Below are positions 1 through 64,000 of a DNA stretch of 64,000 bases, one piece after another. Positions within the stretch are counted from its first letter, which is position 1, and each line of letters starts with the position of its first letter. The stretch comes from Sporomusaceae bacterium (GTDB lineage: Bacteria > Bacillota > Negativicutes > UBA1444). Below the pieces are notes generated by a model, which saw only the letters and a list, made by a program, of their open reading frames with translations, searched no databases and was not told where the DNA came from. A program made the position numbers and the translations under genes. The stretch is taken from the NCBI GenBank assembly GCA_018434355.1, contig JAHDPL010000025.1, positions 1 through 64,000 of the forward strand. The letters are read 5' to 3'.

Positions 1-231
1 GGAGATTTCTTCGATAGCCAGGGCGTAGGCGACGAAGTCCATGCCGGCCCCGCCGTATTCTTCCGGATAAGGGATGCCCATCAGGCCGAGTTTGCCCATT
101 TCGTTGTAAATATCGCGCGGGAAGATTTCTTTTTCATCGCGCTCGGCGGCGCCGGGGGCGATCCGCTTCTGAGTGAACTCTTGTACTGTTTTGCGCAGGC
201 TTTCCTGGTCTTCGGTCAATACAAAATTCAT
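1..231 (-). CDS. acyl-CoA dehydrogenase, N-terminal part (runs off the window edge)
   Basis: The 77 visible residues match the N-terminal helical domain of FAD-dependent acyl-CoA (butyryl-CoA type) dehydrogenases: a start resembling MNFVLTEDQ, then a helix, then the family segment GIPYPEEYGGAG. These enzymes oxidise acyl-CoA to enoyl-CoA and pass electrons to an electron-transfer flavoprotein in the cytoplasm. The ATG at 231 follows AGGAGA by a normal distance. It lies 36 bases behind the enoyl-CoA hydratase gene on the same strand, so both probably belong to one acyl-CoA oxidation or reduction operon. The catalytic Glu region lies outside the window, so substrate chain length cannot be judged. 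Confidence 0.9.
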   Translation of the reverse strand, partial: MNFVLTEDQESLRKTVQEFTQKRIAPGAAERDEKEIFPRDIYNEMGKLGLMGIPYPEEYGGAGMDFVAYALAIEEIS

Positions 232-267
232 TTGCAATCATCTCCTATATTTTTTCTCGTCCACCAA

Positions 268-1053
268 TTATCTGTCGATGAATTCCGCTTTACGTTTTTC
301 CAGGAAAGCCTGCATGCCTTCCTTTTGATCGGCAGTCGCAAAGCACAGGCCAAACAGTTCTGCTTCATGGATGCTACCGGTGTTGAAGTCGGTTTCAATC
401 CCGATATCAATCGCCGATTTGGCGATTTTCAATGACACCGCCCCTTTACCGGCAATCTTTTGCGCCACCGCATTCGCTTCAGCCATCAGGTTTGCCAGCG
501 GCACGACCTTGTTCAATAATCCGAGCCGATAAGCCTCTTCGGCGCCGAACATCTCACCGGTATAAATGATATACTTGGCCGCCGTCTTGCCCACCAGCCG
601 CGTCAACCGCTGGGTGCCGGCAAACCCGGGGATGATGCCCAGATTGATTTCCGGTTGGCCAAACTTGGCATTGTCTGCCGCAATACGCAAATCGCAGGCC
701 ATGCAGATTTCCTGGCCACCGCCCAGAGCAAAACCGTTGATTGCTGCAATCACCGGCTTGGGACAGGCTTCTATCGCCATAAACGCTTCCTGGCCAAGAC
801 GGCCAAACTCGTAGCCTTCTATAGCATTGAGCGGCTGCATGAAAGCAATGTCAGCGCCTGCCACGAAAGCTTTTTCTCCCGAACCGGTCAGAATAATCAC
901 CTTTACAGACGGGTCCGTCGCCAAGGTTGTGAATGCAGCTTTGATTTCCAACAACGTATCCTTGTTCAGCGCATTTAGTACTTTCGGTCGATTGACGGTA
1001 ACCGTGGCAATTTTCGCTTCGATGCTTACCAGCAGATTCTGATAGTTGTACAT
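268..1053 (-). CDS. crt: enoyl-CoA hydratase / crotonase (3-hydroxybutyryl-CoA dehydratase type)
   Basis: 261 residues, the usual size for short-chain crotonases. It hydrates trans-2-enoyl-CoA to 3-hydroxyacyl-CoA in the cytoplasm. The oxyanion-hole segment FVAGADI, and the segments carrying the two family glutamates (GGGQEI and GQPEINLGIIPG), are all present, so it should be active. It is the first gene of a minus-strand operon that continues into an acyl-CoA dehydrogenase, the pair seen in butyrate or crotonate metabolism. A -24/-12 promoter lies about 40 bases upstream and a sigma-54 activator gene sits just behind it, which suggests substrate-induced expression. The exact physiological substrate is inferred, not shown. 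Confidence 0.9.
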   Translation of the reverse strand: MYNYQNLLVSIEAKIATVTVNRPKVLNALNKDTLLEIKAAFTTLATDPSVKVIILTGSGEKAFVAGADIAFMQPLNAIEGYEFGRLGQEAFMAIEACPKPVIAAINGFALGGGQEICMACDLRIAADNAKFGQPEINLGIIPGFAGTQRLTRLVGKTAAKYIIYTGEMFGAEEAYRLGLLNKVVPLANLMAEANAVAQKIAGKGAVSLKIAKSAIDIGIETDFNTGSIHEAELFGLCFATADQKEGMQAFLEKRKAEFIDR

Positions 1054-1090
1054 GGCAAATCCCCCTCAACAGTATTTGGCTTATTTCTAT

Positions 1091-1107
1091 TGCACAAACC
1101 ATGCCAA
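1091..1107 (-). promoter_or_regulatory. sigma-54 (-24/-12) promoter of the crotonase operon
   Basis: Read on the minus strand the site is TTGGCATGGTTTGTGCA. The GG and GC dinucleotides are 12 bases apart, as sigma-54 RNA polymerase requires. It lies 38 bases upstream of the crt start and is adjacent to a gene for a sigma-54 activator. Confidence 0.75.
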
Positions 1108-1122
1108 CAGTTTCACAATAAA

Positions 1123-1165
1123 ATCAAAAACGCCAAGAGCCAGCAAAATCGGCTCTCAGCGCTTT
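1123..1165 (-). terminator. intrinsic terminator of the sigma-54 activator gene
   Basis: On the minus strand a stem around GAGAGCC/GGCTCT, extended by GCGC/GGCG, is followed by TTTTTGATTTT. It sits about 100 bases past the activator stop codon and just upstream of the crt promoter, so it insulates the two units. Confidence 0.65.
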
Positions 1166-1167
1166 TG

Positions 1168-1193
1168 GAACAGATATGAGTCTCTGACTGTTC
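1168..1193. promoter_or_regulatory. inverted repeat, candidate upstream activator site
   Basis: GAACAG and CTGTTC are separated by 14 bases. The repeat lies roughly 60-100 bases upstream of the -24 element, a typical place for an enhancer-binding activator. The assignment is inferred from position and symmetry only. Confidence 0.4.
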
Positions 1194-1261
1194 TGCTTTG
1201 GCTTGTCAAGATTTCCTTACACATCTGTAAAGAAATCCGTACTACTTTGTCCTCATCAAAC

Positions 1262-2695
1262 TTACAGCTTATACTTCTGCAGCTTCTGATACAACGTAGT
1301 GCGGGTAATTCCCATTAAACGCGCCGCCTCGCTTTTGTTTCCCCGCGTCTTATCCAAGATATCCTTGATTTGCTGTCGTTCGAGGTTTTGCTTGGCATTG
1401 GCAAGATTGGTGTTTAAGTCGGGACTTACTAAAGTGTCTTTGACCAGATTATCCTGCGGTTTCCGCATTTCCCACAGGTACGCCGGCAAATGTTCCGGCA
1501 GAATCTCCTCGGCTTCGACCATATTGAATGCTCTTTCCATCACATTTTCCAGCTGCCTGATATTGCCGGGCCAGTGATAGCCGTTCAAAATCTCCGCCAC
1601 TTCCGGCGCAATCGATTGCACTTTCTTGCCAAAAATCCGGTTGAACTTTTCCATGAAAAATCGTATTAAAATGGCAATATCCGATTGCCGCTCGCGCAGC
1701 GGCAACACGTCAAGCTGCAACACCTGCAACCGATAATACAGGTCTTCACGAAACTGCTTGTTGCGGATCTGTTCCGGCAGATTCTGATTGGTTGCCGCCA
1801 ACACTCGCACGTCAATTTGCCGGACTTTGTTTTCCCCCAGCCGTTCAATCTCCTTTTCCTGTAAAAACCGCAACAGTTTTGCCTGCATCGGAAAAGACAT
1901 GTCGCCGATTTCATCCAAAAACAGCGTGCCGCCATCCGCCATTTCAATCTTGCCCTTTTTACCGCCGCGATTACTGCCGGTAAACGCGCCGCCGACATAA
2001 CCGAACAGCTCCGATTCCAAAATGTCTGCCGGAATCGCCGCGCAGTTGATTCTGACAAAAGGTTTGTTGCTACGGGAACTCAGGTAATGAATCGCGTGGG
2101 CCACCAATTCCTTGCCGGTGCCGTTTTCGCCCAGTATCAGCACTGTCGAATTGGAATCGGCCGCTTTGCGGATTTGCTTTTTCAACGCGAGAACTTGCGG
2201 ACTTTCGCCGATGATGTCCTGAATCGAATAATGCGCTACGCGCCGGCCGGCATATTCTTCCTTGATCTGGGCCAGTTTCGATTCCAGTGAATTCAGCTTG
2301 TCCAGCAATTCCTTCATATCCTGCAGTTCCCGATAATGGACGATACCCACTCCGGCGACTATTTCCTGATTGAACAGGATCGGCAGTCGCGTCACCACCG
2401 CTTTGTGAGAGCCGATCCGTTGCAGTTTGCCGAACTCCGGCACGCCTGATTGAACAACCGTATGTACACGGGTATTGTCGATGACTTCTGTCACATGTTT
2501 GCCGATCGCCGCCTGCGCATCGATCCCCAGATAGTTGGCGTATGCATTGTTCAGCATGATGATCTTGCCTGTCGCATCCGTCACGACAACACCCTCATAA
2601 GCATTCTCCAGAATTTGTTCCAGGATGCTCTTGTACATGCTGATTTCCTGCAGTTCCCTGACTAGTCCTGTTTGCTTGCACATCACATTTTTCAT
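1262..2695 (-). CDS. PAS-domain sigma-54-dependent transcriptional activator (Fis-type HTH)
   Basis: 477 residues. An N-terminal PAS domain (about residues 20-130) precedes an AAA+ domain (about 160-400) with Walker A GENGTGKE, the sigma-54 contact loop GAFTGS and Walker B FLDEIGD. The C-terminal Fis-like helix-turn-helix ends the protein (TRGNKSEAARLMGITRTTLYQKL). It should remodel closed complexes of sigma-54 polymerase in response to a ligand or redox cue sensed by the PAS domain; there is no receiver domain. A GGGGGG ribosome site precedes the ATG. The next unit downstream is the crotonase operon with its own -24/-12 promoter, which makes that operon the obvious target. The signal is unknown. 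Confidence 0.9.
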   Translation of the reverse strand: MKNVMCKQTGLVRELQEISMYKSILEQILENAYEGVVVTDATGKIIMLNNAYANYLGIDAQAAIGKHVTEVIDNTRVHTVVQSGVPEFGKLQRIGSHKAVVTRLPILFNQEIVAGVGIVHYRELQDMKELLDKLNSLESKLAQIKEEYAGRRVAHYSIQDIIGESPQVLALKKQIRKAADSNSTVLILGENGTGKELVAHAIHYLSSRSNKPFVRINCAAIPADILESELFGYVGGAFTGSNRGGKKGKIEMADGGTLFLDEIGDMSFPMQAKLLRFLQEKEIERLGENKVRQIDVRVLAATNQNLPEQIRNKQFREDLYYRLQVLQLDVLPLRERQSDIAILIRFFMEKFNRIFGKKVQSIAPEVAEILNGYHWPGNIRQLENVMERAFNMVEAEEILPEHLPAYLWEMRKPQDNLVKDTLVSPDLNTNLANAKQNLERQQIKDILDKTRGNKSEAARLMGITRTTLYQKLQKYKL

Positions 2696-2744
2696 AGCTG
2701 CCCCCCTATTGCTTCATGCGGGGTATTATGTCAAAAAACTTATG

Positions 2745-3170
2745 CTACAATTTCGCAAAAATGTTCCGCAACATCTTTTCAAAAGCCGCGATTTCCTGTT
2801 CACTGCAGCCTTCCAACATGATTTCAGCGACCTTATCCATGACCGCAAAGACCTGTTCGCGCATTGCCAACGCTTGCGGCGTCAAAAATATCGAAAACGC
2901 CCGCCTGTCGCCTGGTACATCCACCCGACTCACCAACTGCAATCGCTCCAGTCGATCCATCAAGCCGGTCAATGTAGAATTGTCCAAATAACAGCGCTTG
3001 CTCAGGTCGGTAATCGAAGCGCCATCCTTTTTATACAATGTATAGAGGACGATCATTTGCCCGGGTGTAATCCCCAGTCTCCGTTCATCCAGCATTTTTT
3101 TCGTAAACTGGAAGTGCTTTTGCTCCGCCTTGGCTAGTAAAATACACACGCTATCAAAAATCTCCAACAT
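2745..3170 (-). CDS. MarR-family transcriptional regulator
   Basis: 141 residues from the ATG at 3170, which is preceded by AGGTGAG; an upstream in-frame start lacks a ribosome site. The winged-helix core includes the segment SITDLSKRCYLDNSTLTGLMDRLERLQLVSR and the wing DVPGDRRAFSIFLT, both typical of MarR. It probably acts as a dimeric repressor released by a small ligand. GCAAATATTTTGC overlaps the 5' leader of its own gene, and GCAAATAGTTTGC lies in the leader of the divergent small ORF at 3379, so it is probably autoregulated and also controls that ORF. A TTGCTT/TACAAT promoter is visible upstream on the minus strand near 3225-3255. Confidence 0.88.
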   Translation of the reverse strand: MLEIFDSVCILLAKAEQKHFQFTKKMLDERRLGITPGQMIVLYTLYKKDGASITDLSKRCYLDNSTLTGLMDRLERLQLVSRVDVPGDRRAFSIFLTPQALAMREQVFAVMDKVAEIMLEGCSEQEIAAFEKMLRNIFAKL

Positions 3171-3186
3171 GGACTCACCTGCTTTT

Positions 3187-3199
3187 GCAAATATTTTGC
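3187..3199. promoter_or_regulatory. candidate MarR operator (own gene)
   Basis: GCAAATATTTTGC, with GCAAA/TTTGC arms around a 3-base centre, lies between the promoter and start codon of the MarR gene. The same arms occur at 3321-3333. Confidence 0.5.
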
Positions 3200-3284
3200 C
3201 CGCCAATATTCACTGCTGTTATTGTAAACTTTCTGGACGAGAATAAGCAATGAAAAATTATTTGGCATACCAACATTCAACAGC

Positions 3285-3354
3285 TTGACATTTTTTCCGC
3301 GTTTGTTATAATTTGATTAAGCAAATAGTTTGCGTGCAAACAATAATTGCGCAA
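3285..3354 (+). promoter_or_regulatory. sigma-70 promoter with clustered MarR-type operators
   Basis: TTGACA (3285-3290), a 16-base spacer and TATAAT (3307-3312) make a near-consensus promoter reading right. Just downstream are GCAAATAGTTTGC (3321-3333), the overlapping palindrome GTTTGCGTGCAAAC, and TTGCGCAA (3347-3354). A strong promoter followed by repressor sites implies a gene held off until induction. Confidence 0.6.
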
Positions 3355-3378
3355 ACAACAAAAATGGAGGGCATGAAA

Positions 3379-3519
3379 ATGAAATGCACACATGTACTGA
3401 AAGTCGGCGGATTCATGGACAGGGTCAGTCAATACATCCAGTCGCCTCAGTTGGTAACTTATGGGCTTGATAGCGATACCGCGCATGCGATCACCCGACT
3501 CTATTTTTCCTACCTGTAG
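3379..3519 (+). CDS. 46-residue protein of unknown function, MarR-controlled
   Basis: The ATG at 3379 is 8 bases after GGAGG. The product starts MKCTHVLKVGGF and ends ITRLYFSYL; it has one cysteine, no clear membrane segment and no domain I recognise. It is supported by a near-consensus promoter, a good ribosome site, and a downstream hairpin. The operator cluster in its leader matches that of the divergent MarR gene, so it is likely a specific output of that repressor. A regulatory peptide or a small stress protein is possible; nothing in the sequence decides this. Confidence 0.5.
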   Translation: MKCTHVLKVGGFMDRVSQYIQSPQLVTYGLDSDTAHAITRLYFSYL

Positions 3520-3591
3520 TCCAATCAGTCCCTAAAGAAAAACTCAATTAACCAAGTCAGACATAAATACCATTTGCGTTCTCATCAACGC

Positions 3592-3631
3592 GGCAATCGG
3601 CAGTCATCTGTCCGGTTGCCTATTTCTATTT
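3592..3631 (+). terminator. probable terminator after the 46-residue ORF
   Basis: GGCAATCGG pairs with CCGGTTGCC (one G-T pair) and is followed by TATTTCTATTT. Confidence 0.5.
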
Positions 3632-3646
3632 GCCAAAGCTTTTCCC

Positions 3647-3681
3647 TTGCACTTGGAAAACTAAAATACTATAATAGTTTT
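3647..3681 (+). promoter_or_regulatory. promoter and TetR operator of the efflux operon
   Basis: TTGCAC (3647-3652), a 17-base spacer and TATAAT (3670-3675) form the promoter. An inverted repeat with AAAACTA/TAGTTTT arms (3657-3681) covers the spacer and -10, as expected for an autoregulating TetR repressor. Confidence 0.6.
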
Positions 3682-3718
3682 ATCGTATTTATATTGTTGG
3701 AAGAAAGGAGCCTTTGGC

Positions 3719-4324
3719 ATGGATGAATTGAAAACCCTGATTCTCGACAATGCAAAGAGTCGGTTTGACCGTTTCGGTTTTCAAAAAACCACGATGGATG
3801 AAATCAGTCGCGACTGTAAAATATCCAAACGGACCCTGTACGAACATTTCCATGACAAGCAACATTTGTTTGACAGTCTGTTCGTGCGCGAATGTGAAAA
3901 AGACCTGGAAATCATTTTTTCCCGGATAGGCGATGTGGCGGATCCTTTGGACCGTCTGATTAGTCTATTGCGAACAGCCATTGAATATTTTCGTGAAGAT
4001 ATCTTTCTCACCCGCCTGCTAAAAAATGACGACGCCCTCTTTTCGGCTCTGTTGACCGGAAAATATCACTCACTCGTCACGGAAAACCTCGTTGCTATCA
4101 TCTCCGGCATCATTGCCGAAGGCAAACAGAAACAGCGGATCCGGCCCGAAATCGATGAACAGGTCGCCGCCTATGTCGGATTAAAAATGTTTCAGGCGTT
4201 CAGTTACATGAAAACGATACCGTTTGATTCGCAAAAAGAAAGTCAGGGCTTTTACACGGAAGCGCTGGTTGATATTTTTTACCACGCACTGATTCATCAT
4301 AATGGAGGAGAAAAACAATCATGA
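3719..4324 (+). CDS. TetR/AcrR-family transcriptional repressor
   Basis: 201 residues. The N-terminal HTH (about 8-55) contains the family pattern RFGFQKTTMDEISRDCKISKRTLYEHF followed by DK; the rest is a helical ligand-binding domain. An AGGAG site precedes the ATG. Its stop overlaps the start of the membrane fusion protein gene (ATGA), so it is co-translated with the pump it most likely represses. An inverted repeat over its own promoter supports autoregulation, with derepression when an exported compound binds. The inducer cannot be read from sequence. Confidence 0.9.
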   Translation: MDELKTLILDNAKSRFDRFGFQKTTMDEISRDCKISKRTLYEHFHDKQHLFDSLFVRECEKDLEIIFSRIGDVADPLDRLISLLRTAIEYFREDIFLTRLLKNDDALFSALLTGKYHSLVTENLVAIISGIIAEGKQKQRIRPEIDEQVAAYVGLKMFQAFSYMKTIPFDSQKESQGFYTEALVDIFYHALIHHNGGEKQS

Positions 4325-5433
4325 TTGCCAAAGAGCTGCTGCATCGTCACAAACTTCCTATCCTGCTCCTGCTGGCGGGTTGCCTTGTAACAGCCGCCGT
4401 GTTTCTATCCGGCACTTTGGGCAACAAAAAAATCGTCAGCGAGCAACCGCCGCTGGTTCGCACTACTACCGTAAAGATGAGTGGCTCGGCGCAAGCCGCC
4501 AAATATGCCGGCGAGGTCCGCGGTCGCTATGAAAGTCAGCTGGCGTTTCAGGTCAGCGGCAAAATCATTCGTCGCCACGTCGAATTGGGCAGCGTGGTCG
4601 AGGCCGGCAGCCTGTTGATGGAAATTGACCCCAAAGACGTACAGCAGACTGTCAATATAACTGCAGCGCAGGTTTTATCGGCCCAGTCGCAACTGAAGCT
4701 GGCGGAAAATAATCTGAAGCGCTATCAGGCGCTATTTGCTCAAGGGGCAGTTAGTCGCGTCGTTTTGGAACAGTATGAGAATTCTTACGCCGCAGCGTTG
4801 GCAGCGGCCCGCATGGCAAGCGCCCAAAACAGCCAGGGAACCAACCAGCTGGACTATACGGCTCTGCGCTCGACAAGCGCCGGAGTGATTTCGGCCATCA
4901 ATGTGGAAGCTGGCCAGGTCGTGGCAGCTGGCCAGGCGGTAGTCACTCTGGTTCAGGATGGTGAACGTGAAATCGAAATTGATGTACCGGAGAATCGCTA
5001 TGAAGAAATTTTGAATGCCCGCGAGATCAAAGTATCTTTCTGGGCTTTGCCTGACCGCTCGGTGGAAGGCAAGGTAAGGGAAATCGCACCAATGGCTGAC
5101 AAAACCGCCCGCACCTATAAGGTTCGCATTCAACTGATCAATCCGCCCGCCGAGTTAAAGCTGGGAATGACCGCTAGTGTCAGCACTGCAGTTGCCGGAT
5201 CAGCCGTTACGGCTCAAATTCCTTTGTCAGCCATCTATCAAACCGGCGCCGATCCCTCTGTCTGGGTAGTCAACAACGGAGTCGTGGCATTGCGTCAGGT
5301 AAAACTTGGCAATTTCGGCGATTCTGCGGTTCAAGTCCTATCCGGACTGAAAGACCAGGATATCGTTGTGACAGCCGGCGTCCACAAGTTGAAGGAAGGG
5401 CAGAAAGTTCGCCTGGCAGGTGAACCGCAGTGA
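4321..5433 (+). CDS. RND efflux periplasmic adaptor (membrane fusion protein, HlyD/AcrA type)
   Basis: 370 residues. An N-terminal membrane anchor (about 12-32, with LLAGC that could be a lipobox) leads into the barrel-sandwich segment GEVRGRYESQLAFQVSGKI, an alpha-helical hairpin rich in Ala/Gln (about 100-165), the second lipoyl half and a beta-barrel. It would bridge the inner-membrane RND pump to an outer-membrane channel. It overlaps the TetR gene by 4 bases and the pump gene by 4 bases. No TolC-like outer-membrane factor is in the window, so the channel must come from elsewhere. Confidence 0.9.
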   Translation: MIAKELLHRHKLPILLLLAGCLVTAAVFLSGTLGNKKIVSEQPPLVRTTTVKMSGSAQAAKYAGEVRGRYESQLAFQVSGKIIRRHVELGSVVEAGSLLMEIDPKDVQQTVNITAAQVLSAQSQLKLAENNLKRYQALFAQGAVSRVVLEQYENSYAAALAAARMASAQNSQGTNQLDYTALRSTSAGVISAINVEAGQVVAAGQAVVTLVQDGEREIEIDVPENRYEEILNAREIKVSFWALPDRSVEGKVREIAPMADKTARTYKVRIQLINPPAELKLGMTASVSTAVAGSAVTAQIPLSAIYQTGADPSVWVVNNGVVALRQVKLGNFGDSAVQVLSGLKDQDIVVTAGVHKLKEGQKVRLAGEPQ

Positions 5434-8400
5434 AAAACTTCAACCTGACGGAAATCGCCTTCCGTTACAAAGAGTTTGTCTATTTTTGCATCGCAATTAT
5501 TTTTATCGCCGGTATTTTTTCCTATCAACAACTGGGGCGTATGGAAGATCCCGATTTTGTGATTCGCCAGATGGTTGTCTCCGTCGTCTGGCCAGGCGCC
5601 AGCGCCAGGGAAATCGAAGAACAGGTCACCGACAAGCTGGAGAAGAAACTGCAGGACACGCCGGGACTAGACTATCTGCGCAGCTATTCACGACCTGGCC
5701 AGTCGATCATTTATGTTTTTCTCAAGGAAACAACCCCGGAGAAAGATGTCCGTCCCACCTGGCTGGAAGTCCGCAATCTGGCAAACGATGTGAAATCCTC
5801 ATTGCCACAGGGAGTGGTCGGCCCATTTTTCAACGACCGGTTCGATGACGTTTTCGGCTCGATCTATGCATTGACCGGCGACGGTTTCAGCTATGAAGAC
5901 CTGCGCGAGCAGGCAGAAAAAATCCGTCGAACTCTGCTGGGAGTACCCAACGTGAAAAAGGTACAGCTTGTCGGTGTGCAAGCTGAAAAGATTTATGTCG
6001 AAATCGAAAGCAGCAAACTTGCCAAACTCGGCATCGATCCCAACTTATTGATCAACTCGATCAAAACGCAAAATGCCATGACACCATCCGGCATGGTAGA
6101 AACTGAAACGGACAACGTATATCTGCGAGTCAGCGGCATGTTCGAAGACATCGAGAGCATCCGCAACATCCCAGTCCGCGCGGCCGGCAAATCCTTTCGT
6201 TTAGGCGACATCGCCTCAGTAAGACGCGGCTTTGTCGATCCGTCCGATCCCAAAATGTTCTTTAACGGAAAACCCGCTGTCGGGCTAGCCCTGTCGATGG
6301 ATAAAGGCGGCAACATTCTCACACTGGGTCAGGATCTGCAATCTACGATCGAACAAATAAAGGCTGATTTACCGTTGGGCCTGGAAATCGGTCAGGTATC
6401 GAATCAGCCGGATATCGTCGAAGAATCGATCGGCGAGTTTGTCAAATCTTTGCTGGAAGCTGTCGTTATCGTGCTGATTGTCAGTTTTTTAAGTCTTGGC
6501 CTGCGGTCCGGCGTGGTGGTGGCGCTGTGCATTCCGCTTGTTCTGGCGGCAGTCTTTGCCTGCATGAAAATCCTTGGCATCGATTTGCACAAAGTGTCGC
6601 TGGGCGCGCTGATCATTTCACTCGGCTTGCTGGTCGACGATGCGATCATTGCGATCGAAATGATGTCCGTAAAGTTGGAGCAGGGGTGGAACCGTTATGA
6701 CGCCGCCTGTTATGCCTACACTGCAACGGCGATTCCGATGCTGACCGGCACCCTCATCACCTGCGCCGGATTCATTCCGATCGGGTTCGCCAAAGGCAAT
6801 GCCGCCGAGTTCTCCAGCAGTCTGTTCACCGTCATCAGTCTGGCGCTTGTCATCTCCTGGTTTGCTTCCGTCATCGTCACCCCCCTGCTCGGCTATTATC
6901 TGATCAAGCCGAACCCTGCTCATTCCGGGGAACATGATACTTACGACTCAAAATTTTACCGTAAGTTCCGCAGCATCCTCACCTGGTGTCTACATCACCG
7001 CAAACTAGTGCTCAATTTGACTCTCGTCTGTTTCATCGGCTCGATCTTCTTATTCCAACTGATTCGTCAGGAATTCTTCCCACCCTCCCTACGCAAAGAA
7101 ATCATCGTTGAAATGTCGCTGCCGGAAGGCGCTTCGATCCGCTCAACCGAGGCCGTGGCCAACCGTTTTGCCAAAGAATTTGCCGGCAATCCCGACCTGG
7201 CCAGCTACAGTTACCATGTCGGCGAAGGCGCGCCACGTTTCGTACTGACCAGCGAACCTACGTTGCCAAACAGCAACTATGCACAGTTCATTTTAGTCGC
7301 CAAGGATTTGCAAGCCCGACAGCGTTTGACTGACAAAACCAACGCACTTCTGGCCGAAAAATTTTCCGAAGTAAAAAGCCATGTAAAACTGCTGCAAACC
7401 GGCCCGCCGTCTGCCTATCCGGTCATGCTGCGGGTCAGCGGAGCCGACCATGAAAAAACAAAAGAAATCGCCAAACAGGTTGGCGATTACATGTACAAAC
7501 AGGATTTTTTGACCGATATCAACTATGACTGGATTGAAAAAGCAAAAACGATGCAGCTGTCTGTTGACCAGGACAAAGCCCGTATGTTGGGAGTCGATAA
7601 CCAGACCCTAGCCAGCAGTCTGCAAATGCAACTGTCCGGCGCTGCTATCGCTGAATTCCGTGAGGATGACAAAACCGTTTCCATCGTGTTTCGCATGGAT
7701 CCCCAAGACCGCAATAATCTTGGCCGCATCAAGGATTTGCCGCTGCATATCGGTGGCGGAAAATTCGTGCCGCTCGGCCAGATCGCTAATATCAGCTACG
7801 ACAGTGAACAAGGACTGATCTGGCGACGCAACCTGAAACCGACCATCACGGTCCAAGCCGAAATCAGCAACGGCATCACCGGCAATGATGCCACGAAAAA
7901 GGTCTTTGAAGGAATTTCGCCGCTACGGGCCAAACTGCCGCCCGGTTACAAGATTGAGGTAGGCGGATCACTGGAAAATAGCAAAAAATCGATCGGCTAT
8001 TTGCTAAAACCGGTTCCGGTAATGGTCTTGGTCATCGTCGTACTGCTGATGCTGCAACTGCAGCGAATTTCATTAATGCTACTGACTTTGCTGACAGCGC
8101 CGCTCGGTATCATTGGCGTTGCGGTTTTGATGCTGATCACTTTCAAACCGATCGGCTTTGTCGCCGAACTCGGCATCCTGGCGCTCGGAGGCATGATCAT
8201 CCGCAACTCGGTCATTCTAATTGATCAGATTGAGCGCCATATCGCCGATGGGCAAACACCCTGGTCGGCAATCATTGATTCTGCTGTGCTGCGGTTCCGG
8301 CCGATTATGCTGACGGCTGCGGCGGCGATTCTGGGCATGCTTCCACTGATGCCCAGCACGTTCTGGGGACCGATGGCCATCGCGATTGCCGGCGGACTGT

Positions 8401-8501
8401 TTGGCGCCACCGTGCTGACGCTGCTCGTTCTGCCAGTCATGTACGCGGCCTGGTTCAAAGTCTTTCCGAATACTCCGGCAAAACCCATGTCTACGGAATA
8501 A
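5430..8501 (+). CDS. RND-family efflux pump permease (AcrB/MexF-like)
   Basis: 1023 residues, full length for the family. Twelve membrane segments are arranged as one near residue 15, five after residue 335, one near 525 and five after 850, with two large periplasmic loops between. The proton-relay pair is visible in LGLLVDDAIIAIEM. It exports substrates using proton influx as a trimer with the upstream adaptor. Start overlaps the adaptor stop (GTGAAAAA reading GTG). The drug or metabolite exported is unknown; the sequence lacks the His/Met-rich features of metal-exporting RND pumps, so a hydrophobic organic substrate is more likely. Confidence 0.92.
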   Translation: MKNFNLTEIAFRYKEFVYFCIAIIFIAGIFSYQQLGRMEDPDFVIRQMVVSVVWPGASAREIEEQVTDKLEKKLQDTPGLDYLRSYSRPGQSIIYVFLKETTPEKDVRPTWLEVRNLANDVKSSLPQGVVGPFFNDRFDDVFGSIYALTGDGFSYEDLREQAEKIRRTLLGVPNVKKVQLVGVQAEKIYVEIESSKLAKLGIDPNLLINSIKTQNAMTPSGMVETETDNVYLRVSGMFEDIESIRNIPVRAAGKSFRLGDIASVRRGFVDPSDPKMFFNGKPAVGLALSMDKGGNILTLGQDLQSTIEQIKADLPLGLEIGQVSNQPDIVEESIGEFVKSLLEAVVIVLIVSFLSLGLRSGVVVALCIPLVLAAVFACMKILGIDLHKVSLGALIISLGLLVDDAIIAIEMMSVKLEQGWNRYDAACYAYTATAIPMLTGTLITCAGFIPIGFAKGNAAEFSSSLFTVISLALVISWFASVIVTPLLGYYLIKPNPAHSGEHDTYDSKFYRKFRSILTWCLHHRKLVLNLTLVCFIGSIFLFQLIRQEFFPPSLRKEIIVEMSLPEGASIRSTEAVANRFAKEFAGNPDLASYSYHVGEGAPRFVLTSEPTLPNSNYAQFILVAKDLQARQRLTDKTNALLAEKFSEVKSHVKLLQTGPPSAYPVMLRVSGADHEKTKEIAKQVGDYMYKQDFLTDINYDWIEKAKTMQLSVDQDKARMLGVDNQTLASSLQMQLSGAAIAEFREDDKTVSIVFRMDPQDRNNLGRIKDLPLHIGGGKFVPLGQIANISYDSEQGLIWRRNLKPTITVQAEISNGITGNDATKKVFEGISPLRAKLPPGYKIEVGGSLENSKKSIGYLLKPVPVMVLVIVVLLMLQLQRISLMLLTLLTAPLGIIGVAVLMLITFKPIGFVAELGILALGGMIIRNSVILIDQIERHIADGQTPWSAIIDSAVLRFRPIMLTAAAAILGMLPLMPSTFWGPMAIAIAGGLFGATVLTLLVLPVMYAAWFKVFPNTPAKPMSTE

Positions 8502-8530
8502 CCAGACATTTTCGGCCACGAAAATAAGAA

Positions 8531-8577
8531 AAAGAACGGTCATGTCGAACGACTACTTCGGCATGACCGTTCTTTTT
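8531..8577. terminator. bidirectional terminator between RND operon and opine-type dehydrogenase
   Basis: AAAGAACGGTCATG pairs perfectly with CATGACCGTTCTTT, flanked by A-rich and T-rich runs, so it can stop both converging transcripts. Confidence 0.85.
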
Positions 8578-8596
8578 GTGAACAGAAATGAAAGCG

Positions 8597-9673
8597 TTAT
8601 GAAATCATTTCCACGATCTGAGCCGGTGTTTTCCCTGCAAGACCTAGTTTTTCGAGGGTTCGGCCTTCTTTCCATAAATCACGGCCCAAAACAATATTTC
8701 CGACCTCCACGATCGCGTTCATCGTAGTGGTCCGAACTCCCAGTACCGTCCCCAGCAGCGATAATGGAACCAAACCCGTGGGAATGTCCTCAAAAATGTA
8801 TCGGGTGTTCAACGTCGTCGGTCCCTTTATGCCTTCATACGCTTTAACATTTTGAACCAACTCATATAGAGTTGAGCCGGAAACCCCGTAGGATTCCTTG
8901 TACCATTCTTCAATTGACATCAGTTTTATTCCGAGCGCCGCCCCAATGGCCAATCGTTCAGCGTCTAATTTTTCAATCACTTTAGCCAAGGCTGGCGTAA
9001 CTCCTTCCGAATAATATTCAAAAGGAGACTTGCATTCAATACGTCCGGCGTTAAGCAACGTCGGAGCCGGATGCATCATCGCATTGACATTGTTCAGGCT
9101 GGTATAAAGGATGTTGGGCAAAGTCTTAAACTGTGGAAACGCCAGATTCAGTTCATCAACCACCTGCTTGGCATAGGATGATGGGAGCGTCGCCAATTCA
9201 ACGACTTCTTTTACTCCGTAAATAATCACTTCTCCAGGTTGAGGACTCCGGCAGGCGTATAGCAACGTCACCGTTTCCGCCAAAATAACCTTCCGTTCAG
9301 GATTATCCGCCAAAATTGCGTTACGAAACTCCAAAGCCCCCCCTGTTGCCCCCGGATGAAGAATGATGATTTGTCCATCGACCAGATGAGGGGCCATCGC
9401 TTTGGCAATACTCCCCTGATAGTTCGTCGGCAACACCACCATAATGATTTTTGCGCCCCGAACTGCCTGACCGATGTCATCTGTAACCAGGCTAATTTCT
9501 GCAGTTCCTTCAACCGCCCCGCTCAGTTTGATTTTACCCAGTTTTTTCAACGCCTCGACCTTGGGTTTCTCAATATCATATAGCTGAACCGGAAATCCTT
9601 TCAAACCAAGATGGGCGGCAAAAGCTTGTCCGCCATTGCCTGCGCCGATAACCGCATACGTTGATTTCTGCAA
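8597..9673 (-). CDS. NAD/NADP octopine/nopaline dehydrogenase family protein
   Basis: 358 residues. An N-terminal Rossmann fold begins YAVIGAGNGGQAFAAHL (nucleotide site GAGNGG) and the C-terminal half is the alpha-helical opine dehydrogenase domain with the conserved NNVNAMMHPAPTLLNAG segment. Members reductively join an amino acid to a 2-oxo acid, or oxidise such conjugates. The start is TTG, 8 bases after GGGAGG. It is the last gene of the TRAP transporter operon, so it probably acts on the imported organic acid or on an opine taken up whole. The true substrate is not determinable. Confidence 0.85.
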   Translation of the reverse strand: MQKSTYAVIGAGNGGQAFAAHLGLKGFPVQLYDIEKPKVEALKKLGKIKLSGAVEGTAEISLVTDDIGQAVRGAKIIMVVLPTNYQGSIAKAMAPHLVDGQIIILHPGATGGALEFRNAILADNPERKVILAETVTLLYACRSPQPGEVIIYGVKEVVELATLPSSYAKQVVDELNLAFPQFKTLPNILYTSLNNVNAMMHPAPTLLNAGRIECKSPFEYYSEGVTPALAKVIEKLDAERLAIGAALGIKLMSIEEWYKESYGVSGSTLYELVQNVKAYEGIKGPTTLNTRYIFEDIPTGLVPLSLLGTVLGVRTTTMNAIVEVGNIVLGRDLWKEGRTLEKLGLAGKTPAQIVEMIS

Positions 9674-9727
9674 AACACAGACCTCCCTATCATCAGTTAT
9701 GTCTCAAGTTATGTCTCTTATATAGAG

Positions 9728-10756
9728 TTAATTCATCCCTTTGGTCAAACTATCAAACAGTTCAGCCCCATATTCCTGTTTAATTTTGGGCCAGACTTCA
9801 GCCCTGACTTTTTTCGCAAATGCAGCCAATTCAGCATCAGTAAATTTATAAACCTTGGTGCCGCCTGCTGCCAGTTTATCCTCGAATTCCTTCTGCAATT
9901 TTTCCGCTTTGACAAAGGTATCGCTTTCCAGTTTTACCGCTGCCGCTTCCAACACTTTTTGCTCTTTGTCGCTGAGCTTTTTCCAAGCCGATTCACTCAC
10001 ATACAAGAACCACATTTCAAAATGACTGTTAACCGGCAAATAGAACTTGGTTAAATCACGAAAACTCGAATAATAGCCTTCGGCGCCTGACCCCAATACG
10101 CCGTTAACGATACCGGTCTGCATTGCGGTAAATGCTTCAGAAAAAGCCAACGGCGTCGAAATATAGCCTAGAGCTTGCCCTGTAAGTTCAAACGACTTCA
10201 TACCAGGCACTCGAATTTTGATTCCTTTGGCCACATTTGGGTCTCCTGGGCTTTTCGGCTCAGTCGATAAAGCGATGCCGCCAAAATATTTGGGGTAAAC
10301 GGCAAGCAATCGGATCCCTTGTTTCTGAAACATCTGGCTTACAGCCTTTATCAGTACCCCATCACGGGCATAAATTTTACGTGCTTCAGCCCAATTGGTT
10401 GCCAGGTAAGGCGCCGCTGCGATTCCAAGCCCCTTGTTAACGCTTGTGCTGACAGGCGCAAGCTGCATTTCAATATCGCCCATACCGATCCGCTCTTGAA
10501 CCACTTTGTAATCGCCGAGCTGGCTGGACGGAAAAAGCTGAATATTTACGGTTCCGGCAGTTTCAGACTTGACTTTGTCGGCAAATTCTTTCATTGCGAT
10601 ATCATCAATAGACCCAACCGGGCGTACATGACCGAGTTTCCAGTTTTTTGGTTTTGACGAATCAGTACTTTTTGCGCCGCCACACCCTGCCACAACAACC
10701 GTCAGCGCCATACACAAAATTACTACCAGGCAAGTCAACATTTTCTTATTTGTCAT
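9728..10756 (-). CDS. dctP: TRAP transporter substrate-binding lipoprotein (DctP family)
   Basis: 342 residues from the ATG at 10756, which follows AGGAGGAAT. A lipoprotein signal peptide ends at VVVAGCGG, so the mature protein is tethered outside the inner membrane. The core matches DctP proteins: GHVRP near the start of the mature protein, KIRVPGMKSFE, and the ligand-binding region around PLAFSEAFTAMQTGIVNGVLG. It binds an organic acid or related compound for the DctQM permease encoded just upstream. The arginine in IRVPG is the residue that usually holds a carboxylate ligand. Confidence 0.9.
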   Translation of the reverse strand: MTNKKMLTCLVVILCMALTVVVAGCGGAKSTDSSKPKNWKLGHVRPVGSIDDIAMKEFADKVKSETAGTVNIQLFPSSQLGDYKVVQERIGMGDIEMQLAPVSTSVNKGLGIAAAPYLATNWAEARKIYARDGVLIKAVSQMFQKQGIRLLAVYPKYFGGIALSTEPKSPGDPNVAKGIKIRVPGMKSFELTGQALGYISTPLAFSEAFTAMQTGIVNGVLGSGAEGYYSSFRDLTKFYLPVNSHFEMWFLYVSESAWKKLSDKEQKVLEAAAVKLESDTFVKAEKLQKEFEDKLAAGGTKVYKFTDAELAAFAKKVRAEVWPKIKQEYGAELFDSLTKGMN

Positions 10757-10861
10757 TTTTATTCCTCCTCTTTTTTTAGAACCAAAACCGAATGTCATAG
10801 CCGAATCAGCCGGCAATCAAAACTGTTTCCGCCCTCCCTTCCAGCCTGTTTAACGTCTGGA

Positions 10862-12166
10862 CTACATCAATCCCAACAGTCGCGGTAAGTACAGCGACAA
10901 ATCGGGCCAGAAAGACGTTAGAAATACGACTGGAATGTAGCCTAATATCAAAAATACCATTGTCGGTCCAATAATCTCACTAAATTCGCACTTTCCAATT
11001 CGCATGCCCAGATACAGAATACTTGCATAAGGGGGCGTCACGCCTCCCATCGCCAGATTAACGCCCATAATCGCAGCAAAGTGAATCGGATCAATTCCCA
11101 TTTTTATAACCAAAGGCAAAAGTAATGGCGCAACCAAAATCATCCCTGTTGCATCGTTTACGATCATCCCGACCAAAAACAGGAAAAGATTGATGATAAT
11201 CAACATAAGCGTTTTGTCCTGGGTAAAGCCAAAAAAAATATCAACGATCGCCTGCGGCACTTGCAGTAACACATAAATTTGGCTAAGCATCAAACAAAAC
11301 ATAATCATCGTCATTATGGCGCCAGTTGCAGCTGAAGATTCGTGAACCACGGCCCGAAAATTGTCATACTTTAATTCTTTGTAAATTAAAAACCCTACTG
11401 GCATGGCCAAAATTCCTGAAACCGCAGCCGCCTCGGTCGGAGTGAACACTCCACCATAAATTCCGCCCAAAATCACGATCGGCATAAGTAATGCTGGTAT
11501 TGCAATTGAAGTTCTTTTAATTAGTCTCTGTTTCTGCGCTGCCCAACTGATGGGCGGTTCAACAACCAGATTCGGCATTTTTTTAGCCCAGACCAGGTTA
11601 ATTATCGACAGACTCAGAATGATCAGAATTCCCGGGCCCACTGTAGAAACAAAACAAGCCAAAATAGATGTTTCTGTTACCCATCCATACAGGATCATAA
11701 TAATGCTTGGAGGAATCAACAAGCCCAGCACCGAGGATACCGTAACCAAAGCTGTCGCATAACCACGTGAATATCCCATCTCAATCATCCGGGGGATCAT
11801 GATCGGCCCTGTGGCCGCAACGCCGGTAAACCCACTGCCCGATATTGCGCCGATAACCCCGCAAGTCAGAACGCAAACAACACCTAATCCGCCTTTGATC
11901 CGACCGACAAAAACATCGGCAAAGTTCAACAAATGTCTGGCGATTCCACTCTGAGCCATAATCAAACCCGCAAGGATAAACAAAGGGCTTGCCAGAAGAA
12001 CAGGGCTAATCGCTTGATTAAAACCCCACAACATCATGCTTTTCATTGAAACGTCAGCAAAAATCGCCATGAATAGCAGCGCCCCACCAAAACAATAAGG
12101 CAGTGGGACACTCATCATAAGTAAAAATACCAGCAGCAAAACATCCAAAAAGACGATCGTCAGCAT
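10862..12166 (-). CDS. dctM: TRAP transporter large permease (DctM family)
   Basis: 434 residues with about 12 hydrophobic segments, the size and profile of DctM. Typical signatures include GVIGAISGSGFTGVAATGPIMIP and GVTPPYASILYLG. It is the sodium-coupled translocating subunit. The start overlaps the stop of the small permease by one base (12166), giving translational coupling. The operon order Q-M-P-dehydrogenase implies that uptake and first oxidation of one compound are co-expressed. Confidence 0.92.
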   Translation of the reverse strand: MLTIVFLDVLLLVFLLMMSVPLPYCFGGALLFMAIFADVSMKSMMLWGFNQAISPVLLASPLFILAGLIMAQSGIARHLLNFADVFVGRIKGGLGVVCVLTCGVIGAISGSGFTGVAATGPIMIPRMIEMGYSRGYATALVTVSSVLGLLIPPSIIMILYGWVTETSILACFVSTVGPGILIILSLSIINLVWAKKMPNLVVEPPISWAAQKQRLIKRTSIAIPALLMPIVILGGIYGGVFTPTEAAAVSGILAMPVGFLIYKELKYDNFRAVVHESSAATGAIMTMIMFCLMLSQIYVLLQVPQAIVDIFFGFTQDKTLMLIIINLFLFLVGMIVNDATGMILVAPLLLPLVIKMGIDPIHFAAIMGVNLAMGGVTPPYASILYLGMRIGKCEFSEIIGPTMVFLILGYIPVVFLTSFWPDLSLYLPRLLGLM

Positions 12167-12684
12167 TATTTAGTTCCCCCTTGATCAACTTTACGAAACA
12201 GTTTCAAACAATCTCGAAACTCATCAATGCTATATCCCGTCATTAGAACCAATCCGATGAAAACTGCACTTTCGCCGAAAAACATCGGAATATATAGTAG
12301 GTCGCTTTCCTTCCACATCGTCAAAGAATAATCAAAAAACCAATATGCCCAGTAGGTAAGCCAGAGGCTGACAACAACAGAAATAAATGACTTCACGGAA
12401 TGGAACAGAGCAATGGAAAACGGTTTCTTAATATACAAAGTCAAAATGCCACAGGAAATATGAGTTCTCTCCATAGAAGCATTAGCACCGCCGATCATAT
12501 AGAGCCAAATAATCGGAAACAGCATCAGCTCTTCAATCCCCATCAAAGGCGCTTCAAAGACATAACGCAATACTACCTGAACGCATACAAGAACCGGCAA
12601 TAAAATCATCAACACAGAAGCGACCAATTCTTGTCCACCTTTGACAATTCCGGAAATCTTGGAAACCACAGACCCTTTTCCCAC
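12166..12684 (-). CDS. dctQ: TRAP transporter small permease (DctQ family)
   Basis: 172 residues with four membrane segments, as expected for DctQ. It includes VVLRYVFEAPLMGIEELM, the common region linking helix 1 and 2. It starts with GTG at 12684, 6 bases after AGGTG. It is the first gene of the TRAP operon. It forms the membrane complex with DctM. Confidence 0.88.
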   Translation of the reverse strand: MGKGSVVSKISGIVKGGQELVASVLMILLPVLVCVQVVLRYVFEAPLMGIEELMLFPIIWLYMIGGANASMERTHISCGILTLYIKKPFSIALFHSVKSFISVVVSLWLTYWAYWFFDYSLTMWKESDLLYIPMFFGESAVFIGLVLMTGYSIDEFRDCLKLFRKVDQGGTK

Positions 12685-13002
12685 CTAGTTCACCTCTCTC
12701 CTTCTTTAGTTAGCCGTTTTAACGATTGAATCAAACTTCGACACGAATCCCTCCCCGACCCACTATATTGTCTTATTGTTCTACATTTATACATACGAGA
12801 TGATTGAAATTATTCCTGCATGATATCACAAAATTTAAAATATTTTTTCTGCCTGCAAATGTCTCTATCCCTTGCTTGATCTTAGGCACTTGTTTGGTGT
12901 AATTATCAAACCGTCTCCCTCGTAACGACCGGGACTGTTGGTTCAGTATCATTTGTTTAAATGTCCTACATTTTATTCCAAAAAAAATCGCCCTTCCCTC
13001 GC
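12685..13002. other. intergenic region upstream of the TRAP operon
   Basis: 318 AT-rich bases with no ORF. The TRAP promoter must lie here, but I see no strong -35/-10 pair. An imperfect dyad TTGGTGTAATTATCAA near 12893-12908 is a possible regulator site. Confidence 0.3.
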
Positions 13003-13701
13003 TTACAAACCTTTGTTTAATATTCTTAATGCGGTTTCCAGATGTTGATGCATAGCTTCTCGGGCTTGCTCCGCCTGATGGTTGCTGATCAGTTCAAATA
13101 CTGTCCGATGTTCGTTAAGCTCCCGCTGCAAATCCTCACCACTCATATGGCTAAGCAACAACATACCCCGCTGCAGCTTCAATTCATCTTTTATCGAATC
13201 AATGTATTTCATAAGAAATCTGTTCTTGGCAATTCCGGCAATGATGCGATGAAACTCAAACCCAATTTCCAAAGAATAGGTATTGTTCAGATAGGCTGCT
13301 TCAGTACGCTCAACGGCGGCAGAAAGTTGACCAAGTTCTTCTTGAGTCGCTTTCTGCGCCGCGATATAGGCTAGTTGCGGTTCAATAATCAACCGACTTT
13401 CCAACAATTCGATAAAGCTAGATTCATCCCGCATCATCTCTGCCAATTCCATGGAGTGAATGTTTCTCAGTGCGCTGGCCGTGACAAAAGTTCCTTGTCC
13501 TGCCTTGGACTCCAAAATCCCCGAGTGAACCAAAGCCTTCAGAGCTTCCCTGACCGAGTTTCGACTTAAAACAAAACCCGCTGCCAGTTCAAGCTCGCCG
13601 GGGATTTTATCACCGGCCTTCCACTTTTCACTACGGATCATTTCCAGTAATTGCATAATCACATCTTGAGACAATGTACGTCTCTTGGCCGGTTTGATCA
13701 T
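13003..13701 (-). CDS. GntR-family regulator, FadR subfamily (FCD domain)
   Basis: 232 residues. The winged HTH (about 8-75) has the GntR pattern KIPGELELAAGFVLSRNSVREALKAL then GTFV; the C-terminal all-helical FCD domain (about 90-225) carries the metal/ligand histidines (FEFHRIIA, LLLSHM, EHRTVFELI). It sits directly upstream of the TRAP operon on the same strand and is the likely controller of it, with the transported acid as ligand. AGAGGAG precedes the ATG. Confidence 0.88.
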   Translation of the reverse strand: MIKPAKRRTLSQDVIMQLLEMIRSEKWKAGDKIPGELELAAGFVLSRNSVREALKALVHSGILESKAGQGTFVTASALRNIHSMELAEMMRDESSFIELLESRLIIEPQLAYIAAQKATQEELGQLSAAVERTEAAYLNNTYSLEIGFEFHRIIAGIAKNRFLMKYIDSIKDELKLQRGMLLLSHMSGEDLQRELNEHRTVFELISNHQAEQAREAMHQHLETALRILNKGL

Positions 13702-13890
13702 GGTTGCTCCTCTTTTCTTTTATTCTAGCAAAGTTTAATTTCCTCATACAAGCTTAAACTCCTGCTTTCAATAGAGAAAAGAAAGAACTTCTTTCATCTC
13801 TTCATTTTTCCCATAGCCTCTTTCAAAACGCTCAGAACTCTCTCCGTTGTCAGAACCGTAGGAGTAGCACAGGTTATCGGGAGCTCCCGC

Positions 13891-14613
13891 TTACTCTTTC
13901 CATTCCCTTTTCCATTCAGCCAGACTCTGTTCAATCGTTTCGAAAATCCGCTGCTTGTCCCTACCGCGAATCACGTTTAAAATATCGCGGTGGTTTTTCA
14001 AAGCGCGCGATATTCCATTTGTTTGCAAAATCGATTTACGGATATAGTTCGGAAACATATCAATAATTGTTCCTCCGATTCTGGCTATAAGTGGATTTTT
14101 CGTGCAGTTCAATAATTCGCGATGAAAAGCAACGTCTTCCTGAACAAAAAAATCTACCGTTTCTACTCCTTCTTGATAGGCGGCCTGGACCTTACCAAGC
14201 AAAAGTTCAAGCCGCTGAATATCTTCTTCAGTTGCTTTATCGATCACGACAAACAAAACCATGCTTTCAAACATAGTGCGCAATTCATATAGATCTTGTC
14301 CTGTTTTCGCTTCGAGAATCAAGCTGAATACCAACGGATTAAAAATGGCCGGTGAAACGCTCGTAGCGACATAGGTCCCGTTTCCGCGTCTAACCTCCAA
14401 TACCCCCATTGCTGAGAGCATCTTTATCGCTTCGCGCACAGAGTTCCGCCCCACATTAAGCCGTTCCATGAGTTCGACTTCCGTTGGCAATTTTTCGCCG
14501 GGAAGCAATTCTCCGCGCATGATCGAGTCGGTTATTCTCTTAAGCACCTCATTGACTACAGTTTCGCTAGAAATCGGTTCCAAATTCATACGTATTCTCA
14601 CATCGCTCTTCAT
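13891..14613 (-). CDS. GntR-family regulator, FadR subfamily (FCD domain)
   Basis: 240 residues from ATG 14613. The HTH contains KLPTEVELMERLNVGRNSVREAIKML followed by VRRGNGTYV; the FCD domain follows (about 95-230) with FHRELLNCT and NHRDILNVI supplying histidines. It is the last gene of the seven-gene operon with the tripartite transporter and split transketolase, starting 14 bases after the TctA stop. It probably represses that operon until the substrate appears. It is a paralogue in family terms of the regulator at 13003, not a close copy. Confidence 0.87.
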   Translation of the reverse strand: MKSDVRIRMNLEPISSETVVNEVLKRITDSIMRGELLPGEKLPTEVELMERLNVGRNSVREAIKMLSAMGVLEVRRGNGTYVATSVSPAIFNPLVFSLILEAKTGQDLYELRTMFESMVLFVVIDKATEEDIQRLELLLGKVQAAYQEGVETVDFFVQEDVAFHRELLNCTKNPLIARIGGTIIDMFPNYIRKSILQTNGISRALKNHRDILNVIRGRDKQRIFETIEQSLAEWKREWKE

Positions 14614-14626
14614 CAAATTCCATCAA

Positions 14627-16159
14627 CTATTCCCCTGTATTTTCGGCAATTTGTTTGAACTTTCCTCCCAGTTTTTTTGAAATCAATGGTCCAAGAACAA
14701 TCCATAGAATGAGCACTAAAAACACAATACAAATAGGTCTTGTGTAAAGGGGCGACAGCGAACCGTCGCTGATCATCAGCATTCTACGAAAATTGCTGTC
14801 AATCATTCCTCCCAAAATAAGCCCTAGAATTATCGGTGCTGCAGAGTAGCCCATTTCATCCAATGCATAGCCGACAATTCCCGCAACAAATAAAACAACC
14901 AAATCAAACGTATTCAAGTTCAGTGCATAGGCGCCGATAATGCTGAGAACCGCGACAATCGGCATCAGAATTCCCTGGGGAATCCGTAATACCTTTGTGA
15001 TGGGTTTGGCAATCACAACTCCACAAAACCAAAGAATAATTGTTGCCAACAACATCAACGCCGTAATTTCTGCAGTAAACGTGGGAAACTCTTGTGTCAA
15101 CATCGGTCCCGGCCTGATCCCGTGCAACAGTAATGCCCCTAGCAGAACCGCCGCTGGCGGGCTTCCTGGCACAGCAAGGCTGAGCAGTGGAATCATTGCG
15201 CCGCCGATCGCCGCATTATTGCCTACTTCCGGTGCAATCGCCCCTTCATAAACACCCGTGCCAAAATCCTTACCGTTTTTGCAACTGCGCTTCGCATTAT
15301 CATATGACAACCAAGCCGCTACGTCTTCACCAACCCCAGGCAGCGCACCGATAAATACGCCGATTCCCGTTGACCGCAGAATCAATGCTATATTCTTTCT
15401 AATCACCGGCCAAAGCGAAGTCTTCATGTCCCCTTGTTCAATAACCGGCATTACACCAGTCGGCCCTTTTCTGAGTGCCTTCACAATCTGAGGAAAAGCA
15501 AAAAATCCGATCATTGCCGGTATTAGAGGAATCCCTGTTGCAAGTTCCATCATTCCCAGCGAAAACCTTTCTGTTGCATGAATATCTTCAATGCCGATCA
15601 TCGCCATAAACATGCCCAGCAATCCAGCAATCCACCCTTTAATCGGAAGGTCCCTGGCAGAAATACTGCCGCAAATCAGAACGCCAAAAACAGCTAGCAG
15701 GAAAAATTCTGCCGAGGTAAAATTTAGTGCTAGCTTAGTTATCAACGGAGTGATCGTTGCCAGACAAATAACACCTAAAAAAGTCCCGATAACTGAGGCG
15801 GTTCTTGTCACCCATATTGCTTCCGCCGCCAGCCCTTTACGAGCTAACGGGTGCCCGTCCAGTGCAGTAGCTGCTGCCGAAGGGGTTCCTGGTACATTCA
15901 GAAGAATCGCTGACATGGACCCCCCATAAATCGCCCCAATATAGACCCCCATCAATATTGTCAATGCATACACTTTTGACGCGCTATAAGTAAGTCCTGT
16001 CATCAATGCAATTCCCATAGTAGCCGTTAAACCGGGCAGAGCACCGATCAATATCCCCAAAAATGAAGAGGCGATCATCAATGCAATGGCCATCGGATCA
16101 ATAATTAACAAACCAAATTGCCGGGAAAACTCCATCAAACCTTCGAACAAAACTATCAT
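14627..16159 (-). CDS. tctA: tripartite tricarboxylate transporter large permease (TctA family)
   Basis: 510 residues with about 11-12 membrane segments; the TctA hallmarks GALPGLTATMGIAL and GALPGVGEDVAAWLSYDNAKR are present. It is the translocating subunit for a carboxylate delivered by the TctC binding protein. The ATG at 16159 lies close behind AGGAG; a second ATG at 16135 with AAGG upstream is an alternative start, but alignment length favours the first. It follows TctB by 3 bases. Confidence 0.92.
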   Translation of the reverse strand: MIVLFEGLMEFSRQFGLLIIDPMAIALMIASSFLGILIGALPGLTATMGIALMTGLTYSASKVYALTILMGVYIGAIYGGSMSAILLNVPGTPSAAATALDGHPLARKGLAAEAIWVTRTASVIGTFLGVICLATITPLITKLALNFTSAEFFLLAVFGVLICGSISARDLPIKGWIAGLLGMFMAMIGIEDIHATERFSLGMMELATGIPLIPAMIGFFAFPQIVKALRKGPTGVMPVIEQGDMKTSLWPVIRKNIALILRSTGIGVFIGALPGVGEDVAAWLSYDNAKRSCKNGKDFGTGVYEGAIAPEVGNNAAIGGAMIPLLSLAVPGSPPAAVLLGALLLHGIRPGPMLTQEFPTFTAEITALMLLATIILWFCGVVIAKPITKVLRIPQGILMPIVAVLSIIGAYALNLNTFDLVVLFVAGIVGYALDEMGYSAAPIILGLILGGMIDSNFRRMLMISDGSLSPLYTRPICIVFLVLILWIVLGPLISKKLGGKFKQIAENTGE

Positions 16160-16162
16160 CTC

Positions 16163-16705
16163 CTACGGAATCGTAATGGTCATACCTGTACCCGGCAAAA
16201 TGAACCGGAGAGTCTTTCCCGGCAAGGGGATCTCTGCCAGAACTCCAAAGGAGTAAGTAATAAACAGCGAACAAACCAGCGCGATCATTCCAACATAAAA
16301 ATAGCGCTTTTCGTAATACACGAGAATAAAAACATAAAGAAAAATAAAGGTTGCAACACAATAAGGCAAAGCACGTAGCAATGCAAAAATATAGAAAGCA
16401 ATCAAGCCAAAGATGAATAAAGTGTTCTTTCCCTCGACACTCCGGATTCCCGCCAAAATACGTGCCGGTAATAAGAACCTTAGCGAACCGCCTTCACATC
16501 GACCGCGACAAATCAGACTAATGCTCATCACCAACATAAAGAAGGCTAAAATCCCCGGCACGATTCCCGGCGACGAAGAAAGGGCGTGGCCTTGGGCAAG
16601 AACCGGCAATGTCATCTTGTAGGAACTGACCATCACTGCGACACTGCCCGCAGTCAATACAATTCCGGTTGCAATGTCACCACTTCGCAAACTAGTTTTG
16701 TCCAT
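16163..16705 (-). CDS. tctB: tripartite tricarboxylate transporter small permease (TctB family)
   Basis: 180 residues with four hydrophobic segments and the TctB-type opening (GIVLTAGSVAVMVSSYKM followed by P). It pairs with TctA. It lies between TctC and TctA in the classical C-B-A order. Confidence 0.85.
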   Translation of the reverse strand: MDKTSLRSGDIATGIVLTAGSVAVMVSSYKMTLPVLAQGHALSSSPGIVPGILAFFMLVMSISLICRGRCEGGSLRFLLPARILAGIRSVEGKNTLFIFGLIAFYIFALLRALPYCVATFIFLYVFILVYYEKRYFYVGMIALVCSLFITYSFGVLAEIPLPGKTLRFILPGTGMTITIP

Positions 16706-16782
16706 AAATACACTTCCTCCCTAGGGCTCAGAGTGTCGAACAGTGAAACGCTTCCCCGTTCGACACCCTTTCCCCTCACCAA

Positions 16783-17835
16783 CTAGGGTTTAGGAATACC
16801 AAATTTTTCCGGACTTTCTTTGGCTATTCCCCACTCCTGAAGCATCCAGGCCATTTTGCTTTCTTGCTTGGCAGCCATTTCTTTGGCTTCCTTGCCAGAC
16901 AAACCATACACTACCGAAACATTAACTTTTGCCCATTCGGCAACTTTCGGATCTTTCATTGCAGCTTTATAGGCTTTTTCAATTTTCTCGATGACCGGTT
17001 TGGGTGTATCGGCTGGAATCATGAAACCTAACCATTGGTTAAGTGGAAAGTACTTTTCGAGTTGAGGAAACGTTTTCGTCACTGCCGGTACTTTGCCAAC
17101 GCCCGGGAAATCAAAATCATCCTTTTCAAGCATAACTAATGGACGCATCTGTCCCGACTTGACAAACTCAATGACTTCTCCCGCAGAAGCGGCAGCAGCC
17201 TGAACCTCTTTACTGAGTGCCGCGACAATAGCCGGACGGCTTCCTTGGTAAGGCGCATAGCCAAACGGAACGCCTGCGTATTTCGCGATTACGTTGGCTT
17301 TCATGTGCCACAGACCGCCGACGCCGGAGTTGGAGATCTTAATTTTTCCTGGCTCCGCTTTGGCAGCTTTGACAAGATCATCAAACGTTTTATAGGGAGA
17401 GTCTTTGGGAACAACGAGAACTCCCGGTGAACCTGCCGCAATAAAATACTCCCAGTCTTTGGTCGTGGTTTTATGAGCGCCATTTACCGGCATCGGCAAC
17501 AAGGTTTCCGAAGCGCCAACCCAGCGGTAGCCGTCATGGGGTGCATCCCAGACCCAGCTTGAAGCAATTCCACCCATTCCGCCAGTCATGTTGGAAACTT
17601 GAATTTTTCCACCAATCTCTTTTTCCATCAATGCAGCCAACAATCGATTCACTTGGTCAGTTCCGCCGCCGGCAGAAGCCCAAACCGCAAGGTTGATAGC
17701 CCGTTCAGGGAACTTTGTCTCCACCTTTGCTGGAGATGCCGGTTTTGCCGGTTCCGATCCGCCACAACCAAACAGCGCCATTGTCAAAATTCCCAAGATC
17801 ACCAGAATTGCCAAATTCTTTCTTGTCACTTTCAT
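16783..17835 (-). CDS. tctC: tripartite tricarboxylate transporter substrate-binding lipoprotein (TctC/Bug family)
   Basis: 350 residues. The signal peptide ends in a lipobox (LTMALFGCGG). The mature protein shows the Bug-protein features: FPERAINLAVWASAGGGTDQ near the N-terminus, VPKDSPYKTFDDLVKAAK and a C-terminal domain with WLGFMIPADTP. It captures a carboxylate in the periplasm. Its position between the racemase-like gene and TctB ties the substrate to the split transketolase pathway. The ligand is unknown. Confidence 0.9.
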   Translation of the reverse strand: MKVTRKNLAILVILGILTMALFGCGGSEPAKPASPAKVETKFPERAINLAVWASAGGGTDQVNRLLAALMEKEIGGKIQVSNMTGGMGGIASSWVWDAPHDGYRWVGASETLLPMPVNGAHKTTTKDWEYFIAAGSPGVLVVPKDSPYKTFDDLVKAAKAEPGKIKISNSGVGGLWHMKANVIAKYAGVPFGYAPYQGSRPAIVAALSKEVQAAAASAGEVIEFVKSGQMRPLVMLEKDDFDFPGVGKVPAVTKTFPQLEKYFPLNQWLGFMIPADTPKPVIEKIEKAYKAAMKDPKVAEWAKVNVSVVYGLSGKEAKEMAAKQESKMAWMLQEWGIAKESPEKFGIPKP

Positions 17836-17868
17836 TTCTCCCTTCCCTTTTTAGATTCCTCTTTGCTC

Positions 17869-18537
17869 CTATTGGGCTGAAAACAATAGCCGCTTTGCCT
17901 CGTCAAATCCTGATTTGCCAATTTTAAAAATGGGAATGCCAGGATCTTCGTGCGGAACGAGACTCATGGATATCTGGGCAAAGGTTATCACATCGACTTT
18001 CTTTGCCAATTGCTTCAGGCTTTCCGCTACCATTTCATCATGTTTCTTGCGGTCACCTTCAACCAGAATGTCAAAAGCGCCCTGCGCCACCATGGGAACC
18101 GTCTCAATAGTCTTTCCGGCAAACGCCGCTTCTTGTTCCAGCAAACGAATCGTAGCCAGAGGGCTTGTCGGCAAGGTTGCCAAAACACCAATCCGTTTCC
18201 CAGCGTTAACTGCCATCTTTGCAACAGGTTCATCAATATTAAATACTGGAATCTTGGAGATTTTACGGGCCAATGAAGCCGATTCATTTACAGAAGTGCA
18301 AGTAATCATTACAGCATCGGCGTTTCTGCGTTCGGCAGCACCTACATAGTGAAGGATTCTCGCCGCGACATCATTGGTCAACTTTCCAGCAGCAAGTGTA
18401 TCTGTCAACAGACTGTCATCCATAATATTAAAAATCTCAACATCTGGATTCTCCGCTAGGAAAGGGACAGCAAACGGATTATAAATAATATCCATGAATT
18501 TGTTGATTGTGTATATCAGGCACAATTTTTTCTTCAC
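17869..18537 (-). CDS. Asp/Glu/hydantoin racemase superfamily protein with a single catalytic-type cysteine
   Basis: 222 residues. The first half carries the catalytic cysteine loop MITCTSVNES, and the N-terminal Rossmann-like strands match the Asp/Glu racemase fold. At the position where the second catalytic cysteine is expected the sequence reads VITFAQISMS with no cysteine. Arylmalonate decarboxylases and maleate isomerases in this superfamily also deviate from the two-Cys racemase pattern, so a decarboxylase or isomerase role is at least as likely as racemisation. It is in the operon with the split transketolase and the TctCBA importer, suggesting it works on the imported acid. Confidence 0.75.
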   Translation of the reverse strand: MKKKLCLIYTINKFMDIIYNPFAVPFLAENPDVEIFNIMDDSLLTDTLAAGKLTNDVAARILHYVGAAERRNADAVMITCTSVNESASLARKISKIPVFNIDEPVAKMAVNAGKRIGVLATLPTSPLATIRLLEQEAAFAGKTIETVPMVAQGAFDILVEGDRKKHDEMVAESLKQLAKKVDVITFAQISMSLVPHEDPGIPIFKIGKSGFDEAKRLLFSAQ

Positions 18538-18562
18538 GCTGTTTTCTCCTTTTCAACTTCTA

Positions 18563-19495
18563 CTACATCTTCAATAGCTCGTCGGCCCGTTGCAGTATGG
18601 CAGCGCTATCCATCTGGTACTTTTGCAGCAAAGCTTCATAATCACCAGATTCCGCAAACTGATCCCGCAACCCGATACGACGCAGAATACCTTTTCCTGA
18701 TTCTGCAATCACCTCGGCGACAGCACTACCTAATCCATTATAAATATTATGGTCTTCCACCGTAATGATTTTACCTGTTTTTGCAATACATTCTTCAACC
18801 AATGCAGTATCTAGCGGTTTCAATGTATGCATGTCAACCAGTCTTACCCCCACGCCCCTTTCATTCAGGATTCGCGTCGCTTCAAGCGCTTGATGCAACG
18901 AGTCGCCGATAGAAATAATACAGAGTTCCCCTCCTTCCTTAATTATTTTTCCTTTGCCGATTTCAAACATTTCATCGGCCCCATAATGTTTCGGCAACGG
19001 ATCTCTGGTAAAACGAAGGTATACCGGTCCATCATAATGAACCGCCTGCTCGACAAGTCTTTTCGTTGCGTGATAATCGGCAGGCATAATCACAGCCATT
19101 CCAGGAATTGTTCGGTAAATCCCCATATCTTCGATCGCCTGATGTGTTACACCATCATTTCCAGGCGTCAATCCACCGTGACTGCAGGCGATTTTAACAT
19201 TCAGCCGCGGATAACACACTGAAGTTCGAATTTGTTCCAGCATCCGCATACTGCCAAACACCGCGTAAGTACTGATAAAAGGGATCATACCCATTGTCGC
19301 CAATCCAGCAGCAACGCCAGCAGCATTTTGTTCAGCAATACCCACATTGATATGGCGACAGGGAAAAGTATCAGCAAATTTTGTTGTCTTGCAGGATTTT
19401 GAAATATCGCAGTCGATAACATAAATCTGTTGATTTTGTTCAGCCAATTCAACAATAACGTCGCCAAAAGCTTCTCTGGTTGCCGCAGGCTTCAT
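18563..19495 (-). CDS. transketolase family protein, C-terminal subunit
   Basis: 310 residues, covering the pyrimidine-binding and C-terminal domains of transketolase. The catalytic Glu region is HINVGIAEQNAAGVAAGLA and the segment THQAIEDMGIYRTIPGM is typical. It needs the separate N-terminal subunit encoded just upstream (overlap of 4 bases). Together they transfer two-carbon ketol units using thiamine diphosphate. Split transketolases of this size often serve dedicated sugar or sulfo-/branched-sugar catabolism rather than the pentose phosphate pathway; the operon context supports that here. Confidence 0.88.
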   Translation of the reverse strand: MKPAATREAFGDVIVELAEQNQQIYVIDCDISKSCKTTKFADTFPCRHINVGIAEQNAAGVAAGLATMGMIPFISTYAVFGSMRMLEQIRTSVCYPRLNVKIACSHGGLTPGNDGVTHQAIEDMGIYRTIPGMAVIMPADYHATKRLVEQAVHYDGPVYLRFTRDPLPKHYGADEMFEIGKGKIIKEGGELCIISIGDSLHQALEATRILNERGVGVRLVDMHTLKPLDTALVEECIAKTGKIITVEDHNIYNGLGSAVAEVIAESGKGILRRIGLRDQFAESGDYEALLQKYQMDSAAILQRADELLKM

Positions 19496-20331
19496 TGTAC
19501 CTGTCCCCCTTTCAGTTCATGAAAAGCCAATTGGCATTGATTGTCATTCGGTGCCATCCCATGCCACTCACAAACGTTCTCCATAAAGGAGACACCTTTC
19601 CCTTTGACGGTTTCTGCCAAGATACACGTGGGTTTGCCAATACTCTTTCTCGCTGTCGAAAACGCAGCAAGAATTTGTTCCATGTCATGACCGTCGATTT
19701 TGACCACCTGCCAGCCAAAGGCTTCCCACTTTTTATCAATCGGTTCGATAGGCATTACATCCTGACAGAATCCATCCACCTGGAGATGATTGCAATCGAC
19801 AATGGCCGTCAAATTATCGAGTTTAAATTTGGCCGCCGACATCGCAGCTTCCCACACTTGGCCTTCGTTCAATTCCCCGTCGCCAAGTATCACATAAACT
19901 CGACTTTCCATATTCAACGCTTTGGCGCCGAAGGCCATCCCTACACCTACGGAAAGCCCTTGTCCCAGTGACCCAGTGGTCATATCTAGTCCCGGAACTT
20001 TTTTCATATCTGGGTGGCCTTGCAAAATCGAACCCATTTTACGCAACGTTTGCAATACTTCAACTGCAAAAAAACCCTTCATGGCCAAAACACCATAAAT
20101 CACCGGACAGCAGTGACCCTTCGATAATATCACCCGATCGCGGTCCTTGCGCTGCGGCTGTTCGGGGTCTATGTTCAATTCGTCAAAATATAAAGTGGCA
20201 ACTATATCCGCAATCGACAAGGATCCCCCCGGGTGTCCAGATTTTGCAACATGGATCATGTCAATAATGTGTTCGCGCAACTCGCATGCTTTCTGTTGCA
20301 AATGACCTATTTTACAAATATCTGCGTTCAC
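19492..20331 (-). CDS. transketolase, N-terminal (thiamine diphosphate-binding) subunit
   Basis: 279 residues from GTG at 20331, 7 bases after GAGG; an upstream in-frame TTG is poorly placed. It contains the transketolase N-domain: HVAKSGHPGGSLSIADI, the SKGH loop, GSLGQGLSVGVGMAFGAK and the diphosphate/Mg motif GDGELNEGQVWEA. It is the first gene of the seven-gene operon (TK-N, TK-C, racemase-like, TctC, TctB, TctA, GntR). The product forms the active enzyme with the next subunit. Confidence 0.88.
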   Translation of the reverse strand: MNADICKIGHLQQKACELREHIIDMIHVAKSGHPGGSLSIADIVATLYFDELNIDPEQPQRKDRDRVILSKGHCCPVIYGVLAMKGFFAVEVLQTLRKMGSILQGHPDMKKVPGLDMTTGSLGQGLSVGVGMAFGAKALNMESRVYVILGDGELNEGQVWEAAMSAAKFKLDNLTAIVDCNHLQVDGFCQDVMPIEPIDKKWEAFGWQVVKIDGHDMEQILAAFSTARKSIGKPTCILAETVKGKGVSFMENVCEWHGMAPNDNQCQLAFHELKGGQVQ

Positions 20332-20563
20332 TCGATCGCCTCTTTTCAAAATATATTAGTATGACGTAGGATGTATTACGTTGTTTGTTTCTTTGTTGTT
20401 TTTGAAATTCCTGCAATTATTTGTTTTTTTTGCAAAATAATTTCTCTATGCAACTATGCAATGGAAATTCGCACTGGTTAACCCCTTACGAAAAAAGGTA
20501 TTTTATAACTCAACACGAATTAAATATCCATAGAAAATATAAACGTTGCCTGGGGAGGTTGCT

Positions 20564-21466
20564 ATGGACGATAAAAAGGGAATCTTGCTCGAATCAGGCA
20601 CCAACGAGTTTGAAATCATCGAATTCTCGGTCGGCGGCGTCTTTTATGGACTGAATGTCGCTAAAGTCAGAGAAGTCATTAATTCTGTCCCGGTAACTTT
20701 CATAGCCAAATCACACCCCAACCTGGACGGGATCTTTACGCTCCGCTCCAGAGTCATGCCGCTGGTCAATCTGGCTCGCAGCCTAAATACCCAACCGGCT
20801 TCCGAGGATTTCAAAATCATCGTCTGCGAAATCAACAATTTTTATGTTGGATTCAAGGTCGATGCCGTCTACCGTATCCACCGGATTTCCTGGACCCAGA
20901 TGGAGCCCGCCCCCCATATTGCCGGTTCTGATTTGGTTGTCGGTATTGTCAAAATGCAGGAACGCATGATCATCTTGCTTGATTTTGAAAAAATCCTAGC
21001 CGATGTCAATCCGGAAATGAACAGAAAAATGTCGGCGGTACCAAAATCTACGCCCGAACTAATCAGTATCCGCAAAACAAAGAACATTTTAATTGCCGAG
21101 GATTCCCGCATGCTCAGGGACTTGCTGCTTGACACTCTGCATACAGCCGGTTACAACACCATCAGCAATGAGAATGGACTCGAAGCCTGGACTCAGCTTG
21201 AAGCAATCGCTGAATCGGACAAGCCGGTCACCGACACGATCCAACTGATCATTACGGACATTGAAATGCCACAAATGGATGGCCATCACCTGATCAAACG
21301 CATCAAGAGCCACCCCCGCCTAAAGGACCTGCCTGTCATTATCTTTTCCTCGCTGATCAACGAAGAAATGAAACTCAAAGGACAGGCGCTGGGCGCTTAC
21401 GCCCAAGTCACCAAACCGGAAATCGAGCAGCTGATCGGCATCGTTGACCAAAAAATCGCCCTTTAG
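20564..21466 (+). CDS. cheV: chemotaxis protein CheV (CheW-receiver fusion)
   Basis: 300 residues from the ATG at 20564, 5 bases after GGGGAGG. Residues about 15-150 form a CheW domain (EFSVGGVFYGLNVAKVREVI). Residues about 170-298 form a receiver domain with acidic pocket AEDS, phospho-acceptor Asp in TDIEMPQMDG, Ser in FSS and Lys in VTKPE. It couples chemoreceptors to CheA and its phosphorylation tunes adaptation. No other che gene is adjacent, so it is a stand-alone accessory adaptor. Confidence 0.92.
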   Translation: MDDKKGILLESGTNEFEIIEFSVGGVFYGLNVAKVREVINSVPVTFIAKSHPNLDGIFTLRSRVMPLVNLARSLNTQPASEDFKIIVCEINNFYVGFKVDAVYRIHRISWTQMEPAPHIAGSDLVVGIVKMQERMIILLDFEKILADVNPEMNRKMSAVPKSTPELISIRKTKNILIAEDSRMLRDLLLDTLHTAGYNTISNENGLEAWTQLEAIAESDKPVTDTIQLIITDIEMPQMDGHHLIKRIKSHPRLKDLPVIIFSSLINEEMKLKGQALGAYAQVTKPEIEQLIGIVDQKIAL

Positions 21467-21509
21467 TCCATTTTCTACCAAAAATTACAAACAGCAATCT
21501 TCGCAAAAT

Positions 21510-21548
21510 GAAACTCCCTGTCGGCAGATCACGCCGTCAGGGAGTTTC
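21510..21548. terminator. terminator between cheV and the repeat-protein gene
   Basis: GAAACTCCCTG pairs perfectly with CAGGGAGTTTC. It stands between converging genes and can serve both. Confidence 0.75.
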
Positions 21549-21594
21549 TATGTTCTTAATTCATAAACAAAATTCGATTCTAAGCCATGAACCT

Positions 21595-22233
21595 CTAATT
21601 GACACTGCCATCCGGCCCAAAATTCACTGTCGTCCCGGCATCAAACCAGCGAGATTGGCTGCGTTGGGGATTGGTATACAAATTTGTCTTATTCAACAGG
21701 GTCCCCTGGCTGACACTGCCGTCTTCTCGGGTCACGATCTGAGTGCCGGCACGGAACCAAGTTGCCAGAGAACGGTTCGAGGCAATGTAGAGATTGCTGT
21801 TATTCAGCAATGTTCCAGAGGAAAGACTTCCGTCAGACCGAAAAGACGCGCCTGTCCCTGCCTGGAACCATGTGGCCAGCGAACGGTTCGAGGCAATATA
21901 GAGATTGCTGTTATTCAATAAAGTTCCTGAGGAAAGACTTCCATCAGACCGAAAAGACGCGCCTGTCCCTGCCTGGAACCATGTGGCCAGCGAACGGTTC
22001 GAGGCAATGTAGAGATTGCTGTTATTCAGCAAAGTTCCTGAAGATACCACGCCAGGCGCAATTTCAGTCACGTTGGTACCCGCTTTGAACCATGTCGCAA
22101 GAGACTTGTTCATAGCAATATAAAGATTGGAATTATTCTGGAGAACGCGTGCTTCCGCCGTCACCATGGTAGAAAAGACCAGTAGGAAAGAAACCAACAA
22201 TAGGCAGAGGAATCGCTTTGACAAGGTTGTCAT
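21595..22233 (-). CDS. secreted protein made of 37-residue tandem repeats
   Basis: 212 residues from the ATG at 22233, which follows GGAGG. A Sec signal peptide (about residues 1-31, cut near TAEA) is followed by five repeat units. The full unit runs GTLLNNSNLYIASNRSLATW then F.AGT......DGS.S; units 2 and 3 are identical at protein level and nearly so in DNA (111-bp period, about 21770-22060). The DGS...GTLL turn recalls MORN-like beta repeats, but no known family fits well. No anchoring domain or LPXTG is seen, so it is probably released or periplasmic. Function unknown. Confidence 0.7.
   Translation of the reverse strand: MTTLSKRFLCLLLVSFLLVFSTMVTAEARVLQNNSNLYIAMNKSLATWFKAGTNVTEIAPGVVSSGTLLNNSNLYIASNRSLATWFQAGTGASFRSDGSLSSGTLLNNSNLYIASNRSLATWFQAGTGASFRSDGSLSSGTLLNNSNLYIASNRSLATWFRAGTQIVTREDGSVSQGTLLNKTNLYTNPQRSQSRWFDAGTTVNFGPDGSVN
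21765..22065 (-). repeat. 111-bp tandem DNA repeats inside the secreted repeat protein gene
   Basis: The DNA between about 21765 and 22065 contains near-identical 111-bp units, differing by a few silent or conservative changes. This suggests recent duplication or homogenisation. Confidence 0.8.
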
Positions 22234-22289
22234 GGGAATGCCTCCTTTCAATTTGCCGTACAATTTGGTATTTTCCTATAATAATGATA

Positions 22290-22323
22290 ACACGGAAAGG
22301 CTCGATACTAAACCTCTCCGTGT
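22290..22323 (-). terminator. terminator of the aldo/keto reductase gene
   Basis: On the minus strand ACACGGAGAGG pairs with CCTTTCCGTGT and is followed by TATCATTATTAT. Confidence 0.6.
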
Positions 22324-22346
22324 AAAATCACGCAAAAATATTGTAT

Positions 22347-23525
22347 TCAGCGTCCCGCCTCCCAAGCCCCCGCTATCCTTTGCCATGATTCCAGACGACT
22401 CTTCTTCTCACAAGGCAGCGCTAATTCGGACAAAACCTCGTCGACATAATTAATCTGCCGCATTCCAACTAGCACGGAACTGATACCAACCGTTGAACGC
22501 AATGCACGGAGCGCCAAGCGACTCAGCGACGACACCTGCCAATCCGGATCAATTTGACTGACCCGCGCGCCAAAAGCCGTCGCCTCTCGGGCGGCGCTCT
22601 TTTTATAAACATTTTCCGCCAGACGAACCAATCGGTCATTCACAATGGCGTTCAGCGGTCGATTGATTAATACCCCCAACCGCTTTTCCGCAGCCAGAGA
22701 CAGAACGCTTTTCTCCCCCGGTTGATTGATCCGGGTCAAAGCCTCCGGTTCCAATAAATTCATTGGCATTTCTATCACCTGAAAATGATGTTGGGATGAA
22801 ATTTCACAGGCAATTTGCCAAATCGCGGCAAATGAAGTGTGGTCATAATCCGTTTCTTCTTTATTAAACGTATTGGAGCTGATACCATAACAACCGATTC
22901 TTCCCGCCCGAACCTCGCTCTCCAAATATGCAAAGGCCAGTCGAATCCGGCGCAGGAATTCATTTTTTGCCGCCGCCTGATTAAACAATTTGTGCGCTGC
23001 CCAGCGCAAATAATACTCGGGATTGTGCAACAGAAAGCAATCAATACGCTCTAACTGCAAGCGTTGTAAGCTACGGGTCAGCTGATCTTCAAGAAATACC
23101 GGGTGTATGCAATGCTCCATTCCCTCGTCGTATTCAACCAGATCAGGAAATGCTTGGCGTTGCATTTTGCGTTGTCGGCTCAGCGCCAAGTTTTCCCCCT
23201 GCAGATAACCTGCCTTTGTCACGACCACTACCTGCTCCCGGTCAATTTCTCCACACTTGATCATATCTGACAAAACAACGCCGACAAGCCGCTCTGATCC
23301 GCCATCAGTATAGTTTGCGCTGGTGTCGATCAGGTTGATGCCGCTACGCACTGCATATTCCAGAGCCTGGCGATGCTCCGCCACCGAAACGTCTACACGA
23401 TAGCCGCCGAACCCGGCTTCGCTGACAACCAGCCCGCTATTGCCAAAGGAACGGTAAACAAGCTCTCGATGCTTAGCGGCATATTCGGCTGTTCCCGACA
23501 CTGTCGCAGCAATTCCTTGATGCAC
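22347..23525 (-). CDS. aldo/keto reductase
   Basis: 392 residues, GTG start 7 bases behind AGGAGG. The AKR catalytic tetrad is visible: Asp in LIDTSANY, Tyr in the same segment, Lys in VVTKAGY and His in LLHNPEYY. It should reduce carbonyls with NAD(P)H in the cytoplasm. It is longer than most AKRs (about 320), with an extended segment around residues 110-140. The nitroreductase gene lies upstream on the same strand, 45 bases away, so the two may be co-transcribed as general detoxification enzymes. Confidence 0.87.
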   Translation of the reverse strand: MHQGIAATVSGTAEYAAKHRELVYRSFGNSGLVVSEAGFGGYRVDVSVAEHRQALEYAVRSGINLIDTSANYTDGGSERLVGVVLSDMIKCGEIDREQVVVVTKAGYLQGENLALSRQRKMQRQAFPDLVEYDEGMEHCIHPVFLEDQLTRSLQRLQLERIDCFLLHNPEYYLRWAAHKLFNQAAAKNEFLRRIRLAFAYLESEVRAGRIGCYGISSNTFNKEETDYDHTSFAAIWQIACEISSQHHFQVIEMPMNLLEPEALTRINQPGEKSVLSLAAEKRLGVLINRPLNAIVNDRLVRLAENVYKKSAAREATAFGARVSQIDPDWQVSSLSRLALRALRSTVGISSVLVGMRQINYVDEVLSELALPCEKKSRLESWQRIAGAWEAGR

Positions 23526-23570
23526 GGACCTTCCTCCTCCGTCCTAATACCGTTAACGCCTTTGTTTTAG

Positions 23571-24221
23571 CTATCGCAGGAAAGTCACGACCTGCTCCAC
23601 TGGTTTCCGCACTGGCGCCACCGGTTGCTCATCCGCATAACCCACCGGAATCAGAGCGACAAAATCTTCATTGTCACCAATGTTGATGATTTTTTCCACT
23701 GCTGTCTTGGCCTGCGTCGGCCCTGCCATCCATACAGCAGCCAAGCCCAGCGCATGAAACGCCAATAACAAATGATCAACGAATGCACCGACGGTTTGCA
23801 GCCGGGAACCGGCGATCTGACGGCAGCGGTTGATTTCGCACACCCGTGGTTGGTCCATATTATCGGCCTGCAACTTATCGGCAATACTCTGGTATATGCT
23901 CGCACTGACCGCCACCAACGCCGGTGCATTTCGGAAAAAGCCGGAGTTGGCCTGCCAGCGTTCCACCACCGCCTGGTCGTCAACTGATTTGCACAAAGAT
24001 GCCAGATAATCGGTCACTTCCTGGACTGCCTCGCCGATAGCGGCAATTTTTACCGGATTGGTAATCACATAACAATGATAGGGCTGTTTCCCGCCGCTAT
24101 TCGGCGACCAACCGGCGAGCTCTATCGCCTTCACCAATAATTCTTCCGGTACCGCATCCGTTTTCCATTTTCGAATCGAGCGCCGCGTTTTGATCAACTT
24201 TTCCAATTCAGCAAACTCCAT
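23571..24221 (-). CDS. nitroreductase family protein (FMN-dependent)
   Basis: 216 residues. The FMN phosphate-binding motif KTRRSIRKW is near the N-terminus, followed by AGWSPNSGGKQPYH and a C-terminal GLAAVWMAG segment, all typical. It probably reduces nitro-aromatics, quinones or flavins as a dimer. GGAGGG precedes the ATG. Physiological substrate unknown. Confidence 0.85.
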   Translation of the reverse strand: MEFAELEKLIKTRRSIRKWKTDAVPEELLVKAIELAGWSPNSGGKQPYHCYVITNPVKIAAIGEAVQEVTDYLASLCKSVDDQAVVERWQANSGFFRNAPALVAVSASIYQSIADKLQADNMDQPRVCEINRCRQIAGSRLQTVGAFVDHLLLAFHALGLAAVWMAGPTQAKTAVEKIINIGDNEDFVALIPVGYADEQPVAPVRKPVEQVVTFLR

Positions 24222-24388
24222 GTCGCACCCTCCTCTGCTATCCCGTCAGTAAATTCGATATTATCCGACCTGTTTTCCATTATAAATAGCATTTGGCTAG
24301 CTGTCCACGTAATGTTTGCAGGCACCAGCAATAATTTGCATTAGTATTTTCCGGAAGGACAAAATATTACAAATTTCCGCAATTGATC

Positions 24389-24418
24389 TTGACAAGAAAA
24401 GCCGGTTACGCCTATAAT
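24389..24418 (+). promoter_or_regulatory. sigma-70 promoter of the binding-protein gene
   Basis: TTGACA (24389-24394), an 18-base spacer and TATAAT (24413-24418), about 60 bases upstream of the start codon. Confidence 0.65.
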
Positions 24419-24480
24419 TAACAGCATACTGCAAAATCCACACAACCCAGTTATCTTGCACAAATTAAGGAGGAAAGAAC

Positions 24481-25659
24481 GTGTCAAAAAAAACATCTGT
24501 CTATTGGGCCCTCGCATTGACCGTCCTCATGCTGGCATCGGTCGTAGCTGGATGCGGCGGAGACAAGAAACCCGCCCCTGCTGCTGCAACCGATATCAAA
24601 ATCGGCGCTAACTGGGAACTCACCGGTGGACAAGCCACTTTCGGACAATCATCCGTCAATGGCGCCAAACTTGCGCTCAAAGAAGTTAACGCGGCTGGCG
24701 GCGTTATCGGCAAAAAGATCACCCTGGTGGTAGCCGATAACAAATCGGAGCCTTCCGAATCGACCAACGCGATCACCAAACTGATCACCCAAGACAAAGT
24801 CGTCGCCGTTCTTGGCGCGGTTACCAGTTCCAATACGTTGGCAGCCTCACCGGTTGCCCATGCCAACAAGATTCCGTTTGTCAGCAATACCGCAACCAAT
24901 CCGAAAGTCACAGTGGAAGACGGAAAAGTGAAACCGTTCGCTTTCCGCGCATGCTTCATCGATCCGTTCCAAGGAACAGTAATGGCCAACTTTGCTTCCA
25001 AAAGCATGAAAGTGAAGACTGCCGCCATCTATGTTGACCAAAGTTCCGACTATGCCAAAGGTTTGGCCCAGTTTTTTGAAGAAGGCTTCGTGAAAGCAGG
25101 CGGCAAAGTCGTCTCTAAAGAAGCTTATCTGCAAAAAGATAAGGATTTCAAATCGACCTTGACCAAAATCAAAGCAGCCAATCCTGAAACCATTTTTGTT
25201 CCTGGTTATTATGAAGAAGTCGGCTTGATTGTAAAGCAAGCTCGTGAACTCGGCTATAACGGACCGATGATCGGCGGCGACGGCTGGGATTCGCCGAAAC
25301 TGGTTGAAATCGCCGGTAAAGACGCCCTGAAGAACACCTTCTTTAGCAATCACTATGCTGCCGATGACAAAGACCCCGCAGTTGTAAAATTCGTTGCGGA
25401 CTACAAAAAAGAATACAACCAAACTCCCGACGCTTTGGCGGCATTGGCATTTGACGCCACCATGATGATCGTTGATGCGATTAAGCGTGCCAACAGCGCT
25501 GAACCGCAAAAAATCCGCGATGCGCTGGAACAAACCAAAGGCTTGAAAGTCGTTTCCGGCGTAATCACACTGGATGCCAACCACAACCCGGTCAAGAGCG
25601 CAGTTGTCATCGAAGTGAAAGACGGACAATTGGTATTCAAAGAGAAAGTCAACCCGTAA
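24481..25659 (+). CDS. branched-chain amino acid-type ABC transporter substrate-binding lipoprotein (LivJ family)
   Basis: 392 residues with a GTG start behind AAGGAGG. The lipobox is SVVAGCGG. The type I periplasmic-binding fold is recognisable from IKIGANWELTGGQATFGQS, GAKLALKEVNAAGGV and GDGWDSPKL. Such proteins bring Leu/Ile/Val or other small amides and acids to LivHMGF. No permease or ATPase gene is adjacent, and a strong terminator follows at once, so it is a single-gene unit and an orphan binding protein in this window. Confidence 0.9.
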   Translation: MSKKTSVYWALALTVLMLASVVAGCGGDKKPAPAAATDIKIGANWELTGGQATFGQSSVNGAKLALKEVNAAGGVIGKKITLVVADNKSEPSESTNAITKLITQDKVVAVLGAVTSSNTLAASPVAHANKIPFVSNTATNPKVTVEDGKVKPFAFRACFIDPFQGTVMANFASKSMKVKTAAIYVDQSSDYAKGLAQFFEEGFVKAGGKVVSKEAYLQKDKDFKSTLTKIKAANPETIFVPGYYEEVGLIVKQARELGYNGPMIGGDGWDSPKLVEIAGKDALKNTFFSNHYAADDKDPAVVKFVADYKKEYNQTPDALAALAFDATMMIVDAIKRANSAEPQKIRDALEQTKGLKVVSGVITLDANHNPVKSAVVIEVKDGQLVFKEKVNP

Positions 25660-25694
25660 TCGGATAAGCGAAGCTAGGCCGAAGTTTACAATCA

Positions 25695-25742
25695 CAGCGC
25701 CCTTGACGTTACCACGCGGTAATGCCAAGGGCGTTGTTTTTG
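25695..25742 (+). terminator. terminator of the LivJ-type gene
   Basis: GCGCCCTTG and CAAGGGCGT form the outer stem with an inner TTACC/GGTAA stem, followed by TGTTTTTG. Confidence 0.8.
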
Positions 25743-25809
25743 AAAGGATAATCCATCTGCCGCAGCGAATGTATTAAATTATGTTTCCTTTCGAAGGAGT
25801 GACCTTTGC

Positions 25810-26022
25810 ATGAAACGAACCTATGTGATGTCGACAGACATTAAATCGATCGGCTACGACGAACCAACCCGCACGTTGGAAATCGAATTCCTTGATTCCC
25901 GCATTCATCAATATGAAAACGTGCCGAAAATCGCACACCTCGCCCTGATGACCGCCCAAGCCAAAGGACTCCACTTCCTCACCGAAATCAAAAACGTCTA
26001 TCCTAGCAAAGCAATTGGGTGA
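25810..26022 (+). CDS. KTSC domain-containing small protein
   Basis: 70 residues that match the KTSC domain along its length: SIGYDEPTRTLEIEFLDS, then HQYENVP, then LHFLTEIKNVYP. The family is common in phages and bacteria and has been linked to RNA or nucleic acid transactions, without firm function. AAGGAG precedes the ATG. The 3' end overlaps the antiporter gene, an arrangement that suggests translational coupling of two unrelated products. Confidence 0.8.
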   Translation: MKRTYVMSTDIKSIGYDEPTRTLEIEFLDSRIHQYENVPKIAHLALMTAQAKGLHFLTEIKNVYPSKAIG

Positions 26023-27346
26023 TATCTTGCTCCTGGCATTGATGTTCCTGTTCTTCTTCGCGTCGTTACTGCTCAGCCTATATCTGCATATTTCGCTGTT
26101 GTATCCGCTGTTACTTGGACTGGTCGGTTTTGTGCTGATCGCCCGGTTGCGCGGTCATTCTTTTTTATCCCTGTCCAGAATGCTGTTGCAAGGTTCGCGC
26201 CAATCGCTGATCGTGATCCGCATTTTCGTTTTGATCGGCGCGATTACTGCCGTTTGGCGGGCTTGCGGCACGATCCCCTACATCGTCTACCATGGCATCG
26301 CCCTGCTGAATGAACAGTTTTTCATCCTGTCAGCATTTATATTGAGTTGCCTAGTCTCGTTTTTGCTTGGCACTTCCTTCGGCACAGTCGGCACACTGGG
26401 CGTCGCCCTGATGGTGCTGGCCCGCAGCGGCCAGGTCAATATCGATATCGCAGCCGGTGCGATTATTGCCGGGGCCTATTTCGGAGACCGTTGCTCGCCG
26501 ATGTCCTCCAGCGCCAATCTGGTTGCCGCGTTGACCCAGACCCAGCTGTATTTGAATCTGTCAAACATGCTGAAAACCTCAGTGTTGCCGTTTTTGCTAT
26601 CCTGTCTCGGATATGCCGCCCTGTCCTGGCAACATCCGCTGGTCGCCAGTGACAGTCCGATTTTAAGCGCCATTCCGCAGGCCTTTTCGCTGCAACCGAT
26701 CGTGATCTTGCCAGCTGTCCTAATTTTGCTGATGGCTGCGGCAAAAATCGATGTGAAGCTATCGATGGGCGTCAGTATTGTCGCCGGAGCGGCAATCGCA
26801 CTGACAGTACAACATGTCGGCTGGCTGGACTTGATCCACTTCGTCTTCACCGGTTATCAACTAGCTCAAGCAGGCTTCCTGTCAGAAATTCTGCAAGGCG
26901 GCGGACTGCTTTCGATGCTTCAGGTTTCGCTGATTGTCATGATCTCTTCGGCTTACTCCGGCCTGTTCGCCGGTACCGGACTGCTGGCCGACATCGAGCA
27001 GATTTGTGAAAAGCTCAGTCACAAACTGGGAGCTTATGCCGGCACGCTGATTACCAGCGTCGCCGCTGCCGCTTTCAGTTGCAACCAGACTCTGGCCGTC
27101 ATGTTGACGCATCAGCTGATGCAGCGGGTTTACGAAAAAAAGCGCCTGGGCAATTATCGCCTGGCGCTGGACTTGGAAAACAGCGTGATTATGATTGCCG
27201 CCCTGATCCCCTGGAATATCGCCGGCGCGGTTCCTGCCGCCGCATTGTCGACAGGCGCCGGTTTCATCCCTTATGCACTGTACCTGTATCTCGTTCCACT
27301 GAGCTATTTTTTCTGCCAGAAAGTTAACATCAAGGAAACAGTATGA
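26015..27346 (+). CDS. Na+/H+ antiporter, NhaC-like
   Basis: 443 residues with about 11 membrane segments. The NhaC signature region is GAYFGDRCSPMSSSANLVAA. It would exchange cytoplasmic sodium (or malate/lactate with sodium, as in MleN) for protons. The most upstream start is TTG at 26015, inside the KTSC gene and with no good ribosome site, so translation is likely coupled to KTSC; an internal ATG near codon 10 is the alternative. Confidence 0.82.
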   Translation: MGDILLLALMFLFFFASLLLSLYLHISLLYPLLLGLVGFVLIARLRGHSFLSLSRMLLQGSRQSLIVIRIFVLIGAITAVWRACGTIPYIVYHGIALLNEQFFILSAFILSCLVSFLLGTSFGTVGTLGVALMVLARSGQVNIDIAAGAIIAGAYFGDRCSPMSSSANLVAALTQTQLYLNLSNMLKTSVLPFLLSCLGYAALSWQHPLVASDSPILSAIPQAFSLQPIVILPAVLILLMAAAKIDVKLSMGVSIVAGAAIALTVQHVGWLDLIHFVFTGYQLAQAGFLSEILQGGGLLSMLQVSLIVMISSAYSGLFAGTGLLADIEQICEKLSHKLGAYAGTLITSVAAAAFSCNQTLAVMLTHQLMQRVYEKKRLGNYRLALDLENSVIMIAALIPWNIAGAVPAAALSTGAGFIPYALYLYLVPLSYFFCQKVNIKETV

Positions 27347-27371
27347 CTGCTCTTGCTTTAATCCTGCGGTG

Positions 27372-28586
27372 TTATCTGATCGGTGCAATACGCAGTTTAT
27401 AGGCATTACCGATTTTTTCAACCAGCGTAATCTCCAGGTTGTTTTTTTCATCAACGAACCGGGCCGTTCCTGGCAAATCATACGCCGCGCCCTGCAAATA
27501 AGGAACCTCTGGCCTTGCATTCATCAATTTGACCGGCGTTTTTCCCTGTCGGCATTCGGCCACCCGCTCGTCGGCAAATAAAATCAGCACGCCATGACCG
27601 GGCAGATGCGGATCAAACATGCCCAGTGCTTGCCGGTTCTCAATCAGATAATACGTGGATTCCGTCAAAGGAATTTTGATTGCCAAGGTTGCGGCGCCAC
27701 CCTCTTCGAGCGGTGACAGAACCACCTCGTCTGTTTGCCGGGGATCAACCAATCTGACTTTTTCCGGCGCAAGCCAGCCCAGCCTGATTTTCGTCCAAGA
27801 GGAAATCCCTGGCGGCGGCAACTGGCTTTTATAGAAATGACAAGATAGAGGGTCCCAGTATCCCATGTTAATCATTGCTGCCGCAAAACCGCTGTCCCGT
27901 GTGGGATGCCTGGCCTGAATATCATGATCGTACAGACAGGGCGCCACTCTTTTCCCATCGCGGACTCCACCCCACACATGGGCGATATCATGAAACAATG
28001 TTCCCAAATGCGCCTGCGCAGTAAAGATTGCCACGCCCCCCGGCAAATCCTGACCACTTTTCGTCTTGAATTTTATGTCTTGATGCCAGCCCAACATGCC
28101 GGGATAACCGCACAAACCGTCCATGCCGTATTCACGGAACTGCGCCCCCAAAAACAGGACCACATACGAATAGCGGGAAAAATCATTACTGCTGTCAGCC
28201 GCATCAATCGCATCCTGAATCAGCTTTACGACTCTGCTTTTGTCCACTTCCAGATTTGCCGGTGAAATGGCATAACTTTTTATCGACTGCGGTAACCGAT
28301 ACCAGCCGGCTAGGTCAACGCTAGCCCCAACCTTTCCGTAAGACATCTCACGTACATAGAAATCCAATTTGTTGAAGCGTTCCATGACCATTTGCCGGTT
28401 GATCGGTAAAGCGACGTCGGGAAACTCCAGCAATATGACCAGTCCTTTACGGATTTCCAAAGCGGATTCGCTATTAGGACTCTTCTGCGCCGCGGCAACA
28501 GAAAAAACCGCGCCAGCAAAAAAAGCAACCAACACGCCCAGCAGTCCGGTTACCAGCCACTTGCGCCAAAACCCGCTCATCAGCAT
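27372..28586 (-). CDS. M6-like secreted metalloprotease homologue with HDIAH in place of HExxH
   Basis: 404 residues from the ATG at 28586, 5 bases after GGAGG. An N-terminal membrane or signal segment (about 10-32) is followed by a domain with the immune-inhibitor-A (M6) layout: VILLEFPDV, YVREMSYGKV, then the zinc-site region TLFHDIAHVWGG and a C-terminal beta domain. The general-base Glu of HExxH is Asp here. That could lower or abolish peptidase activity, or mark a variant subfamily. It heads a string of hydrolase genes on the minus strand. Confidence 0.65.
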   Translation of the reverse strand: MLMSGFWRKWLVTGLLGVLVAFFAGAVFSVAAAQKSPNSESALEIRKGLVILLEFPDVALPINRQMVMERFNKLDFYVREMSYGKVGASVDLAGWYRLPQSIKSYAISPANLEVDKSRVVKLIQDAIDAADSSNDFSRYSYVVLFLGAQFREYGMDGLCGYPGMLGWHQDIKFKTKSGQDLPGGVAIFTAQAHLGTLFHDIAHVWGGVRDGKRVAPCLYDHDIQARHPTRDSGFAAAMINMGYWDPLSCHFYKSQLPPPGISSWTKIRLGWLAPEKVRLVDPRQTDEVVLSPLEEGGAATLAIKIPLTESTYYLIENRQALGMFDPHLPGHGVLILFADERVAECRQGKTPVKLMNARPEVPYLQGAAYDLPGTARFVDEKNNLEITLVEKIGNAYKLRIAPIR

Positions 28587-28615
28587 CGCTTCCTCCGCAG
28601 TTTGTTTCTCTACGC

Positions 28616-29338
28616 TCACACTAACGGAAAGTCAATAACCTGCCCTTTGCGGCTGATTTCCACCGTCGCCAGGCCTGTGCCGGCGACTTTTTGCTTAAAC
28701 GCCGCAGTTGCGGCAAAATCCGCGCCGAAATGCATCGGCACCAGCAGCTTCGGCTGCATTTTTTTTGCAAAGTACTCGGCGCCCAAAGCATAATTTTCTT
28801 CCAGCCGGCGATCTACCGGAAAAAACGCGATATCCAGCGGCTGTTTCGGCAACAAATCCATTTCCTCAAAAAAATAACGATCGGCATAATCGCGCTCTGC
28901 TTGAGTTTCACCACTCCAGTGCCACCAGTTCAGGTCACCGGCATGAAAAATCGCCAGACCATCCACGTCCAGCCAAAACGAAATCCCCGCGTCGGTCGAA
29001 CCGAATGAGCGCACAACCAACTCGCCGTCACGCCACTGTTCATAAGGATTCATGAAATGGCGCTTCTGGCTGCCATCCTTAACCCGAATATCACTGCTCA
29101 AGACATATTGGATTGCCGGATTCGCTTCGGCCCATTTTAGAATCGCTGGATCAAAATGATCACCATGGCTATGCGAGGCAAACACATAGACATTTTCTTT
29201 CGTCCGCAAAAACTCTGCGGTGATCTGCGGCGTGCGGTCCATCGATGGACAATAGTCGAACAGAAAAAAGTGCCGCGCCGTTTCCACAGAAAAACCGCTG
29301 TGTACCAAGTAAGTGATTTTTGCTTGACCCGTTTGCAT
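28616..29338 (-). CDS. MBL-fold metallo-hydrolase
   Basis: 240 residues from the ATG at 29338, 8 bases after GGAG. The metal site is clear: SHSHGDHFD, FHAGDLN and the C-terminal MHFG. The L-ascorbate-6-phosphate-lactonase-like branch (UlaG type) is the closest in layout. It probably hydrolyses a small ester, lactone or phosphate in the cytoplasm; the substrate is unknown. Confidence 0.82.
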   Translation of the reverse strand: MQTGQAKITYLVHSGFSVETARHFFLFDYCPSMDRTPQITAEFLRTKENVYVFASHSHGDHFDPAILKWAEANPAIQYVLSSDIRVKDGSQKRHFMNPYEQWRDGELVVRSFGSTDAGISFWLDVDGLAIFHAGDLNWWHWSGETQAERDYADRYFFEEMDLLPKQPLDIAFFPVDRRLEENYALGAEYFAKKMQPKLLVPMHFGADFAATAAFKQKVAGTGLATVEISRKGQVIDFPLV

Positions 29339-29369
29339 CCGATTCACTCCTCACCAATTTTCATCGCAT

Positions 29370-30086
29370 TTACCGCGTCTGTCGCGGCACGGCAATAATA
29401 TAAACGTTACGGGTGATTTTGCCGGGATTCAGATACTGGGCGTCAAACCACATATCGTGGAAACGCCAGGCATTAAAGGACGATATGCCGTCGGGATTGT
29501 TGGGATTGGCCCAGTGGGAAGCCGGGTCGGCGAAAAAAATCGTGTCCGGGCCTTTGCTCGGCGACTCATACGCGGCATGATAGCCGGTCGCCACCACCCA
29601 ATGACCGCCCCAGTCGATCCATTCCACCAGGACCGGGAGTCCTTTGTTCAGATAACTGCGCAGCAGTTCCAGCGACCCGTCTTGTCCGCTAGCGACAGCA
29701 AAACCATTGCGTTCCAGCCAGTTCACAATCTCAGCGGTCGTAGTCCCCGGTTGTGGCGACTTCATGTCCCGCGTTCCCATTTCCCGGGCAATACGCATCT
29801 CCGTCTCGGCGTTCAAGTCCTTTTGCGGCAGCAGTTTGTACCAGTGCAGCAGCGACATCACTGCCGCCGGGGCGCAGGTATAGTCGGTCGTTTGCTGATA
29901 CCCTTTCACGCCAAGCGAAACATACCAGGGATTCGGTTTCATCTCGTAATAGTTGGCGGCGGATACCGAGCTGGGCGACGGCGCAGCAAAAACCGAATTG
30001 CCTGCGAGCAATACCAGCAATGCTATCGTCCCGGCAAAAACTTTAATTACTTTGATATTTTTTCGTCTCATGACACCATACATCAT
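29370..30086 (-). CDS. secreted C39-like cysteine peptidase
   Basis: About 238 residues. A signal peptide (IKVFAGTIALLVLLAGNSVFA) is followed by a peptidase C39_2-type domain with the nucleophile in QQTTDYTCAPAAVMSLLHWY, the His in GGHWVVATGY and the Asp in FADPAS. It would cleave peptides outside the membrane. Possible ATG starts are 30086, 30083 and 30071; no strong ribosome site favours one, and coupling to the dioxygenase gene that ends 7 bases upstream is likely. Confidence 0.75.
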   Translation of the reverse strand: MMYGVMRRKNIKVIKVFAGTIALLVLLAGNSVFAAPSPSSVSAANYYEMKPNPWYVSLGVKGYQQTTDYTCAPAAVMSLLHWYKLLPQKDLNAETEMRIAREMGTRDMKSPQPGTTTAEIVNWLERNGFAVASGQDGSLELLRSYLNKGLPVLVEWIDWGGHWVVATGYHAAYESPSKGPDTIFFADPASHWANPNNPDGISSFNAWRFHDMWFDAQYLNPGKITRNVYIIAVPRQTR

Positions 30087-30093
30087 AGCCAAA

Positions 30094-30864
30094 CTAACCC
30101 CCGATGACAAAGCTGCGCATTGAAATCGACCCGTTCTGGATGTCGTTGCAGCAAAAACGCAGTTCTTCAGCCGGCTCCTGCAATGCCACGGCATAAAGCA
30201 TCGGCAAATAATGTTCATCGGTGGGAATTGCCAAACGGTTGTCCGGCAAGGCAGCAAACTCCATCAATTGTGCGTGTTCCCGCTTGAGCAGCAGATCCTC
30301 CATCAACTTATCAAAGCGCTCCGCCCAGTCATACGTCTCGCCATACATAGAATCAAAGTTGATTCGCGACAAATTATGCACCAGGTTGCCGCTGCCCATT
30401 ATGATTACCCCTTCCTGCCGCAAGGGGGCGAGGGTCCGGCCTAGCGCGTAATGTTCCGCCGGGGAAAGATTGACATCCATGCTCAATTCCAGGACCGGGA
30501 TATCGACCGCCGGAACCATATGTTTCAGCACTGCCCATGCCGCATGGTCAATTCCCCGCGTGCCGTCCGGCAATATACAATTTTGACTGACCTGTCTGAC
30601 CCGTTCGGCAATAGCGGGAGAACCGGGAGCCTGATATTTTTCCCGGTACAGCGCCGGCGGAAAACCATAAAAATCATAAATCGTCGGCGGATTGGCAGCA
30701 GCCGTGACAAAACTCCCTTTAGTCTGCCAGTGGGCGGAAATGACCAGCACCGCCGCCGGCCTTGGCAAAGTGCGGCCCAAGTTCTGCATGCTTCGGGTGT
30801 AGGTGTTGTCGGCAATAATATTCATCGGCGAACCGTGCCCAACGAACAGGACTGGCATCTGCAT
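30094..30864 (-). CDS. extradiol ring-cleavage dioxygenase, DODA/YgiD type
   Basis: 256 residues from ATG 30864, 8 bases after AAGGAGG. The metal-binding residues of the LigB-like fold are in place: FVGHGSP, ISAHW, GIDHAAW and GSGNLVHNL. E. coli YgiD opens the ring of L-DOPA at the 4,5 bond. An oxygen-dependent enzyme in an apparent anaerobe is notable; it may detoxify catechols or oxygen, or have another activity. The C39 peptidase gene follows directly. Confidence 0.85.
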   Translation of the reverse strand: MQMPVLFVGHGSPMNIIADNTYTRSMQNLGRTLPRPAAVLVISAHWQTKGSFVTAAANPPTIYDFYGFPPALYREKYQAPGSPAIAERVRQVSQNCILPDGTRGIDHAAWAVLKHMVPAVDIPVLELSMDVNLSPAEHYALGRTLAPLRQEGVIIMGSGNLVHNLSRINFDSMYGETYDWAERFDKLMEDLLLKREHAQLMEFAALPDNRLAIPTDEHYLPMLYAVALQEPAEELRFCCNDIQNGSISMRSFVIGG

Positions 30865-30898
30865 GAACAAAACCTCCTTCTTTGTTGCCTCGGCTACA

Positions 30899-31735
30899 TC
30901 AGGCGATTTTGATCACAAAGCCTGCCAACGCGGCATTGAACTTTTCGGGTTGCTCGTAAAACAAAATGTGTCCTGCATCCTCAAATCCGACGAACTGGTT
31001 GTCGGGTACCAATCCCGCCAGATAGCGGCATTGCGCCAGCCCCTGTTCAGCAATCGGCGAATTGGCTCCAAAAACAATCGTCGGCAATGTGATTGTCGGC
31101 AAAACATCGGTATAGTCACGTGTCAGATAATCCGAATAGATCGCTGTCGCAATCCATGGCGGCGTTTTGCGGATTTCCGCCGTCAGCCACCGCAATACGT
31201 CTTCACTTACCTGTTCGCGGAAAAATACTCTTCTGGCAAAATTGGCAGCATAACCGGCCGGGTCATCCAGCATCGCGACAAACCCTGCGTTCATTGCGTC
31301 CAGATTAAAATTTTTCAGTCGGTGCGAATTCCAGTCTGCCGAACTGAGCGGGCTTGAGTTGAAATCAATCAGTCCGATCCCTTTCAACCGACTGTCGGCC
31401 GAAAATTGCTGCCAATAGGATAACACAACAGGTCCCGCCAACGACCAACCAATCAAGACTGCATCCGTCAATGCGAGATATTCAATCAGCGACCGAATGT
31501 CACGGGCGTATTGCGGCACGGTATGTCCGGTCAATGATTTTACCGAGTTGCCATGTCCACGCAGGTCAAGTGTCACTACACGGAATTTTTTGGCGAGTTC
31601 TGGTACATTTTTTTGCCAGACTTGCGACGAACAAGTCCAACCATGTACAAAAACTAGCGGAATCCCTTCCCCTTGATCTTCAAAATAGAGATTCACTCCA
31701 TCCGGTGTCGTGAAGTAAGCGCAGCGCTGTTTCAT
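30899..31735 (-). CDS. alpha/beta hydrolase
   Basis: 278 residues. The oxyanion region is FVHGWTCSSQVWQ, the nucleophile elbow GWSLAG, and the catalytic His is in EDAGHILFYEQPEKF; an Asp/Asn lies near the expected acid position. It resembles the esterase/haloperoxidase branch. It is one of two such genes in tandem. The substrate is not identifiable. Confidence 0.83.
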   Translation of the reverse strand: MKQRCAYFTTPDGVNLYFEDQGEGIPLVFVHGWTCSSQVWQKNVPELAKKFRVVTLDLRGHGNSVKSLTGHTVPQYARDIRSLIEYLALTDAVLIGWSLAGPVVLSYWQQFSADSRLKGIGLIDFNSSPLSSADWNSHRLKNFNLDAMNAGFVAMLDDPAGYAANFARRVFFREQVSEDVLRWLTAEIRKTPPWIATAIYSDYLTRDYTDVLPTITLPTIVFGANSPIAEQGLAQCRYLAGLVPDNQFVGFEDAGHILFYEQPEKFNAALAGFVIKIA

Positions 31736-31772
31736 CTTACTCCCCTCTCTCGTACCTCTACTTGACTAAGAA

Positions 31773-32552
31773 TCACTTAAATTTCTTGTCTAACCAGGGG
31801 ATAATAATTTGCGGCAATACTTCGATACTACCTGTGGCAACATGATCGATCGACGGTCTGTGTATTTCTTTGGGTCCGACATACTTCTGCAACAGCTCTT
31901 CCGATCCTGCCGGCGGAACAGCCTGATCAGCAGTTCCGTGTATGATTAGCAGCGGCTTCTGCAGGTTTGTTGCCTCACCGATCGGATCATAATCGCTAGC
32001 CAGCAAATCCTTGACAAATTGATCCTGCAAATAAAATCCTTTGGCAAAGAAATTGGCAATCAGCTTACCGGCAACCGACTGTGCCCACAGTTCAGGCCCA
32101 AGAATAATATCACGGAAGTTTGCCACGGGATAAAGCACTGGCGCAAAAACCACGCGACCCGCTATCTTCGGTTCGTTAGGCAAAGCGGTCAGCGCAATCA
32201 GCCCCCCCAGGCTATGACCGTACAGAATAATCGGCGTTTCGGCAAATCTGGCTTGTTGATTTACCCAGTCGACCACATTGCGCAAATCGGTTTGCCAACC
32301 GCTGACGATCGTATCGACAGCAAACTCGCCTTCACTATCCCCCGAGCCGAGAAAATCAAACCGCAACGCGTAGTAGCCAGCTTGCGCCAATTTTTTCGCC
32401 AGATTCAACGTCAACTGATTGGCGCCGACTTTGTCGCCGGTAAAACCGTGACAGCAGATAACAAGAGGCGTATCCCGCCGACCCTCCGCCGGTTGATGCA
32501 GCATCGCCGATAAACGCAGACCGCGGCTGGGAATCCAAATATGCTCTTTCAC
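31773..32552 (-). CDS. alpha/beta hydrolase (lipase/peptidase-like)
   Basis: 259 residues. It has the HG oxyanion motif (ICCHGFTGDKV), the nucleophile elbow GHSLGG, the acid in IIHGTADQAVP and the His in SIDHVA. This is the bacterial feruloyl esterase / serine aminopeptidase-like layout. It is the most upstream member of the minus-strand hydrolase run and is divergent from the GntR gene at 32805. Confidence 0.83.
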   Translation of the reverse strand: MKEHIWIPSRGLRLSAMLHQPAEGRRDTPLVICCHGFTGDKVGANQLTLNLAKKLAQAGYYALRFDFLGSGDSEGEFAVDTIVSGWQTDLRNVVDWVNQQARFAETPIILYGHSLGGLIALTALPNEPKIAGRVVFAPVLYPVANFRDIILGPELWAQSVAGKLIANFFAKGFYLQDQFVKDLLASDYDPIGEATNLQKPLLIIHGTADQAVPPAGSEELLQKYVGPKEIHRPSIDHVATGSIEVLPQIIIPWLDKKFK

Positions 32553-32738
32553 CTGGGTTGCCTCCTCTAAAACTATGAATGTTTATTCCTTCTCCATTTA
32601 TCGGCATTATCCTGCCCCGTCTGAATTACAGCCGCGCTTCGCAAAGAATCGAAAGAAAGAATTGAGCGCACAAAAATTATCTTGTTGCGGTCAAATAAAT
32701 AAGCAGGAATTCTATAACAGATCGAGAAATATCACAGA

Positions 32739-32751
32739 GTGGTACGACCAC
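32739..32751. promoter_or_regulatory. FadR-type GntR operator, copy 1
   Basis: GTGGTACGACCAC is a perfect 5-bp-arm dyad that fits the FadR-subfamily consensus TNGTNNNACNA. It lies in the 5' region of the GntR gene and is followed by CAATACC. Confidence 0.7.
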
Positions 32752-32804
32752 AATACCACGCCAGCCCCTTTGTTGCGAAAAAATAACTCTGTTGAGGTGT
32801 CGTG

Positions 32805-33503
32805 ATGGTCCGCTTCACTACAATAAAACATGTTCGAACGTACATGGAAATCGTGGAGCAAATCTCACGAATGATTCGTGAAAAAGAATTGCAGCCCGGC
32901 GAAAAATTGCCTTCTGAACGCGCTCTTTCGTCCGAATTGGGCACAGGCCGACAGTGTTTGCGTGAAGCGCTTAGTGTTTTGGAAGTGTTGGGTCTCATCG
33001 AAGTAAAAAAAGGCCGGGGCACATTTGTCCGCGAAGATGCGCTGAGTAATCTGACTACTAAGGATCTCGACATCGAAGAAGTCGGCGACCCATTTGCATT
33101 GCTCGAAGCACGAAAAGCACTGGAACCTCAAGTGGCGTTTCTGGCAGCTAAAATGGTTCAGCCAAAAGATCTGGCGGAAATGCAAGAGATTCTCGCAGAA
33201 ATGGCTGAAGTATTGGAACGTGGCGAACACGCCAGCGCCCAGGATAAGCGACTGCATCTCGTCATTGCCCGCGCCAGTCGTAATCCGGTGTTTCACAAAT
33301 TGATGAATGAAATCATCGCCAATATGGGAAAACGGCTGTGGCTCATCTTGAAAGAAAAGAGCCTGCAAGTCGGTGGCAGAAATGAAAGATATCACGAAGA
33401 ACATATCAATTTGGTACAGGCAATTCAGCAGGGGAACGCCCGACTCGCCGAAAAGATCATGATTCAGCATCTACAAGGAATTGAAGAGGATTTGCGAAGT
33501 TAA
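32805..33503 (+). CDS. GntR-family regulator, FadR subfamily (FCD domain)
   Basis: 232 residues from the ATG at 32805, 7 bases after GAGG. The HTH reads EKLPSERALSSELGTGRQCL then REALSVLEVLGLIEVKKGRG; the FCD domain follows (about 95-225). Copies of one palindrome lie upstream of this gene and of the transporter at 33615, so it probably represses both itself and the transporter-hydrolase pair. The effector is likely the transported dicarboxylate or a breakdown product. Confidence 0.88.
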   Translation: MVRFTTIKHVRTYMEIVEQISRMIREKELQPGEKLPSERALSSELGTGRQCLREALSVLEVLGLIEVKKGRGTFVREDALSNLTTKDLDIEEVGDPFALLEARKALEPQVAFLAAKMVQPKDLAEMQEILAEMAEVLERGEHASAQDKRLHLVIARASRNPVFHKLMNEIIANMGKRLWLILKEKSLQVGGRNERYHEEHINLVQAIQQGNARLAEKIMIQHLQGIEEDLRS

Positions 33504-33548
33504 ACCAAGCTGTGGTTTCATATTGCGGAGGTGATTTTATACGCCAAG

Positions 33549-33559
33549 TGGTACGACCA
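33549..33559. promoter_or_regulatory. FadR-type GntR operator, copy 2
   Basis: TGGTACGACCA, identical in its core to the site at 32739 and also followed two bases later by ATACC, 56 bases upstream of the transporter start. Confidence 0.7.
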
Positions 33560-33614
33560 GCATACCGGCTGCATAGCAACGCCAAAGCCAAACTCAATTA
33601 GCAGGAGGTAGAGT

Positions 33615-35018
33615 ATGAACACAAGACTTTGGAAAGGACTGCTTGCCATCGGCATCGGCGCCGCAATCTGGTTTTCACCGGTCCCTGAAGGATTAAAACT
33701 GCAGGCCTGGCGACTGTTCGCAATCTTTGCGGCAACCATTGCCGGTCTGATTTTGCAGCCGCTGCCAATGGGCGTCACCTGTTTCGTATCGATCACATTC
33801 ACAGCGCTTGTCGGCGTGTTGCAGCCGGCGCAAGTGCTGTCCGGGTTTGGCAATCTGACGATCTGGCTGATTGTATCCGCTTTTTTGTTTTCGCGCGGTT
33901 TTATCAAAACGGGACTGGGACGAAGAATTGCCTTTCTGATCATGCGCGCCATCGGCCACCGAACGATAAATATGGCTTACGCGCTGGCGATCAGCGATTT
34001 GATCATCAGCCCGGCAACGCCTTCGGTCACAGCACGCAGCGGCGGTATTATCTTTCCGATTGCCAAAAGCCTGGCGGTTGCTTTTGAATCAGAGCCCGGT
34101 CCAACTGCGCGACGCATGGGCGCCTTCCTGATCCAATCGGTTACCCATGTCAGCATGGTTACTTCCACACTGTTTTTGACTTCCCAGGCTGGCAACACAC
34201 TGGTTGCCGCCCTCGCCGCCAAAACTTTGAACTATGAAATCGATTGGCTGCTTTGGTTTAAAGCCTCGGTTGTGCCTGGCCTGATCTCATTCCTGTTGAT
34301 GCCTTACCTACTATATAAATTCTATGCACCGGAAATCAAGGAAACACCGGAAGCAAAACAAATCGCCCAAAAAGAACTCGATCTGATGGGCCCGCTGAAA
34401 ACGGCGGAAAAAATTCTCATCTTTGTGTTCGTCAGTTCACTATTTCTCTGGGCCACCGGTCAGTGGACCAAAGTCAATCCGACCGTGGTCGGCATGCTCG
34501 GCGTATGTATCATGTTGGTCGGCGATGTCCTGGACTGGCAGGACATGATTGGTGAGAAAAGCGCCTGGGACACGATGATGTGGATGGGCAGCATCATCAC
34601 ATTGGCTGGATTCCTTAACAGTCTCGGCTTTATCGCCTGGTTTTCCAAGATTGTCAGCGCGTCGATCGTAGGTCTTTCCTGGACGATGGCGTTAGCCTTG
34701 ATCCTGCTTATTTACATGTACACGCAATACGCTTTTGCCGGGTTGAGCGCTCACGTCACGGCATTGTTCCCCGCGCTGGCGGCTGTTGCCATCGCAACGG
34801 GAGCGCCGGTGGCCCTGACGGTTTTGTCATTGGGTTTTGTCTCCAGCCTGTGCGGTTGCCTGACCCATTACGCATCCGGTCCATCGCCGATCTTTTTTGG
34901 CGCCGGCTATACCGATGTTAAAACTTGGTGGAAAATCGGCTTTTGGATCTCCCTGGTACACTTACTCGTCTGGGGCGTGGTTGGTTCAATCTGGTGGAAA
35001 GTCATTGGCCTGTGGTAG
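33615..35018 (+). CDS. DASS-family anion:Na+ symporter or exchanger (CitT/SLC13-like)
   Basis: 467 residues with 11-12 membrane segments. The family regions are visible: LPMGVTCFVSITFTALVG, SDLIISPATPSVTARSGGII and, near the C-terminus, LGFVSSLCGCLTHYASGPSPI. Members move di- and tricarboxylates such as 2-oxoglutarate, malate, citrate or tartrate across the inner membrane. GGAGG precedes the ATG. It is followed by an FAH-family hydrolase and preceded by its GntR regulator, forming a compact uptake and degradation unit. Confidence 0.88.
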   Translation: MNTRLWKGLLAIGIGAAIWFSPVPEGLKLQAWRLFAIFAATIAGLILQPLPMGVTCFVSITFTALVGVLQPAQVLSGFGNLTIWLIVSAFLFSRGFIKTGLGRRIAFLIMRAIGHRTINMAYALAISDLIISPATPSVTARSGGIIFPIAKSLAVAFESEPGPTARRMGAFLIQSVTHVSMVTSTLFLTSQAGNTLVAALAAKTLNYEIDWLLWFKASVVPGLISFLLMPYLLYKFYAPEIKETPEAKQIAQKELDLMGPLKTAEKILIFVFVSSLFLWATGQWTKVNPTVVGMLGVCIMLVGDVLDWQDMIGEKSAWDTMMWMGSIITLAGFLNSLGFIAWFSKIVSASIVGLSWTMALALILLIYMYTQYAFAGLSAHVTALFPALAAVAIATGAPVALTVLSLGFVSSLCGCLTHYASGPSPIFFGAGYTDVKTWWKIGFWISLVHLLVWGVVGSIWWKVIGLW

Positions 35019-35059
35019 AAACTACTCAAAATAAAATATGAAATAGTGGAGGAGAAACA

Positions 35060-35965
35060 ATGAAACTTGTAACCTATGAAATCAATGAAAAAGTGGCAAT
35101 CGGACTTCTTACAGACGACCAGATGGTACGCCCGTTGCAAGCAACCGAACTGCATTATTGCCAAACCGAAAGCTTACCGTGCTCCATGCTGGAACTGCTT
35201 GAGCAAGGCAGCCAAGCCACTGACACTTTACAAAAAATTTTTTCCAAGTTAGATGAAACGGGACCGAAAATTTCGCTTGATCAAGTCAATTTGTTGGCGC
35301 CGATTCCCCGGCCGCGCAAAAACATCTTTTGTATCGGCAAAAACTATGTCGAACATGCTTTGGAATTTGAAAAAACCAAAGATGTCACTGCAGCGGTTCC
35401 CAAAGTGCCGGTTATTTTTTCCAAACCACCGACTTGTGTTGTTGGCACAGGCGCAATCGTAAAGAACCACAAACATATGACTTCCCAGATCGATTATGAA
35501 GTGGAATTAGCCGTTGTCATCGGCAAAACGGCCTCCAATGTAGCAAAAGAAAATGCCTACGAGTATATTTTTGGTTATACGGTGATGAATGACGTTTCGG
35601 CTCGCGATCTGCAAAAAGCCCATGCACAGTGGATTATGGGTAAAGGACCCGACACTTTTGCGCCATTGGGTCCTTGTCTGGTTCATAAGAGCAGTATTCC
35701 CGACCCGCATAACCTATCCATCCGCTGCTGGATTAATGGAGAGCTTCGTCAAAACGCCAATACCAAAGACATGGTCTTTGATATTCCCAACTTGATTGCC
35801 ACCCTGTCTTCCGTTATCACACTGGAACCAGGCGATATCATTGCAACCGGCACGCCAGCCGGTGTCGGCGTCGGGTTTACCCCACCAAAATTCCTACAAC
35901 CAGGTGATGAAATGCGCTGTGAAATCGAAAAAATCGGCGTTCTTGTCAATACAATCGAAAAATAA
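35060..35965 (+). CDS. fumarylacetoacetate hydrolase (FAH) family protein
   Basis: 301 residues. The FAH core begins IFCIGKNYVEHALEF; the metal ligands lie in YEVELAVVIGK and GYTVMNDVSARDLQ, and the C-terminal GDIIATGTPAGVGVG is typical. Members hydrolyse, decarboxylate or hydrate 2-oxo diacids and acylpyruvates. With the DASS transporter upstream it likely processes the imported oxo-acid or an oxidised product. GGAGG precedes the ATG. Confidence 0.87.
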   Translation: MKLVTYEINEKVAIGLLTDDQMVRPLQATELHYCQTESLPCSMLELLEQGSQATDTLQKIFSKLDETGPKISLDQVNLLAPIPRPRKNIFCIGKNYVEHALEFEKTKDVTAAVPKVPVIFSKPPTCVVGTGAIVKNHKHMTSQIDYEVELAVVIGKTASNVAKENAYEYIFGYTVMNDVSARDLQKAHAQWIMGKGPDTFAPLGPCLVHKSSIPDPHNLSIRCWINGELRQNANTKDMVFDIPNLIATLSSVITLEPGDIIATGTPAGVGVGFTPPKFLQPGDEMRCEIEKIGVLVNTIEK

Positions 35966-35983
35966 ATCGTATCCCATAGAAAT

Positions 35984-36035
35984 ACAACGGGGTGAGGGAA
36001 TTCCTTTACGTACAGGAATTCCCTCACCCCGTTGT
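35984..36035. terminator. strong bidirectional terminator
   Basis: A perfect 22-bp stem (35984-36005 with 36014-36035, core CGGGGTGAGGGAATTCC) around an 8-base loop separates the converging FAH and diguanylate cyclase genes. Confidence 0.85.
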
Positions 36036-36043
36036 TTATGCAC

Positions 36044-37699
36044 TCACTTGTTTATTTGCCGCGATTTTTTTTGTTGGTACATCAGCGTATCCGCCTGATT
36101 CAACAGTCCTTCTGCGTCCATCGGAGTTCCCGCTCCGACAAAAACCACGCCGGCGCTAAATCCCAGTCGATATGGCTTGCCCAACGCCTCCGTCAGTTCG
36201 TCGAGACCTTGCTCAATCTGTGCCAAAACCGCTTCTGCCTGCTCTACTGAATAATCCGGGAAAATCAGAGCGAATTCATCGCCACCCAATCGACCCGCAC
36301 TGTCGCTTTCGCGCACAGAATGACAAATTAGCGAAGCGACCGACCGAATGTACCAATCGCCCTCCTGGTGGCCAAAATTATCGTTAACCGCCTTCAAATG
36401 ATCAAGATCAAGAAATGCCAACGAAAATTCCAAATGGTCAGACCGAACTTGCTTCAACATGGTTTCCAGTTTTTCCAAAAATGCGCGGCGGTTCATGATG
36501 CCTGTCATACTGTCCATCGCCGCCAGACGGCTTGATTGCAGCGCATGCTGCTGCAGTTGTTGTTTTTCGGTAAGATCGCGCATCACAACCACAGCGCCAA
36601 GGTTTTCATAGCTACCGCCCTGCAGGCGACTGCTACTTACACTGATGCGACGATAACCGCTGCGGGTCGGGTAGTCTAATTCTACGCCGATGTGACTGAC
36701 ACCCGTTTCGAGCGTATCAAGCAACATGCTGCGAAACTCCCTTTCCCCGGCAACAAAAATTTCGCTATAATAACGGCCGATTACTTCTTTTGCGTCATAT
36801 CCGGTTATCTCTTGCGCCGCCTGATTGATCATCACAATCCGACCCTCTCCGTCCACAGTGATGATCCCGTCCGCGATGCTAAACAAAATATCCTCGTTAA
36901 GCAAACAAGCTTCTTGAATTTCCCGCGACATCCGATTGATCGCAGCAGCAATTTCACCCATCTCACCGGTCATTCCAGGCAACGGATGCGTCAGATCGGT
37001 CCGCATCCTATCCAATCCGTGTTTGATTGTCTCCACATCGCTGACAAAACGATTGGTCAGAATCACCATCAACCCCAGACAGACAAGTAACCCCATTGCA
37101 CCAAACAGATAAATCTGGCGGTTCATGTTCGCCATCTGGTTGCGAATATCGTCAGTCAATTCATTGGCCCAAATATAGCCTTCTACTTTGCCTGATCGCA
37201 CAATCGGCAACATCGCATTCATGATGTTGCCCCGGACCAACGAGCCGAACTCGACGCGCGGCGCCGCTTCCGCCATCACTTTACGACCCGGGTGGTCCGG
37301 ACGAATGCTAAGTCCCACCGTCGCCGCATACTCGCGGCTAGGTCCGTAGGTAACAATGGCATCGAGTTCACGGTTATAGTAGCCCACACCTAGTCCCGGC
37401 ATCGCCGCAGCCACGGCATCGGTATAGGGAGCAAGCGCCTGATTAAGAATATGCAATTGAACATCGCGTGAAGCATCCAGCCCTTGTTTTTCCTGCAAAA
37501 TCTCCTTATAGCCGCCTTGTTCCAAATGCGTGTCAAGCAAACGTGCCGCAAAAAATAGTTTCGCTTTCTTTTCAGCGATCAACGCTTCTTCCGCCCTCGT
37601 TTTCACCTCATACCCGGCAAAAAGAATCGGTATAGACACGATTAGCATCGTCAAGAGCAGCATCCGGTATCGCAAACTTTTGGGCAACCAGCCGTTCAT
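36044..37699 (-). CDS. membrane-bound diguanylate cyclase (sensor-HAMP-PAS-GGDEF)
   Basis: 551 residues. A membrane helix (about 10-30), an extracytoplasmic sensor (about 31-190), a second helix (about 192-213), HAMP, PAS (about 285-395) and GGDEF (about 400-551). The active site GRLGGDEF is intact, and RESD five residues before it is a product-inhibition I-site. It makes c-di-GMP from two GTP when the external sensor or PAS is triggered. It is divergent from an HD-GYP phosphodiesterase gene, so opposing enzymes share one intergenic region. Confidence 0.9.
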   Translation of the reverse strand: MNGWLPKSLRYRMLLLTMLIVSIPILFAGYEVKTRAEEALIAEKKAKLFFAARLLDTHLEQGGYKEILQEKQGLDASRDVQLHILNQALAPYTDAVAAAMPGLGVGYYNRELDAIVTYGPSREYAATVGLSIRPDHPGRKVMAEAAPRVEFGSLVRGNIMNAMLPIVRSGKVEGYIWANELTDDIRNQMANMNRQIYLFGAMGLLVCLGLMVILTNRFVSDVETIKHGLDRMRTDLTHPLPGMTGEMGEIAAAINRMSREIQEACLLNEDILFSIADGIITVDGEGRIVMINQAAQEITGYDAKEVIGRYYSEIFVAGEREFRSMLLDTLETGVSHIGVELDYPTRSGYRRISVSSSRLQGGSYENLGAVVVMRDLTEKQQLQQHALQSSRLAAMDSMTGIMNRRAFLEKLETMLKQVRSDHLEFSLAFLDLDHLKAVNDNFGHQEGDWYIRSVASLICHSVRESDSAGRLGGDEFALIFPDYSVEQAEAVLAQIEQGLDELTEALGKPYRLGFSAGVVFVGAGTPMDAEGLLNQADTLMYQQKKSRQINK

Positions 37700-37853
37700 G
37701 CTAGTCCTCCTGCCGCAGATTCAATCAGCAATGAATAAGAATATTTATTCGCTACATGAAATACAAAATCCTTTGCCTGAGAGGAGATTCGTTCCCTTGA
37801 GCCGAATCTATATTTTTAGTTAATTGGCTTGCCTTGAACAGGAGTGATTGCAT

Positions 37854-39581
37854 TTGTTCGATCAAGATTTTTCTGCGGAATTTTTCCACCAGGCAGTTGA
37901 CCAGGTTCGCGATGCGATGTTGATTATGAGCCTCGATGGTTCTTTGCGCTACGCTAACCGAGCCGCGTTAGATATGTATGGCTTTGACAAATCCGAGTTG
38001 TTGAAACTGAATATACGGCATCTGCGAGACCCGGACAGTTTTGGCGAGTTACCGGCGCAAATGGCTAAAGCAATGACGCAAGGGATTTTATTCGAATGTA
38101 CCCATCAAAACAAGAGCGGCGCAACCTTTCCTGTCGAAGTCAGTTCCCGGCAAATAGTCATCGAGAACACGCCTTATCTGATAAGCATCGTCCGTGATAT
38201 CAGTGAACGGATAAAAACCGAGCAAAACCTGCATTTCAGCCAACAACTGTTCGATTTGTTCCTTGAGTACAGCCCGATTTTCGTCTTTGTCAAAGATGCG
38301 CAGATTCGCCCGGTCTATTTGAGCCGGAACTATGAGCAGATGCTGGGAATGCCGTTGACGGAAGTACTGGGAAAAACTATGGATGAGCTGTTTCCCGGAG
38401 AAATGGCGAAAAAAATGATTGAGGATGACAAACAGGTATTGCGGGCAGGAAAGCCCTGCGAAGTCGTGGAAGAGTTTGCCGGCAAAACCTTTGTCACCAC
38501 AAAATTCCCTATTTTTGTCGAAGGACAGCCAGCGTTTGTCGCAGGATTCACCATTGATATCACGGCACAGAAAAAGATGGAACAAAGCCTGCTGGAAAAG
38601 AATCTGCAACTGCAAACCGTAATCGAAATGTTGCCGGACTTGTTTTATTTTAAAGATATGGATCGCCGCTACACGATTGTCAACAAAGCGCTGGAAAACT
38701 TCGTCGGATTGCCGGCGGAAGCGATTCTCGGACGACACAGCGAAGATATCTTGCCGACGGAGTGGGCAAAACAGATTCGGTCCAGCGATGAAGAAGCATT
38801 TCAGACAGGAACATTGATCCGGCAGGAGCAACAAGTAGATGGACCGCAGCCGCGTTGGCTGGATTCCTTCAAAGTCCCCTTGCGTGATGCACAGGGAAAC
38901 ATGATCGGAATCATCGGCGGCAGTCGCGACATCACCGAGCGAAAACGCAATGAGCTGATGCTGGAAGAGCGAACCGCCGCACTGGAACAAAGCCTGCTGC
39001 GACTGCAAAAAGCTTGGCACCAAACGATAGAAGTGCTGGCTTCGACTTCGGAAGCCAAAGACCCCTACACTGCCGGACATCAAAAGCGGGTAATGCAACT
39101 GGCCGTGTCAATCGGACGCGAACTGGAAATGAGCGAAGATGATCTCACTGGGTTACGGATGGCGGCGATGATCCACGATATCGGAAAAATCAATGTACCG
39201 GGAGAATTGCTAAGCAAACCTGGGCTATTGTCGCCGCTGGAACGGCAACTTATCAATACGCACGCCACAGCAGGCTACTCGATTCTCAAAGAACTTGATT
39301 TGCCCTGGAATGTCGCCCAAGTTGTCAAACAACATCACGAACGCTGCGACGGGTCCGGCTACCCAGATGGTTTGAAAAAGGACCAGATCAATTTAAGCGC
39401 TCGTATTTTAGCGGTAGCTGATGTTGTAGAGGCAATGGCTTCACACCGACCCTATCGACCGGCCTTGGGAATCGAAAGAGCTTTGATGGAAATCGAACAG
39501 GGAGCGGGAAAACTCTACGACGAGGCGGTTGCTGCCGCCTGCTTGAATGTTTTTAAAAAACAAGGTTTTCTATTCGAATAA
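37854..39581 (+). CDS. PAS-PAS-PAS-HD-GYP cyclic-di-GMP phosphodiesterase
   Basis: 575 residues from the TTG at 37854 (9 bases after GGAG); a TTG at 37848 is too close to the ribosome site. Three PAS domains (about 8-125, 130-250, 255-365) precede an HD-GYP domain (about 385-575) with MIHDIGKI and HHERCDGSGYPDG. It should hydrolyse c-di-GMP in response to signals sensed by the PAS domains. No membrane segment is present. The divergent diguanylate cyclase is the natural counterpart. Confidence 0.9.
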   Translation: MFDQDFSAEFFHQAVDQVRDAMLIMSLDGSLRYANRAALDMYGFDKSELLKLNIRHLRDPDSFGELPAQMAKAMTQGILFECTHQNKSGATFPVEVSSRQIVIENTPYLISIVRDISERIKTEQNLHFSQQLFDLFLEYSPIFVFVKDAQIRPVYLSRNYEQMLGMPLTEVLGKTMDELFPGEMAKKMIEDDKQVLRAGKPCEVVEEFAGKTFVTTKFPIFVEGQPAFVAGFTIDITAQKKMEQSLLEKNLQLQTVIEMLPDLFYFKDMDRRYTIVNKALENFVGLPAEAILGRHSEDILPTEWAKQIRSSDEEAFQTGTLIRQEQQVDGPQPRWLDSFKVPLRDAQGNMIGIIGGSRDITERKRNELMLEERTAALEQSLLRLQKAWHQTIEVLASTSEAKDPYTAGHQKRVMQLAVSIGRELEMSEDDLTGLRMAAMIHDIGKINVPGELLSKPGLLSPLERQLINTHATAGYSILKELDLPWNVAQVVKQHHERCDGSGYPDGLKKDQINLSARILAVADVVEAMASHRPYRPALGIERALMEIEQGAGKLYDEAVAAACLNVFKKQGFLFE

Positions 39582-39655
39582 CCACCCAAGTGGCTCTCGT
39601 GCTGGTACATTCGAGATATGGAAGTCGGCAATGCACTTTGGTTTTATACTGAACC

Positions 39656-39701
39656 GATACACCAAAAGGACACGCAACATAGCGTGTCCTTTTGGTGTAT
39701 C
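39656..39701. terminator. 20-bp perfect inverted repeat after the HD-GYP gene
   Basis: GATACACCAAAAGGACACGC pairs perfectly with its complement across a 6-base loop. There is no long T-run after it, but the TTTT inside the arm and its position suggest transcript end or 3' protection. Confidence 0.55.
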
Positions 39702-39736
39702 GACCATTGCAATTCAACATGCCGTCAATTCAAATA

Positions 39737-39787
39737 GTTGACTGTTCAACCATTAATGTTTACAATAAATATTAGTTGAAAGTTCAA
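39737..39787 (+). promoter_or_regulatory. promoter with two MarR-type operators
   Basis: TTGACT (39738-39743), a 17-base spacer and TACAAT (39761-39766) form the promoter. GTTGACTGTTCAAC (39737-39750) overlaps the -35 and TTGAAAGTTCAA (39776-39787) lies at the start of the transcript. Both share TTGA..GTTCAA. Confidence 0.65.
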
Positions 39788-39805
39788 TCAATGGAGGTGT
39801 GTGTG

Positions 39806-40276
39806 ATGAATCATCTTGATAGCCAAATCTTACGAGATATTGGCGCTGTAGCCCGATCCGTTCAATCAATCAGCGATATCCACTTTCGCCGGCTAACGTT
39901 GCAAAAAGGACAATTCATATTTTTGACGCGTATCTGCGAATATCCGGGGATCAATTTAATCGAACTGTCCTTGCTGCTTCGTGTTGACAAGACAACAACT
40001 ACTAAAGCAGTGAAAAAACTGATTGAAATAAGCTATGTTCAAAAAGAACGTGATGAGTCCGATCAACGAGCTTGGCGTTTATTTCCCACCCAAAGAGCTC
40101 TAAACACTTACACGGAAGTCATTGCCGCTGAAAATCAACTAATAGGATATTGTTTCAATGGTTTTTCAGATCAAGAAAAAAACGTAGCCAGTCAACTACT
40201 TGCACGCATGAGAGATAACATCAGTCACGAATGGCGGTCACAAAAAAACGTTCAGGGAGGAAAGAAAAATGAATGA
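39806..40276 (+). CDS. MarR-family transcriptional regulator
   Basis: 156 residues from the ATG at 39806, 8 bases after GGAGG. The winged-helix region includes FLTRICEYPGINLIELSLLL, RVDKTTTTKAVKKLIEISYVQ and the wing RDESDQRAWRLFPT. It overlaps the GNAT gene, so the two are one transcript. Paired TTGA..GTTCAA sites at the promoter suggest tight autoregulation. Confidence 0.88.
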   Translation: MNHLDSQILRDIGAVARSVQSISDIHFRRLTLQKGQFIFLTRICEYPGINLIELSLLLRVDKTTTTKAVKKLIEISYVQKERDESDQRAWRLFPTQRALNTYTEVIAAENQLIGYCFNGFSDQEKNVASQLLARMRDNISHEWRSQKNVQGGKKNE

Positions 40277-40757
40277 CGTGGTAATCCAGGAGTACGTCAT
40301 TAATCATCAGGAAGAACTAATCCAAATGATCTTGACTATTCAACAGCGGGAATTCGCGATTGCAATTACGCGTGACGATCAACCCGACCTAGCGAATATT
40401 CCACACTTCTATCAACAAGGAAACGGAAACTTCTGGCTCGCATTGCACGGAACAAAAGTCGTTGGATCGGTTGGACTGATAGACATTGGCAATCACCAGG
40501 TCGCACTGCGAAAGATGTTTGTCGATGCTGGTTTTCGCGGGCCGCAATGCGCCGTGGCCCAGTCTTTGCTGTCTACTGTGCTGAACTGGGTAAACCAAAA
40601 AGGTGTTCATTCCATCTTTCTTGGAACAACCGACAAATTTCTGGCCGCCCACCGTTTTTATGAAAAACAGGGGTTTGAAAGAATTTCACAGGGCGAGTTG
40701 CCGCCAACCTTCCCGGTAATGCATGTTGATACAGTTTTTTATCGGTTGCAAGTATAA
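40269..40757 (+). CDS. GNAT-family N-acetyltransferase
   Basis: 162 residues. The GNAT fold is recognisable from WLALHGTKVVGSVGLIDI, LRKMFVDAGFRGP (acetyl-CoA entry region) and the C-terminal AAHRFYEKQGFERIS. It transfers acetyl from acetyl-CoA to an unknown amine. MarR-GNAT gene pairs and fusions are common, and the start here overlaps the MarR stop, so the enzyme is induced with its regulator. Confidence 0.87.
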   Translation: MNDVVIQEYVINHQEELIQMILTIQQREFAIAITRDDQPDLANIPHFYQQGNGNFWLALHGTKVVGSVGLIDIGNHQVALRKMFVDAGFRGPQCAVAQSLLSTVLNWVNQKGVHSIFLGTTDKFLAAHRFYEKQGFERISQGELPPTFPVMHVDTVFYRLQV

Positions 40758-40879
40758 GCATGAATCAAAAAGTACTCCTCGCTCTTCTTGAGTGCAGCAA
40801 TGTCCGATTTGATACCAAATGTAGTCAAGCAAGTAGTCAAAGGCCGCTCGAACGATGGTATTCAGATAAAAAGAAAAAC

Positions 40880-40900
40880 GCTGCAACCCTTGCAGCGTCT
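40880..40900 (-). terminator. terminator behind the tRNA-Ala fragment
   Basis: On the minus strand CGCTGCAA pairs with TTGCAGCG across GGG and is followed by TTTTTCTTTTT. Confidence 0.65.
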
Positions 40901-40911
40901 CGTTTCTGATG

Positions 40912-40956
40912 TGGTGGAGGTAGTCGGGATCGAACCGGCGACCTCTTGAATGCCAT
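40912..40956 (-). tRNA. 3' half of tRNA-Ala (GGC), attachment-site remnant
   Basis: Minus-strand sequence runs from an anticodon loop TGGCAT through the anticodon 3' stem TCAAG, the variable loop GAGGTC, a T-arm with GGTTCGATCCCGAC and acceptor strand TACCTCC then ACCA. The 5' half is absent: the sequence diverges from a tRNA exactly at the anticodon loop. One T-stem pair is mismatched. This is the usual core left by tyrosine recombinases integrating at the 3' end of a tRNA gene. It cannot be a working tRNA. Confidence 0.7.
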
Positions 40957-41227
40957 CTGAGAACAAATGGAAAGATGAATGCTGACTTTTCAGCAATTGC
41001 AGCCACTTTCGCGATTTAGTCAAAGATGCTTTCAGATGCTTTCGGAACCCATTTTTAGAAAAATTTTTAGAAGGTTTTTGCACACTTTCACATCACCAAG
41101 CATCTCGTTATTTTGTATTCGGAACGGATAGCGCTGCCGATAATGAATCCTTTAAATATTTAATCGGTAATACCGATTAAATTCGCAAAAGCTCTTTCAG
41201 TAAAAGTTAAAACAATTACTATCGGTT

Positions 41228-41274
41228 TGAATGAAACGACGGGTTCGATTCAATCGAACCCGTCGTTTCATTCA
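41228..41274. terminator. 47-bp near-perfect palindrome at the end of the chemoreceptor gene
   Basis: Two 23-base arms (core GAAACGACGGGTTCG) meet around a single base. It begins 2 bases after the stop codon and is the likely transcript end. Confidence 0.65.
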
Positions 41275-41276
41275 TG

Positions 41277-43018
41277 CTAAATATAAAACTTCGCCATCGC
41301 CTGCTGCAAGCCTTCGGCCAGCTTGGCCAGCGCCTGGCTGGATGCCGCAATCTCCTGCATCGAGGCCGACTGCTCCTCGGTCGCCGCCGAAACGTTCTGC
41401 GATTCGGCCGCCGCATCACGGCTGAGATTCTCGACTTCCTTGATCGAGCTGACAATCCGCTGGCTGCCGACGGCGGCTTCATTTACCGCCTTGGCAATCA
41501 CAGCCACCTGCTCGGTCACCTGATTGATCTGGCTGTTGATCGCGGCAAAGTTATTGCCTGCCACGTTCACCAGGTCAACACCCTGGGTAATGTCGCGGAT
41601 CGCCACATCGATTGCGCCAACCACATTGCCGATACTGCCATGGTTTTTGTCCACCAGGCCCTTGATCTGATGAGCCGCCGCTTCCGATTGTTCAGCCAGT
41701 TTGCGCACTTCCTCGGCTACTACGGCAAAGCCGCGCCCCTGTTCTCCGGCCCGCGCTGCTTCAATCGCGGCATTGAGCGCAAGCAGGTTGGTCTGACCAG
41801 CTATCGTCGAAATCAAGCCGACGATCTCGCCGATCTGCGCCGAACTCGCTTTCAGCTCTTCAGCCGCGACTTGGGCTTGTTTCGAACCTGTGCTGACCGC
41901 CCCCATCTGACTGACCGCTGTATCGATCGACTTTTTGCCTTCGATGGCCGCCTTGGCCGTCTGGTCTGAAAGCGTCGCCATTTCGCCGGCTGTAGCCGCG
42001 ACTTCTTCCATAGTGGCGGAGATTTCTTCAACAATCGCCGAGGTTTCATTCACGGCGCCGACCTGTTTTTCGCTGCCCATCGCCACTTGCTGGATGGACT
42101 GCGCCACATTGTTGGCCGCTTCCGCCGATTGCTGGGAGCTGGCGGTCAGCTGTTCGCTGGATGCGGCCAGTTGCTCGGAGGACTGTGATACTTGGCGGAT
42201 CAGGCCCCGCGTGCTGCGAATCATCTTGTCAAACGAACGGGCCATATCACCGAATTCATCGCCGCGCGACAGAGACTCCTTGTCGATATCCTTGTCAAAA
42301 TAGCCTTCGGCCATTTTGTCGACTCGTGCAATCACTGATTTGAGCGGCTTGGTGATCAGGCGGGTCAGGACCACGCTGACCAGGATGCCAAGCACCAGTG
42401 AAACGATCGTCAAAATCAACATAACTTGGCGCAAGGCAGAAGTATCTTTATCCGCCTTGTCAACCCGATTTTGGGTGACCGAATTTGCTTCTTCGAGAAT
42501 TTCTGCCAGTTCTTTTGTTACATTGCCGGTCAACGTTACTAACTGTTGACCAATGACAATGTACTTCTGTTCCGCTTGATTTAACGACGCAAGGGTGGCT
42601 GAAGGCGATTTTTTCAGTGCGTGATATTCGCGAACTGCAGGAAAGAGTTGCTTGACAACGCCATCTTTATACTTCAGCAGATTTTCTTCTGCTCGGGCCG
42701 CCGCTTCTTTTACTTTGGGATTTCTGGAGTTTTCGGCAATTATGCCAAAACCTTTGACCGCGGTGTCAAAAAGCTGTTCCGTTTGTTTGGCAAAATTTTC
42801 GTCGCCATATACCATATATCCTCGCGCGGCCAACACACCGCTAGTAAAAGTAAACCTGGTGTTTGCCGCTGCACTGGCCCGTCGATTCGCCCGTGCCAAA
42901 TCACTGGTCAAATCATCGAGTTCCGACGCCTATAATACGAATACCCGCCCATGATAAACAGGATGATCAAGACGATCCCAAACCCCAAAGCGATCTTCAT
43001 CCCAACATTTAGACGCAT
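41277..43018 (-). pseudogene. methyl-accepting chemotaxis protein, frameshifted near the N-terminus
   Basis: The long frame (41277-42911) lacks the first membrane helix. That helix is found just upstream in another frame: ATG at 43018, 9 bases after GGGGAG, encodes MRLNVGMKIALGFGIVLI then FIMGGYSYY before running into TGA. Adding one G in the run at 42927-42931 would join the two as YYRASELDDLTSDL. The rest is a normal receptor: periplasmic four-helix sensor, second helix (VMLILTIVSLVLGILVSVVL), HAMP and a signalling domain with the hairpin tip [17 protein letters not shown]. It is either a recent frameshift or a sequencing indel. Confidence 0.8.
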
Positions 43019-43383
43019 TTTGCATCACTCCCCTTTCATTACTCTATGGAAACGCAAGAACCATTTGTCAACACTCGCCCAATTTGCATCTGCATCGGTC
43101 GTATCGTCACAACACCTCCTGTTTTGACCAAAACGCTAACCATAACCAAACGTGCATGGGGCTGAAAGAATGCTTATTGGGGTATACTCCAGAAAGTTGT
43201 AGTACATTATTGGGCGGCAAGGAGTTCAGCGGTTTTCTGGAAAGTACTGCAAATTATGTCGCCTTGGATCAAGTTGGAGCGTTTCAATTTTATCAAATTC
43301 AGCCGTTTTAGCGGCTGGGGGACAAGTCGCATCAGCGTCGTAAGCGAACCTGGCGCCGGAACGCGGATCGAACTGGAATTCAG
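43019..43383 (+). other. degenerate region with the C-terminal remnant of a histidine-kinase-type ATPase
   Basis: The plus frame ending at 43386 reads GWGTSRISVVSEPGAGTRIE then LEFS and stop, a typical last strand of HATPase domains (SEPGxGTxxxLEF). Upstream there is no matching kinase body. A 75-residue ORF (43084-43311) is present but has no support. About 40 bases from 43277 recur near 49797. Confidence 0.5.
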
Positions 43384-44283
43384 TTAAAATATCCCGTAGT
43401 TCTTATAAGTCAGTTCCTTGGCCGTTGATGGATCTTTTTGCAACTCGGCCTGCACCTGGGCGATCAGCGTCGCTTTGTCCTCCGGCAAGTCGCCTTCCAG
43501 CGCCAGATGATTGAATAAATGGCTGGCCCGCAAGATGGCCGGTCGCCGCACTTCCAGACGTTGCAGCAGCATCAACAGCTCCTGCAGCGTCTCTTTTCTA
43601 TCCAGTCGTTCGAATTGACCGCAGGCTACCAGCCGCTCCAGGGGAGTTCCAACTCTCGGCAACAGCGTCATAATGCCCAGCATTGCCGGGGAAAGAGCAT
43701 TCAGGACAGCGGCTGTGTTCAGTGCATGCGGTTCGCTGCGTTTTCTGCCGCCGAGCCCCAGGATGATCATTGCGGAAAGATCGATCCCCGCCGCATCGGC
43801 CGCCTGCCCTGCCCGCACCACATCCGCAGCGCTCACGCCCTTGTTGATGCTGCGCAGCACCTCGTCATCGCCGCTCTCTACGCCCAAATAAATCAGCGAC
43901 AAGCCGGCTTCTCGCAGTTCGGCCAGTTCGGCCGCCGACTTTGCCAGCAGATCATCGGCCCTGGCCGCGCAGGAAATCGTGGCCAGCACCGGAAAAGTAG
44001 CCTTGAGCCGCTGCATGATCTGCAACAGCCTTTCCGTAGGCACGGCCAAGGCATTGCCGTCGCTAAGGAAAACCCGCTTCAGGTTGGGTTTGATTTCTTT
44101 GGCTTCGCGGATTTCCGGCAAAATTTCCGCCAAATCGCGGATGCGAAAGCCGACATTGCGATACATGCCGCAAAAGGTGCAGGCATTGTGCGAACAGCCG
44201 ATCGCCACCCGCAGCACCAGCCCCTTGTCTTCACTCGGCGGACTATAGGCATATCCTTCGTCCCGAATGTCAGCGCAACTCAA
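43384..44283 (-). CDS. radical SAM protein
   Basis: 299 residues with a TTG start 7 bases after AGGGGG. The cluster motif is GCSHNACTFCGMYRNVGFR, i.e. CxxxxCxFC with the spacing of the Elp3/oxygen-independent coproporphyrinogen-like branch, followed by the SAM-binding segments FLSDGNALAV, LGVESGDDEVLRSINKGV and IILGLGG. The reaction is unknown. It follows hcp on the same strand, separated by a terminator. Confidence 0.87.
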   Translation of the reverse strand: MSCADIRDEGYAYSPPSEDKGLVLRVAIGCSHNACTFCGMYRNVGFRIRDLAEILPEIREAKEIKPNLKRVFLSDGNALAVPTERLLQIMQRLKATFPVLATISCAARADDLLAKSAAELAELREAGLSLIYLGVESGDDEVLRSINKGVSAADVVRAGQAADAAGIDLSAMIILGLGGRKRSEPHALNTAAVLNALSPAMLGIMTLLPRVGTPLERLVACGQFERLDRKETLQELLMLLQRLEVRRPAILRASHLFNHLALEGDLPEDKATLIAQVQAELQKDPSTAKELTYKNYGIF

Positions 44284-44296
44284 ATTCTTTCCCCCT

Positions 44297-44358
44297 TAAA
44301 AACGGCGGCAGCCCCGCGGAGTCCGAACCCATTTCGAAGCCGAACGGGGCTGCCTGGC
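44297..44358 (-). terminator. terminator between hcp and the radical SAM gene
   Basis: On the minus strand GGCAGCCCCG and CGGGGCTGCC pair around a 40-base loop and are followed by CCGCCGTTTTTAA. Confidence 0.6.
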
Positions 44359-44372
44359 ATGGGATGATTCGC

Positions 44373-46004
44373 TTATGCGCCAAGGAACAGTTTGATATCT
44401 TCATCGACTGTGCCGATTCCGGCGATGCCGAACGTCTCCACCAACACCTTGGCCACATTGGGTGACAGGAAGCCCGGCAGCGTCGGCCCGAGATGGATGT
44501 TCTTCACGCCCAGATATAGCAGCGCCAGCAGCACGATGACCGCTTTCTGCTCATACCAACCGATATTGAAGGCGATCGGCAGCTTGTTGATATCGTCGAG
44601 CCCGAACACTTCCTTCAGTTTCAGCGCGATGACCGCCAGCGAGTAGGAGTCGTTGCACTGGCCGGCGTCCAGTACACGGGGAATGCCGCCGATGTCTCCG
44701 AGTTTCAATTTGTTGTAACGATACTTGGCGCAACCGGCCGTCAGGATCACCGTATCCATCGGCAGTTTCGCGGCAAACTCGGTGAAATACTCGCGCGATT
44801 TCATCCGGCCATCGCAACCGGCCATGACAAAGAATTTCTTGATCGCGCCGGACTTGACCGCCGCCACCACTTTGTCGGCCACTGCAAACACCTGCTCGTG
44901 GGCGAATCCGCCGACCAGCGTGCCTGTCTCGATCTCCGTCGGCGGCCTGAGCGTCTTAGCCATGGCAATGATGGCCGAGAAATCTTTCTTGCCGTTTTCG
45001 TCGGCGGTGATATGCGGGCAGCCGGGATAGCCGGAGGCGCCGCTGGTGAAAATCCGCGCCCGTACTTCTTCGCTGCGCGGCGGTACGATACAGTTGGTCG
45101 TGAACAGGATCGGCCCGTTGAAGCTTTCGAATTCGCCGACTTGCTTCCACCAGGCGTTGCCATAGTTGCCGGCCAGGTTGTCATATTTCTTGAATGCCGG
45201 GTAGTAGTGCGCCGGCAGCATTTCGCTGTGGGTATAGACATCGACTCCGGTTCCCTTGGTTTGCTCCAGCAGTTGCTCCAGGTCGGTCAGGTCGTGGCCG
45301 GAGATCAGGATTGCCGGATTGCCTCGCACGCCGAGGTTGACTTCGGTGATTTGCGGATGGCCATATTTCGAAGTATTGGCTTCGTCCAGCAGCGCCATCG
45401 CCGCCACGCCGAACTGGCCGGTTTTCAGGGTCAGCGCGACCAGGTCCTCGGCGGTCAGCTTGTCGTTCAGCGTTGCAGCCAGCGCTTCGTAAACGAAGGC
45501 GTACAGTTCGTTGTTTTCCTTGCCGATGTTCAGCGCGTGATGGGTATACGCCGCCAGGCCTTTCAGTCCGTAGGTGATCATTTCGCGCAGCGAACGCACG
45601 TCTTCGTTCTGGGTCGCCAGCACACCGACGCTTGCCGCTTTTTCCAGCATTGCTTCTTTCGAATCGACTTCGAAGGTCACGGCGTCATGCCAATCGGCTG
45701 CAGCCACTTTGGCTCTAAGCATTTTCCGCAGGGTCAGCATCTTCTTGATCTCGGTCTCGAACGCTTCCGCGTCAAAATTGGCATTGGTGATCGTCATGAA
45801 CAGGCCTTTCAACACTTCATGATTGACGGGGCCGAGGTCCTTGACGTCGAGTTTTCCCTTGACCACGATTTCGGCGATGCCCTTGAGCGAGTAAATCAAT
45901 AGATCCTGGAGTTTCGCCACCTCTTCCGTTTTGCCGCAGACGCCGCGAACCTCGCAGCCCGTCCCTTTGGCGGTTTCCTGACACTGGTAACAAAACATGC
46001 TCAT
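44373..46004 (-). CDS. hcp: hydroxylamine reductase / hybrid-cluster protein
   Basis: 543 residues, full length. The N-terminal 4Fe-4S motif is [20 protein letters not shown] (CxxC-x8-C-x5-C), and the hybrid-cluster ligands lie in later segments such as [21 protein letters not shown] and [11 protein letters not shown]. Hcp reduces nitric oxide to N2O (and hydroxylamine in vitro) and protects against nitrosative stress. It is divergent from nrfHA, whose nitrite reduction can release NO, so the pair is functionally matched. A TTGCCC/TAAATT promoter with an 18-base spacer is visible on the minus strand. Confidence 0.95.
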
Positions 46005-46097
46005 TTACACTTCCCCCTTTTTTACGTAAATCATCACTATGTTAAATTTACCACGAATTTCTACTGACGGGCAACCGATATAAGGTGATTCTCGCGA

Positions 46098-46138
46098 AAA
46101 AATCTGACATTTTTGTTATTTGTCAGATTTTTTCGTTA
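46098..46138. promoter_or_regulatory. 15-bp-arm inverted repeat between hcp and nrfHA
   Basis: CGAAAAAATCTGACA and its exact complement flank an 11-base centre. It lies between divergent promoters, so an operator for a shared regulator is possible; an RNA hairpin that stops stray transcripts is the alternative. Confidence 0.45.
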
Positions 46139-46218
46139 TTCCCGTTTTTTTCGGCAGGAATCTCCCCTTTGATGTAGAAGGGGAAAGTTAGAACTAATGA
46201 GATCGGCGGTGATGTGAA

Positions 46219-46665
46219 ATGAACTGCTGGAAATTGTTCTTGCTTGGCGTCGCGGCCGGCATCCTGCTTTTGGTGGTGATGGGGACCGGCTATCAATGGG
46301 CCGGCACGCCCGGGTTTTGCGGCGCCTGCCACAGTATGGAACGGGTCCATCGCACTTGGCATGCGAGTACCCACAAGCAATTCGCCTGCATCGAATGTCA
46401 TCTGCCGAACGGCAATTTTGCCGAAAGTTTTCTCTATAAGGCCAAAGCCGGCCTGCGCGACGTGCGGGACGAATTCGGCCGCAATTATCAGGTGGTGACG
46501 CCGCTTTCGTCGGAAGCGCATCAGATTTTGCAAAACAATTGTCTTCGTTGCCATTCGTCAAGTGTCGGCGATACCCGGATGACCAAGGGCGAAGCCCAGT
46601 GTACCACTTGCCACCGGGAACTGGTCCATGGCCGCGGTGAACCGAAAGGAGTGCTGCAAAAATGA
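46219..46665 (+). CDS. nrfH: cytochrome c nitrite reductase small subunit (tetrahaem quinol dehydrogenase)
   Basis: 148 residues. One N-terminal membrane helix (LFLLGVAAGILLLVVMG) anchors the protein. Four haem-c motifs are present: CGACH, CIECH, CLRCH and CTTCH. It oxidises menaquinol and passes electrons to NrfA on the outer face of the inner membrane. Its stop overlaps the nrfA start. The ribosome site (GGCGGTGATG) is weak. Confidence 0.93.
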   Translation: MNCWKLFLLGVAAGILLLVVMGTGYQWAGTPGFCGACHSMERVHRTWHASTHKQFACIECHLPNGNFAESFLYKAKAGLRDVRDEFGRNYQVVTPLSSEAHQILQNNCLRCHSSSVGDTRMTKGEAQCTTCHRELVHGRGEPKGVLQK

Positions 46666-47942
46666 ACAGACGGATGAAAATAGTGATCGGCTTGTCCCTG
46701 GTTTTGCTGCTGGCATTCGGGTTCGTCGTGATTCGCACCTTTGTTGACAAACCGCAGGAAATGGTGAAGATCAAGCCATTTCCCGCCGGGGAATACGACC
46801 CGGCGGTCTGGGGCAAAAACTATCCGCTGCAATACGCCAGCTACTTGAAAAACCGCCAGATGAGCCCATCGCCGACCGGCTACGGCGGCAGCAATAATGT
46901 GCAGAAGTCAATTCAACAGCCGGAGATTCTGACCAACTTCAAAGGCAATCCGTTCAGCAAGGATTACACGGAAGATCGCGGCCATCCATACGCGGTCGAA
47001 GATCTGTTGGAAACCAAACGGATCGGCCCGGCCAGTCCCGGCGCTTGTATCACCTGCAAAACGGCGCATGTCGAGACATTTTTCAAAGAGATGGGCTGGG
47101 GGTACGCCAAAGTCCCGTTGACGGAGCTGACCGCCAAGACCAAGCATCCGGTCGTATGCGGCAATTGCCATGACCCGGCGACGATGGACCTGCGGGTGAT
47201 CAACCCGGCTTTCATCGAAGCGATGTCGCGCCGCGGCGTCGACGTAAAGAAAGCGCCGCGTGAGCAAATGCGCAGTTTTGTCTGCGGCCAGTGCCACGCA
47301 GAATACTATTTCGAGCCGGGCAGCAACCGGGTGGTCTTCCCCTGGGACAAAGGGCTGACGCCGGAAGCGATGTACGAATACTACGCCGGCAAGCCGTTCG
47401 GTTTTGTCCAGGACTGGCAACATCCCGATTCCAAAACGCCGATGCTGAAGGCGCAGCACCCCGAATTCGAGACCTGGAGCGAAGGCGTCCACGGCAAAGC
47501 TGGCGTCTCCTGCGCCGACTGCCATATGCCGTTCATGCGGGAGGATGGCCGCAAATATACCTCCCACTGGGTGACAAGCCCGCTGAAGCATATCAAGAAT
47601 TCCTGCCGCGCCTGCCACACCCAGAGTGAAGAATGGCTGCTCACCCAAGTCAAGACGACCCAGGACCGGACTTGGCAACTGATGCATATTGCCGGCCAGA
47701 CCATCGCCCGCGCCCATGACGCGACCGGCCGAGCCGGGCAGAATCCCGCCGCCGACCCGGCGTCGCTGGCCAAAGCGCGTGAATTGATCCGCAAGGCCCA
47801 GTGGTACTGGGATATCGTCGCCGCCGAGAACGGAATGGGCGCACATAACCCTGGCGGTAACATGAACACCCTCGGCCAGGCGATCGACCTGGCGCACCAA
47901 GCGATCGAAGCCGCCGCGCAGGCTGGCGGCGTTAAGCAATAA
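46662..47942 (+). CDS. nrfA: ammonia-forming cytochrome c nitrite reductase, catalytic subunit
   Basis: 426 residues with an N-terminal signal-anchor. Haem motifs are CITCK (active-site haem with lysine ligand), CGNCH, CGQCH, CADCH and CRACH, the exact pentahaem set of NrfA. It reduces nitrite to ammonium with six electrons, outside the inner membrane. It overlaps nrfH by 4 bases. No dedicated maturation genes are near, so general cytochrome c biogenesis must exist elsewhere. The pair allows respiratory nitrite ammonification. Confidence 0.95.
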   Translation: MNRRMKIVIGLSLVLLLAFGFVVIRTFVDKPQEMVKIKPFPAGEYDPAVWGKNYPLQYASYLKNRQMSPSPTGYGGSNNVQKSIQQPEILTNFKGNPFSKDYTEDRGHPYAVEDLLETKRIGPASPGACITCKTAHVETFFKEMGWGYAKVPLTELTAKTKHPVVCGNCHDPATMDLRVINPAFIEAMSRRGVDVKKAPREQMRSFVCGQCHAEYYFEPGSNRVVFPWDKGLTPEAMYEYYAGKPFGFVQDWQHPDSKTPMLKAQHPEFETWSEGVHGKAGVSCADCHMPFMREDGRKYTSHWVTSPLKHIKNSCRACHTQSEEWLLTQVKTTQDRTWQLMHIAGQTIARAHDATGRAGQNPAADPASLAKARELIRKAQWYWDIVAAENGMGAHNPGGNMNTLGQAIDLAHQAIEAAAQAGGVKQ

Positions 47943-48018
47943 AAACGCAAATAAGCGGAGTCCGATCAAAATTACTGTTCCATATTACTGTTCCATGAAG
48001 TATCGCCCCAAAAATTTA

Positions 48019-48172
48019 TGAAATATAGCACCAAACACTGCCAATCTCCCGCGCCTGGCAGTGTTTGGTGCTGGTTTTCAAGAAATCCGCTCCCCGGCAG
48101 GTTGAAAAGGGGCGGCAACGAAACGACCGTCTACTTGGTTGTTCTTACCTTGTCGCAATAGGAAGAACGGAT
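48019..48172 (+). repeat. dispersed intergenic repeat, copy 1
   Basis: It shares blocks CTCCCGCGCCTGGCA, CCGCTCCCCGGCAG and AAGGGGCGGCA, in order and spacing, with 50027-50186. A hairpin with AGCACCAAACACTGCCA arms (48027-48072) starts the copy and could end nrfA transcription. The rest of the gap from 47943 to 48380 shows no gene. Confidence 0.65.
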
Positions 48173-48380
48173 ACAACCAATAAGCAATTTGGCGGGTGCA
48201 ATAGTACAAGACAACTCCAATCCCTTTTCGATAGCAGTTTTGTCATAAAGATTGCGAATACATACTCAACAAGTGCGTACAAGCAGGTTTTTTTATCAGT
48301 GGGGACGAAATAATATCGATGAAAAACTCCAAAAAAATCAAATCCTGCTAATACTTATTAGTGCCAAGGAGTTTGCTGCC

Positions 48381-49706
48381 ATGCTAAAAATCAAACTAGT
48401 TTCGGCTATATTTGCCGCGTTTATCGGTATTATTATATTTATCGCTTTTTCCTCCATGCAGAGGGAACAATTTGATGCAGCAGCAAAACAAAATCAGCTC
48501 CTGGAACTGCAAGAGTTGACTACCATTTCTGACCGAATCCAGACTACCCTGAATCAAAGCATGCAATATGTGGAGTTTTTTGACGTACTGATTCAAAAAG
48601 ACCCTGCGATTTCTCAAGAATCCTTGGGTGACTATACCGCACTGGTCCTCAAACAAAATCCCAGCATTCACAGTATTTCCATTGCACCCGGCGGCATTGT
48701 GGCCAGAGTATACCCGCTAAGCGGCAATGAAGCAGCTATCGGGCACAATTTGCTTACAGACCCGAAGCGAAGCAGCTTTGCCAATGCGGCCATTCAAAAG
48801 CGCCGAGCGATTGCTCAGGGTCCGGTCGAAAGTCGGCAGGGCGGATTGCTATTTTTTAATCGCAAGGCTATTTTTACGACCAAAGCTGGAAAGGAAACCT
48901 TGTGGGGATTGGTAATTGTCGCCGTTGATTTTACTGGTTTGCTACGTGACAGCGGTTTGTTCGAGGATAACGACGAATACGTATTTGCGCTGCGAACCGA
49001 CAAGGCTGACGGAACGAACGATTTTACCTGGGGCAACCAGTCCCTGTTTTCCGGCTCTGCCACCGTCAAAACGATCCAACTGGCGGATAACCGCTGGGAA
49101 ATTGCAGTCGGGTCAAAACAGAGCGAGGAGCTTTCACAGACCCCGCTCAAACGTATGACGCTTTTTTTCTATTTTTTGCTGGCACTCGTGATTTTGCTTG
49201 TTTACAAGCACGTCTTTCTGTTTCAACAACGTTCACTAGCCGCTAAGCTTGACTCTTTGACCCGCACTCTAAATAAAACGGCCTTTGAATCGATTGTAAG
49301 AAATCGTTTGAACAATACGATTAACCAGCATGCGATTATCATGATCGATTTAAACGATTTCAAGAGAATCAACGATATTTATGGCCATCCGGCAGGTGAT
49401 GCCGTACTGATCGAAGTAGCCAGTCGAATCCGCCAAGTCTTGCGTCAATCCGATCAAGTATCCCGCTTGGGCGGCGATGAGTTCATCATTTTTTTGGAAA
49501 GCATCGCAAATGCTGCGGCCGTGGATCAAGTGATCGAGCGATTACAAAAGGCGATGCGCGATCCCGTTGCCTGGAGCGAACCGATTCCGGTTGCACTGGC
49601 CATTGGGCAAGCTTATTTCCCGGCGGACGGGGACACCTTCGAAAAATTATATTCTGTTGCTGATGAACGGATGTACCGGATGAAGAAAAGCGGGGATGAT
49701 TTTTAA
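48381..49706 (+). CDS. membrane-bound diguanylate cyclase (CHASE-GGDEF)
   Basis: 441 residues from the ATG at 48381, 9 bases after AAGGAG; longer versions lack a ribosome site. A first membrane helix (about 8-24), a CHASE sensor (about 35-240, with YPLSGNEAAIGHNLL), a second helix (about 257-275) and GGDEF (about 285-441). RLGGDEF is intact and RQSD five residues before it is an I-site. It should make c-di-GMP in response to an external small molecule. It is the second cyclase in the window. Confidence 0.9.
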   Translation: MLKIKLVSAIFAAFIGIIIFIAFSSMQREQFDAAAKQNQLLELQELTTISDRIQTTLNQSMQYVEFFDVLIQKDPAISQESLGDYTALVLKQNPSIHSISIAPGGIVARVYPLSGNEAAIGHNLLTDPKRSSFANAAIQKRRAIAQGPVESRQGGLLFFNRKAIFTTKAGKETLWGLVIVAVDFTGLLRDSGLFEDNDEYVFALRTDKADGTNDFTWGNQSLFSGSATVKTIQLADNRWEIAVGSKQSEELSQTPLKRMTLFFYFLLALVILLVYKHVFLFQQRSLAAKLDSLTRTLNKTAFESIVRNRLNNTINQHAIIMIDLNDFKRINDIYGHPAGDAVLIEVASRIRQVLRQSDQVSRLGGDEFIIFLESIANAAAVDQVIERLQKAMRDPVAWSEPIPVALAIGQAYFPADGDTFEKLYSVADERMYRMKKSGDDF

Positions 49707-50026
49707 ACCGTAAAACCATATAAAATCAACAAAAAACGGGCCAAACAGCCCGGTATAACACCATTCGCATACGCTCCAACCGGCCTTAAAACCGATCCTG
49801 GAGCGTTTCGATTTTGTCAAATTGAGCCGATTTTCGCCGGTTTGCTCATCTGCCATGACTCGGCCAGCAGCCTGATACCGGTGGCGGAAGAAGGGCAGGG
49901 CCGCCGCTACCCGCAAGCCCCGCCGCCACACCTACCAGGGCGACCGGAAAAACGTGTTGAAGAACAGCCAGAGCGCCGCCACCAGCGCCAGGTAATATTT
50001 CCACATGATGAACCGCCTCCCAAAGT
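49707..50026. other. gene-poor gap after the CHASE-GGDEF gene
   Basis: The gap holds a small GC-rich hairpin (CGGGC/GCCCG, near 49738), a 40-base segment at about 49797 (starting GGAGCGTTTCGATTTTGTCA) that resembles 43277, and a possible 24-codon ORF on the minus strand. I see nothing else. Confidence 0.4.
49932..50006 (-). CDS. possible 24-residue single-helix membrane peptide
   Basis: ATG at 50006 lies 9 bases after GGGAGG. The peptide opens MWKYYLALVAALWLFFNTFF and ends in SPW: a single hydrophobic stretch with an aromatic-rich profile. It fits a membrane microprotein, but only the ribosome site and composition support it. The dispersed repeat copy 2 forms its leader. Confidence 0.35.
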   Translation of the reverse strand: MWKYYLALVAALWLFFNTFFRSPW

Positions 50027-50186
50027 GTGAAATACAGCAACCAAACTGCTGCCAGCCTCCCGCGCCTGGCAATGTTTTTTTTGCTGACTTTCACGAAAGC
50101 CGCTCCCCGGCAGATTGACAAGGGGCGGCAGCGAAGCGGACGGCTGCGCAGCAGCTCTCCCCTTGTCATAAGGGTAAGAGCGGGTA
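50027..50186 (+). repeat. dispersed intergenic repeat, copy 2
   Basis: Same block order as 48019-48172, with the final stretch CTTGTCATAAGGGTAAGAGCGG matching CTTGTCGCAATAGGAAGAACGG there. The copies diverge by substitutions and small indels, so they are old or mobile. Confidence 0.65.
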
Positions 50187-50295
50187 AAATCGAGATGCAA
50201 AAAAATGAATCGCAAGTCCTATTCAATCAGGGCACAGGACTCAAGGAAATGCAAATTCATGGCCGGAAGAAATAAAAGTGGAGGTGGATTCACCG

Positions 50296-50592
50296 ATGCC
50301 TACCCTTTATCTGTTTTTTCTGTGGGAACTCGTTTTGGTAATCCTGGTATGGATTTTAGGGACTCTGGTTGACAAAAGGATAATCGGTTATCCCTCGGCA
50401 AGGTGGGGCGCAACCTTTGCCTTTGCAACATTGGTCATTCCTGCCTCCAGATTGGTCGGCTGGCCATTTGCCATTGGCTTAACTTTGTTGATGTGCACAG
50501 TAATTAATTATGTTTTTTGGGGCACAGAGCAAATTGAGATCGAGCTTGCAAAGAAAAGGCTACGTGAAGAAAAAGCGGGGTCCGGCTCATGA
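50296..50592 (+). CDS. small membrane protein of unknown function
   Basis: 98 residues from ATG 50296; a GTG at 50278 is an alternative. GGAGG lies 11 bases before the ATG. Three hydrophobic stretches (LYLFFLWELVLVILVWILG, WGATFAFATLVIPAS, WPFAIGLTLLMCTVINYVFW) are followed by a charged tail that could form a short helix (IEIELAKKRLREEK). No family is recognised. It follows the dispersed repeat. Confidence 0.55.
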   Translation: MPTLYLFFLWELVLVILVWILGTLVDKRIIGYPSARWGATFAFATLVIPASRLVGWPFAIGLTLLMCTVINYVFWGTEQIEIELAKKRLREEKAGSGS

Positions 50593-50692
50593 GCCCTTTG
50601 CCTCGTCCGTTGTGGACAGCCAACGGCCGGTTTGAGCTTAGGAAGAAGCTCCGCCGTCCTGCCTGCCCACAACCTTGGTCGCTATTTTTGGG

Positions 50693-50765
50693 GGTGGCGC
50701 TGAGCACGGAGCGGGAAGCCCGCAGGCATAGAAAAAGCGGGCTGAAGCCCGCGCGTAGCGACAAT
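50693..50765 (+). repeat. REP-like palindromic element, copy 1
   Basis: A 70-base unit with GAGCACGGAGCGGGAAGCCC, a short A-rich spacer and GCGGGCTGAAGCCCGCGCG. It forms nested GC-rich hairpins. It is 85-90% alike to 54331-54402 in the same orientation. Confidence 0.7.
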
Positions 50766-50814
50766 GAAAGAATTTTTGTTCGCGTGTTTATGCAGCCGCT
50801 GCGATGTAGCGGAA

Positions 50815-50850
50815 CACTCCGGTGGACCCGGAGTGGTTTAGTCAGTTTTT
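50815..50850 (+). terminator. hairpin with T-run between converging units
   Basis: CACTCCGG and CCGGAGTG pair across 5 bases; GTTTAGTCAGTTTTTT follows on the plus strand. Confidence 0.5.
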
Positions 50851-53681
50851 TCTCTTATCTTCCAAGCCAATAACAATTCCGTGCCATCGTGGTTATAGGT
50901 CATCCAGTGCGACATGCTGAGCATCATCGGGATTCCCCGGCCCATCGACGCATCTTCGCCAAACGAAAACAAATCATCGGGATTTGCCCGCAGACGCCGC
51001 AACATCGCGTTGCCGGCAAAGCCGATCCGGCTGGTCTTCACTCTCACGACGAACCGGTTACCAAACCGGTTGAACTTTAGGCCGGCCTTTTGGCTGCGGG
51101 CTTTGCCGTCCCGGCATTCCAAGGCATTGGCGATCGCTTCGTTGACAGCCACTTCCTGCAAGGAATGCGGCGAACCGGTGACTTCGGCGATGACCTTGGC
51201 CACTTCTCCCTTCAACCGGCGATAATCGTCGAACCCATTGAGTTTAAGATGTTTCGGCCAGTGTTCCATCCTCAGCGAATTCGGCAACGTCTTAACATGA
51301 ATGCAAACGGCCGCGATATCGTCTTTGCCTTTTATCCCCTCGGCGCCTTGCGAAATCAGTTCACAAATCTGCTCGCATGTTTCAACCGGAGACCCTGATA
51401 ATTCCAGTACAGCCGCTTCCAGTCCATCGGTCGCAAAACAGAGCCGGTCTCCCGCTACCAGAGGTAGTGACTGCAACAAGTACTGCTGCTCTTCATCAAT
51501 TCCCAGATAGAGGCCCGGAACCTCCATCGCGCCCTGCCGAACCGACATGTCGGCCCAGAAACGGGTGATGCCGGCGCCGACGTAGCGTAACTGCTGGATT
51601 TGCAAGTCAACCTCAAAAGCAATCACCGCCGCAAATGCATCCGCTTCAAAATGCAGACACACCTGCCGGTTGAGCCAACTCATTTGTTCGGCCAGCGAGG
51701 CGTCCTGTTCCGCCACTTCATGCAGCAACACTTTTAGCGTCGAGGTATAGAGCGCCGTCGTCAGGCCGTGTCCCGGCACATCGACCAGATATCCGCGCAA
51801 AAGCTGCCCTTCGTTCAGCCACACCAAATGGTATAAGTCGCCGCTGATCTCAGCCAAGGATTGAAATGCGGTGTTGACCTCGAGGTAGGGGGATTCGTGC
51901 AGAGAAGACAGCTGGGCCCGCTGAATCCGCTTGGCAATCGCCGCATCTTGTTTTTGCGCCTTTTCTTGCTGAATTTGCGCCGCAATGTTACGATAGCTCA
52001 CGACAATAAGGTTTTGGTTCTGGTGAGTGATGATGATTGCGCTGCGCTCCATGAATAGAGCAGAGCCGTTTTTGTGGCGGAAGCGCCTGCGTTCCACCGG
52101 CAAGAAGCCTTGTCTGAACAGAAGTGAATCGTAATCCACTTGGCTTTCAGTTCCATCAAAGAGGATACAGTCTCTATACAAAGGGGCATCGTCCGGCAAA
52201 CTGAAGCCGAACCATTCAGTAAAGCGCCTATTGACTTCGACAATTTCCCAATTTGCAGGGTCGATCAGCGCGACCGCTTCAAAGGCTTGCTCAATCACTG
52301 CCTTGTATTTTTCCCGGCTGTCCCGAAGCGCTTGTTCGGACTGTTTTAACGCATCCGCCGCCTTCTTTTCCGCGTCAATGTCGGTCAAGGCCCCGATCAT
52401 ACGCATCACGTTGCCGGAGTGGTCCAGCAACACCTTGCCCCGGCTGCGCACCCATTTGTACGAGCCGTCTTTGCAGCGAAGCCGCTGCGTTTCATTATAG
52501 TGCGGCGAACGACCCGCTTTATGGTCCTCGATGGCTTGCTGCACCCGGGCGAGGTCATCCGGATGGCAACGCGACACCCACTCTTCGCGGGTATCGCCGA
52601 TTTCCTCAGGTTTGAACCCCACGATTTCCTTGCAGCGATCCGAATAATAGATCCGGTCGGTACGGGCGTCCCAGTCCCATACCCCGTCGTTCACCCCTTC
52701 GACGACCAATTTCCAGCGTTCGTCCTTTTGCCGCTGCCGAATCGCATGGAGCAGAGAAAAACCGGTCAGCAACAGCACCAGAATGCTACTGACAATGGCC
52801 GCACCTAGATAAAAGGTTCGCCGAGTGTGATACTCGGCAAGCGCAACTGGTGCGGCAATGCCGACCTGGACGACAAGTGGATAGTCCGGCATCGTGCGGT
52901 AACTAAAAAAGCGCGGGGTCCCATAGCGTTTCCCGCTGGACAAAAATCTGCCGATGGCGTTTTCTTTGAGATGCTTGTTCCAAAAATCGGTTTGCCGCAG
53001 ATGGGAGCCCACTTCTGAATCATTTTCAAACCAACTGGCCCTTACAATCCCGTCATACCCGACGATTCGCAAAGATTGGCCTGGTTGAAAACCCATCGAC
53101 TGGTAATAGCTTGAAAAATATGCGGACTCTACGGCCATGACTACAACGCCGTCAAAACCACCGTCACGTGCGTTTATACGCCGGCTGAGAAGGATGGCGT
53201 TTTTGTTTGTGTTGCGTCCAACAATCGGCTCACTGATAAAGGTTGAATACGTATCGGCAGGGATATGAACCCTGAAATAGGACCGGTCGCTAAAGGTGGC
53301 GCCTGGGGCGCCGGGCATCACACTGGTAACAATCTCGCCTGCCTGGTTCAAAATGAGAATCTGCAGGATTAACGGGTTGGGCGCCGCACGTCGGATAATC
53401 GTTGCGATGGCCGGAGTGACGCCTGCGCGTTCGTATTCTTCCTTGATCAGCATCATCTGCTCTTCCACGGCATGCAAAGAGCTGCGCACATGCTCCTCGT
53501 AGGAGCGAACCAACTGGTCGTTATTCTGTTCGATGTCCCGAACTGTTTCTTGGTATTCCCGAGACACCATCCCGTAGGTAATCAGCCAAATCGCCAGTAA
53601 TATCGAAAAACAATAGATGAACTGGGGCGAAGTCGCCCAGGCAAGGAATCGTTTTGGCCGGACAGGCAGTCCAGACTCCAT
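50838..53681 (-). CDS. sensor (dCACHE-PAS-PAS) fused to SpoIIE-type phosphatase and anti-sigma-type ATPase
   Basis: 947 residues. Order: membrane helix (about 20-40), dCACHE-like external sensor (about 45-285), second helix (about 293-315), PAS (about 325-445), PAS (about 455-575), PP2C/SpoIIE phosphatase (about 600-790; metal-site segments ISGDLYHLVW, VDVPGHGL and DDIAAV) and an RsbW-like HATPase (about 805-945; N-box VNEAIANALECRDG, G-box GRGIPMMLS). One chain thus could both dephosphorylate and phosphorylate an anti-sigma antagonist, or act on two partners. No STAS or sigma factor gene is adjacent. The start codon has GGGGG 9 bases upstream. Confidence 0.85.
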   Translation of the reverse strand: MESGLPVRPKRFLAWATSPQFIYCFSILLAIWLITYGMVSREYQETVRDIEQNNDQLVRSYEEHVRSSLHAVEEQMMLIKEEYERAGVTPAIATIIRRAAPNPLILQILILNQAGEIVTSVMPGAPGATFSDRSYFRVHIPADTYSTFISEPIVGRNTNKNAILLSRRINARDGGFDGVVVMAVESAYFSSYYQSMGFQPGQSLRIVGYDGIVRASWFENDSEVGSHLRQTDFWNKHLKENAIGRFLSSGKRYGTPRFFSYRTMPDYPLVVQVGIAAPVALAEYHTRRTFYLGAAIVSSILVLLLTGFSLLHAIRQRQKDERWKLVVEGVNDGVWDWDARTDRIYYSDRCKEIVGFKPEEIGDTREEWVSRCHPDDLARVQQAIEDHKAGRSPHYNETQRLRCKDGSYKWVRSRGKVLLDHSGNVMRMIGALTDIDAEKKAADALKQSEQALRDSREKYKAVIEQAFEAVALIDPANWEIVEVNRRFTEWFGFSLPDDAPLYRDCILFDGTESQVDYDSLLFRQGFLPVERRRFRHKNGSALFMERSAIIITHQNQNLIVVSYRNIAAQIQQEKAQKQDAAIAKRIQRAQLSSLHESPYLEVNTAFQSLAEISGDLYHLVWLNEGQLLRGYLVDVPGHGLTTALYTSTLKVLLHEVAEQDASLAEQMSWLNRQVCLHFEADAFAAVIAFEVDLQIQQLRYVGAGITRFWADMSVRQGAMEVPGLYLGIDEEQQYLLQSLPLVAGDRLCFATDGLEAAVLELSGSPVETCEQICELISQGAEGIKGKDDIAAVCIHVKTLPNSLRMEHWPKHLKLNGFDDYRRLKGEVAKVIAEVTGSPHSLQEVAVNEAIANALECRDGKARSQKAGLKFNRFGNRFVVRVKTSRIGFAGNAMLRRLRANPDDLFSFGEDASMGRGIPMMLSMSHWMTYNHDGTELLLAWKIREKTD

Positions 53682-53954
53682 TCAGTAAAACCCCCAGCGC
53701 AATAATCTTAGCTGTGATGGATTCATTCAGTCCGCGATCGCATACTGCTTTCAGATAATCCAATAGATACAGGGAGTTTTTTTAACTATACGTTACTTTG
53801 CCAGATTTCTACAATAGAATTGTTAAAACCTTCTTTTTTAGATCGGCGTGCTTCAAAACAATTCTCTCGTTTTATGCCAAGACCAAGTGACATGAATAAA
53901 TATTGAATACTATAGTCTGTGGTCAAGGCGTAGGGATTACGTTAATTTTTTACC

Positions 53955-54173
53955 ATGATGGATAAATCTTATGGTAAAACACTACGCCAAATTCGCAAAG
54001 ATAAAGGGTTGAGTCAAGAAGAATTGGCTTTCAAAACCAATTTGCACCGCACCTATATCAGTTTGCTGGAGCGTGACCAAAAAAGCCCTTCGCTTAGAAC
54101 AGTTACCACGATAGCCGCCGCAATGGGCTATAGCTTGCTTGAATTCGTTAAAAAAATGGACGAAGCGGACTGA
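53955..54173 (+). CDS. XRE-family helix-turn-helix protein
   Basis: 72 residues that are almost all HTH_3: LRQIRKDKGLSQEELAFKTN followed by LHRTYISLLERDQKSPSLRT. Either ATG at 53955 or 53958 could start it; there is no clear ribosome site. Short stand-alone XRE proteins usually control a neighbouring mobile or restriction locus. It lies directly upstream of the long non-coding region and may control it. A TATAGT-like -10 lies about 40 bases upstream. Confidence 0.85.
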   Translation: MMDKSYGKTLRQIRKDKGLSQEELAFKTNLHRTYISLLERDQKSPSLRTVTTIAAAMGYSLLEFVKKMDEAD

Positions 54174-54330
54174 TGGTTCCGTCTCATAAACTACTGCTTA
54201 TAATTCTTGCCTGAACAGAATTTATCCTGCACGGTCTCGAACTGTTTTTGCGGCAGCAAAAAGATAGCCGCCCAAACAGAAACAGAGAGATATCACAAAA
54301 ATTCTGGCAGAGCGGCGAAAACAATTACCC
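54174..54330. other. leader between XRE gene and the repeat/RNA region
   Basis: AT-rich; holds a TATAAT at 54199-54204 that could be the -10 of a rightward non-coding transcript. No clear -35 is seen. Confidence 0.3.
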
Positions 54331-54402
54331 CGGTGGCGCGAGCACGGAGCGGGAAGCCCGCAAGCAAACAAAAAACGGGCTGAAGCCCGCGCGCAGCGCC
54401 AC
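54331..54402 (+). repeat. REP-like palindromic element, copy 2
   Basis: Same unit and orientation as 50693-50765. The two copies bracket the phosphatase/ATPase and XRE genes as direct repeats about 3.6 kb apart. Confidence 0.7.
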
Positions 54403-54540
54403 CCTGCCAATCTGCGAATAACACCCATGCCCCCGCCGACGGGGTCAATTTTCGTTTGCCACTGCAAGAATGTTGCACAAAGCGTTTGGCATTTCCCTGT
54501 GAGTTGCGGTTTCCGCAGCTGCCCCCGTATTAAAAACAAC

Positions 54541-55560
54541 TTGCCAGATTATCTGCCTGACCTGAGCCGGCAGAGGCGATCCCGCAGGGTGAGAATCCGT
54601 CGTGAACCGCCGCCAGAGCAGCCCAAAGCGTCGGATAGCGCTATTTATGTAGACCCGCAGGGCGCGCAGTGAAACGAGCGGTAGACGCTTTGCGGACTAC
54701 TATACATAAATCGCGTTATCGCTGATGCGACGGCGGGGAGTTTGACGAAAACTGGCGTGGCACCGATCGGGCCGCGACCGTGACTGATTTTTCAGTTGCG
54801 GTGGCGGCTTCTTGCTGCAGTTTTAGGGAAGAGAGAACGACGAGGCGTGATCCGGATCGGCGAGGAACGAAGCCGGGCCGGTTGACGCCGAAAGACTGAC
54901 GAACCAGGATGGAAGCCGAGCGCTGCAGGCGCTACCGCGATAATCTTCTTAACCGATCCGGCCACAGGCCGCTCAACTGAAAATACCGCTTGGAAAGTGC
55001 TTCGGCAGCGACCGCCTCCCGAAGTTTCGGGTGCGGTGGCTGCTTCATTTGCAGTTTGTTTGAGTTGAGAACAACAGAGGCGATCCGGTTCGGCGCGGCA
55101 CGAAGCCGGGCCGGGTGACGCCGATGGATCGTGCAAAAACCGTCGGACTAGCGCCGTTCTCCGGGCATGGATGAACGCAGGCGGAGACGGAACCGGGAAG
55201 GTCGCAGCGAATCGCCGCGCCTGAACCGGTGGAGATGATGCCTGGCGGAATCGATGCCCTCCCCCGGAACGGCGTAGCCGGGCCGGGATGTCAAGCCGCG
55301 ACCGTGGCCGACGGGCGCAGGTGGTGAATGCTTGGACGCTGGCAAACGATAGCGCAGACAGCGGACATAGCAGATCCACATCCGAACGAAGTGAAGGATG
55401 CAGCTAAGGACCGGAGCGCCGCGGTGGCGGAAGTGTGCTTCGCTGATGCAGGGCGGCCCGAAGGGCGGTATAACGAAAGCCCGCCACCATGCGGGTGGCG
55501 GGCTGGAGGCCGGACGAGGGACGCGAAGGGGGAGGGGAGTATCGCTGCACAGAGCGAGTC
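54541..55560 (+). ncRNA. candidate large structured non-coding RNA with two paralogous domains
   Basis: A GC-rich stretch of about 1 kb without convincing ORFs. A stem CCGCCG/CGGCGG (54607-54612 with 54731-54736) encloses an interleaved pseudoknot: AAAGCGTC (54625) with GACGCTTT (54684), and an 18-bp helix at 54634-54651 with about 54702-54719. Then two domains of the same plan follow, 234 bases apart (54771-54893 and 55005-55126). Each has a hairpin with outer stems GCCGC/GCGGC or GCAGC/GCTGC, a GA/TG internal loop, a CCG/CGG stem and a 5-bp top that differs in sequence but still pairs; then a second hairpin with GGCG/CGCC, CCGG/CCGG and CGGC/GCCG around a loop ending ACGAA. An 8-bp stem CGCCGTTC/GAACGGCG (55152, 55267) closes a third domain, and an 11-bp stem AGCCCGCCACC ends near 55504. 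The strand is inferred from one G-U pair and the upstream -10. It matches no RNA class I can name. Confidence 0.55.
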
Positions 55561-55569
55561 CCTACTGAT

Positions 55570-55694
55570 CCATCAAATACCCATCAAATAAAACCCGTTT
55601 TGCAAGAATCCCATTATATCGCCATTCGCGAAGTATTTTATCAGCCGCGCGGTCGTTGGTTTCGCCGTTCCATCAAATACCCATCAAATAAAAA
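55570..55694 (+). repeat. direct repeats of a doubled CCATCAAATA motif, exactly 100 bp apart
   Basis: A 24-base unit, two CCATCAAATA-type motifs (CCATCAAATA then CCCATCAAATAAAA), occurs at 55570-55593 and again at 55670-55693. The 76 bases between the units are unique. They sit between the structured RNA region and the Schlafen-AlbA_2 stop codon. Confidence 0.75.
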
Positions 55695-55703
55695 TTGCCA
55701 TGC

Positions 55704-57170
55704 TTATGCCCAAAAGGGAACATACTGCATCATCTTGCGAGCTGCTGCGTCGTCGTAGGGTTTAATCAATCCGGCATCAATCGCTTCTTTGATCATGCGG
55801 GACGCGGTGGCGCTGTTGCGTGGTTCGATGCCAAATCGCTCTCGCAAAGTGGTATTGGTCATGAAATCCCTCTGAACATATCGCAAGCAAGCATGTTGGT
55901 AGCAGGCCCGCGTCCGGTCGTCGCGACTCATTTTGCTCAGCGGACGATGCGAAAACATAGTCACCCGCAGCGATGCATTGACTACTTCAAAATCCGGCGC
56001 AGGCAACTGATAGGCTTCAGTATGAAAAACAACCTTATCAATCCCGCTGCCACGTTCTTCACAGAAACCGACCCGCCGCATGAATGACGCCAACGCTTCG
56101 TTGCGCGATTTTGGCGGATTATCCAGCATGCGTTCTACGCTAACCAACAAATTGCCGGGGCTGGTAATCTCCATCCGCTCGGCGAAAATCTCGATCAGCG
56201 GCCCGGCGCCGGTAACGAAAAAATCTTGATGAATCAGTGCATTGGCCACGAGCTCACGAACAGCAACTTCCGGATACATTGGCACGGATTGCCGGAGAGC
56301 CTGCTTGATTACTTCATTTGCCGGCAATAGTGCATTAATATAGGAAATCAGCCCTTCAAATCCGCAGGCATAGCCTTTGCTGCCGCCTTGCTCCTTCATT
56401 GTCTCGATTCGACTGTTTCCCCGATATTGAATGACCCGCACCGCCTTGCGCTGAAGCGCACGGAATTCTTCCAGGCGCTTGGCAAACAGAATTGCGCCTA
56501 GGTTCGTGATGCACCATTGCCCTGAGTCCATGCGGCGAATCAACTGATCTGCTTCCAATGAAGATAAAATTTGCTCCCGGTTGGCCGGCAGCGGCAATTT
56601 TACCAAATCAAAATATGACGGATAGTCGAGCAAACTTAATACTCTTTCCCCTGTAATGTTTTCCGTGGCAGCCATTTCTTCGAATGGCGTCTGCTCAAAT
56701 GATCGCCACAAATTTCGTTCGATCTCGGGAAATTCCTTTAAGCGCTTTTTGTATGAGCCAATCCGAATGAACTCTTGATTCTTAAATTGTACCGGGTGGC
56801 GGAAAGCGCGACCAATTTCCAAAATTACGACGCGCTTTTCTTCCATCTGCAAATTGTAAAACCGAAAATCGATTTTGGGGCGGAGAAAGCGCAGCAGCCA
56901 GTTTTCCAGTTCCTCTTCGCCAACTTTTGCGGCAAAAGGGTCAAACGTCGTTCCGACAATATCCTGGCAACCGTCGCGCACACCCCAGACCAAATAGGCC
57001 GAAGACTTATCCGCTAAAACTGCCGAGTTGGCCAGTGCGGAAATGTATTCGCCGATTTCATCCGGATCGCCGTTATTCTCTTTAAACTCGACCCAGCCTG
57101 TTTCACGAGGCAGCTTGCAAAGCTCATGAACCAGACTGACGAGGGCATCGTGGGGGCGGATTGTAGTCAT
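55704..57170 (-). CDS. Schlafen AlbA_2 domain / HATPase_c_4 DNA-binding protein
   Basis: 488 residues. The N-terminal AlbA_2 domain (about 15-135) has WVEFKENNGDPDEIGEYISA, YLVWGVRDG and the FIRIGSYKK end. The middle carries the HATPase_c_4 segment AVRELVANALIHQDF and ITSPGNLL, with RRVGFCEERGSGIDKV, then a C-terminal winged-helix. Such proteins are common in accessory islands and have been linked to regulation and phage defence in related domains; no role is proven here. AAGGA lies before the ATG. Confidence 0.87.
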   Translation of the reverse strand: MTTIRPHDALVSLVHELCKLPRETGWVEFKENNGDPDEIGEYISALANSAVLADKSSAYLVWGVRDGCQDIVGTTFDPFAAKVGEEELENWLLRFLRPKIDFRFYNLQMEEKRVVILEIGRAFRHPVQFKNQEFIRIGSYKKRLKEFPEIERNLWRSFEQTPFEEMAATENITGERVLSLLDYPSYFDLVKLPLPANREQILSSLEADQLIRRMDSGQWCITNLGAILFAKRLEEFRALQRKAVRVIQYRGNSRIETMKEQGGSKGYACGFEGLISYINALLPANEVIKQALRQSVPMYPEVAVRELVANALIHQDFFVTGAGPLIEIFAERMEITSPGNLLVSVERMLDNPPKSRNEALASFMRRVGFCEERGSGIDKVVFHTEAYQLPAPDFEVVNASLRVTMFSHRPLSKMSRDDRTRACYQHACLRYVQRDFMTNTTLRERFGIEPRNSATASRMIKEAIDAGLIKPYDDAAARKMMQYVPFWA

Positions 57171-57503
57171 TGGGTCACTTCCTTAATCTTTTGTCAACCA
57201 ATTATTTCAACGGATTGCAAAATTCTCCTGTGAGAAAATGCTATTTGCGTTTATTCTGTTACGTGCCGGACCTCTTTACCGCCTATTTTTCTTCCGGGTT
57301 TGCGCAGCCTCTAGAATCTCTTCGCCTGCCACCTTTGTCAAGTTTGATCATTTTCGTGACGCCAGAAAAATGATCGTAAGAGTTACGAATCAAATTGACG
57401 CTGCATTTGCTGAATCAGTTCGGTATTCATGGAATTGGTCACTCCTTTTCACTCTGATGCAAAAGGGTATCAACATTGTTTTTCCCATTGAGAAAAATCG
57501 GGA
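57171..57503. other. gap with a short ORF start, probable gene remnants
   Basis: A minus-strand ORF of 15 codons (57383-57430) has AAGGAG upstream and begins MNTELIQQMQRQFDS, reminiscent of the start of DinD-type proteins, then stops. With the truncated methylase gene beside it, this looks like debris of a restriction-type island. No intact gene is visible. Confidence 0.35.
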
Positions 57504-57740
57504 TCATTCCAGCCGCCGAATCACGATGATGGGGAGAATGACGCTCTGATATTCATACGCCTTGAATTTGCCGCGCAGCCGTTCGGCGGATTTCCAAATG
57601 TCGCTGGCCAGGTTGTCCAGTTTGGGTTTGTCGATCGAAGATACCATGAAATAATTTCCTCCCGGTAACTTTACGTGAGCTTTTTCCAATGCTGCAAGCG
57701 CCGTTGTCTTGCGGGCCCTTCTCTTGTTTCTCGCTGGCAT
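57504..57740 (-). pseudogene. truncated N-terminus of a type I restriction-modification methylase (HsdM-like)
   Basis: 78 residues from ATG 57740. Residues after 35 read LDNLASDIWKSAERLRGKFK then YEYQSVILPIIVIRRLE, the helical N-terminal domain of HsdM subunits; the frame then stops, so the whole SAM-dependent catalytic domain is missing. The first 30 residues are basic and may be unrelated. It cannot methylate DNA. No hsdS or hsdR gene is in the window. Confidence 0.65.
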
Positions 57741-57955
57741 TTCCAATTTCCTGCCGATGGAAAAATTAAATCCAGCGCTTAGCAGCGGGTTGCTCCGAAA
57801 AATCCTTTGTCTTTACAAATTTTGCTGGAATAAAGTTGGACTGAGTGGTAATATATTTCTATCAATAGCTATTTTTTTGTTGACCAAACCGGATTCTTGC
57901 AGCTTTCCGGCTGGCTGGCGTCCGGAAATGAATACAGTGGGAAGGGGTTTAGCAC

Positions 57956-59617
57956 ATGACGATCCGCCGCAAAATCTCGTTGATTTTGGTGATTCTTAGT
58001 CTGTTTACCTTTGTTGTCGTAGGCGTGAACCTTTACACGTTTGATGCACTTAAGGGAGATGCGCCATCGATTAATTTGGCCGGCAGTTTGCGGTTCCGCG
58101 CCTATCGGCTGGCATGGCTGGCCGGACAAGCATCAGTTGCGCCAGAGTCCCAGCAGCAGGCGCTGCGCAAGGCGATGACCGAAGATTTGGCGACCTATGA
58201 AAAAATTATGAACGGGCTGGAAAAAGGCGATGCGACGTTGAAACTCACGCCGATGGACGATGCGGCCAGCCTGTCTCAACTCAATGCGCTAAAACCGAGC
58301 TGGCAAACTTTCCAGGCGGCAATCACCGGCGTAATCGGTTCGCAGCAGGGGCAAGCAGGGCAAATCGCCGGACAAATTCACGCAATGGTGCCCGGTTATG
58401 TGGCGGAAATGAACAAATTGGTGTTTTTGCTGGATGAGCAGTCGCAGCGCAAGGTAGCTCGGGCGAAAATGGCGGGCATCGGTTTTCTGCTTGTTTCGAT
58501 AATTGTTGCGATTGGGGCTTGGCTGATTGTGCGCAATCAGGTACTAAAACCGCTAGCAACGCTGTCGTCCTCCTTTGCCGCCATTGCCGGCGGAGGTGGC
58601 GACCTGACCCAGCGTCTGCCGGTTGGGCGTCAGGATGAAATCGGCATTATCACCGGATATTTCAATGCTTTTGTCGGCAAACTGCAGGAAATCATCAAGG
58701 TTTCCCAAACCACTGCGGTGGAAGTAAAAACGCTGTCGGAAAGTCTTTCGCGCGCCAGCGCAGAAAGCGCCAAAGCCGTCGAACAAGTTGCCCAGGCGGT
58801 ATCGGAAGTTGCCGGGCAGGCCACAGACCAAGACAAGGCGATGCAGGATTTCTCCAGTCGCATCGGCACGATCAATGCCAGCATGCGACAGATGGCCGGC
58901 CATGCACAGAATACGGCCAAGCTGTCGGAGGAATCACAGCAGCAGGCTGACGACGGACGACAGCAGACTCAAACTGTCGTGACAGAAACGATGGCTCTCA
59001 ATAAAACTGTCGGCGCAATGAATGAAAACGTGGCAGCCTTAACCAGAAATTCGGCGGATATCAATCAAATCATCGGTCTGATCAAGCAAATCGCCGGACA
59101 GACCAATCTACTCGCGCTAAACGCAGCGATTGAAGCGGCGCGGGCCGGTGAACAGGGTCGCGGCTTTGCCGTGGTAGCGGAGGAAGTGCGAAAATTAGCC
59201 GAGCAAAGCGATGAGGCTGCGAATCAGGTGACGGAAAAAATATCGGCGATTCAAAGCCAGGTATCGGATACGCAAAATGCAAATAACCAGGTAGTAACGG
59301 AATTGCAACGCATCACCACCGTTGTGTCGGATTTGTCGACGGCTCTGGATGCGATCGTTGGCCGATCAGTTGACAGTCGCAACGCGGTCGATGAAATCGC
59401 CCGGCTCAACGGGCACACTTCCGGTGAGTTTTCCACGTTGGACAGCCGATCGCATGAAGTGGCGGCAGCAGCGCGCGAAATCGCCGGATTGTCGCAGGAT
59501 TCGGCAGCCGCGATTGAAGAGCAGACCGCGTCGATCGAGGAATTCACCGCTACGGCGCAGCATCTATCCTCTTTGGCTCAGGAACTGGAAAAGCAGGTAT
59601 CCCGTTTCCGGACTTGA
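57956..59617 (+). CDS. methyl-accepting chemotaxis protein with a NarX-like nitrate/nitrite sensor
   Basis: 553 residues. First helix (about 8-26), periplasmic sensor (about 30-170), second helix ([18 protein letters not shown]), HAMP and a signalling domain whose tip ([17 protein letters not shown]) is intact. The sensor begins [18 protein letters not shown], which matches the P-box of NarX/NarQ sensors. In NarX this box binds nitrate or nitrite. AAGGGG precedes the ATG by 8 bases. With nrfHA and hcp in the same window, taxis to nitrite or nitrate is plausible. Confidence 0.85.
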
Positions 59618-59649
59618 CGCCTTTTTGCTTACAACACTTTGCGCATAAA

Positions 59650-59685
59650 AAGCCGGGGTTACGAAATTGTAGCCCCGGCTCAACT
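59650..59685. terminator. terminator after the chemoreceptor gene
   Basis: AGCCGGGG and CCCCGGCT pair, extended by TAC/GTA, then CAACTTTATTTT. It sits between converging genes. Confidence 0.75.
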
Positions 59686-59708
59686 TTATTTTCGCGGTTG
59701 TTTCCGCT

Positions 59709-60044
59709 TTATTCCTCTTCATCTTCCTTTAGTTCGATGGTTTCCCCGTCGAGCTTGCCGTTCCAGATTTCCTCGCGTAGCGCGTCGTCTCCGCCACCCT
59801 CGTCTCGGCCTTCCTCCATCGCCAGGATCGCGGCAATCCGGTGGATAATGTCGTGCGCTTCCTCGACCCGTTTTTCCGCCACCGTGGCGGTCGGTTTCTC
59901 CTCGGTTTCGGCCACATCTTCCACCGCGCCGATCACCTGGCCGATCTGGCCGATGCGGCGCTGGGTCAGTTCATCCTGCGAGGCGACTTCCTCAAAGGCC
60001 CCCAGCAGCACCCGGATGATTTTCGTAATATCAGTAAGTAACAT
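59709..60044 (-). CDS. acidic coiled-coil protein of unknown function (phage-module neighbour)
   Basis: 111 residues from ATG 60044, 8 bases after GGAGG. It begins MLLTDITKIIRVLLGAFEEV, has a helical middle (VAEKRVEEAHDIIHRIAAIL) and ends in a very acidic tail (IELKEDEEE). No family is recognised. It lies beside the YvrJ-type trio and may belong to the same phage-derived module. Confidence 0.6.
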   Translation of the reverse strand: MLLTDITKIIRVLLGAFEEVASQDELTQRRIGQIGQVIGAVEDVAETEEKPTATVAEKRVEEAHDIIHRIAAILAMEEGRDEGGGDDALREEIWNGKLDGETIELKEDEEE

Positions 60045-60145
60045 AATATTTTCCTCCATTCATCATTTCTTTTTGTCCGGCAATGATCCGCCGCCGGTGG
60101 CGTTAGTTTGGGTTTGCGAACTTGATAGGCAAAAACTTGATAATT

Positions 60146-60174
60146 GGATCATTGGGGACTGTCCCCAATGATCC
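60146..60174. repeat. REP-type palindrome
   Basis: GGATCATTGGGGA and its exact complement surround CTG. Palindromes of this TTGGGGACTGTCCCCAA kind are common, dispersed elements in clostridia and relatives and are often tied to Y1 transposases. Confidence 0.6.
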
Positions 60175-60208
60175 TGCATGGTAAAATATCTACCAAGAGG
60201 TGGTATAA

Positions 60209-60430
60209 ATGGGTCTTGTCTGCTATTGCAAGAACGTCACGGAGGAAGAAATCATTGACCATGTGGCGATCCGACAATGTTGCTCCTCGATCGAGGATAT
60301 TCAGCGTCACACCGGAGCCAACACCGGCAATCAGTGCAAGAAAATGAATCCCTCCGGTAGCTGATGTTCTCCTGAGGTGCAATCGGTGATTGCCAAAGCT
60401 CTCGCGTTGCGAGCCAACCCAACGAAATGA
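60209..60430 (+). CDS. 2Fe-2S-binding BFD-like protein, candidate selenoprotein
   Basis: The ATG at 60209 follows GAGGTGG by 5 bases. Translation reads MGLVCYCKNVTEEEIIDHVA, a CxC-type 2Fe-2S domain as in bacterioferritin-associated ferredoxin and related small proteins, through QRHTGANTGNQCKKMNPSGS, then TGA at 60362-60364, then CSPEVQSVIAKALALRANPT to a TGA at 60428. Homologues I know from this family continue GKCCSP at that point, so the TGA aligns with the first Cys of a CC pair, a hallmark of selenocysteine. A stem GCAATC/GATTGC with loop GGT (60379-60393) lies 14 bases after the TGA, as a bacterial SECIS should. If read to the end, it is 73 residues with Sec at 52. Confidence 0.75.
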
Positions 60431-60432
60431 AA

Positions 60433-60497
60433 AAGACCGGGTTCAAGAGTTGCGCAGGTTGTGATTTTCACTCTAATGCATTCTCTTACCCGGTCTT
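60433..60497. terminator. inverted repeat after the 2Fe-2S gene
   Basis: AAGACCGGGT and ACCCGGTCTT bound a 45-base loop, immediately after the stop codon. Confidence 0.45.
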
Positions 60498-60537
60498 GTT
60501 CATCTACCTTCCCCATGCCGGAGTGGTCGTCCAGCCT

Positions 60538-60732
60538 TTACGCCGTCTTTTTTTCGTTTCGCTGCCGCCACTCCCTACATTCATTGCAGCGGTTCTGCTG
60601 GTCCTCCAGCCGCTGGCAGATAGCCACGGCGGTCTTTTCAAACGCGCCGAGACGATCGTCAAGCTTCACCAAAAGCCATGCCGAAACGGCAATCGGGAAT
60701 CCCACCTGCGATACCAGCTGGGCCCAGTCCAT
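60538..60732 (-). CDS. YvrJ-family small membrane protein
   Basis: 64 residues. It begins MDWAQLVSQVGFPIAVSAWL and continues LVKLDDRLGAFEKT, matching YvrJ proteins (one membrane helix, then a coiled-coil tail). Its ATG overlaps the stop of the DUF2922 gene, so the two are coupled. YvrJ, DUF2922 and DUF1659 form a conserved trio in Firmicutes, perhaps phage-like lysis or surface structures; function is unproven. Confidence 0.78.
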   Translation of the reverse strand: MDWAQLVSQVGFPIAVSAWLLVKLDDRLGAFEKTAVAICQRLEDQQNRCNECREWRQRNEKKTA

Positions 60733-60734
60733 GC

Positions 60735-60947
60735 CTAGGCCAGTACGCCGGTATCCTGGATCAGGATCGACGGTTCGAGCGCGTTCACCAAGTCGCCGCC
60801 AGTGGTGGCGAACAGATTCTTGGCGATGATCAGCGCCTGCGTCGCCTGGACTTCCGCTTTGGTCAGGCCGTCTTTCGGGCCAACCAAAGTGAAGTTGACG
60901 ATACTGCCGCCGGCGTTGCGAAACGGCATCTTGAGTGTCTTGGTCAT
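60735..60947 (-). CDS. DUF2922 family protein
   Basis: 70 residues matching DUF2922: MTKTLKMPFRN, then VNFTLVGPKDGLTKAEVQAT and ending LVNALEPSILIQDTGVL. AGGAGG precedes the ATG. It lies between the DUF1659 and YvrJ genes. Confidence 0.82.
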   Translation of the reverse strand: MTKTLKMPFRNAGGSIVNFTLVGPKDGLTKAEVQATQALIIAKNLFATTGGDLVNALEPSILIQDTGVLA

Positions 60948-60984
60948 CGGGTTGTCCTCCTTTCATTAGTTTGGGGCTTCAGGG

Positions 60985-61209
60985 TTACTCGTTCGACAAG
61001 TCGGCTTCGTCGGTGCGGATGATCGCGACGAGCGCCGCGCCCTGCAAACCGCCGATGCTGGCACCCACGTCGAACAGGTCCTGGTCGGACGATGCCGGTT
61101 TCACGTTGGAAAACCGCAGCGTCTTGTACTGGGCCGCGCCGCTGGCACTGGTGCCGTTGGCGACCTTGATGCCGATGCGGGATTCCTGGGGCGTTTTCAC
61201 AACAGCCAT
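60985..61209 (-). CDS. DUF1659 family protein
   Basis: 74 residues matching DUF1659: KTLRFSNVKPASSDQDLFDVG and the end VAIIRTDEADLSNE. AAGGAGGAG precedes the ATG. It is the first of the DUF1659-DUF2922-YvrJ trio. Confidence 0.82.
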   Translation of the reverse strand: MAVVKTPQESRIGIKVANGTSASGAAQYKTLRFSNVKPASSDQDLFDVGASIGGLQGAALVAIIRTDEADLSNE

Positions 61210-61324
61210 GAGGTCTCCTCCTTTCCGGTGGCGGGGTTGCCGCGTCCCGAACTATTTATGAAAAACGGGCTGCGCCCGAATTTCCGAATCCGTGCCCGCA
61301 CCCCGCATTGCCTCTGAAAATGAG

Positions 61325-61355
61325 AAAGGGACACGCCATGGCTTGACGTGTCCCC
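61325..61355 (-). terminator. terminator upstream of the YvrJ trio (minus strand)
   Basis: On the minus strand GGGACACG and CGTGTCCC pair and are followed by TTTCTCATTTT. It directly follows the tRNA-like element. Confidence 0.6.
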
Positions 61356-61363
61356 CTAAAATG

Positions 61364-61437
61364 GGGATGGAGGTACTTATGGCAGCCCCCGGATTGCAAG
61401 TCCGGCGGTGATACCCTTCGTGTTCGCTCCATCCCCT
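61364..61437. other. tRNA-like 74-bp element with degenerate T-arm
   Basis: GGGGATGGAG and CTCCATCCCC form a 10-bp end stem and CCGGA/TCCGG an anticodon-type stem with loop TTGCAAG on the plus strand (anticodon GCA, Cys) or CTTGCAA on the minus strand. A D-loop-like TATGGCAG is present on the plus strand, but no TTCGA T-loop and no encoded CCA. It is the size of a tRNA yet cannot be called as one. Confidence 0.4.
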
Positions 61438-61509
61438 TAGAAGCCTATTCACTTGTCTGGCTTCAGTATACGCCTATCGCAAAACGCCTGTCAAATTGAC
61501 GCGGCGCAG

Positions 61510-62109
61510 CTATCCGGCGCTGCTCACCCCATAGGGAGCAGGACTTTCCATCACCTTGCCGAACAGCGGCCCGCCATCGGCAAAGCGGTTGATGCCCCGC
61601 ACCAGTCCTTCGGCGAATTGGCGTTTTCCCATGTCGCTGCTTAGCCGGGCCCGCTCCGCGTCATTGGTGAGAAACGCCAGTTCCACCAGCACCGCCGGCA
61701 TGGCCGTTTCCAGCAGCACCGTCCATTCGTCGTTGGTTTTCACGTGCCGGTCGACCGTGTGACAGAACGCCACCAGCTCCGACTGGATGCAGCGGGCCAG
61801 GGCGTGGCCGGTTTCGCTGCCGGGGAAATAGAAGGTTTCAGTGCCTTTTGCCGATTCATCGTTACTGGCGTTGCAGTGGATGCTGACGAAGATATCGGCG
61901 CCAAACGCCCAGGCAGCCTCGCAGCGCCAGGACAGCCAGTCGTTGTCCACTTCGCCGCTGCGTGTCAGCAGCACCTGGTGGCCGAATTTCTCCAGCATCC
62001 GGCCTGCGATCTTCGCCACCTCCAGATTGATCGCCGCCTCGGTTACGCCACCGGCGCAGGCTCCCGGCTCGATTTTGCCACTATGGCCGGGGTCAATGCA
62101 AATTTTCAA
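61510..62109 (-). CDS. N-acetylmuramoyl-L-alanine amidase (Amidase_3)
   Basis: 199 residues from TTG 62109, 7 bases after GGAGGG; this places the catalytic fold right at the N-terminus (MKICIDPGHSG). Zinc ligands and the catalytic Glu are in DPGHSG, TEAAINLEVA, SIHCNAS and VELAFLTN. It cleaves the amide link between MurNAc and the stem peptide. There is no signal peptide, which suits a phage endolysin released through a holin. It lies just upstream of the YvrJ trio on the same strand. Confidence 0.88.
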   Translation of the reverse strand: MKICIDPGHSGKIEPGACAGGVTEAAINLEVAKIAGRMLEKFGHQVLLTRSGEVDNDWLSWRCEAAWAFGADIFVSIHCNASNDESAKGTETFYFPGSETGHALARCIQSELVAFCHTVDRHVKTNDEWTVLLETAMPAVLVELAFLTNDAERARLSSDMGKRQFAEGLVRGINRFADGGPLFGKVMESPAPYGVSSAG

Positions 62110-62290
62110 CGATAATCCCTCCATTTTCGCCGAATATCGCCTGATATCCGGTTTGTCAGATTCACCCCTGCGGGTGTAACATATTACCTGTGAGTCGGGA
62201 ACATCTCCCTTTGTTTGCCGATATTCATCAAACGCAAAACAGTCGTTGCTTGTGTAGAGGCGGCGGCTGTTTTGTTTGTCCGCGCCGATA

Positions 62291-63139
62291 TCAGCGTTGC
62301 TGTTTGCCTTTCTTGGTCAGCTGCCGAAAAATAAAGCTTTCCATGGTATTTTGGATGAACGCCACGCCGCTGGCGTGCACCCTGGTCACCGGCCGCACAT
62401 GCAGCGCGCCGTCCGGGGCGAAGTATTCCTGCTGAACGACGCTGAAATGGCCGTAGTCGATGTATCGCTGCAAAGGCACGTTGCCTTCCATCAACACTCC
62501 TTCACTGCGCAGGAACTTGATCAGGTTGTTGCGCCCTTGCAGCGGGACGCCGAGCATTTTCGCCGTCTCGCCGAGCGAGAACGTGTCTGTCGTGTCCGTC
62601 AGCCTGTCGTAAGCGTCAGCCTTGATTGCTAGTTCGGCGTTTTCCCGGCGCAGCTCCTCGCATTCGCCCTCTGCATCCACCGCCAGTCGCAACAGGTCGC
62701 GCCTGCTAAATGGCGGCAGCGGCAAAGCCTCTTCTCCGGTTGCGGCGGTGGCGGAGGCTTTCGGCTCCGGCAGTCCGGCTGCCGCATAGGGATCGTCTTT
62801 GCACCATTGCTGGACGGGGGCGACTTCCCGCCGCAGCCAGCGGCGCAGCGAACGGGCCGGATGTTTGTCGGCCAGCAGCGTCAGCTGTTCCAGACCGGCC
62901 GGACTGACCACGTTCATCATGGCGCGGCGTTTTGGTTGACTGAGCAGAGAAACTTTCATCAGTTTCCGGTAGGCAGGGTCGATGCGGCGCACCGCCCGGC
63001 TCACCTGCGGCAGGCCGAGCGCCGTGCAGATATCTGCAGCGACGAACCAGGTTTCGCATGTATCCTGCAGCATGCGCAGCGGTTTGTCCTGATAGGTGAA
63101 TTGATGTGAGACGAGGGGGATTTTGGGTGTAGTTTTCAT
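62291..63139 (-). CDS. phage antirepressor (BRO-N / KilA-C type)
   Basis: 282 residues. The N-terminal BRO domain (about 10-105) reads WFVAADICTALGLPQVSRAVRRID and ends with WLRREVAP. The C-terminal half (about 195-275) has the KilAC pattern SLGETAKMLGVP, NNLIKFLRSEGVL and GALHVRPVTRV. In phages such proteins antagonise the repressor. AGGAGG precedes the ATG. It marks this end of the window as phage-derived. Confidence 0.87.
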   Translation of the reverse strand: MKTTPKIPLVSHQFTYQDKPLRMLQDTCETWFVAADICTALGLPQVSRAVRRIDPAYRKLMKVSLLSQPKRRAMMNVVSPAGLEQLTLLADKHPARSLRRWLRREVAPVQQWCKDDPYAAAGLPEPKASATAATGEEALPLPPFSRRDLLRLAVDAEGECEELRRENAELAIKADAYDRLTDTTDTFSLGETAKMLGVPLQGRNNLIKFLRSEGVLMEGNVPLQRYIDYGHFSVVQQEYFAPDGALHVRPVTRVHASGVAFIQNTMESFIFRQLTKKGKQQR

Positions 63140-63184
63140 GATGGAGCCTCCTTTTATTTTGGTTTATTTGGCAAAGCTTTTCGC

Positions 63185-63209
63185 CCGCCACCGGTGGCGG
63201 TGGTATAAT
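63185..63209 (+). promoter_or_regulatory. promoter with a 16-bp perfect palindrome
   Basis: CCGCCACCGGTGGCGG (63185-63200) abuts TATAAT (63204-63209), so a protein bound there would cover the spacer of the promoter for the gene at 63273. Confidence 0.5.
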
Positions 63210-63272
63210 GGAAGGGATCTATGATTAGCGCGGCGCGGTGAAACAGCGCGGACCGCGAAAGGGATGAACACG

Positions 63273-63716
63273 ATGGATCAACTCATGATCGCCGATGTCC
63301 GGCAAAAACTCAGCGCCATTTTCGACCAAGTCTCCGAACCGCTCTACCACAGGGGGGAGGGGCCGTTTTTCATGGCCACCCAGGAACAGGGCGGCGAGGT
63401 GAAGTTCTTTTTCTATGAAGCCAACACGGTGGAGGCGTTCCTGGCTGATCCGGAGAAGCTGCCGGCGGCGTTCGCCGAAGCCGATTTCCTGTTCAGCGCG
63501 ACTGACGGGCTCGATATGACGAATATTGAGCAGAGCCAGCGCGATTATGTGCTTTATATGGTCCGCCTGGCGCCGGATTCGCCGGCCTGTCGCCTAGCCA
63601 TTCGCAAACTAAGTGAGCAGAACCCTGAACAAGTGCTGAACATCGCCCTGCTGAATGAACTGGGCAACATCGTGCCTGCGGCGTCGCTGGTGGACGCACC
63701 GGTGCTACTTTCGTAG
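63273..63716 (+). CDS. hypothetical protein, phage-module neighbour
   Basis: 147 residues from ATG 63273, 10 bases after AAGG; an ATG at 63264 abuts the ribosome site and is unlikely. The sequence starts MDQLMIADVRQKLSAIFDQV and has a beta-rich middle (GPFFMATQEQGGEVKFFFYE) and a C-terminal helix pair. I recognise no domain and no catalytic motif. It has its own promoter, an overlapping palindrome and a downstream terminator, so it is probably a single-gene unit. Confidence 0.6.
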   Translation: MDQLMIADVRQKLSAIFDQVSEPLYHRGEGPFFMATQEQGGEVKFFFYEANTVEAFLADPEKLPAAFAEADFLFSATDGLDMTNIEQSQRDYVLYMVRLAPDSPACRLAIRKLSEQNPEQVLNIALLNELGNIVPAASLVDAPVLLS

Positions 63717-63751
63717 GCTTCGCCACCGATAGAATTGACGAGATTTCTGAT

Positions 63752-63790
63752 GCCCGCTGCCGCTTTGGTGGCGGGCGTTTTGTTTTGGCC
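63752..63790 (+). terminator. terminator of the hypothetical gene
   Basis: GCCCGC and GCGGGC pair around a short loop, followed by GTTTTGTTTT. Confidence 0.7.
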
Positions 63791-63976
63791 GTTACCGATA
63801 TTTGGCCAAAATCGGCGATATTTTCCGCTCCCTTCCCCTGAGCGACGGTTTCGGTCGATTACCCGGCGATAAGGCCGGAATCCTGCCAAATGCTAGTAGG
63901 TTCTTTGGGTGAATCTGCCGGCCCTGGGGCGTATAATAAAAAACGATTTGTGATTTCTTGGGAAAGGGATGAGCCG

Positions 63977-64000
63977 ATGAGAACGGAAAACCTAATGGAA
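63977..64000 (+). CDS. start of a new gene (window edge)
   Basis: ATG 63977 lies 6 bases after AAAGGGATG, with a TATAAT about 40 bases upstream. Eight codons (MRTENLME) are visible; nothing can be said of function. Confidence 0.5.

Follow-up and report, generated by a model that had tools for sequence, protein, structure and literature searches.

Does the roughly 1,000-nucleotide non-coding stretch between an XRE gene and a Schlafen-type gene encode a structured RNA, and if so, is that RNA related to any known family? To address this question, the region 54,541-55,560 of the analysed window (a 64,000-nucleotide stretch, bases 1-64,000 of contig C27 of a 3.9 Mb, 55-contig genome) was compared with Rfam, with its own genome and with other genomes, phages and plasmids. 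A first-pass annotation had proposed a large RNA with two covarying paralogous domains 234 bp apart and an upstream pseudoknot, likening it in size and build to GOLLD, ROOL, OLE or group II intron cores, but without an intron domain V or a partner ORF. Our analysis bears out what that annotation saw in the sequence. Its interpretation is supported in part: a large structured RNA with covarying repeats, no Rfam match and no intron domain V or reverse transcriptase partner is supported, and the comparison with GOLLD and ROOL is apt in kind (size, phage context) but there is no membership. The pseudoknot is unproven, and the covariation comes only from paralogues of a single genome.

Four diverged copies of a non-coding element

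Searches with cmscan at the gathering threshold on the whole window gave no Rfam match in the region, and only a meaningless weak match was seen at E<=10. At permissive thresholds (E<=10 or 5), none of the four copies described below gave a meaningful match to any Rfam family, and none matched the GOLLD, ROOL, OLE or group II intron models. A blastn search of the region against its own genome found related stretches in three other places, L022, L023 and L021 (copies L22, L23 and L21; the window copy is W). The conserved part of W is 54,559 to 55,526, and the element spans 0.7-1.0 kb. All four copies begin with GACC(T/G)(G/A)AGCCG and share the domain order A-B-C. Domain B is duplicated only in W, module D is found only in L23 and L21, and L21 is split by a DUF2202 gene that lies between domains B/D and C on the opposite strand. 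The features are listed in Table 1.

Table 1. Features of the element, its copies and its surroundings (window positions unless another sequence is named)
Position	Strand	Feature	Basis
54559..54745	+	Domain A (5' domain); begins at GACCTGAGCC, a start shared with slight changes by all four copies	Alignments of copies; covariance model R2 finds exactly four strong copies, 98-147 bits
54634..54651	+	5' arm of long helix P1 (GATAGCGC) + P2 (ATTTATGTA); pairs with 54703-54720	Perfect pairing in all four copies
54703..54720	+	3' arm of P2+P1	Pairing as above
54625..54632	+	Arm of proposed pseudoknot helix (AAAGCGTC), with 54684-54691 (GACGCTTT)	8 bp in W; unproven
54768..54896	+	Domain B copy 1: hairpin GCCGC-G-ACCG...CGGT-G-GCGGC, then GGCGT/ACGCC + CCGG/CCGG hairpin	Alignment folding; covariance model R1
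55003..55129	+	Domain B copy 2 (a second copy only in this locus)	R1; compensatory changes versus copy 1
55152..55317	+	Module C1-C2, including hairpin CCCGG-AAC-GGC-GTA-GCC-GGG-CCGGG and AAGCCGCGACCGTGGCC, identical in all four copies	Sequence comparison; alignment folding
55320..55403	+	Module E, with 33 nt (TAGCAGATCCACATCCGAACGAAGTGAAGGATG) identical in three copies; absent in L22, placed before C2 instead of after it in L21	Sequence comparison; alignment folding
55408..55430	+	Module F (GACCGGAGCGCCGCGGTGGCGG), potential partner of GCCGCGACCG at the end of C2	Sequence comparison; pairing inferred
55478..55526	.	3' end: 11-bp hairpin AGCCCGCCACC/GGTGGCGGGCT plus GGAGGCCGGACGAGGGACGCGA; its T-tract lies on the - strand, so it may terminate the facing AlbA_2 transcript	Sequence
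54792..55379	-	Antisense ORF, 195 aa	Not supported as coding
55704..57170	-	SLFN_AlbA_2 + HATPase_c_4 protein, convergent; paralogue (75% aa identity) beside L22	Protein domains
53955..54173	+	XRE/HTH_3 protein (72 aa)	Protein domains
40911..40956	.	46-bp copy of the 3' end of tRNA-Ala (intact gene at contig position 72,130-72,205); inferred left boundary of the island	Direct repeat
54332..54401		REP-like GC-rich palindrome; also at 50693-50763, L022 about 5416-5470 and C33:62380	Dispersed repeat
55570..55590 and 55670..55690		Pair of tandem repeats (CCATCAAATACCCATCAAATA) 100 bp apart	Sequence
C33, about 83.4-84.2 kb	+	Copy L22 (L022)	blastn
C33, 98.6-99.4 kb	-	Copy L23 (L023)	blastn
C27, 66.1-67.7 kb	-	Copy L21 (L021)	blastn

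To determine whether the region could encode a protein, the indels between copies were examined. The copies differ by indels that are often not multiples of three, with many of 1, 2 and 4 bases, and a protein-coding reading of the - strand, where the only long antisense ORF lies, was rejected on this basis. W and L22 are 81% identical over the 5' part, while the stretch running from the RNA 3' end through the AlbA_2 gene is 71% identical. The 3' domains of W and L23 are 80% identical, which suggests exchange between copies.

Structure is conserved in domains A and B

The two domains noted in the first-pass annotation begin at 54,771 and 55,005, an offset of 234, and contain exactly the stems reported there (GCCGC/GCGGC versus GCAGC/GCTGC; ACTGA/TCAGT versus CCCGA/TCGGG). 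Three further copies of this domain exist in the genome (96-142 bits, E 3e-15 to 5e-24) and show the same exchanges. Domain A is closed by the long helix, which pairs perfectly in all four copies with different sequences (P1: GATAGCGC/GCGTTATC, GATAACAT/ATGTTATC, GATAAT/ATTATC, GACAATAG/CTATTGTC; P2 with A-T to C-G and T-A to G-C exchanges). A small hairpin switches CCC-GCA-GGG to CGC-GTA-GCG. These helices were picked by hand assuming the + strand, whereas the tests that follow were not.

Alignment folding against 100 column shuffles gave z-scores of -4.1 for domain A and -9.4 for domain B on the + strand, compared to -3.1 and -5.9 on the - strand. To determine whether the predicted fold of one copy survives in another, broken pairs were counted against randomised substitutions. 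On the + strand the domain A pairs of W survive in L22 far better than chance (3 broken, 11.3 expected, P<0.001), but not on the - strand (8 broken, 10.6 expected, P=0.12). Similar results were obtained for L23-L21 (P=0.008 on +, 0.35 on -) and L22-L21 (P=0.001 on +, 0.06 on -), while W-L23 was not significant on either strand. Overall, structure retention on the + strand ranged from P<0.001 to 0.02 in most domain A and B comparisons. Domain B is rich in palindromic hairpins and is kept on both strands in most comparisons. Single-sequence z-scores were -5.3 for L22 and -3.4 for L23, from 20 shuffles each; however, domain A of W folded alone is not unusually stable (z -1.3). The covariation rests on five domain B and four domain A sequences, and conversion between copies is likely.

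The 8-bp helix of the proposed pseudoknot does interleave with the long helix of W, which has 8+9 bp where the first-pass annotation had counted 18 bp. In the other copies the 8-bp arm shrinks to an invariant 4-5 bp (CGTC/GACG) with no covariation, and at least one Watson-Crick 8-mer match arises by chance in 21% of shuffles of domain A. The pseudoknot itself is therefore neither confirmed nor excluded. The 3' half is conserved in sequence, with two near-invariant stretches of about 33 nt, but its fold is mostly unresolved, and no common fold could be established beyond the C2 hairpin (z -2.3 for C1C2 on the + strand and -0.3 on the - strand; -1.9 for E; -0.1 for C1).

Two copies in each of two phage-like islands

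The right-hand end of each region has an integrase next to a tRNA gene (Ala on C27, Leu on C33), and 46-bp and 101-bp copies of the tRNA 3' ends lie 31 kb and 38 kb away. We infer two integrated islands. Both also hold genes that look respiratory or metabolic, so the left boundaries are less certain. The islands share replication initiator, helicase loader, antirepressor, endolysin and integrase genes, a helix-turn-helix regulator next to the integrase (S24 repressor type on C27), and a DUF1659/YvrJ-type cluster. No capsid or packaging genes were noticed in the stretches read, so the islands may be remnants.

Each island carries two convergent copies of the element. One (beta: L21, L23) follows the helicase loader on the same strand as the replication and antirepressor genes and lies between the loader and the antirepressor gene, and the other (alpha: W, L22) faces a SLFN_AlbA_2/HATPase_c_4 gene. 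Because contexts pair as alpha-alpha and beta-beta between islands, the two-copy arrangement, which had not been foreseen in the first-pass annotation, is probably ancestral. No clear promoter was found immediately upstream, and no clear + strand terminator was found at the 3' end.

No relative was found in the other genomes examined

To determine how widely the element is distributed, covariance models of domain B (R1) and domain A (R2) were used to search 380 genomes of the class and 398 drawn from the phylum, two overlapping samples that together cover about 760 genomes. Convincing matches were found only in this genome, and the sister genome of the genus, which is 73% complete, has no match. 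R2 hits of 21-25 bits in five other genomes are poor alignments without a domain B and were rejected, and an R1 hit at contig C24 (30.6 bits) is a lone hairpin. A pattern for the domain B core scanned over 84,980 species genomes gave 67 matches, none a relative by R1, the only model applied to them. Searches by blastn of phages, plasmids and 100 relatives returned nothing beyond short chance matches. Of the motif scans of viral contigs, two found nothing, and the loci returned by the others are chance by covariance model, those of two scans being judged with R1 only. Phage relatives of the helicase loader lack the RNA by both models, and in one such locus (L132) small ORFs follow the loader. 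The family is therefore known so far from one genome.

Interpretation

The reading we favour, with a probability of roughly 0.62, is that the element is a previously undescribed large structured non-coding RNA, encoded on the + strand of this window and carried by a family of phage-like genomic islands. It would be built from a 5' domain (A), one or two B domains, optional modules D and E, and a 3' part (C, F), with modules duplicated or shuffled between copies. The copies, their module structure, the compensated stems, the strand preference, the conservation and the island context are established by the comparisons above; for domains A and B these include conserved secondary structure with compensatory changes in the absence of coding. 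Expression and function, on the other hand, are inferred from sequence and by analogy: the beta copy may be transcribed with the co-directional replication-loader-RNA-antirepressor-endolysin genes when the island repressor is relieved, and the RNA may act as a long-lived folded particle or scaffold, as has been suggested for GOLLD and ROOL.

GOLLD and ROOL are phage-encoded RNAs of similar size and unknown function that form cages (PMC12286853). GOLLD RNAs are often over 800 nt, ornate, and encoded in phages and prophages, with a conserved and a less conserved region (PMC12286853). GOLLD is often found near tRNA islands, and here only single tRNA genes lie next to the integrases of islands that also hold repressor and replication genes. 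The present element has no match to the GOLLD model and no tRNA array, has two copies per island, and has duplicated and shuffled modules. ROOL is similar in size range (659 nt for the solved example), phage context and complex secondary structure (PMC12286853), but there is no match to its Rfam model and the context differs. An abundant ncRNA of about 800 nt in phage ICP1 has been compared to GOLLD and ROOL, and PLE satellites have an abundant ncRNA that lies between inverted repeats (PMC7567579); these are further analogues, being large or abundant ncRNAs in orf-less space of a phage or satellite. A distant search of the phage collection found no match to anything. OLE is likewise a large ornate bacterial RNA, but its model does not match and OLE is not known to be phage-encoded. 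The element should therefore be called a separate candidate class, similar in kind to GOLLD and ROOL but not a member of either.

Giant phage-encoded RNAs have known structures but no known function. An unrelated RNA of the same general kind, with two diverged copies in each of two islands of one genome and a recurring place beside the antirepressor and replication genes, would give a new system in which to ask what such RNAs do, including by removing one copy at a time. A more far-reaching possibility, which is tentative and less likely than not, is a new class of modular giant RNA with two RNAs per mobile island, assembled from repeatable interchangeable domains (palindromic GCCGGGCCGG hairpins and G-G mismatch helices that could make kissing or symmetric contacts) and acting as an RNA-only particle during island mobilisation.

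Among the alternatives, all unlikely, the one that survives best is a cis-acting or antisense regulator of the phage antirepressor gene (ant). In this view the beta copy would be a long structured leader between helicase loader and ant that controls ant expression, as small processed RNAs do in P1/P4/N15-type immunity, and the alpha copy would be a derivative. RNA control of antirepressors is known (cited in PMC7567579), and in L023 the RNA is co-directional and ends about 115 nt before the likely ant start. However, known regulators of this type are far shorter, alpha copies are not next to ant, and in L021 several genes lie between the RNA and ant.

A cluster of DNA palindromes (REP/BIME-like or hairpin substrates) is slightly less likely. 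The element has many GC-rich palindromes and GNA triloops, and a separate REP-like palindrome, apparently not part of the RNA, lies immediately upstream and is dispersed at four places. In contrast to dispersed REPs, modules A-F occur as such only in these four loci, and the strand asymmetry, the long conserved unpaired stretches and the long-range helices enclosing other stems also speak against this reading.

It is also doubtful that the element is the RNA partner of the AlbA_2/HATPase_c_4 protein in a defence-like system. In both islands the alpha copy is 3' of this gene, and Qat-like genes lie beyond it in one island, where KAP NTPase, unknown protein, QueC-like and TatD genes in a row (L022 7927-11965, - strand) look like a QatABCD-type anti-phage system. 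On the other hand, homologues of the protein in other genomes and viral contigs have no such RNA nearby, beta copies have no such neighbour, and PADLOC gives only partial matches for the protein. A degenerate group II intron or other retroelement RNA, suggested by size and multi-domain build, is very unlikely, since no Rfam intron model matches any copy even at E<=5-10 and no reverse transcriptase was noticed in the ORFs read around the four copies, not all of which were searched by profile.

The SLFN_AlbA_2/HATPase_c_4 gene may have a conserved cis element of its own. The pair of tandem repeats listed in Table 1 lies just 3' of it, a variant pair (CCAGCAAGTACCCAGCAAGTA) lies beside the L022 homologue, similar-looking pairs lie beside homologues in two other loci (L190 and L186), and a solo pair is present in the sister genome (L018), where no close homologue of the gene was found. 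In L021, where the DUF2202 gene inside the RNA copy occupies positions 8631-9161 (+), a 221-bp repeat that is 94% identical (C27:63752-63972 and 65004-65224) lies among small unknown genes, and its edge shares the GGAGGCCGG.C.AGGGACGC module with the RNA 3' end.
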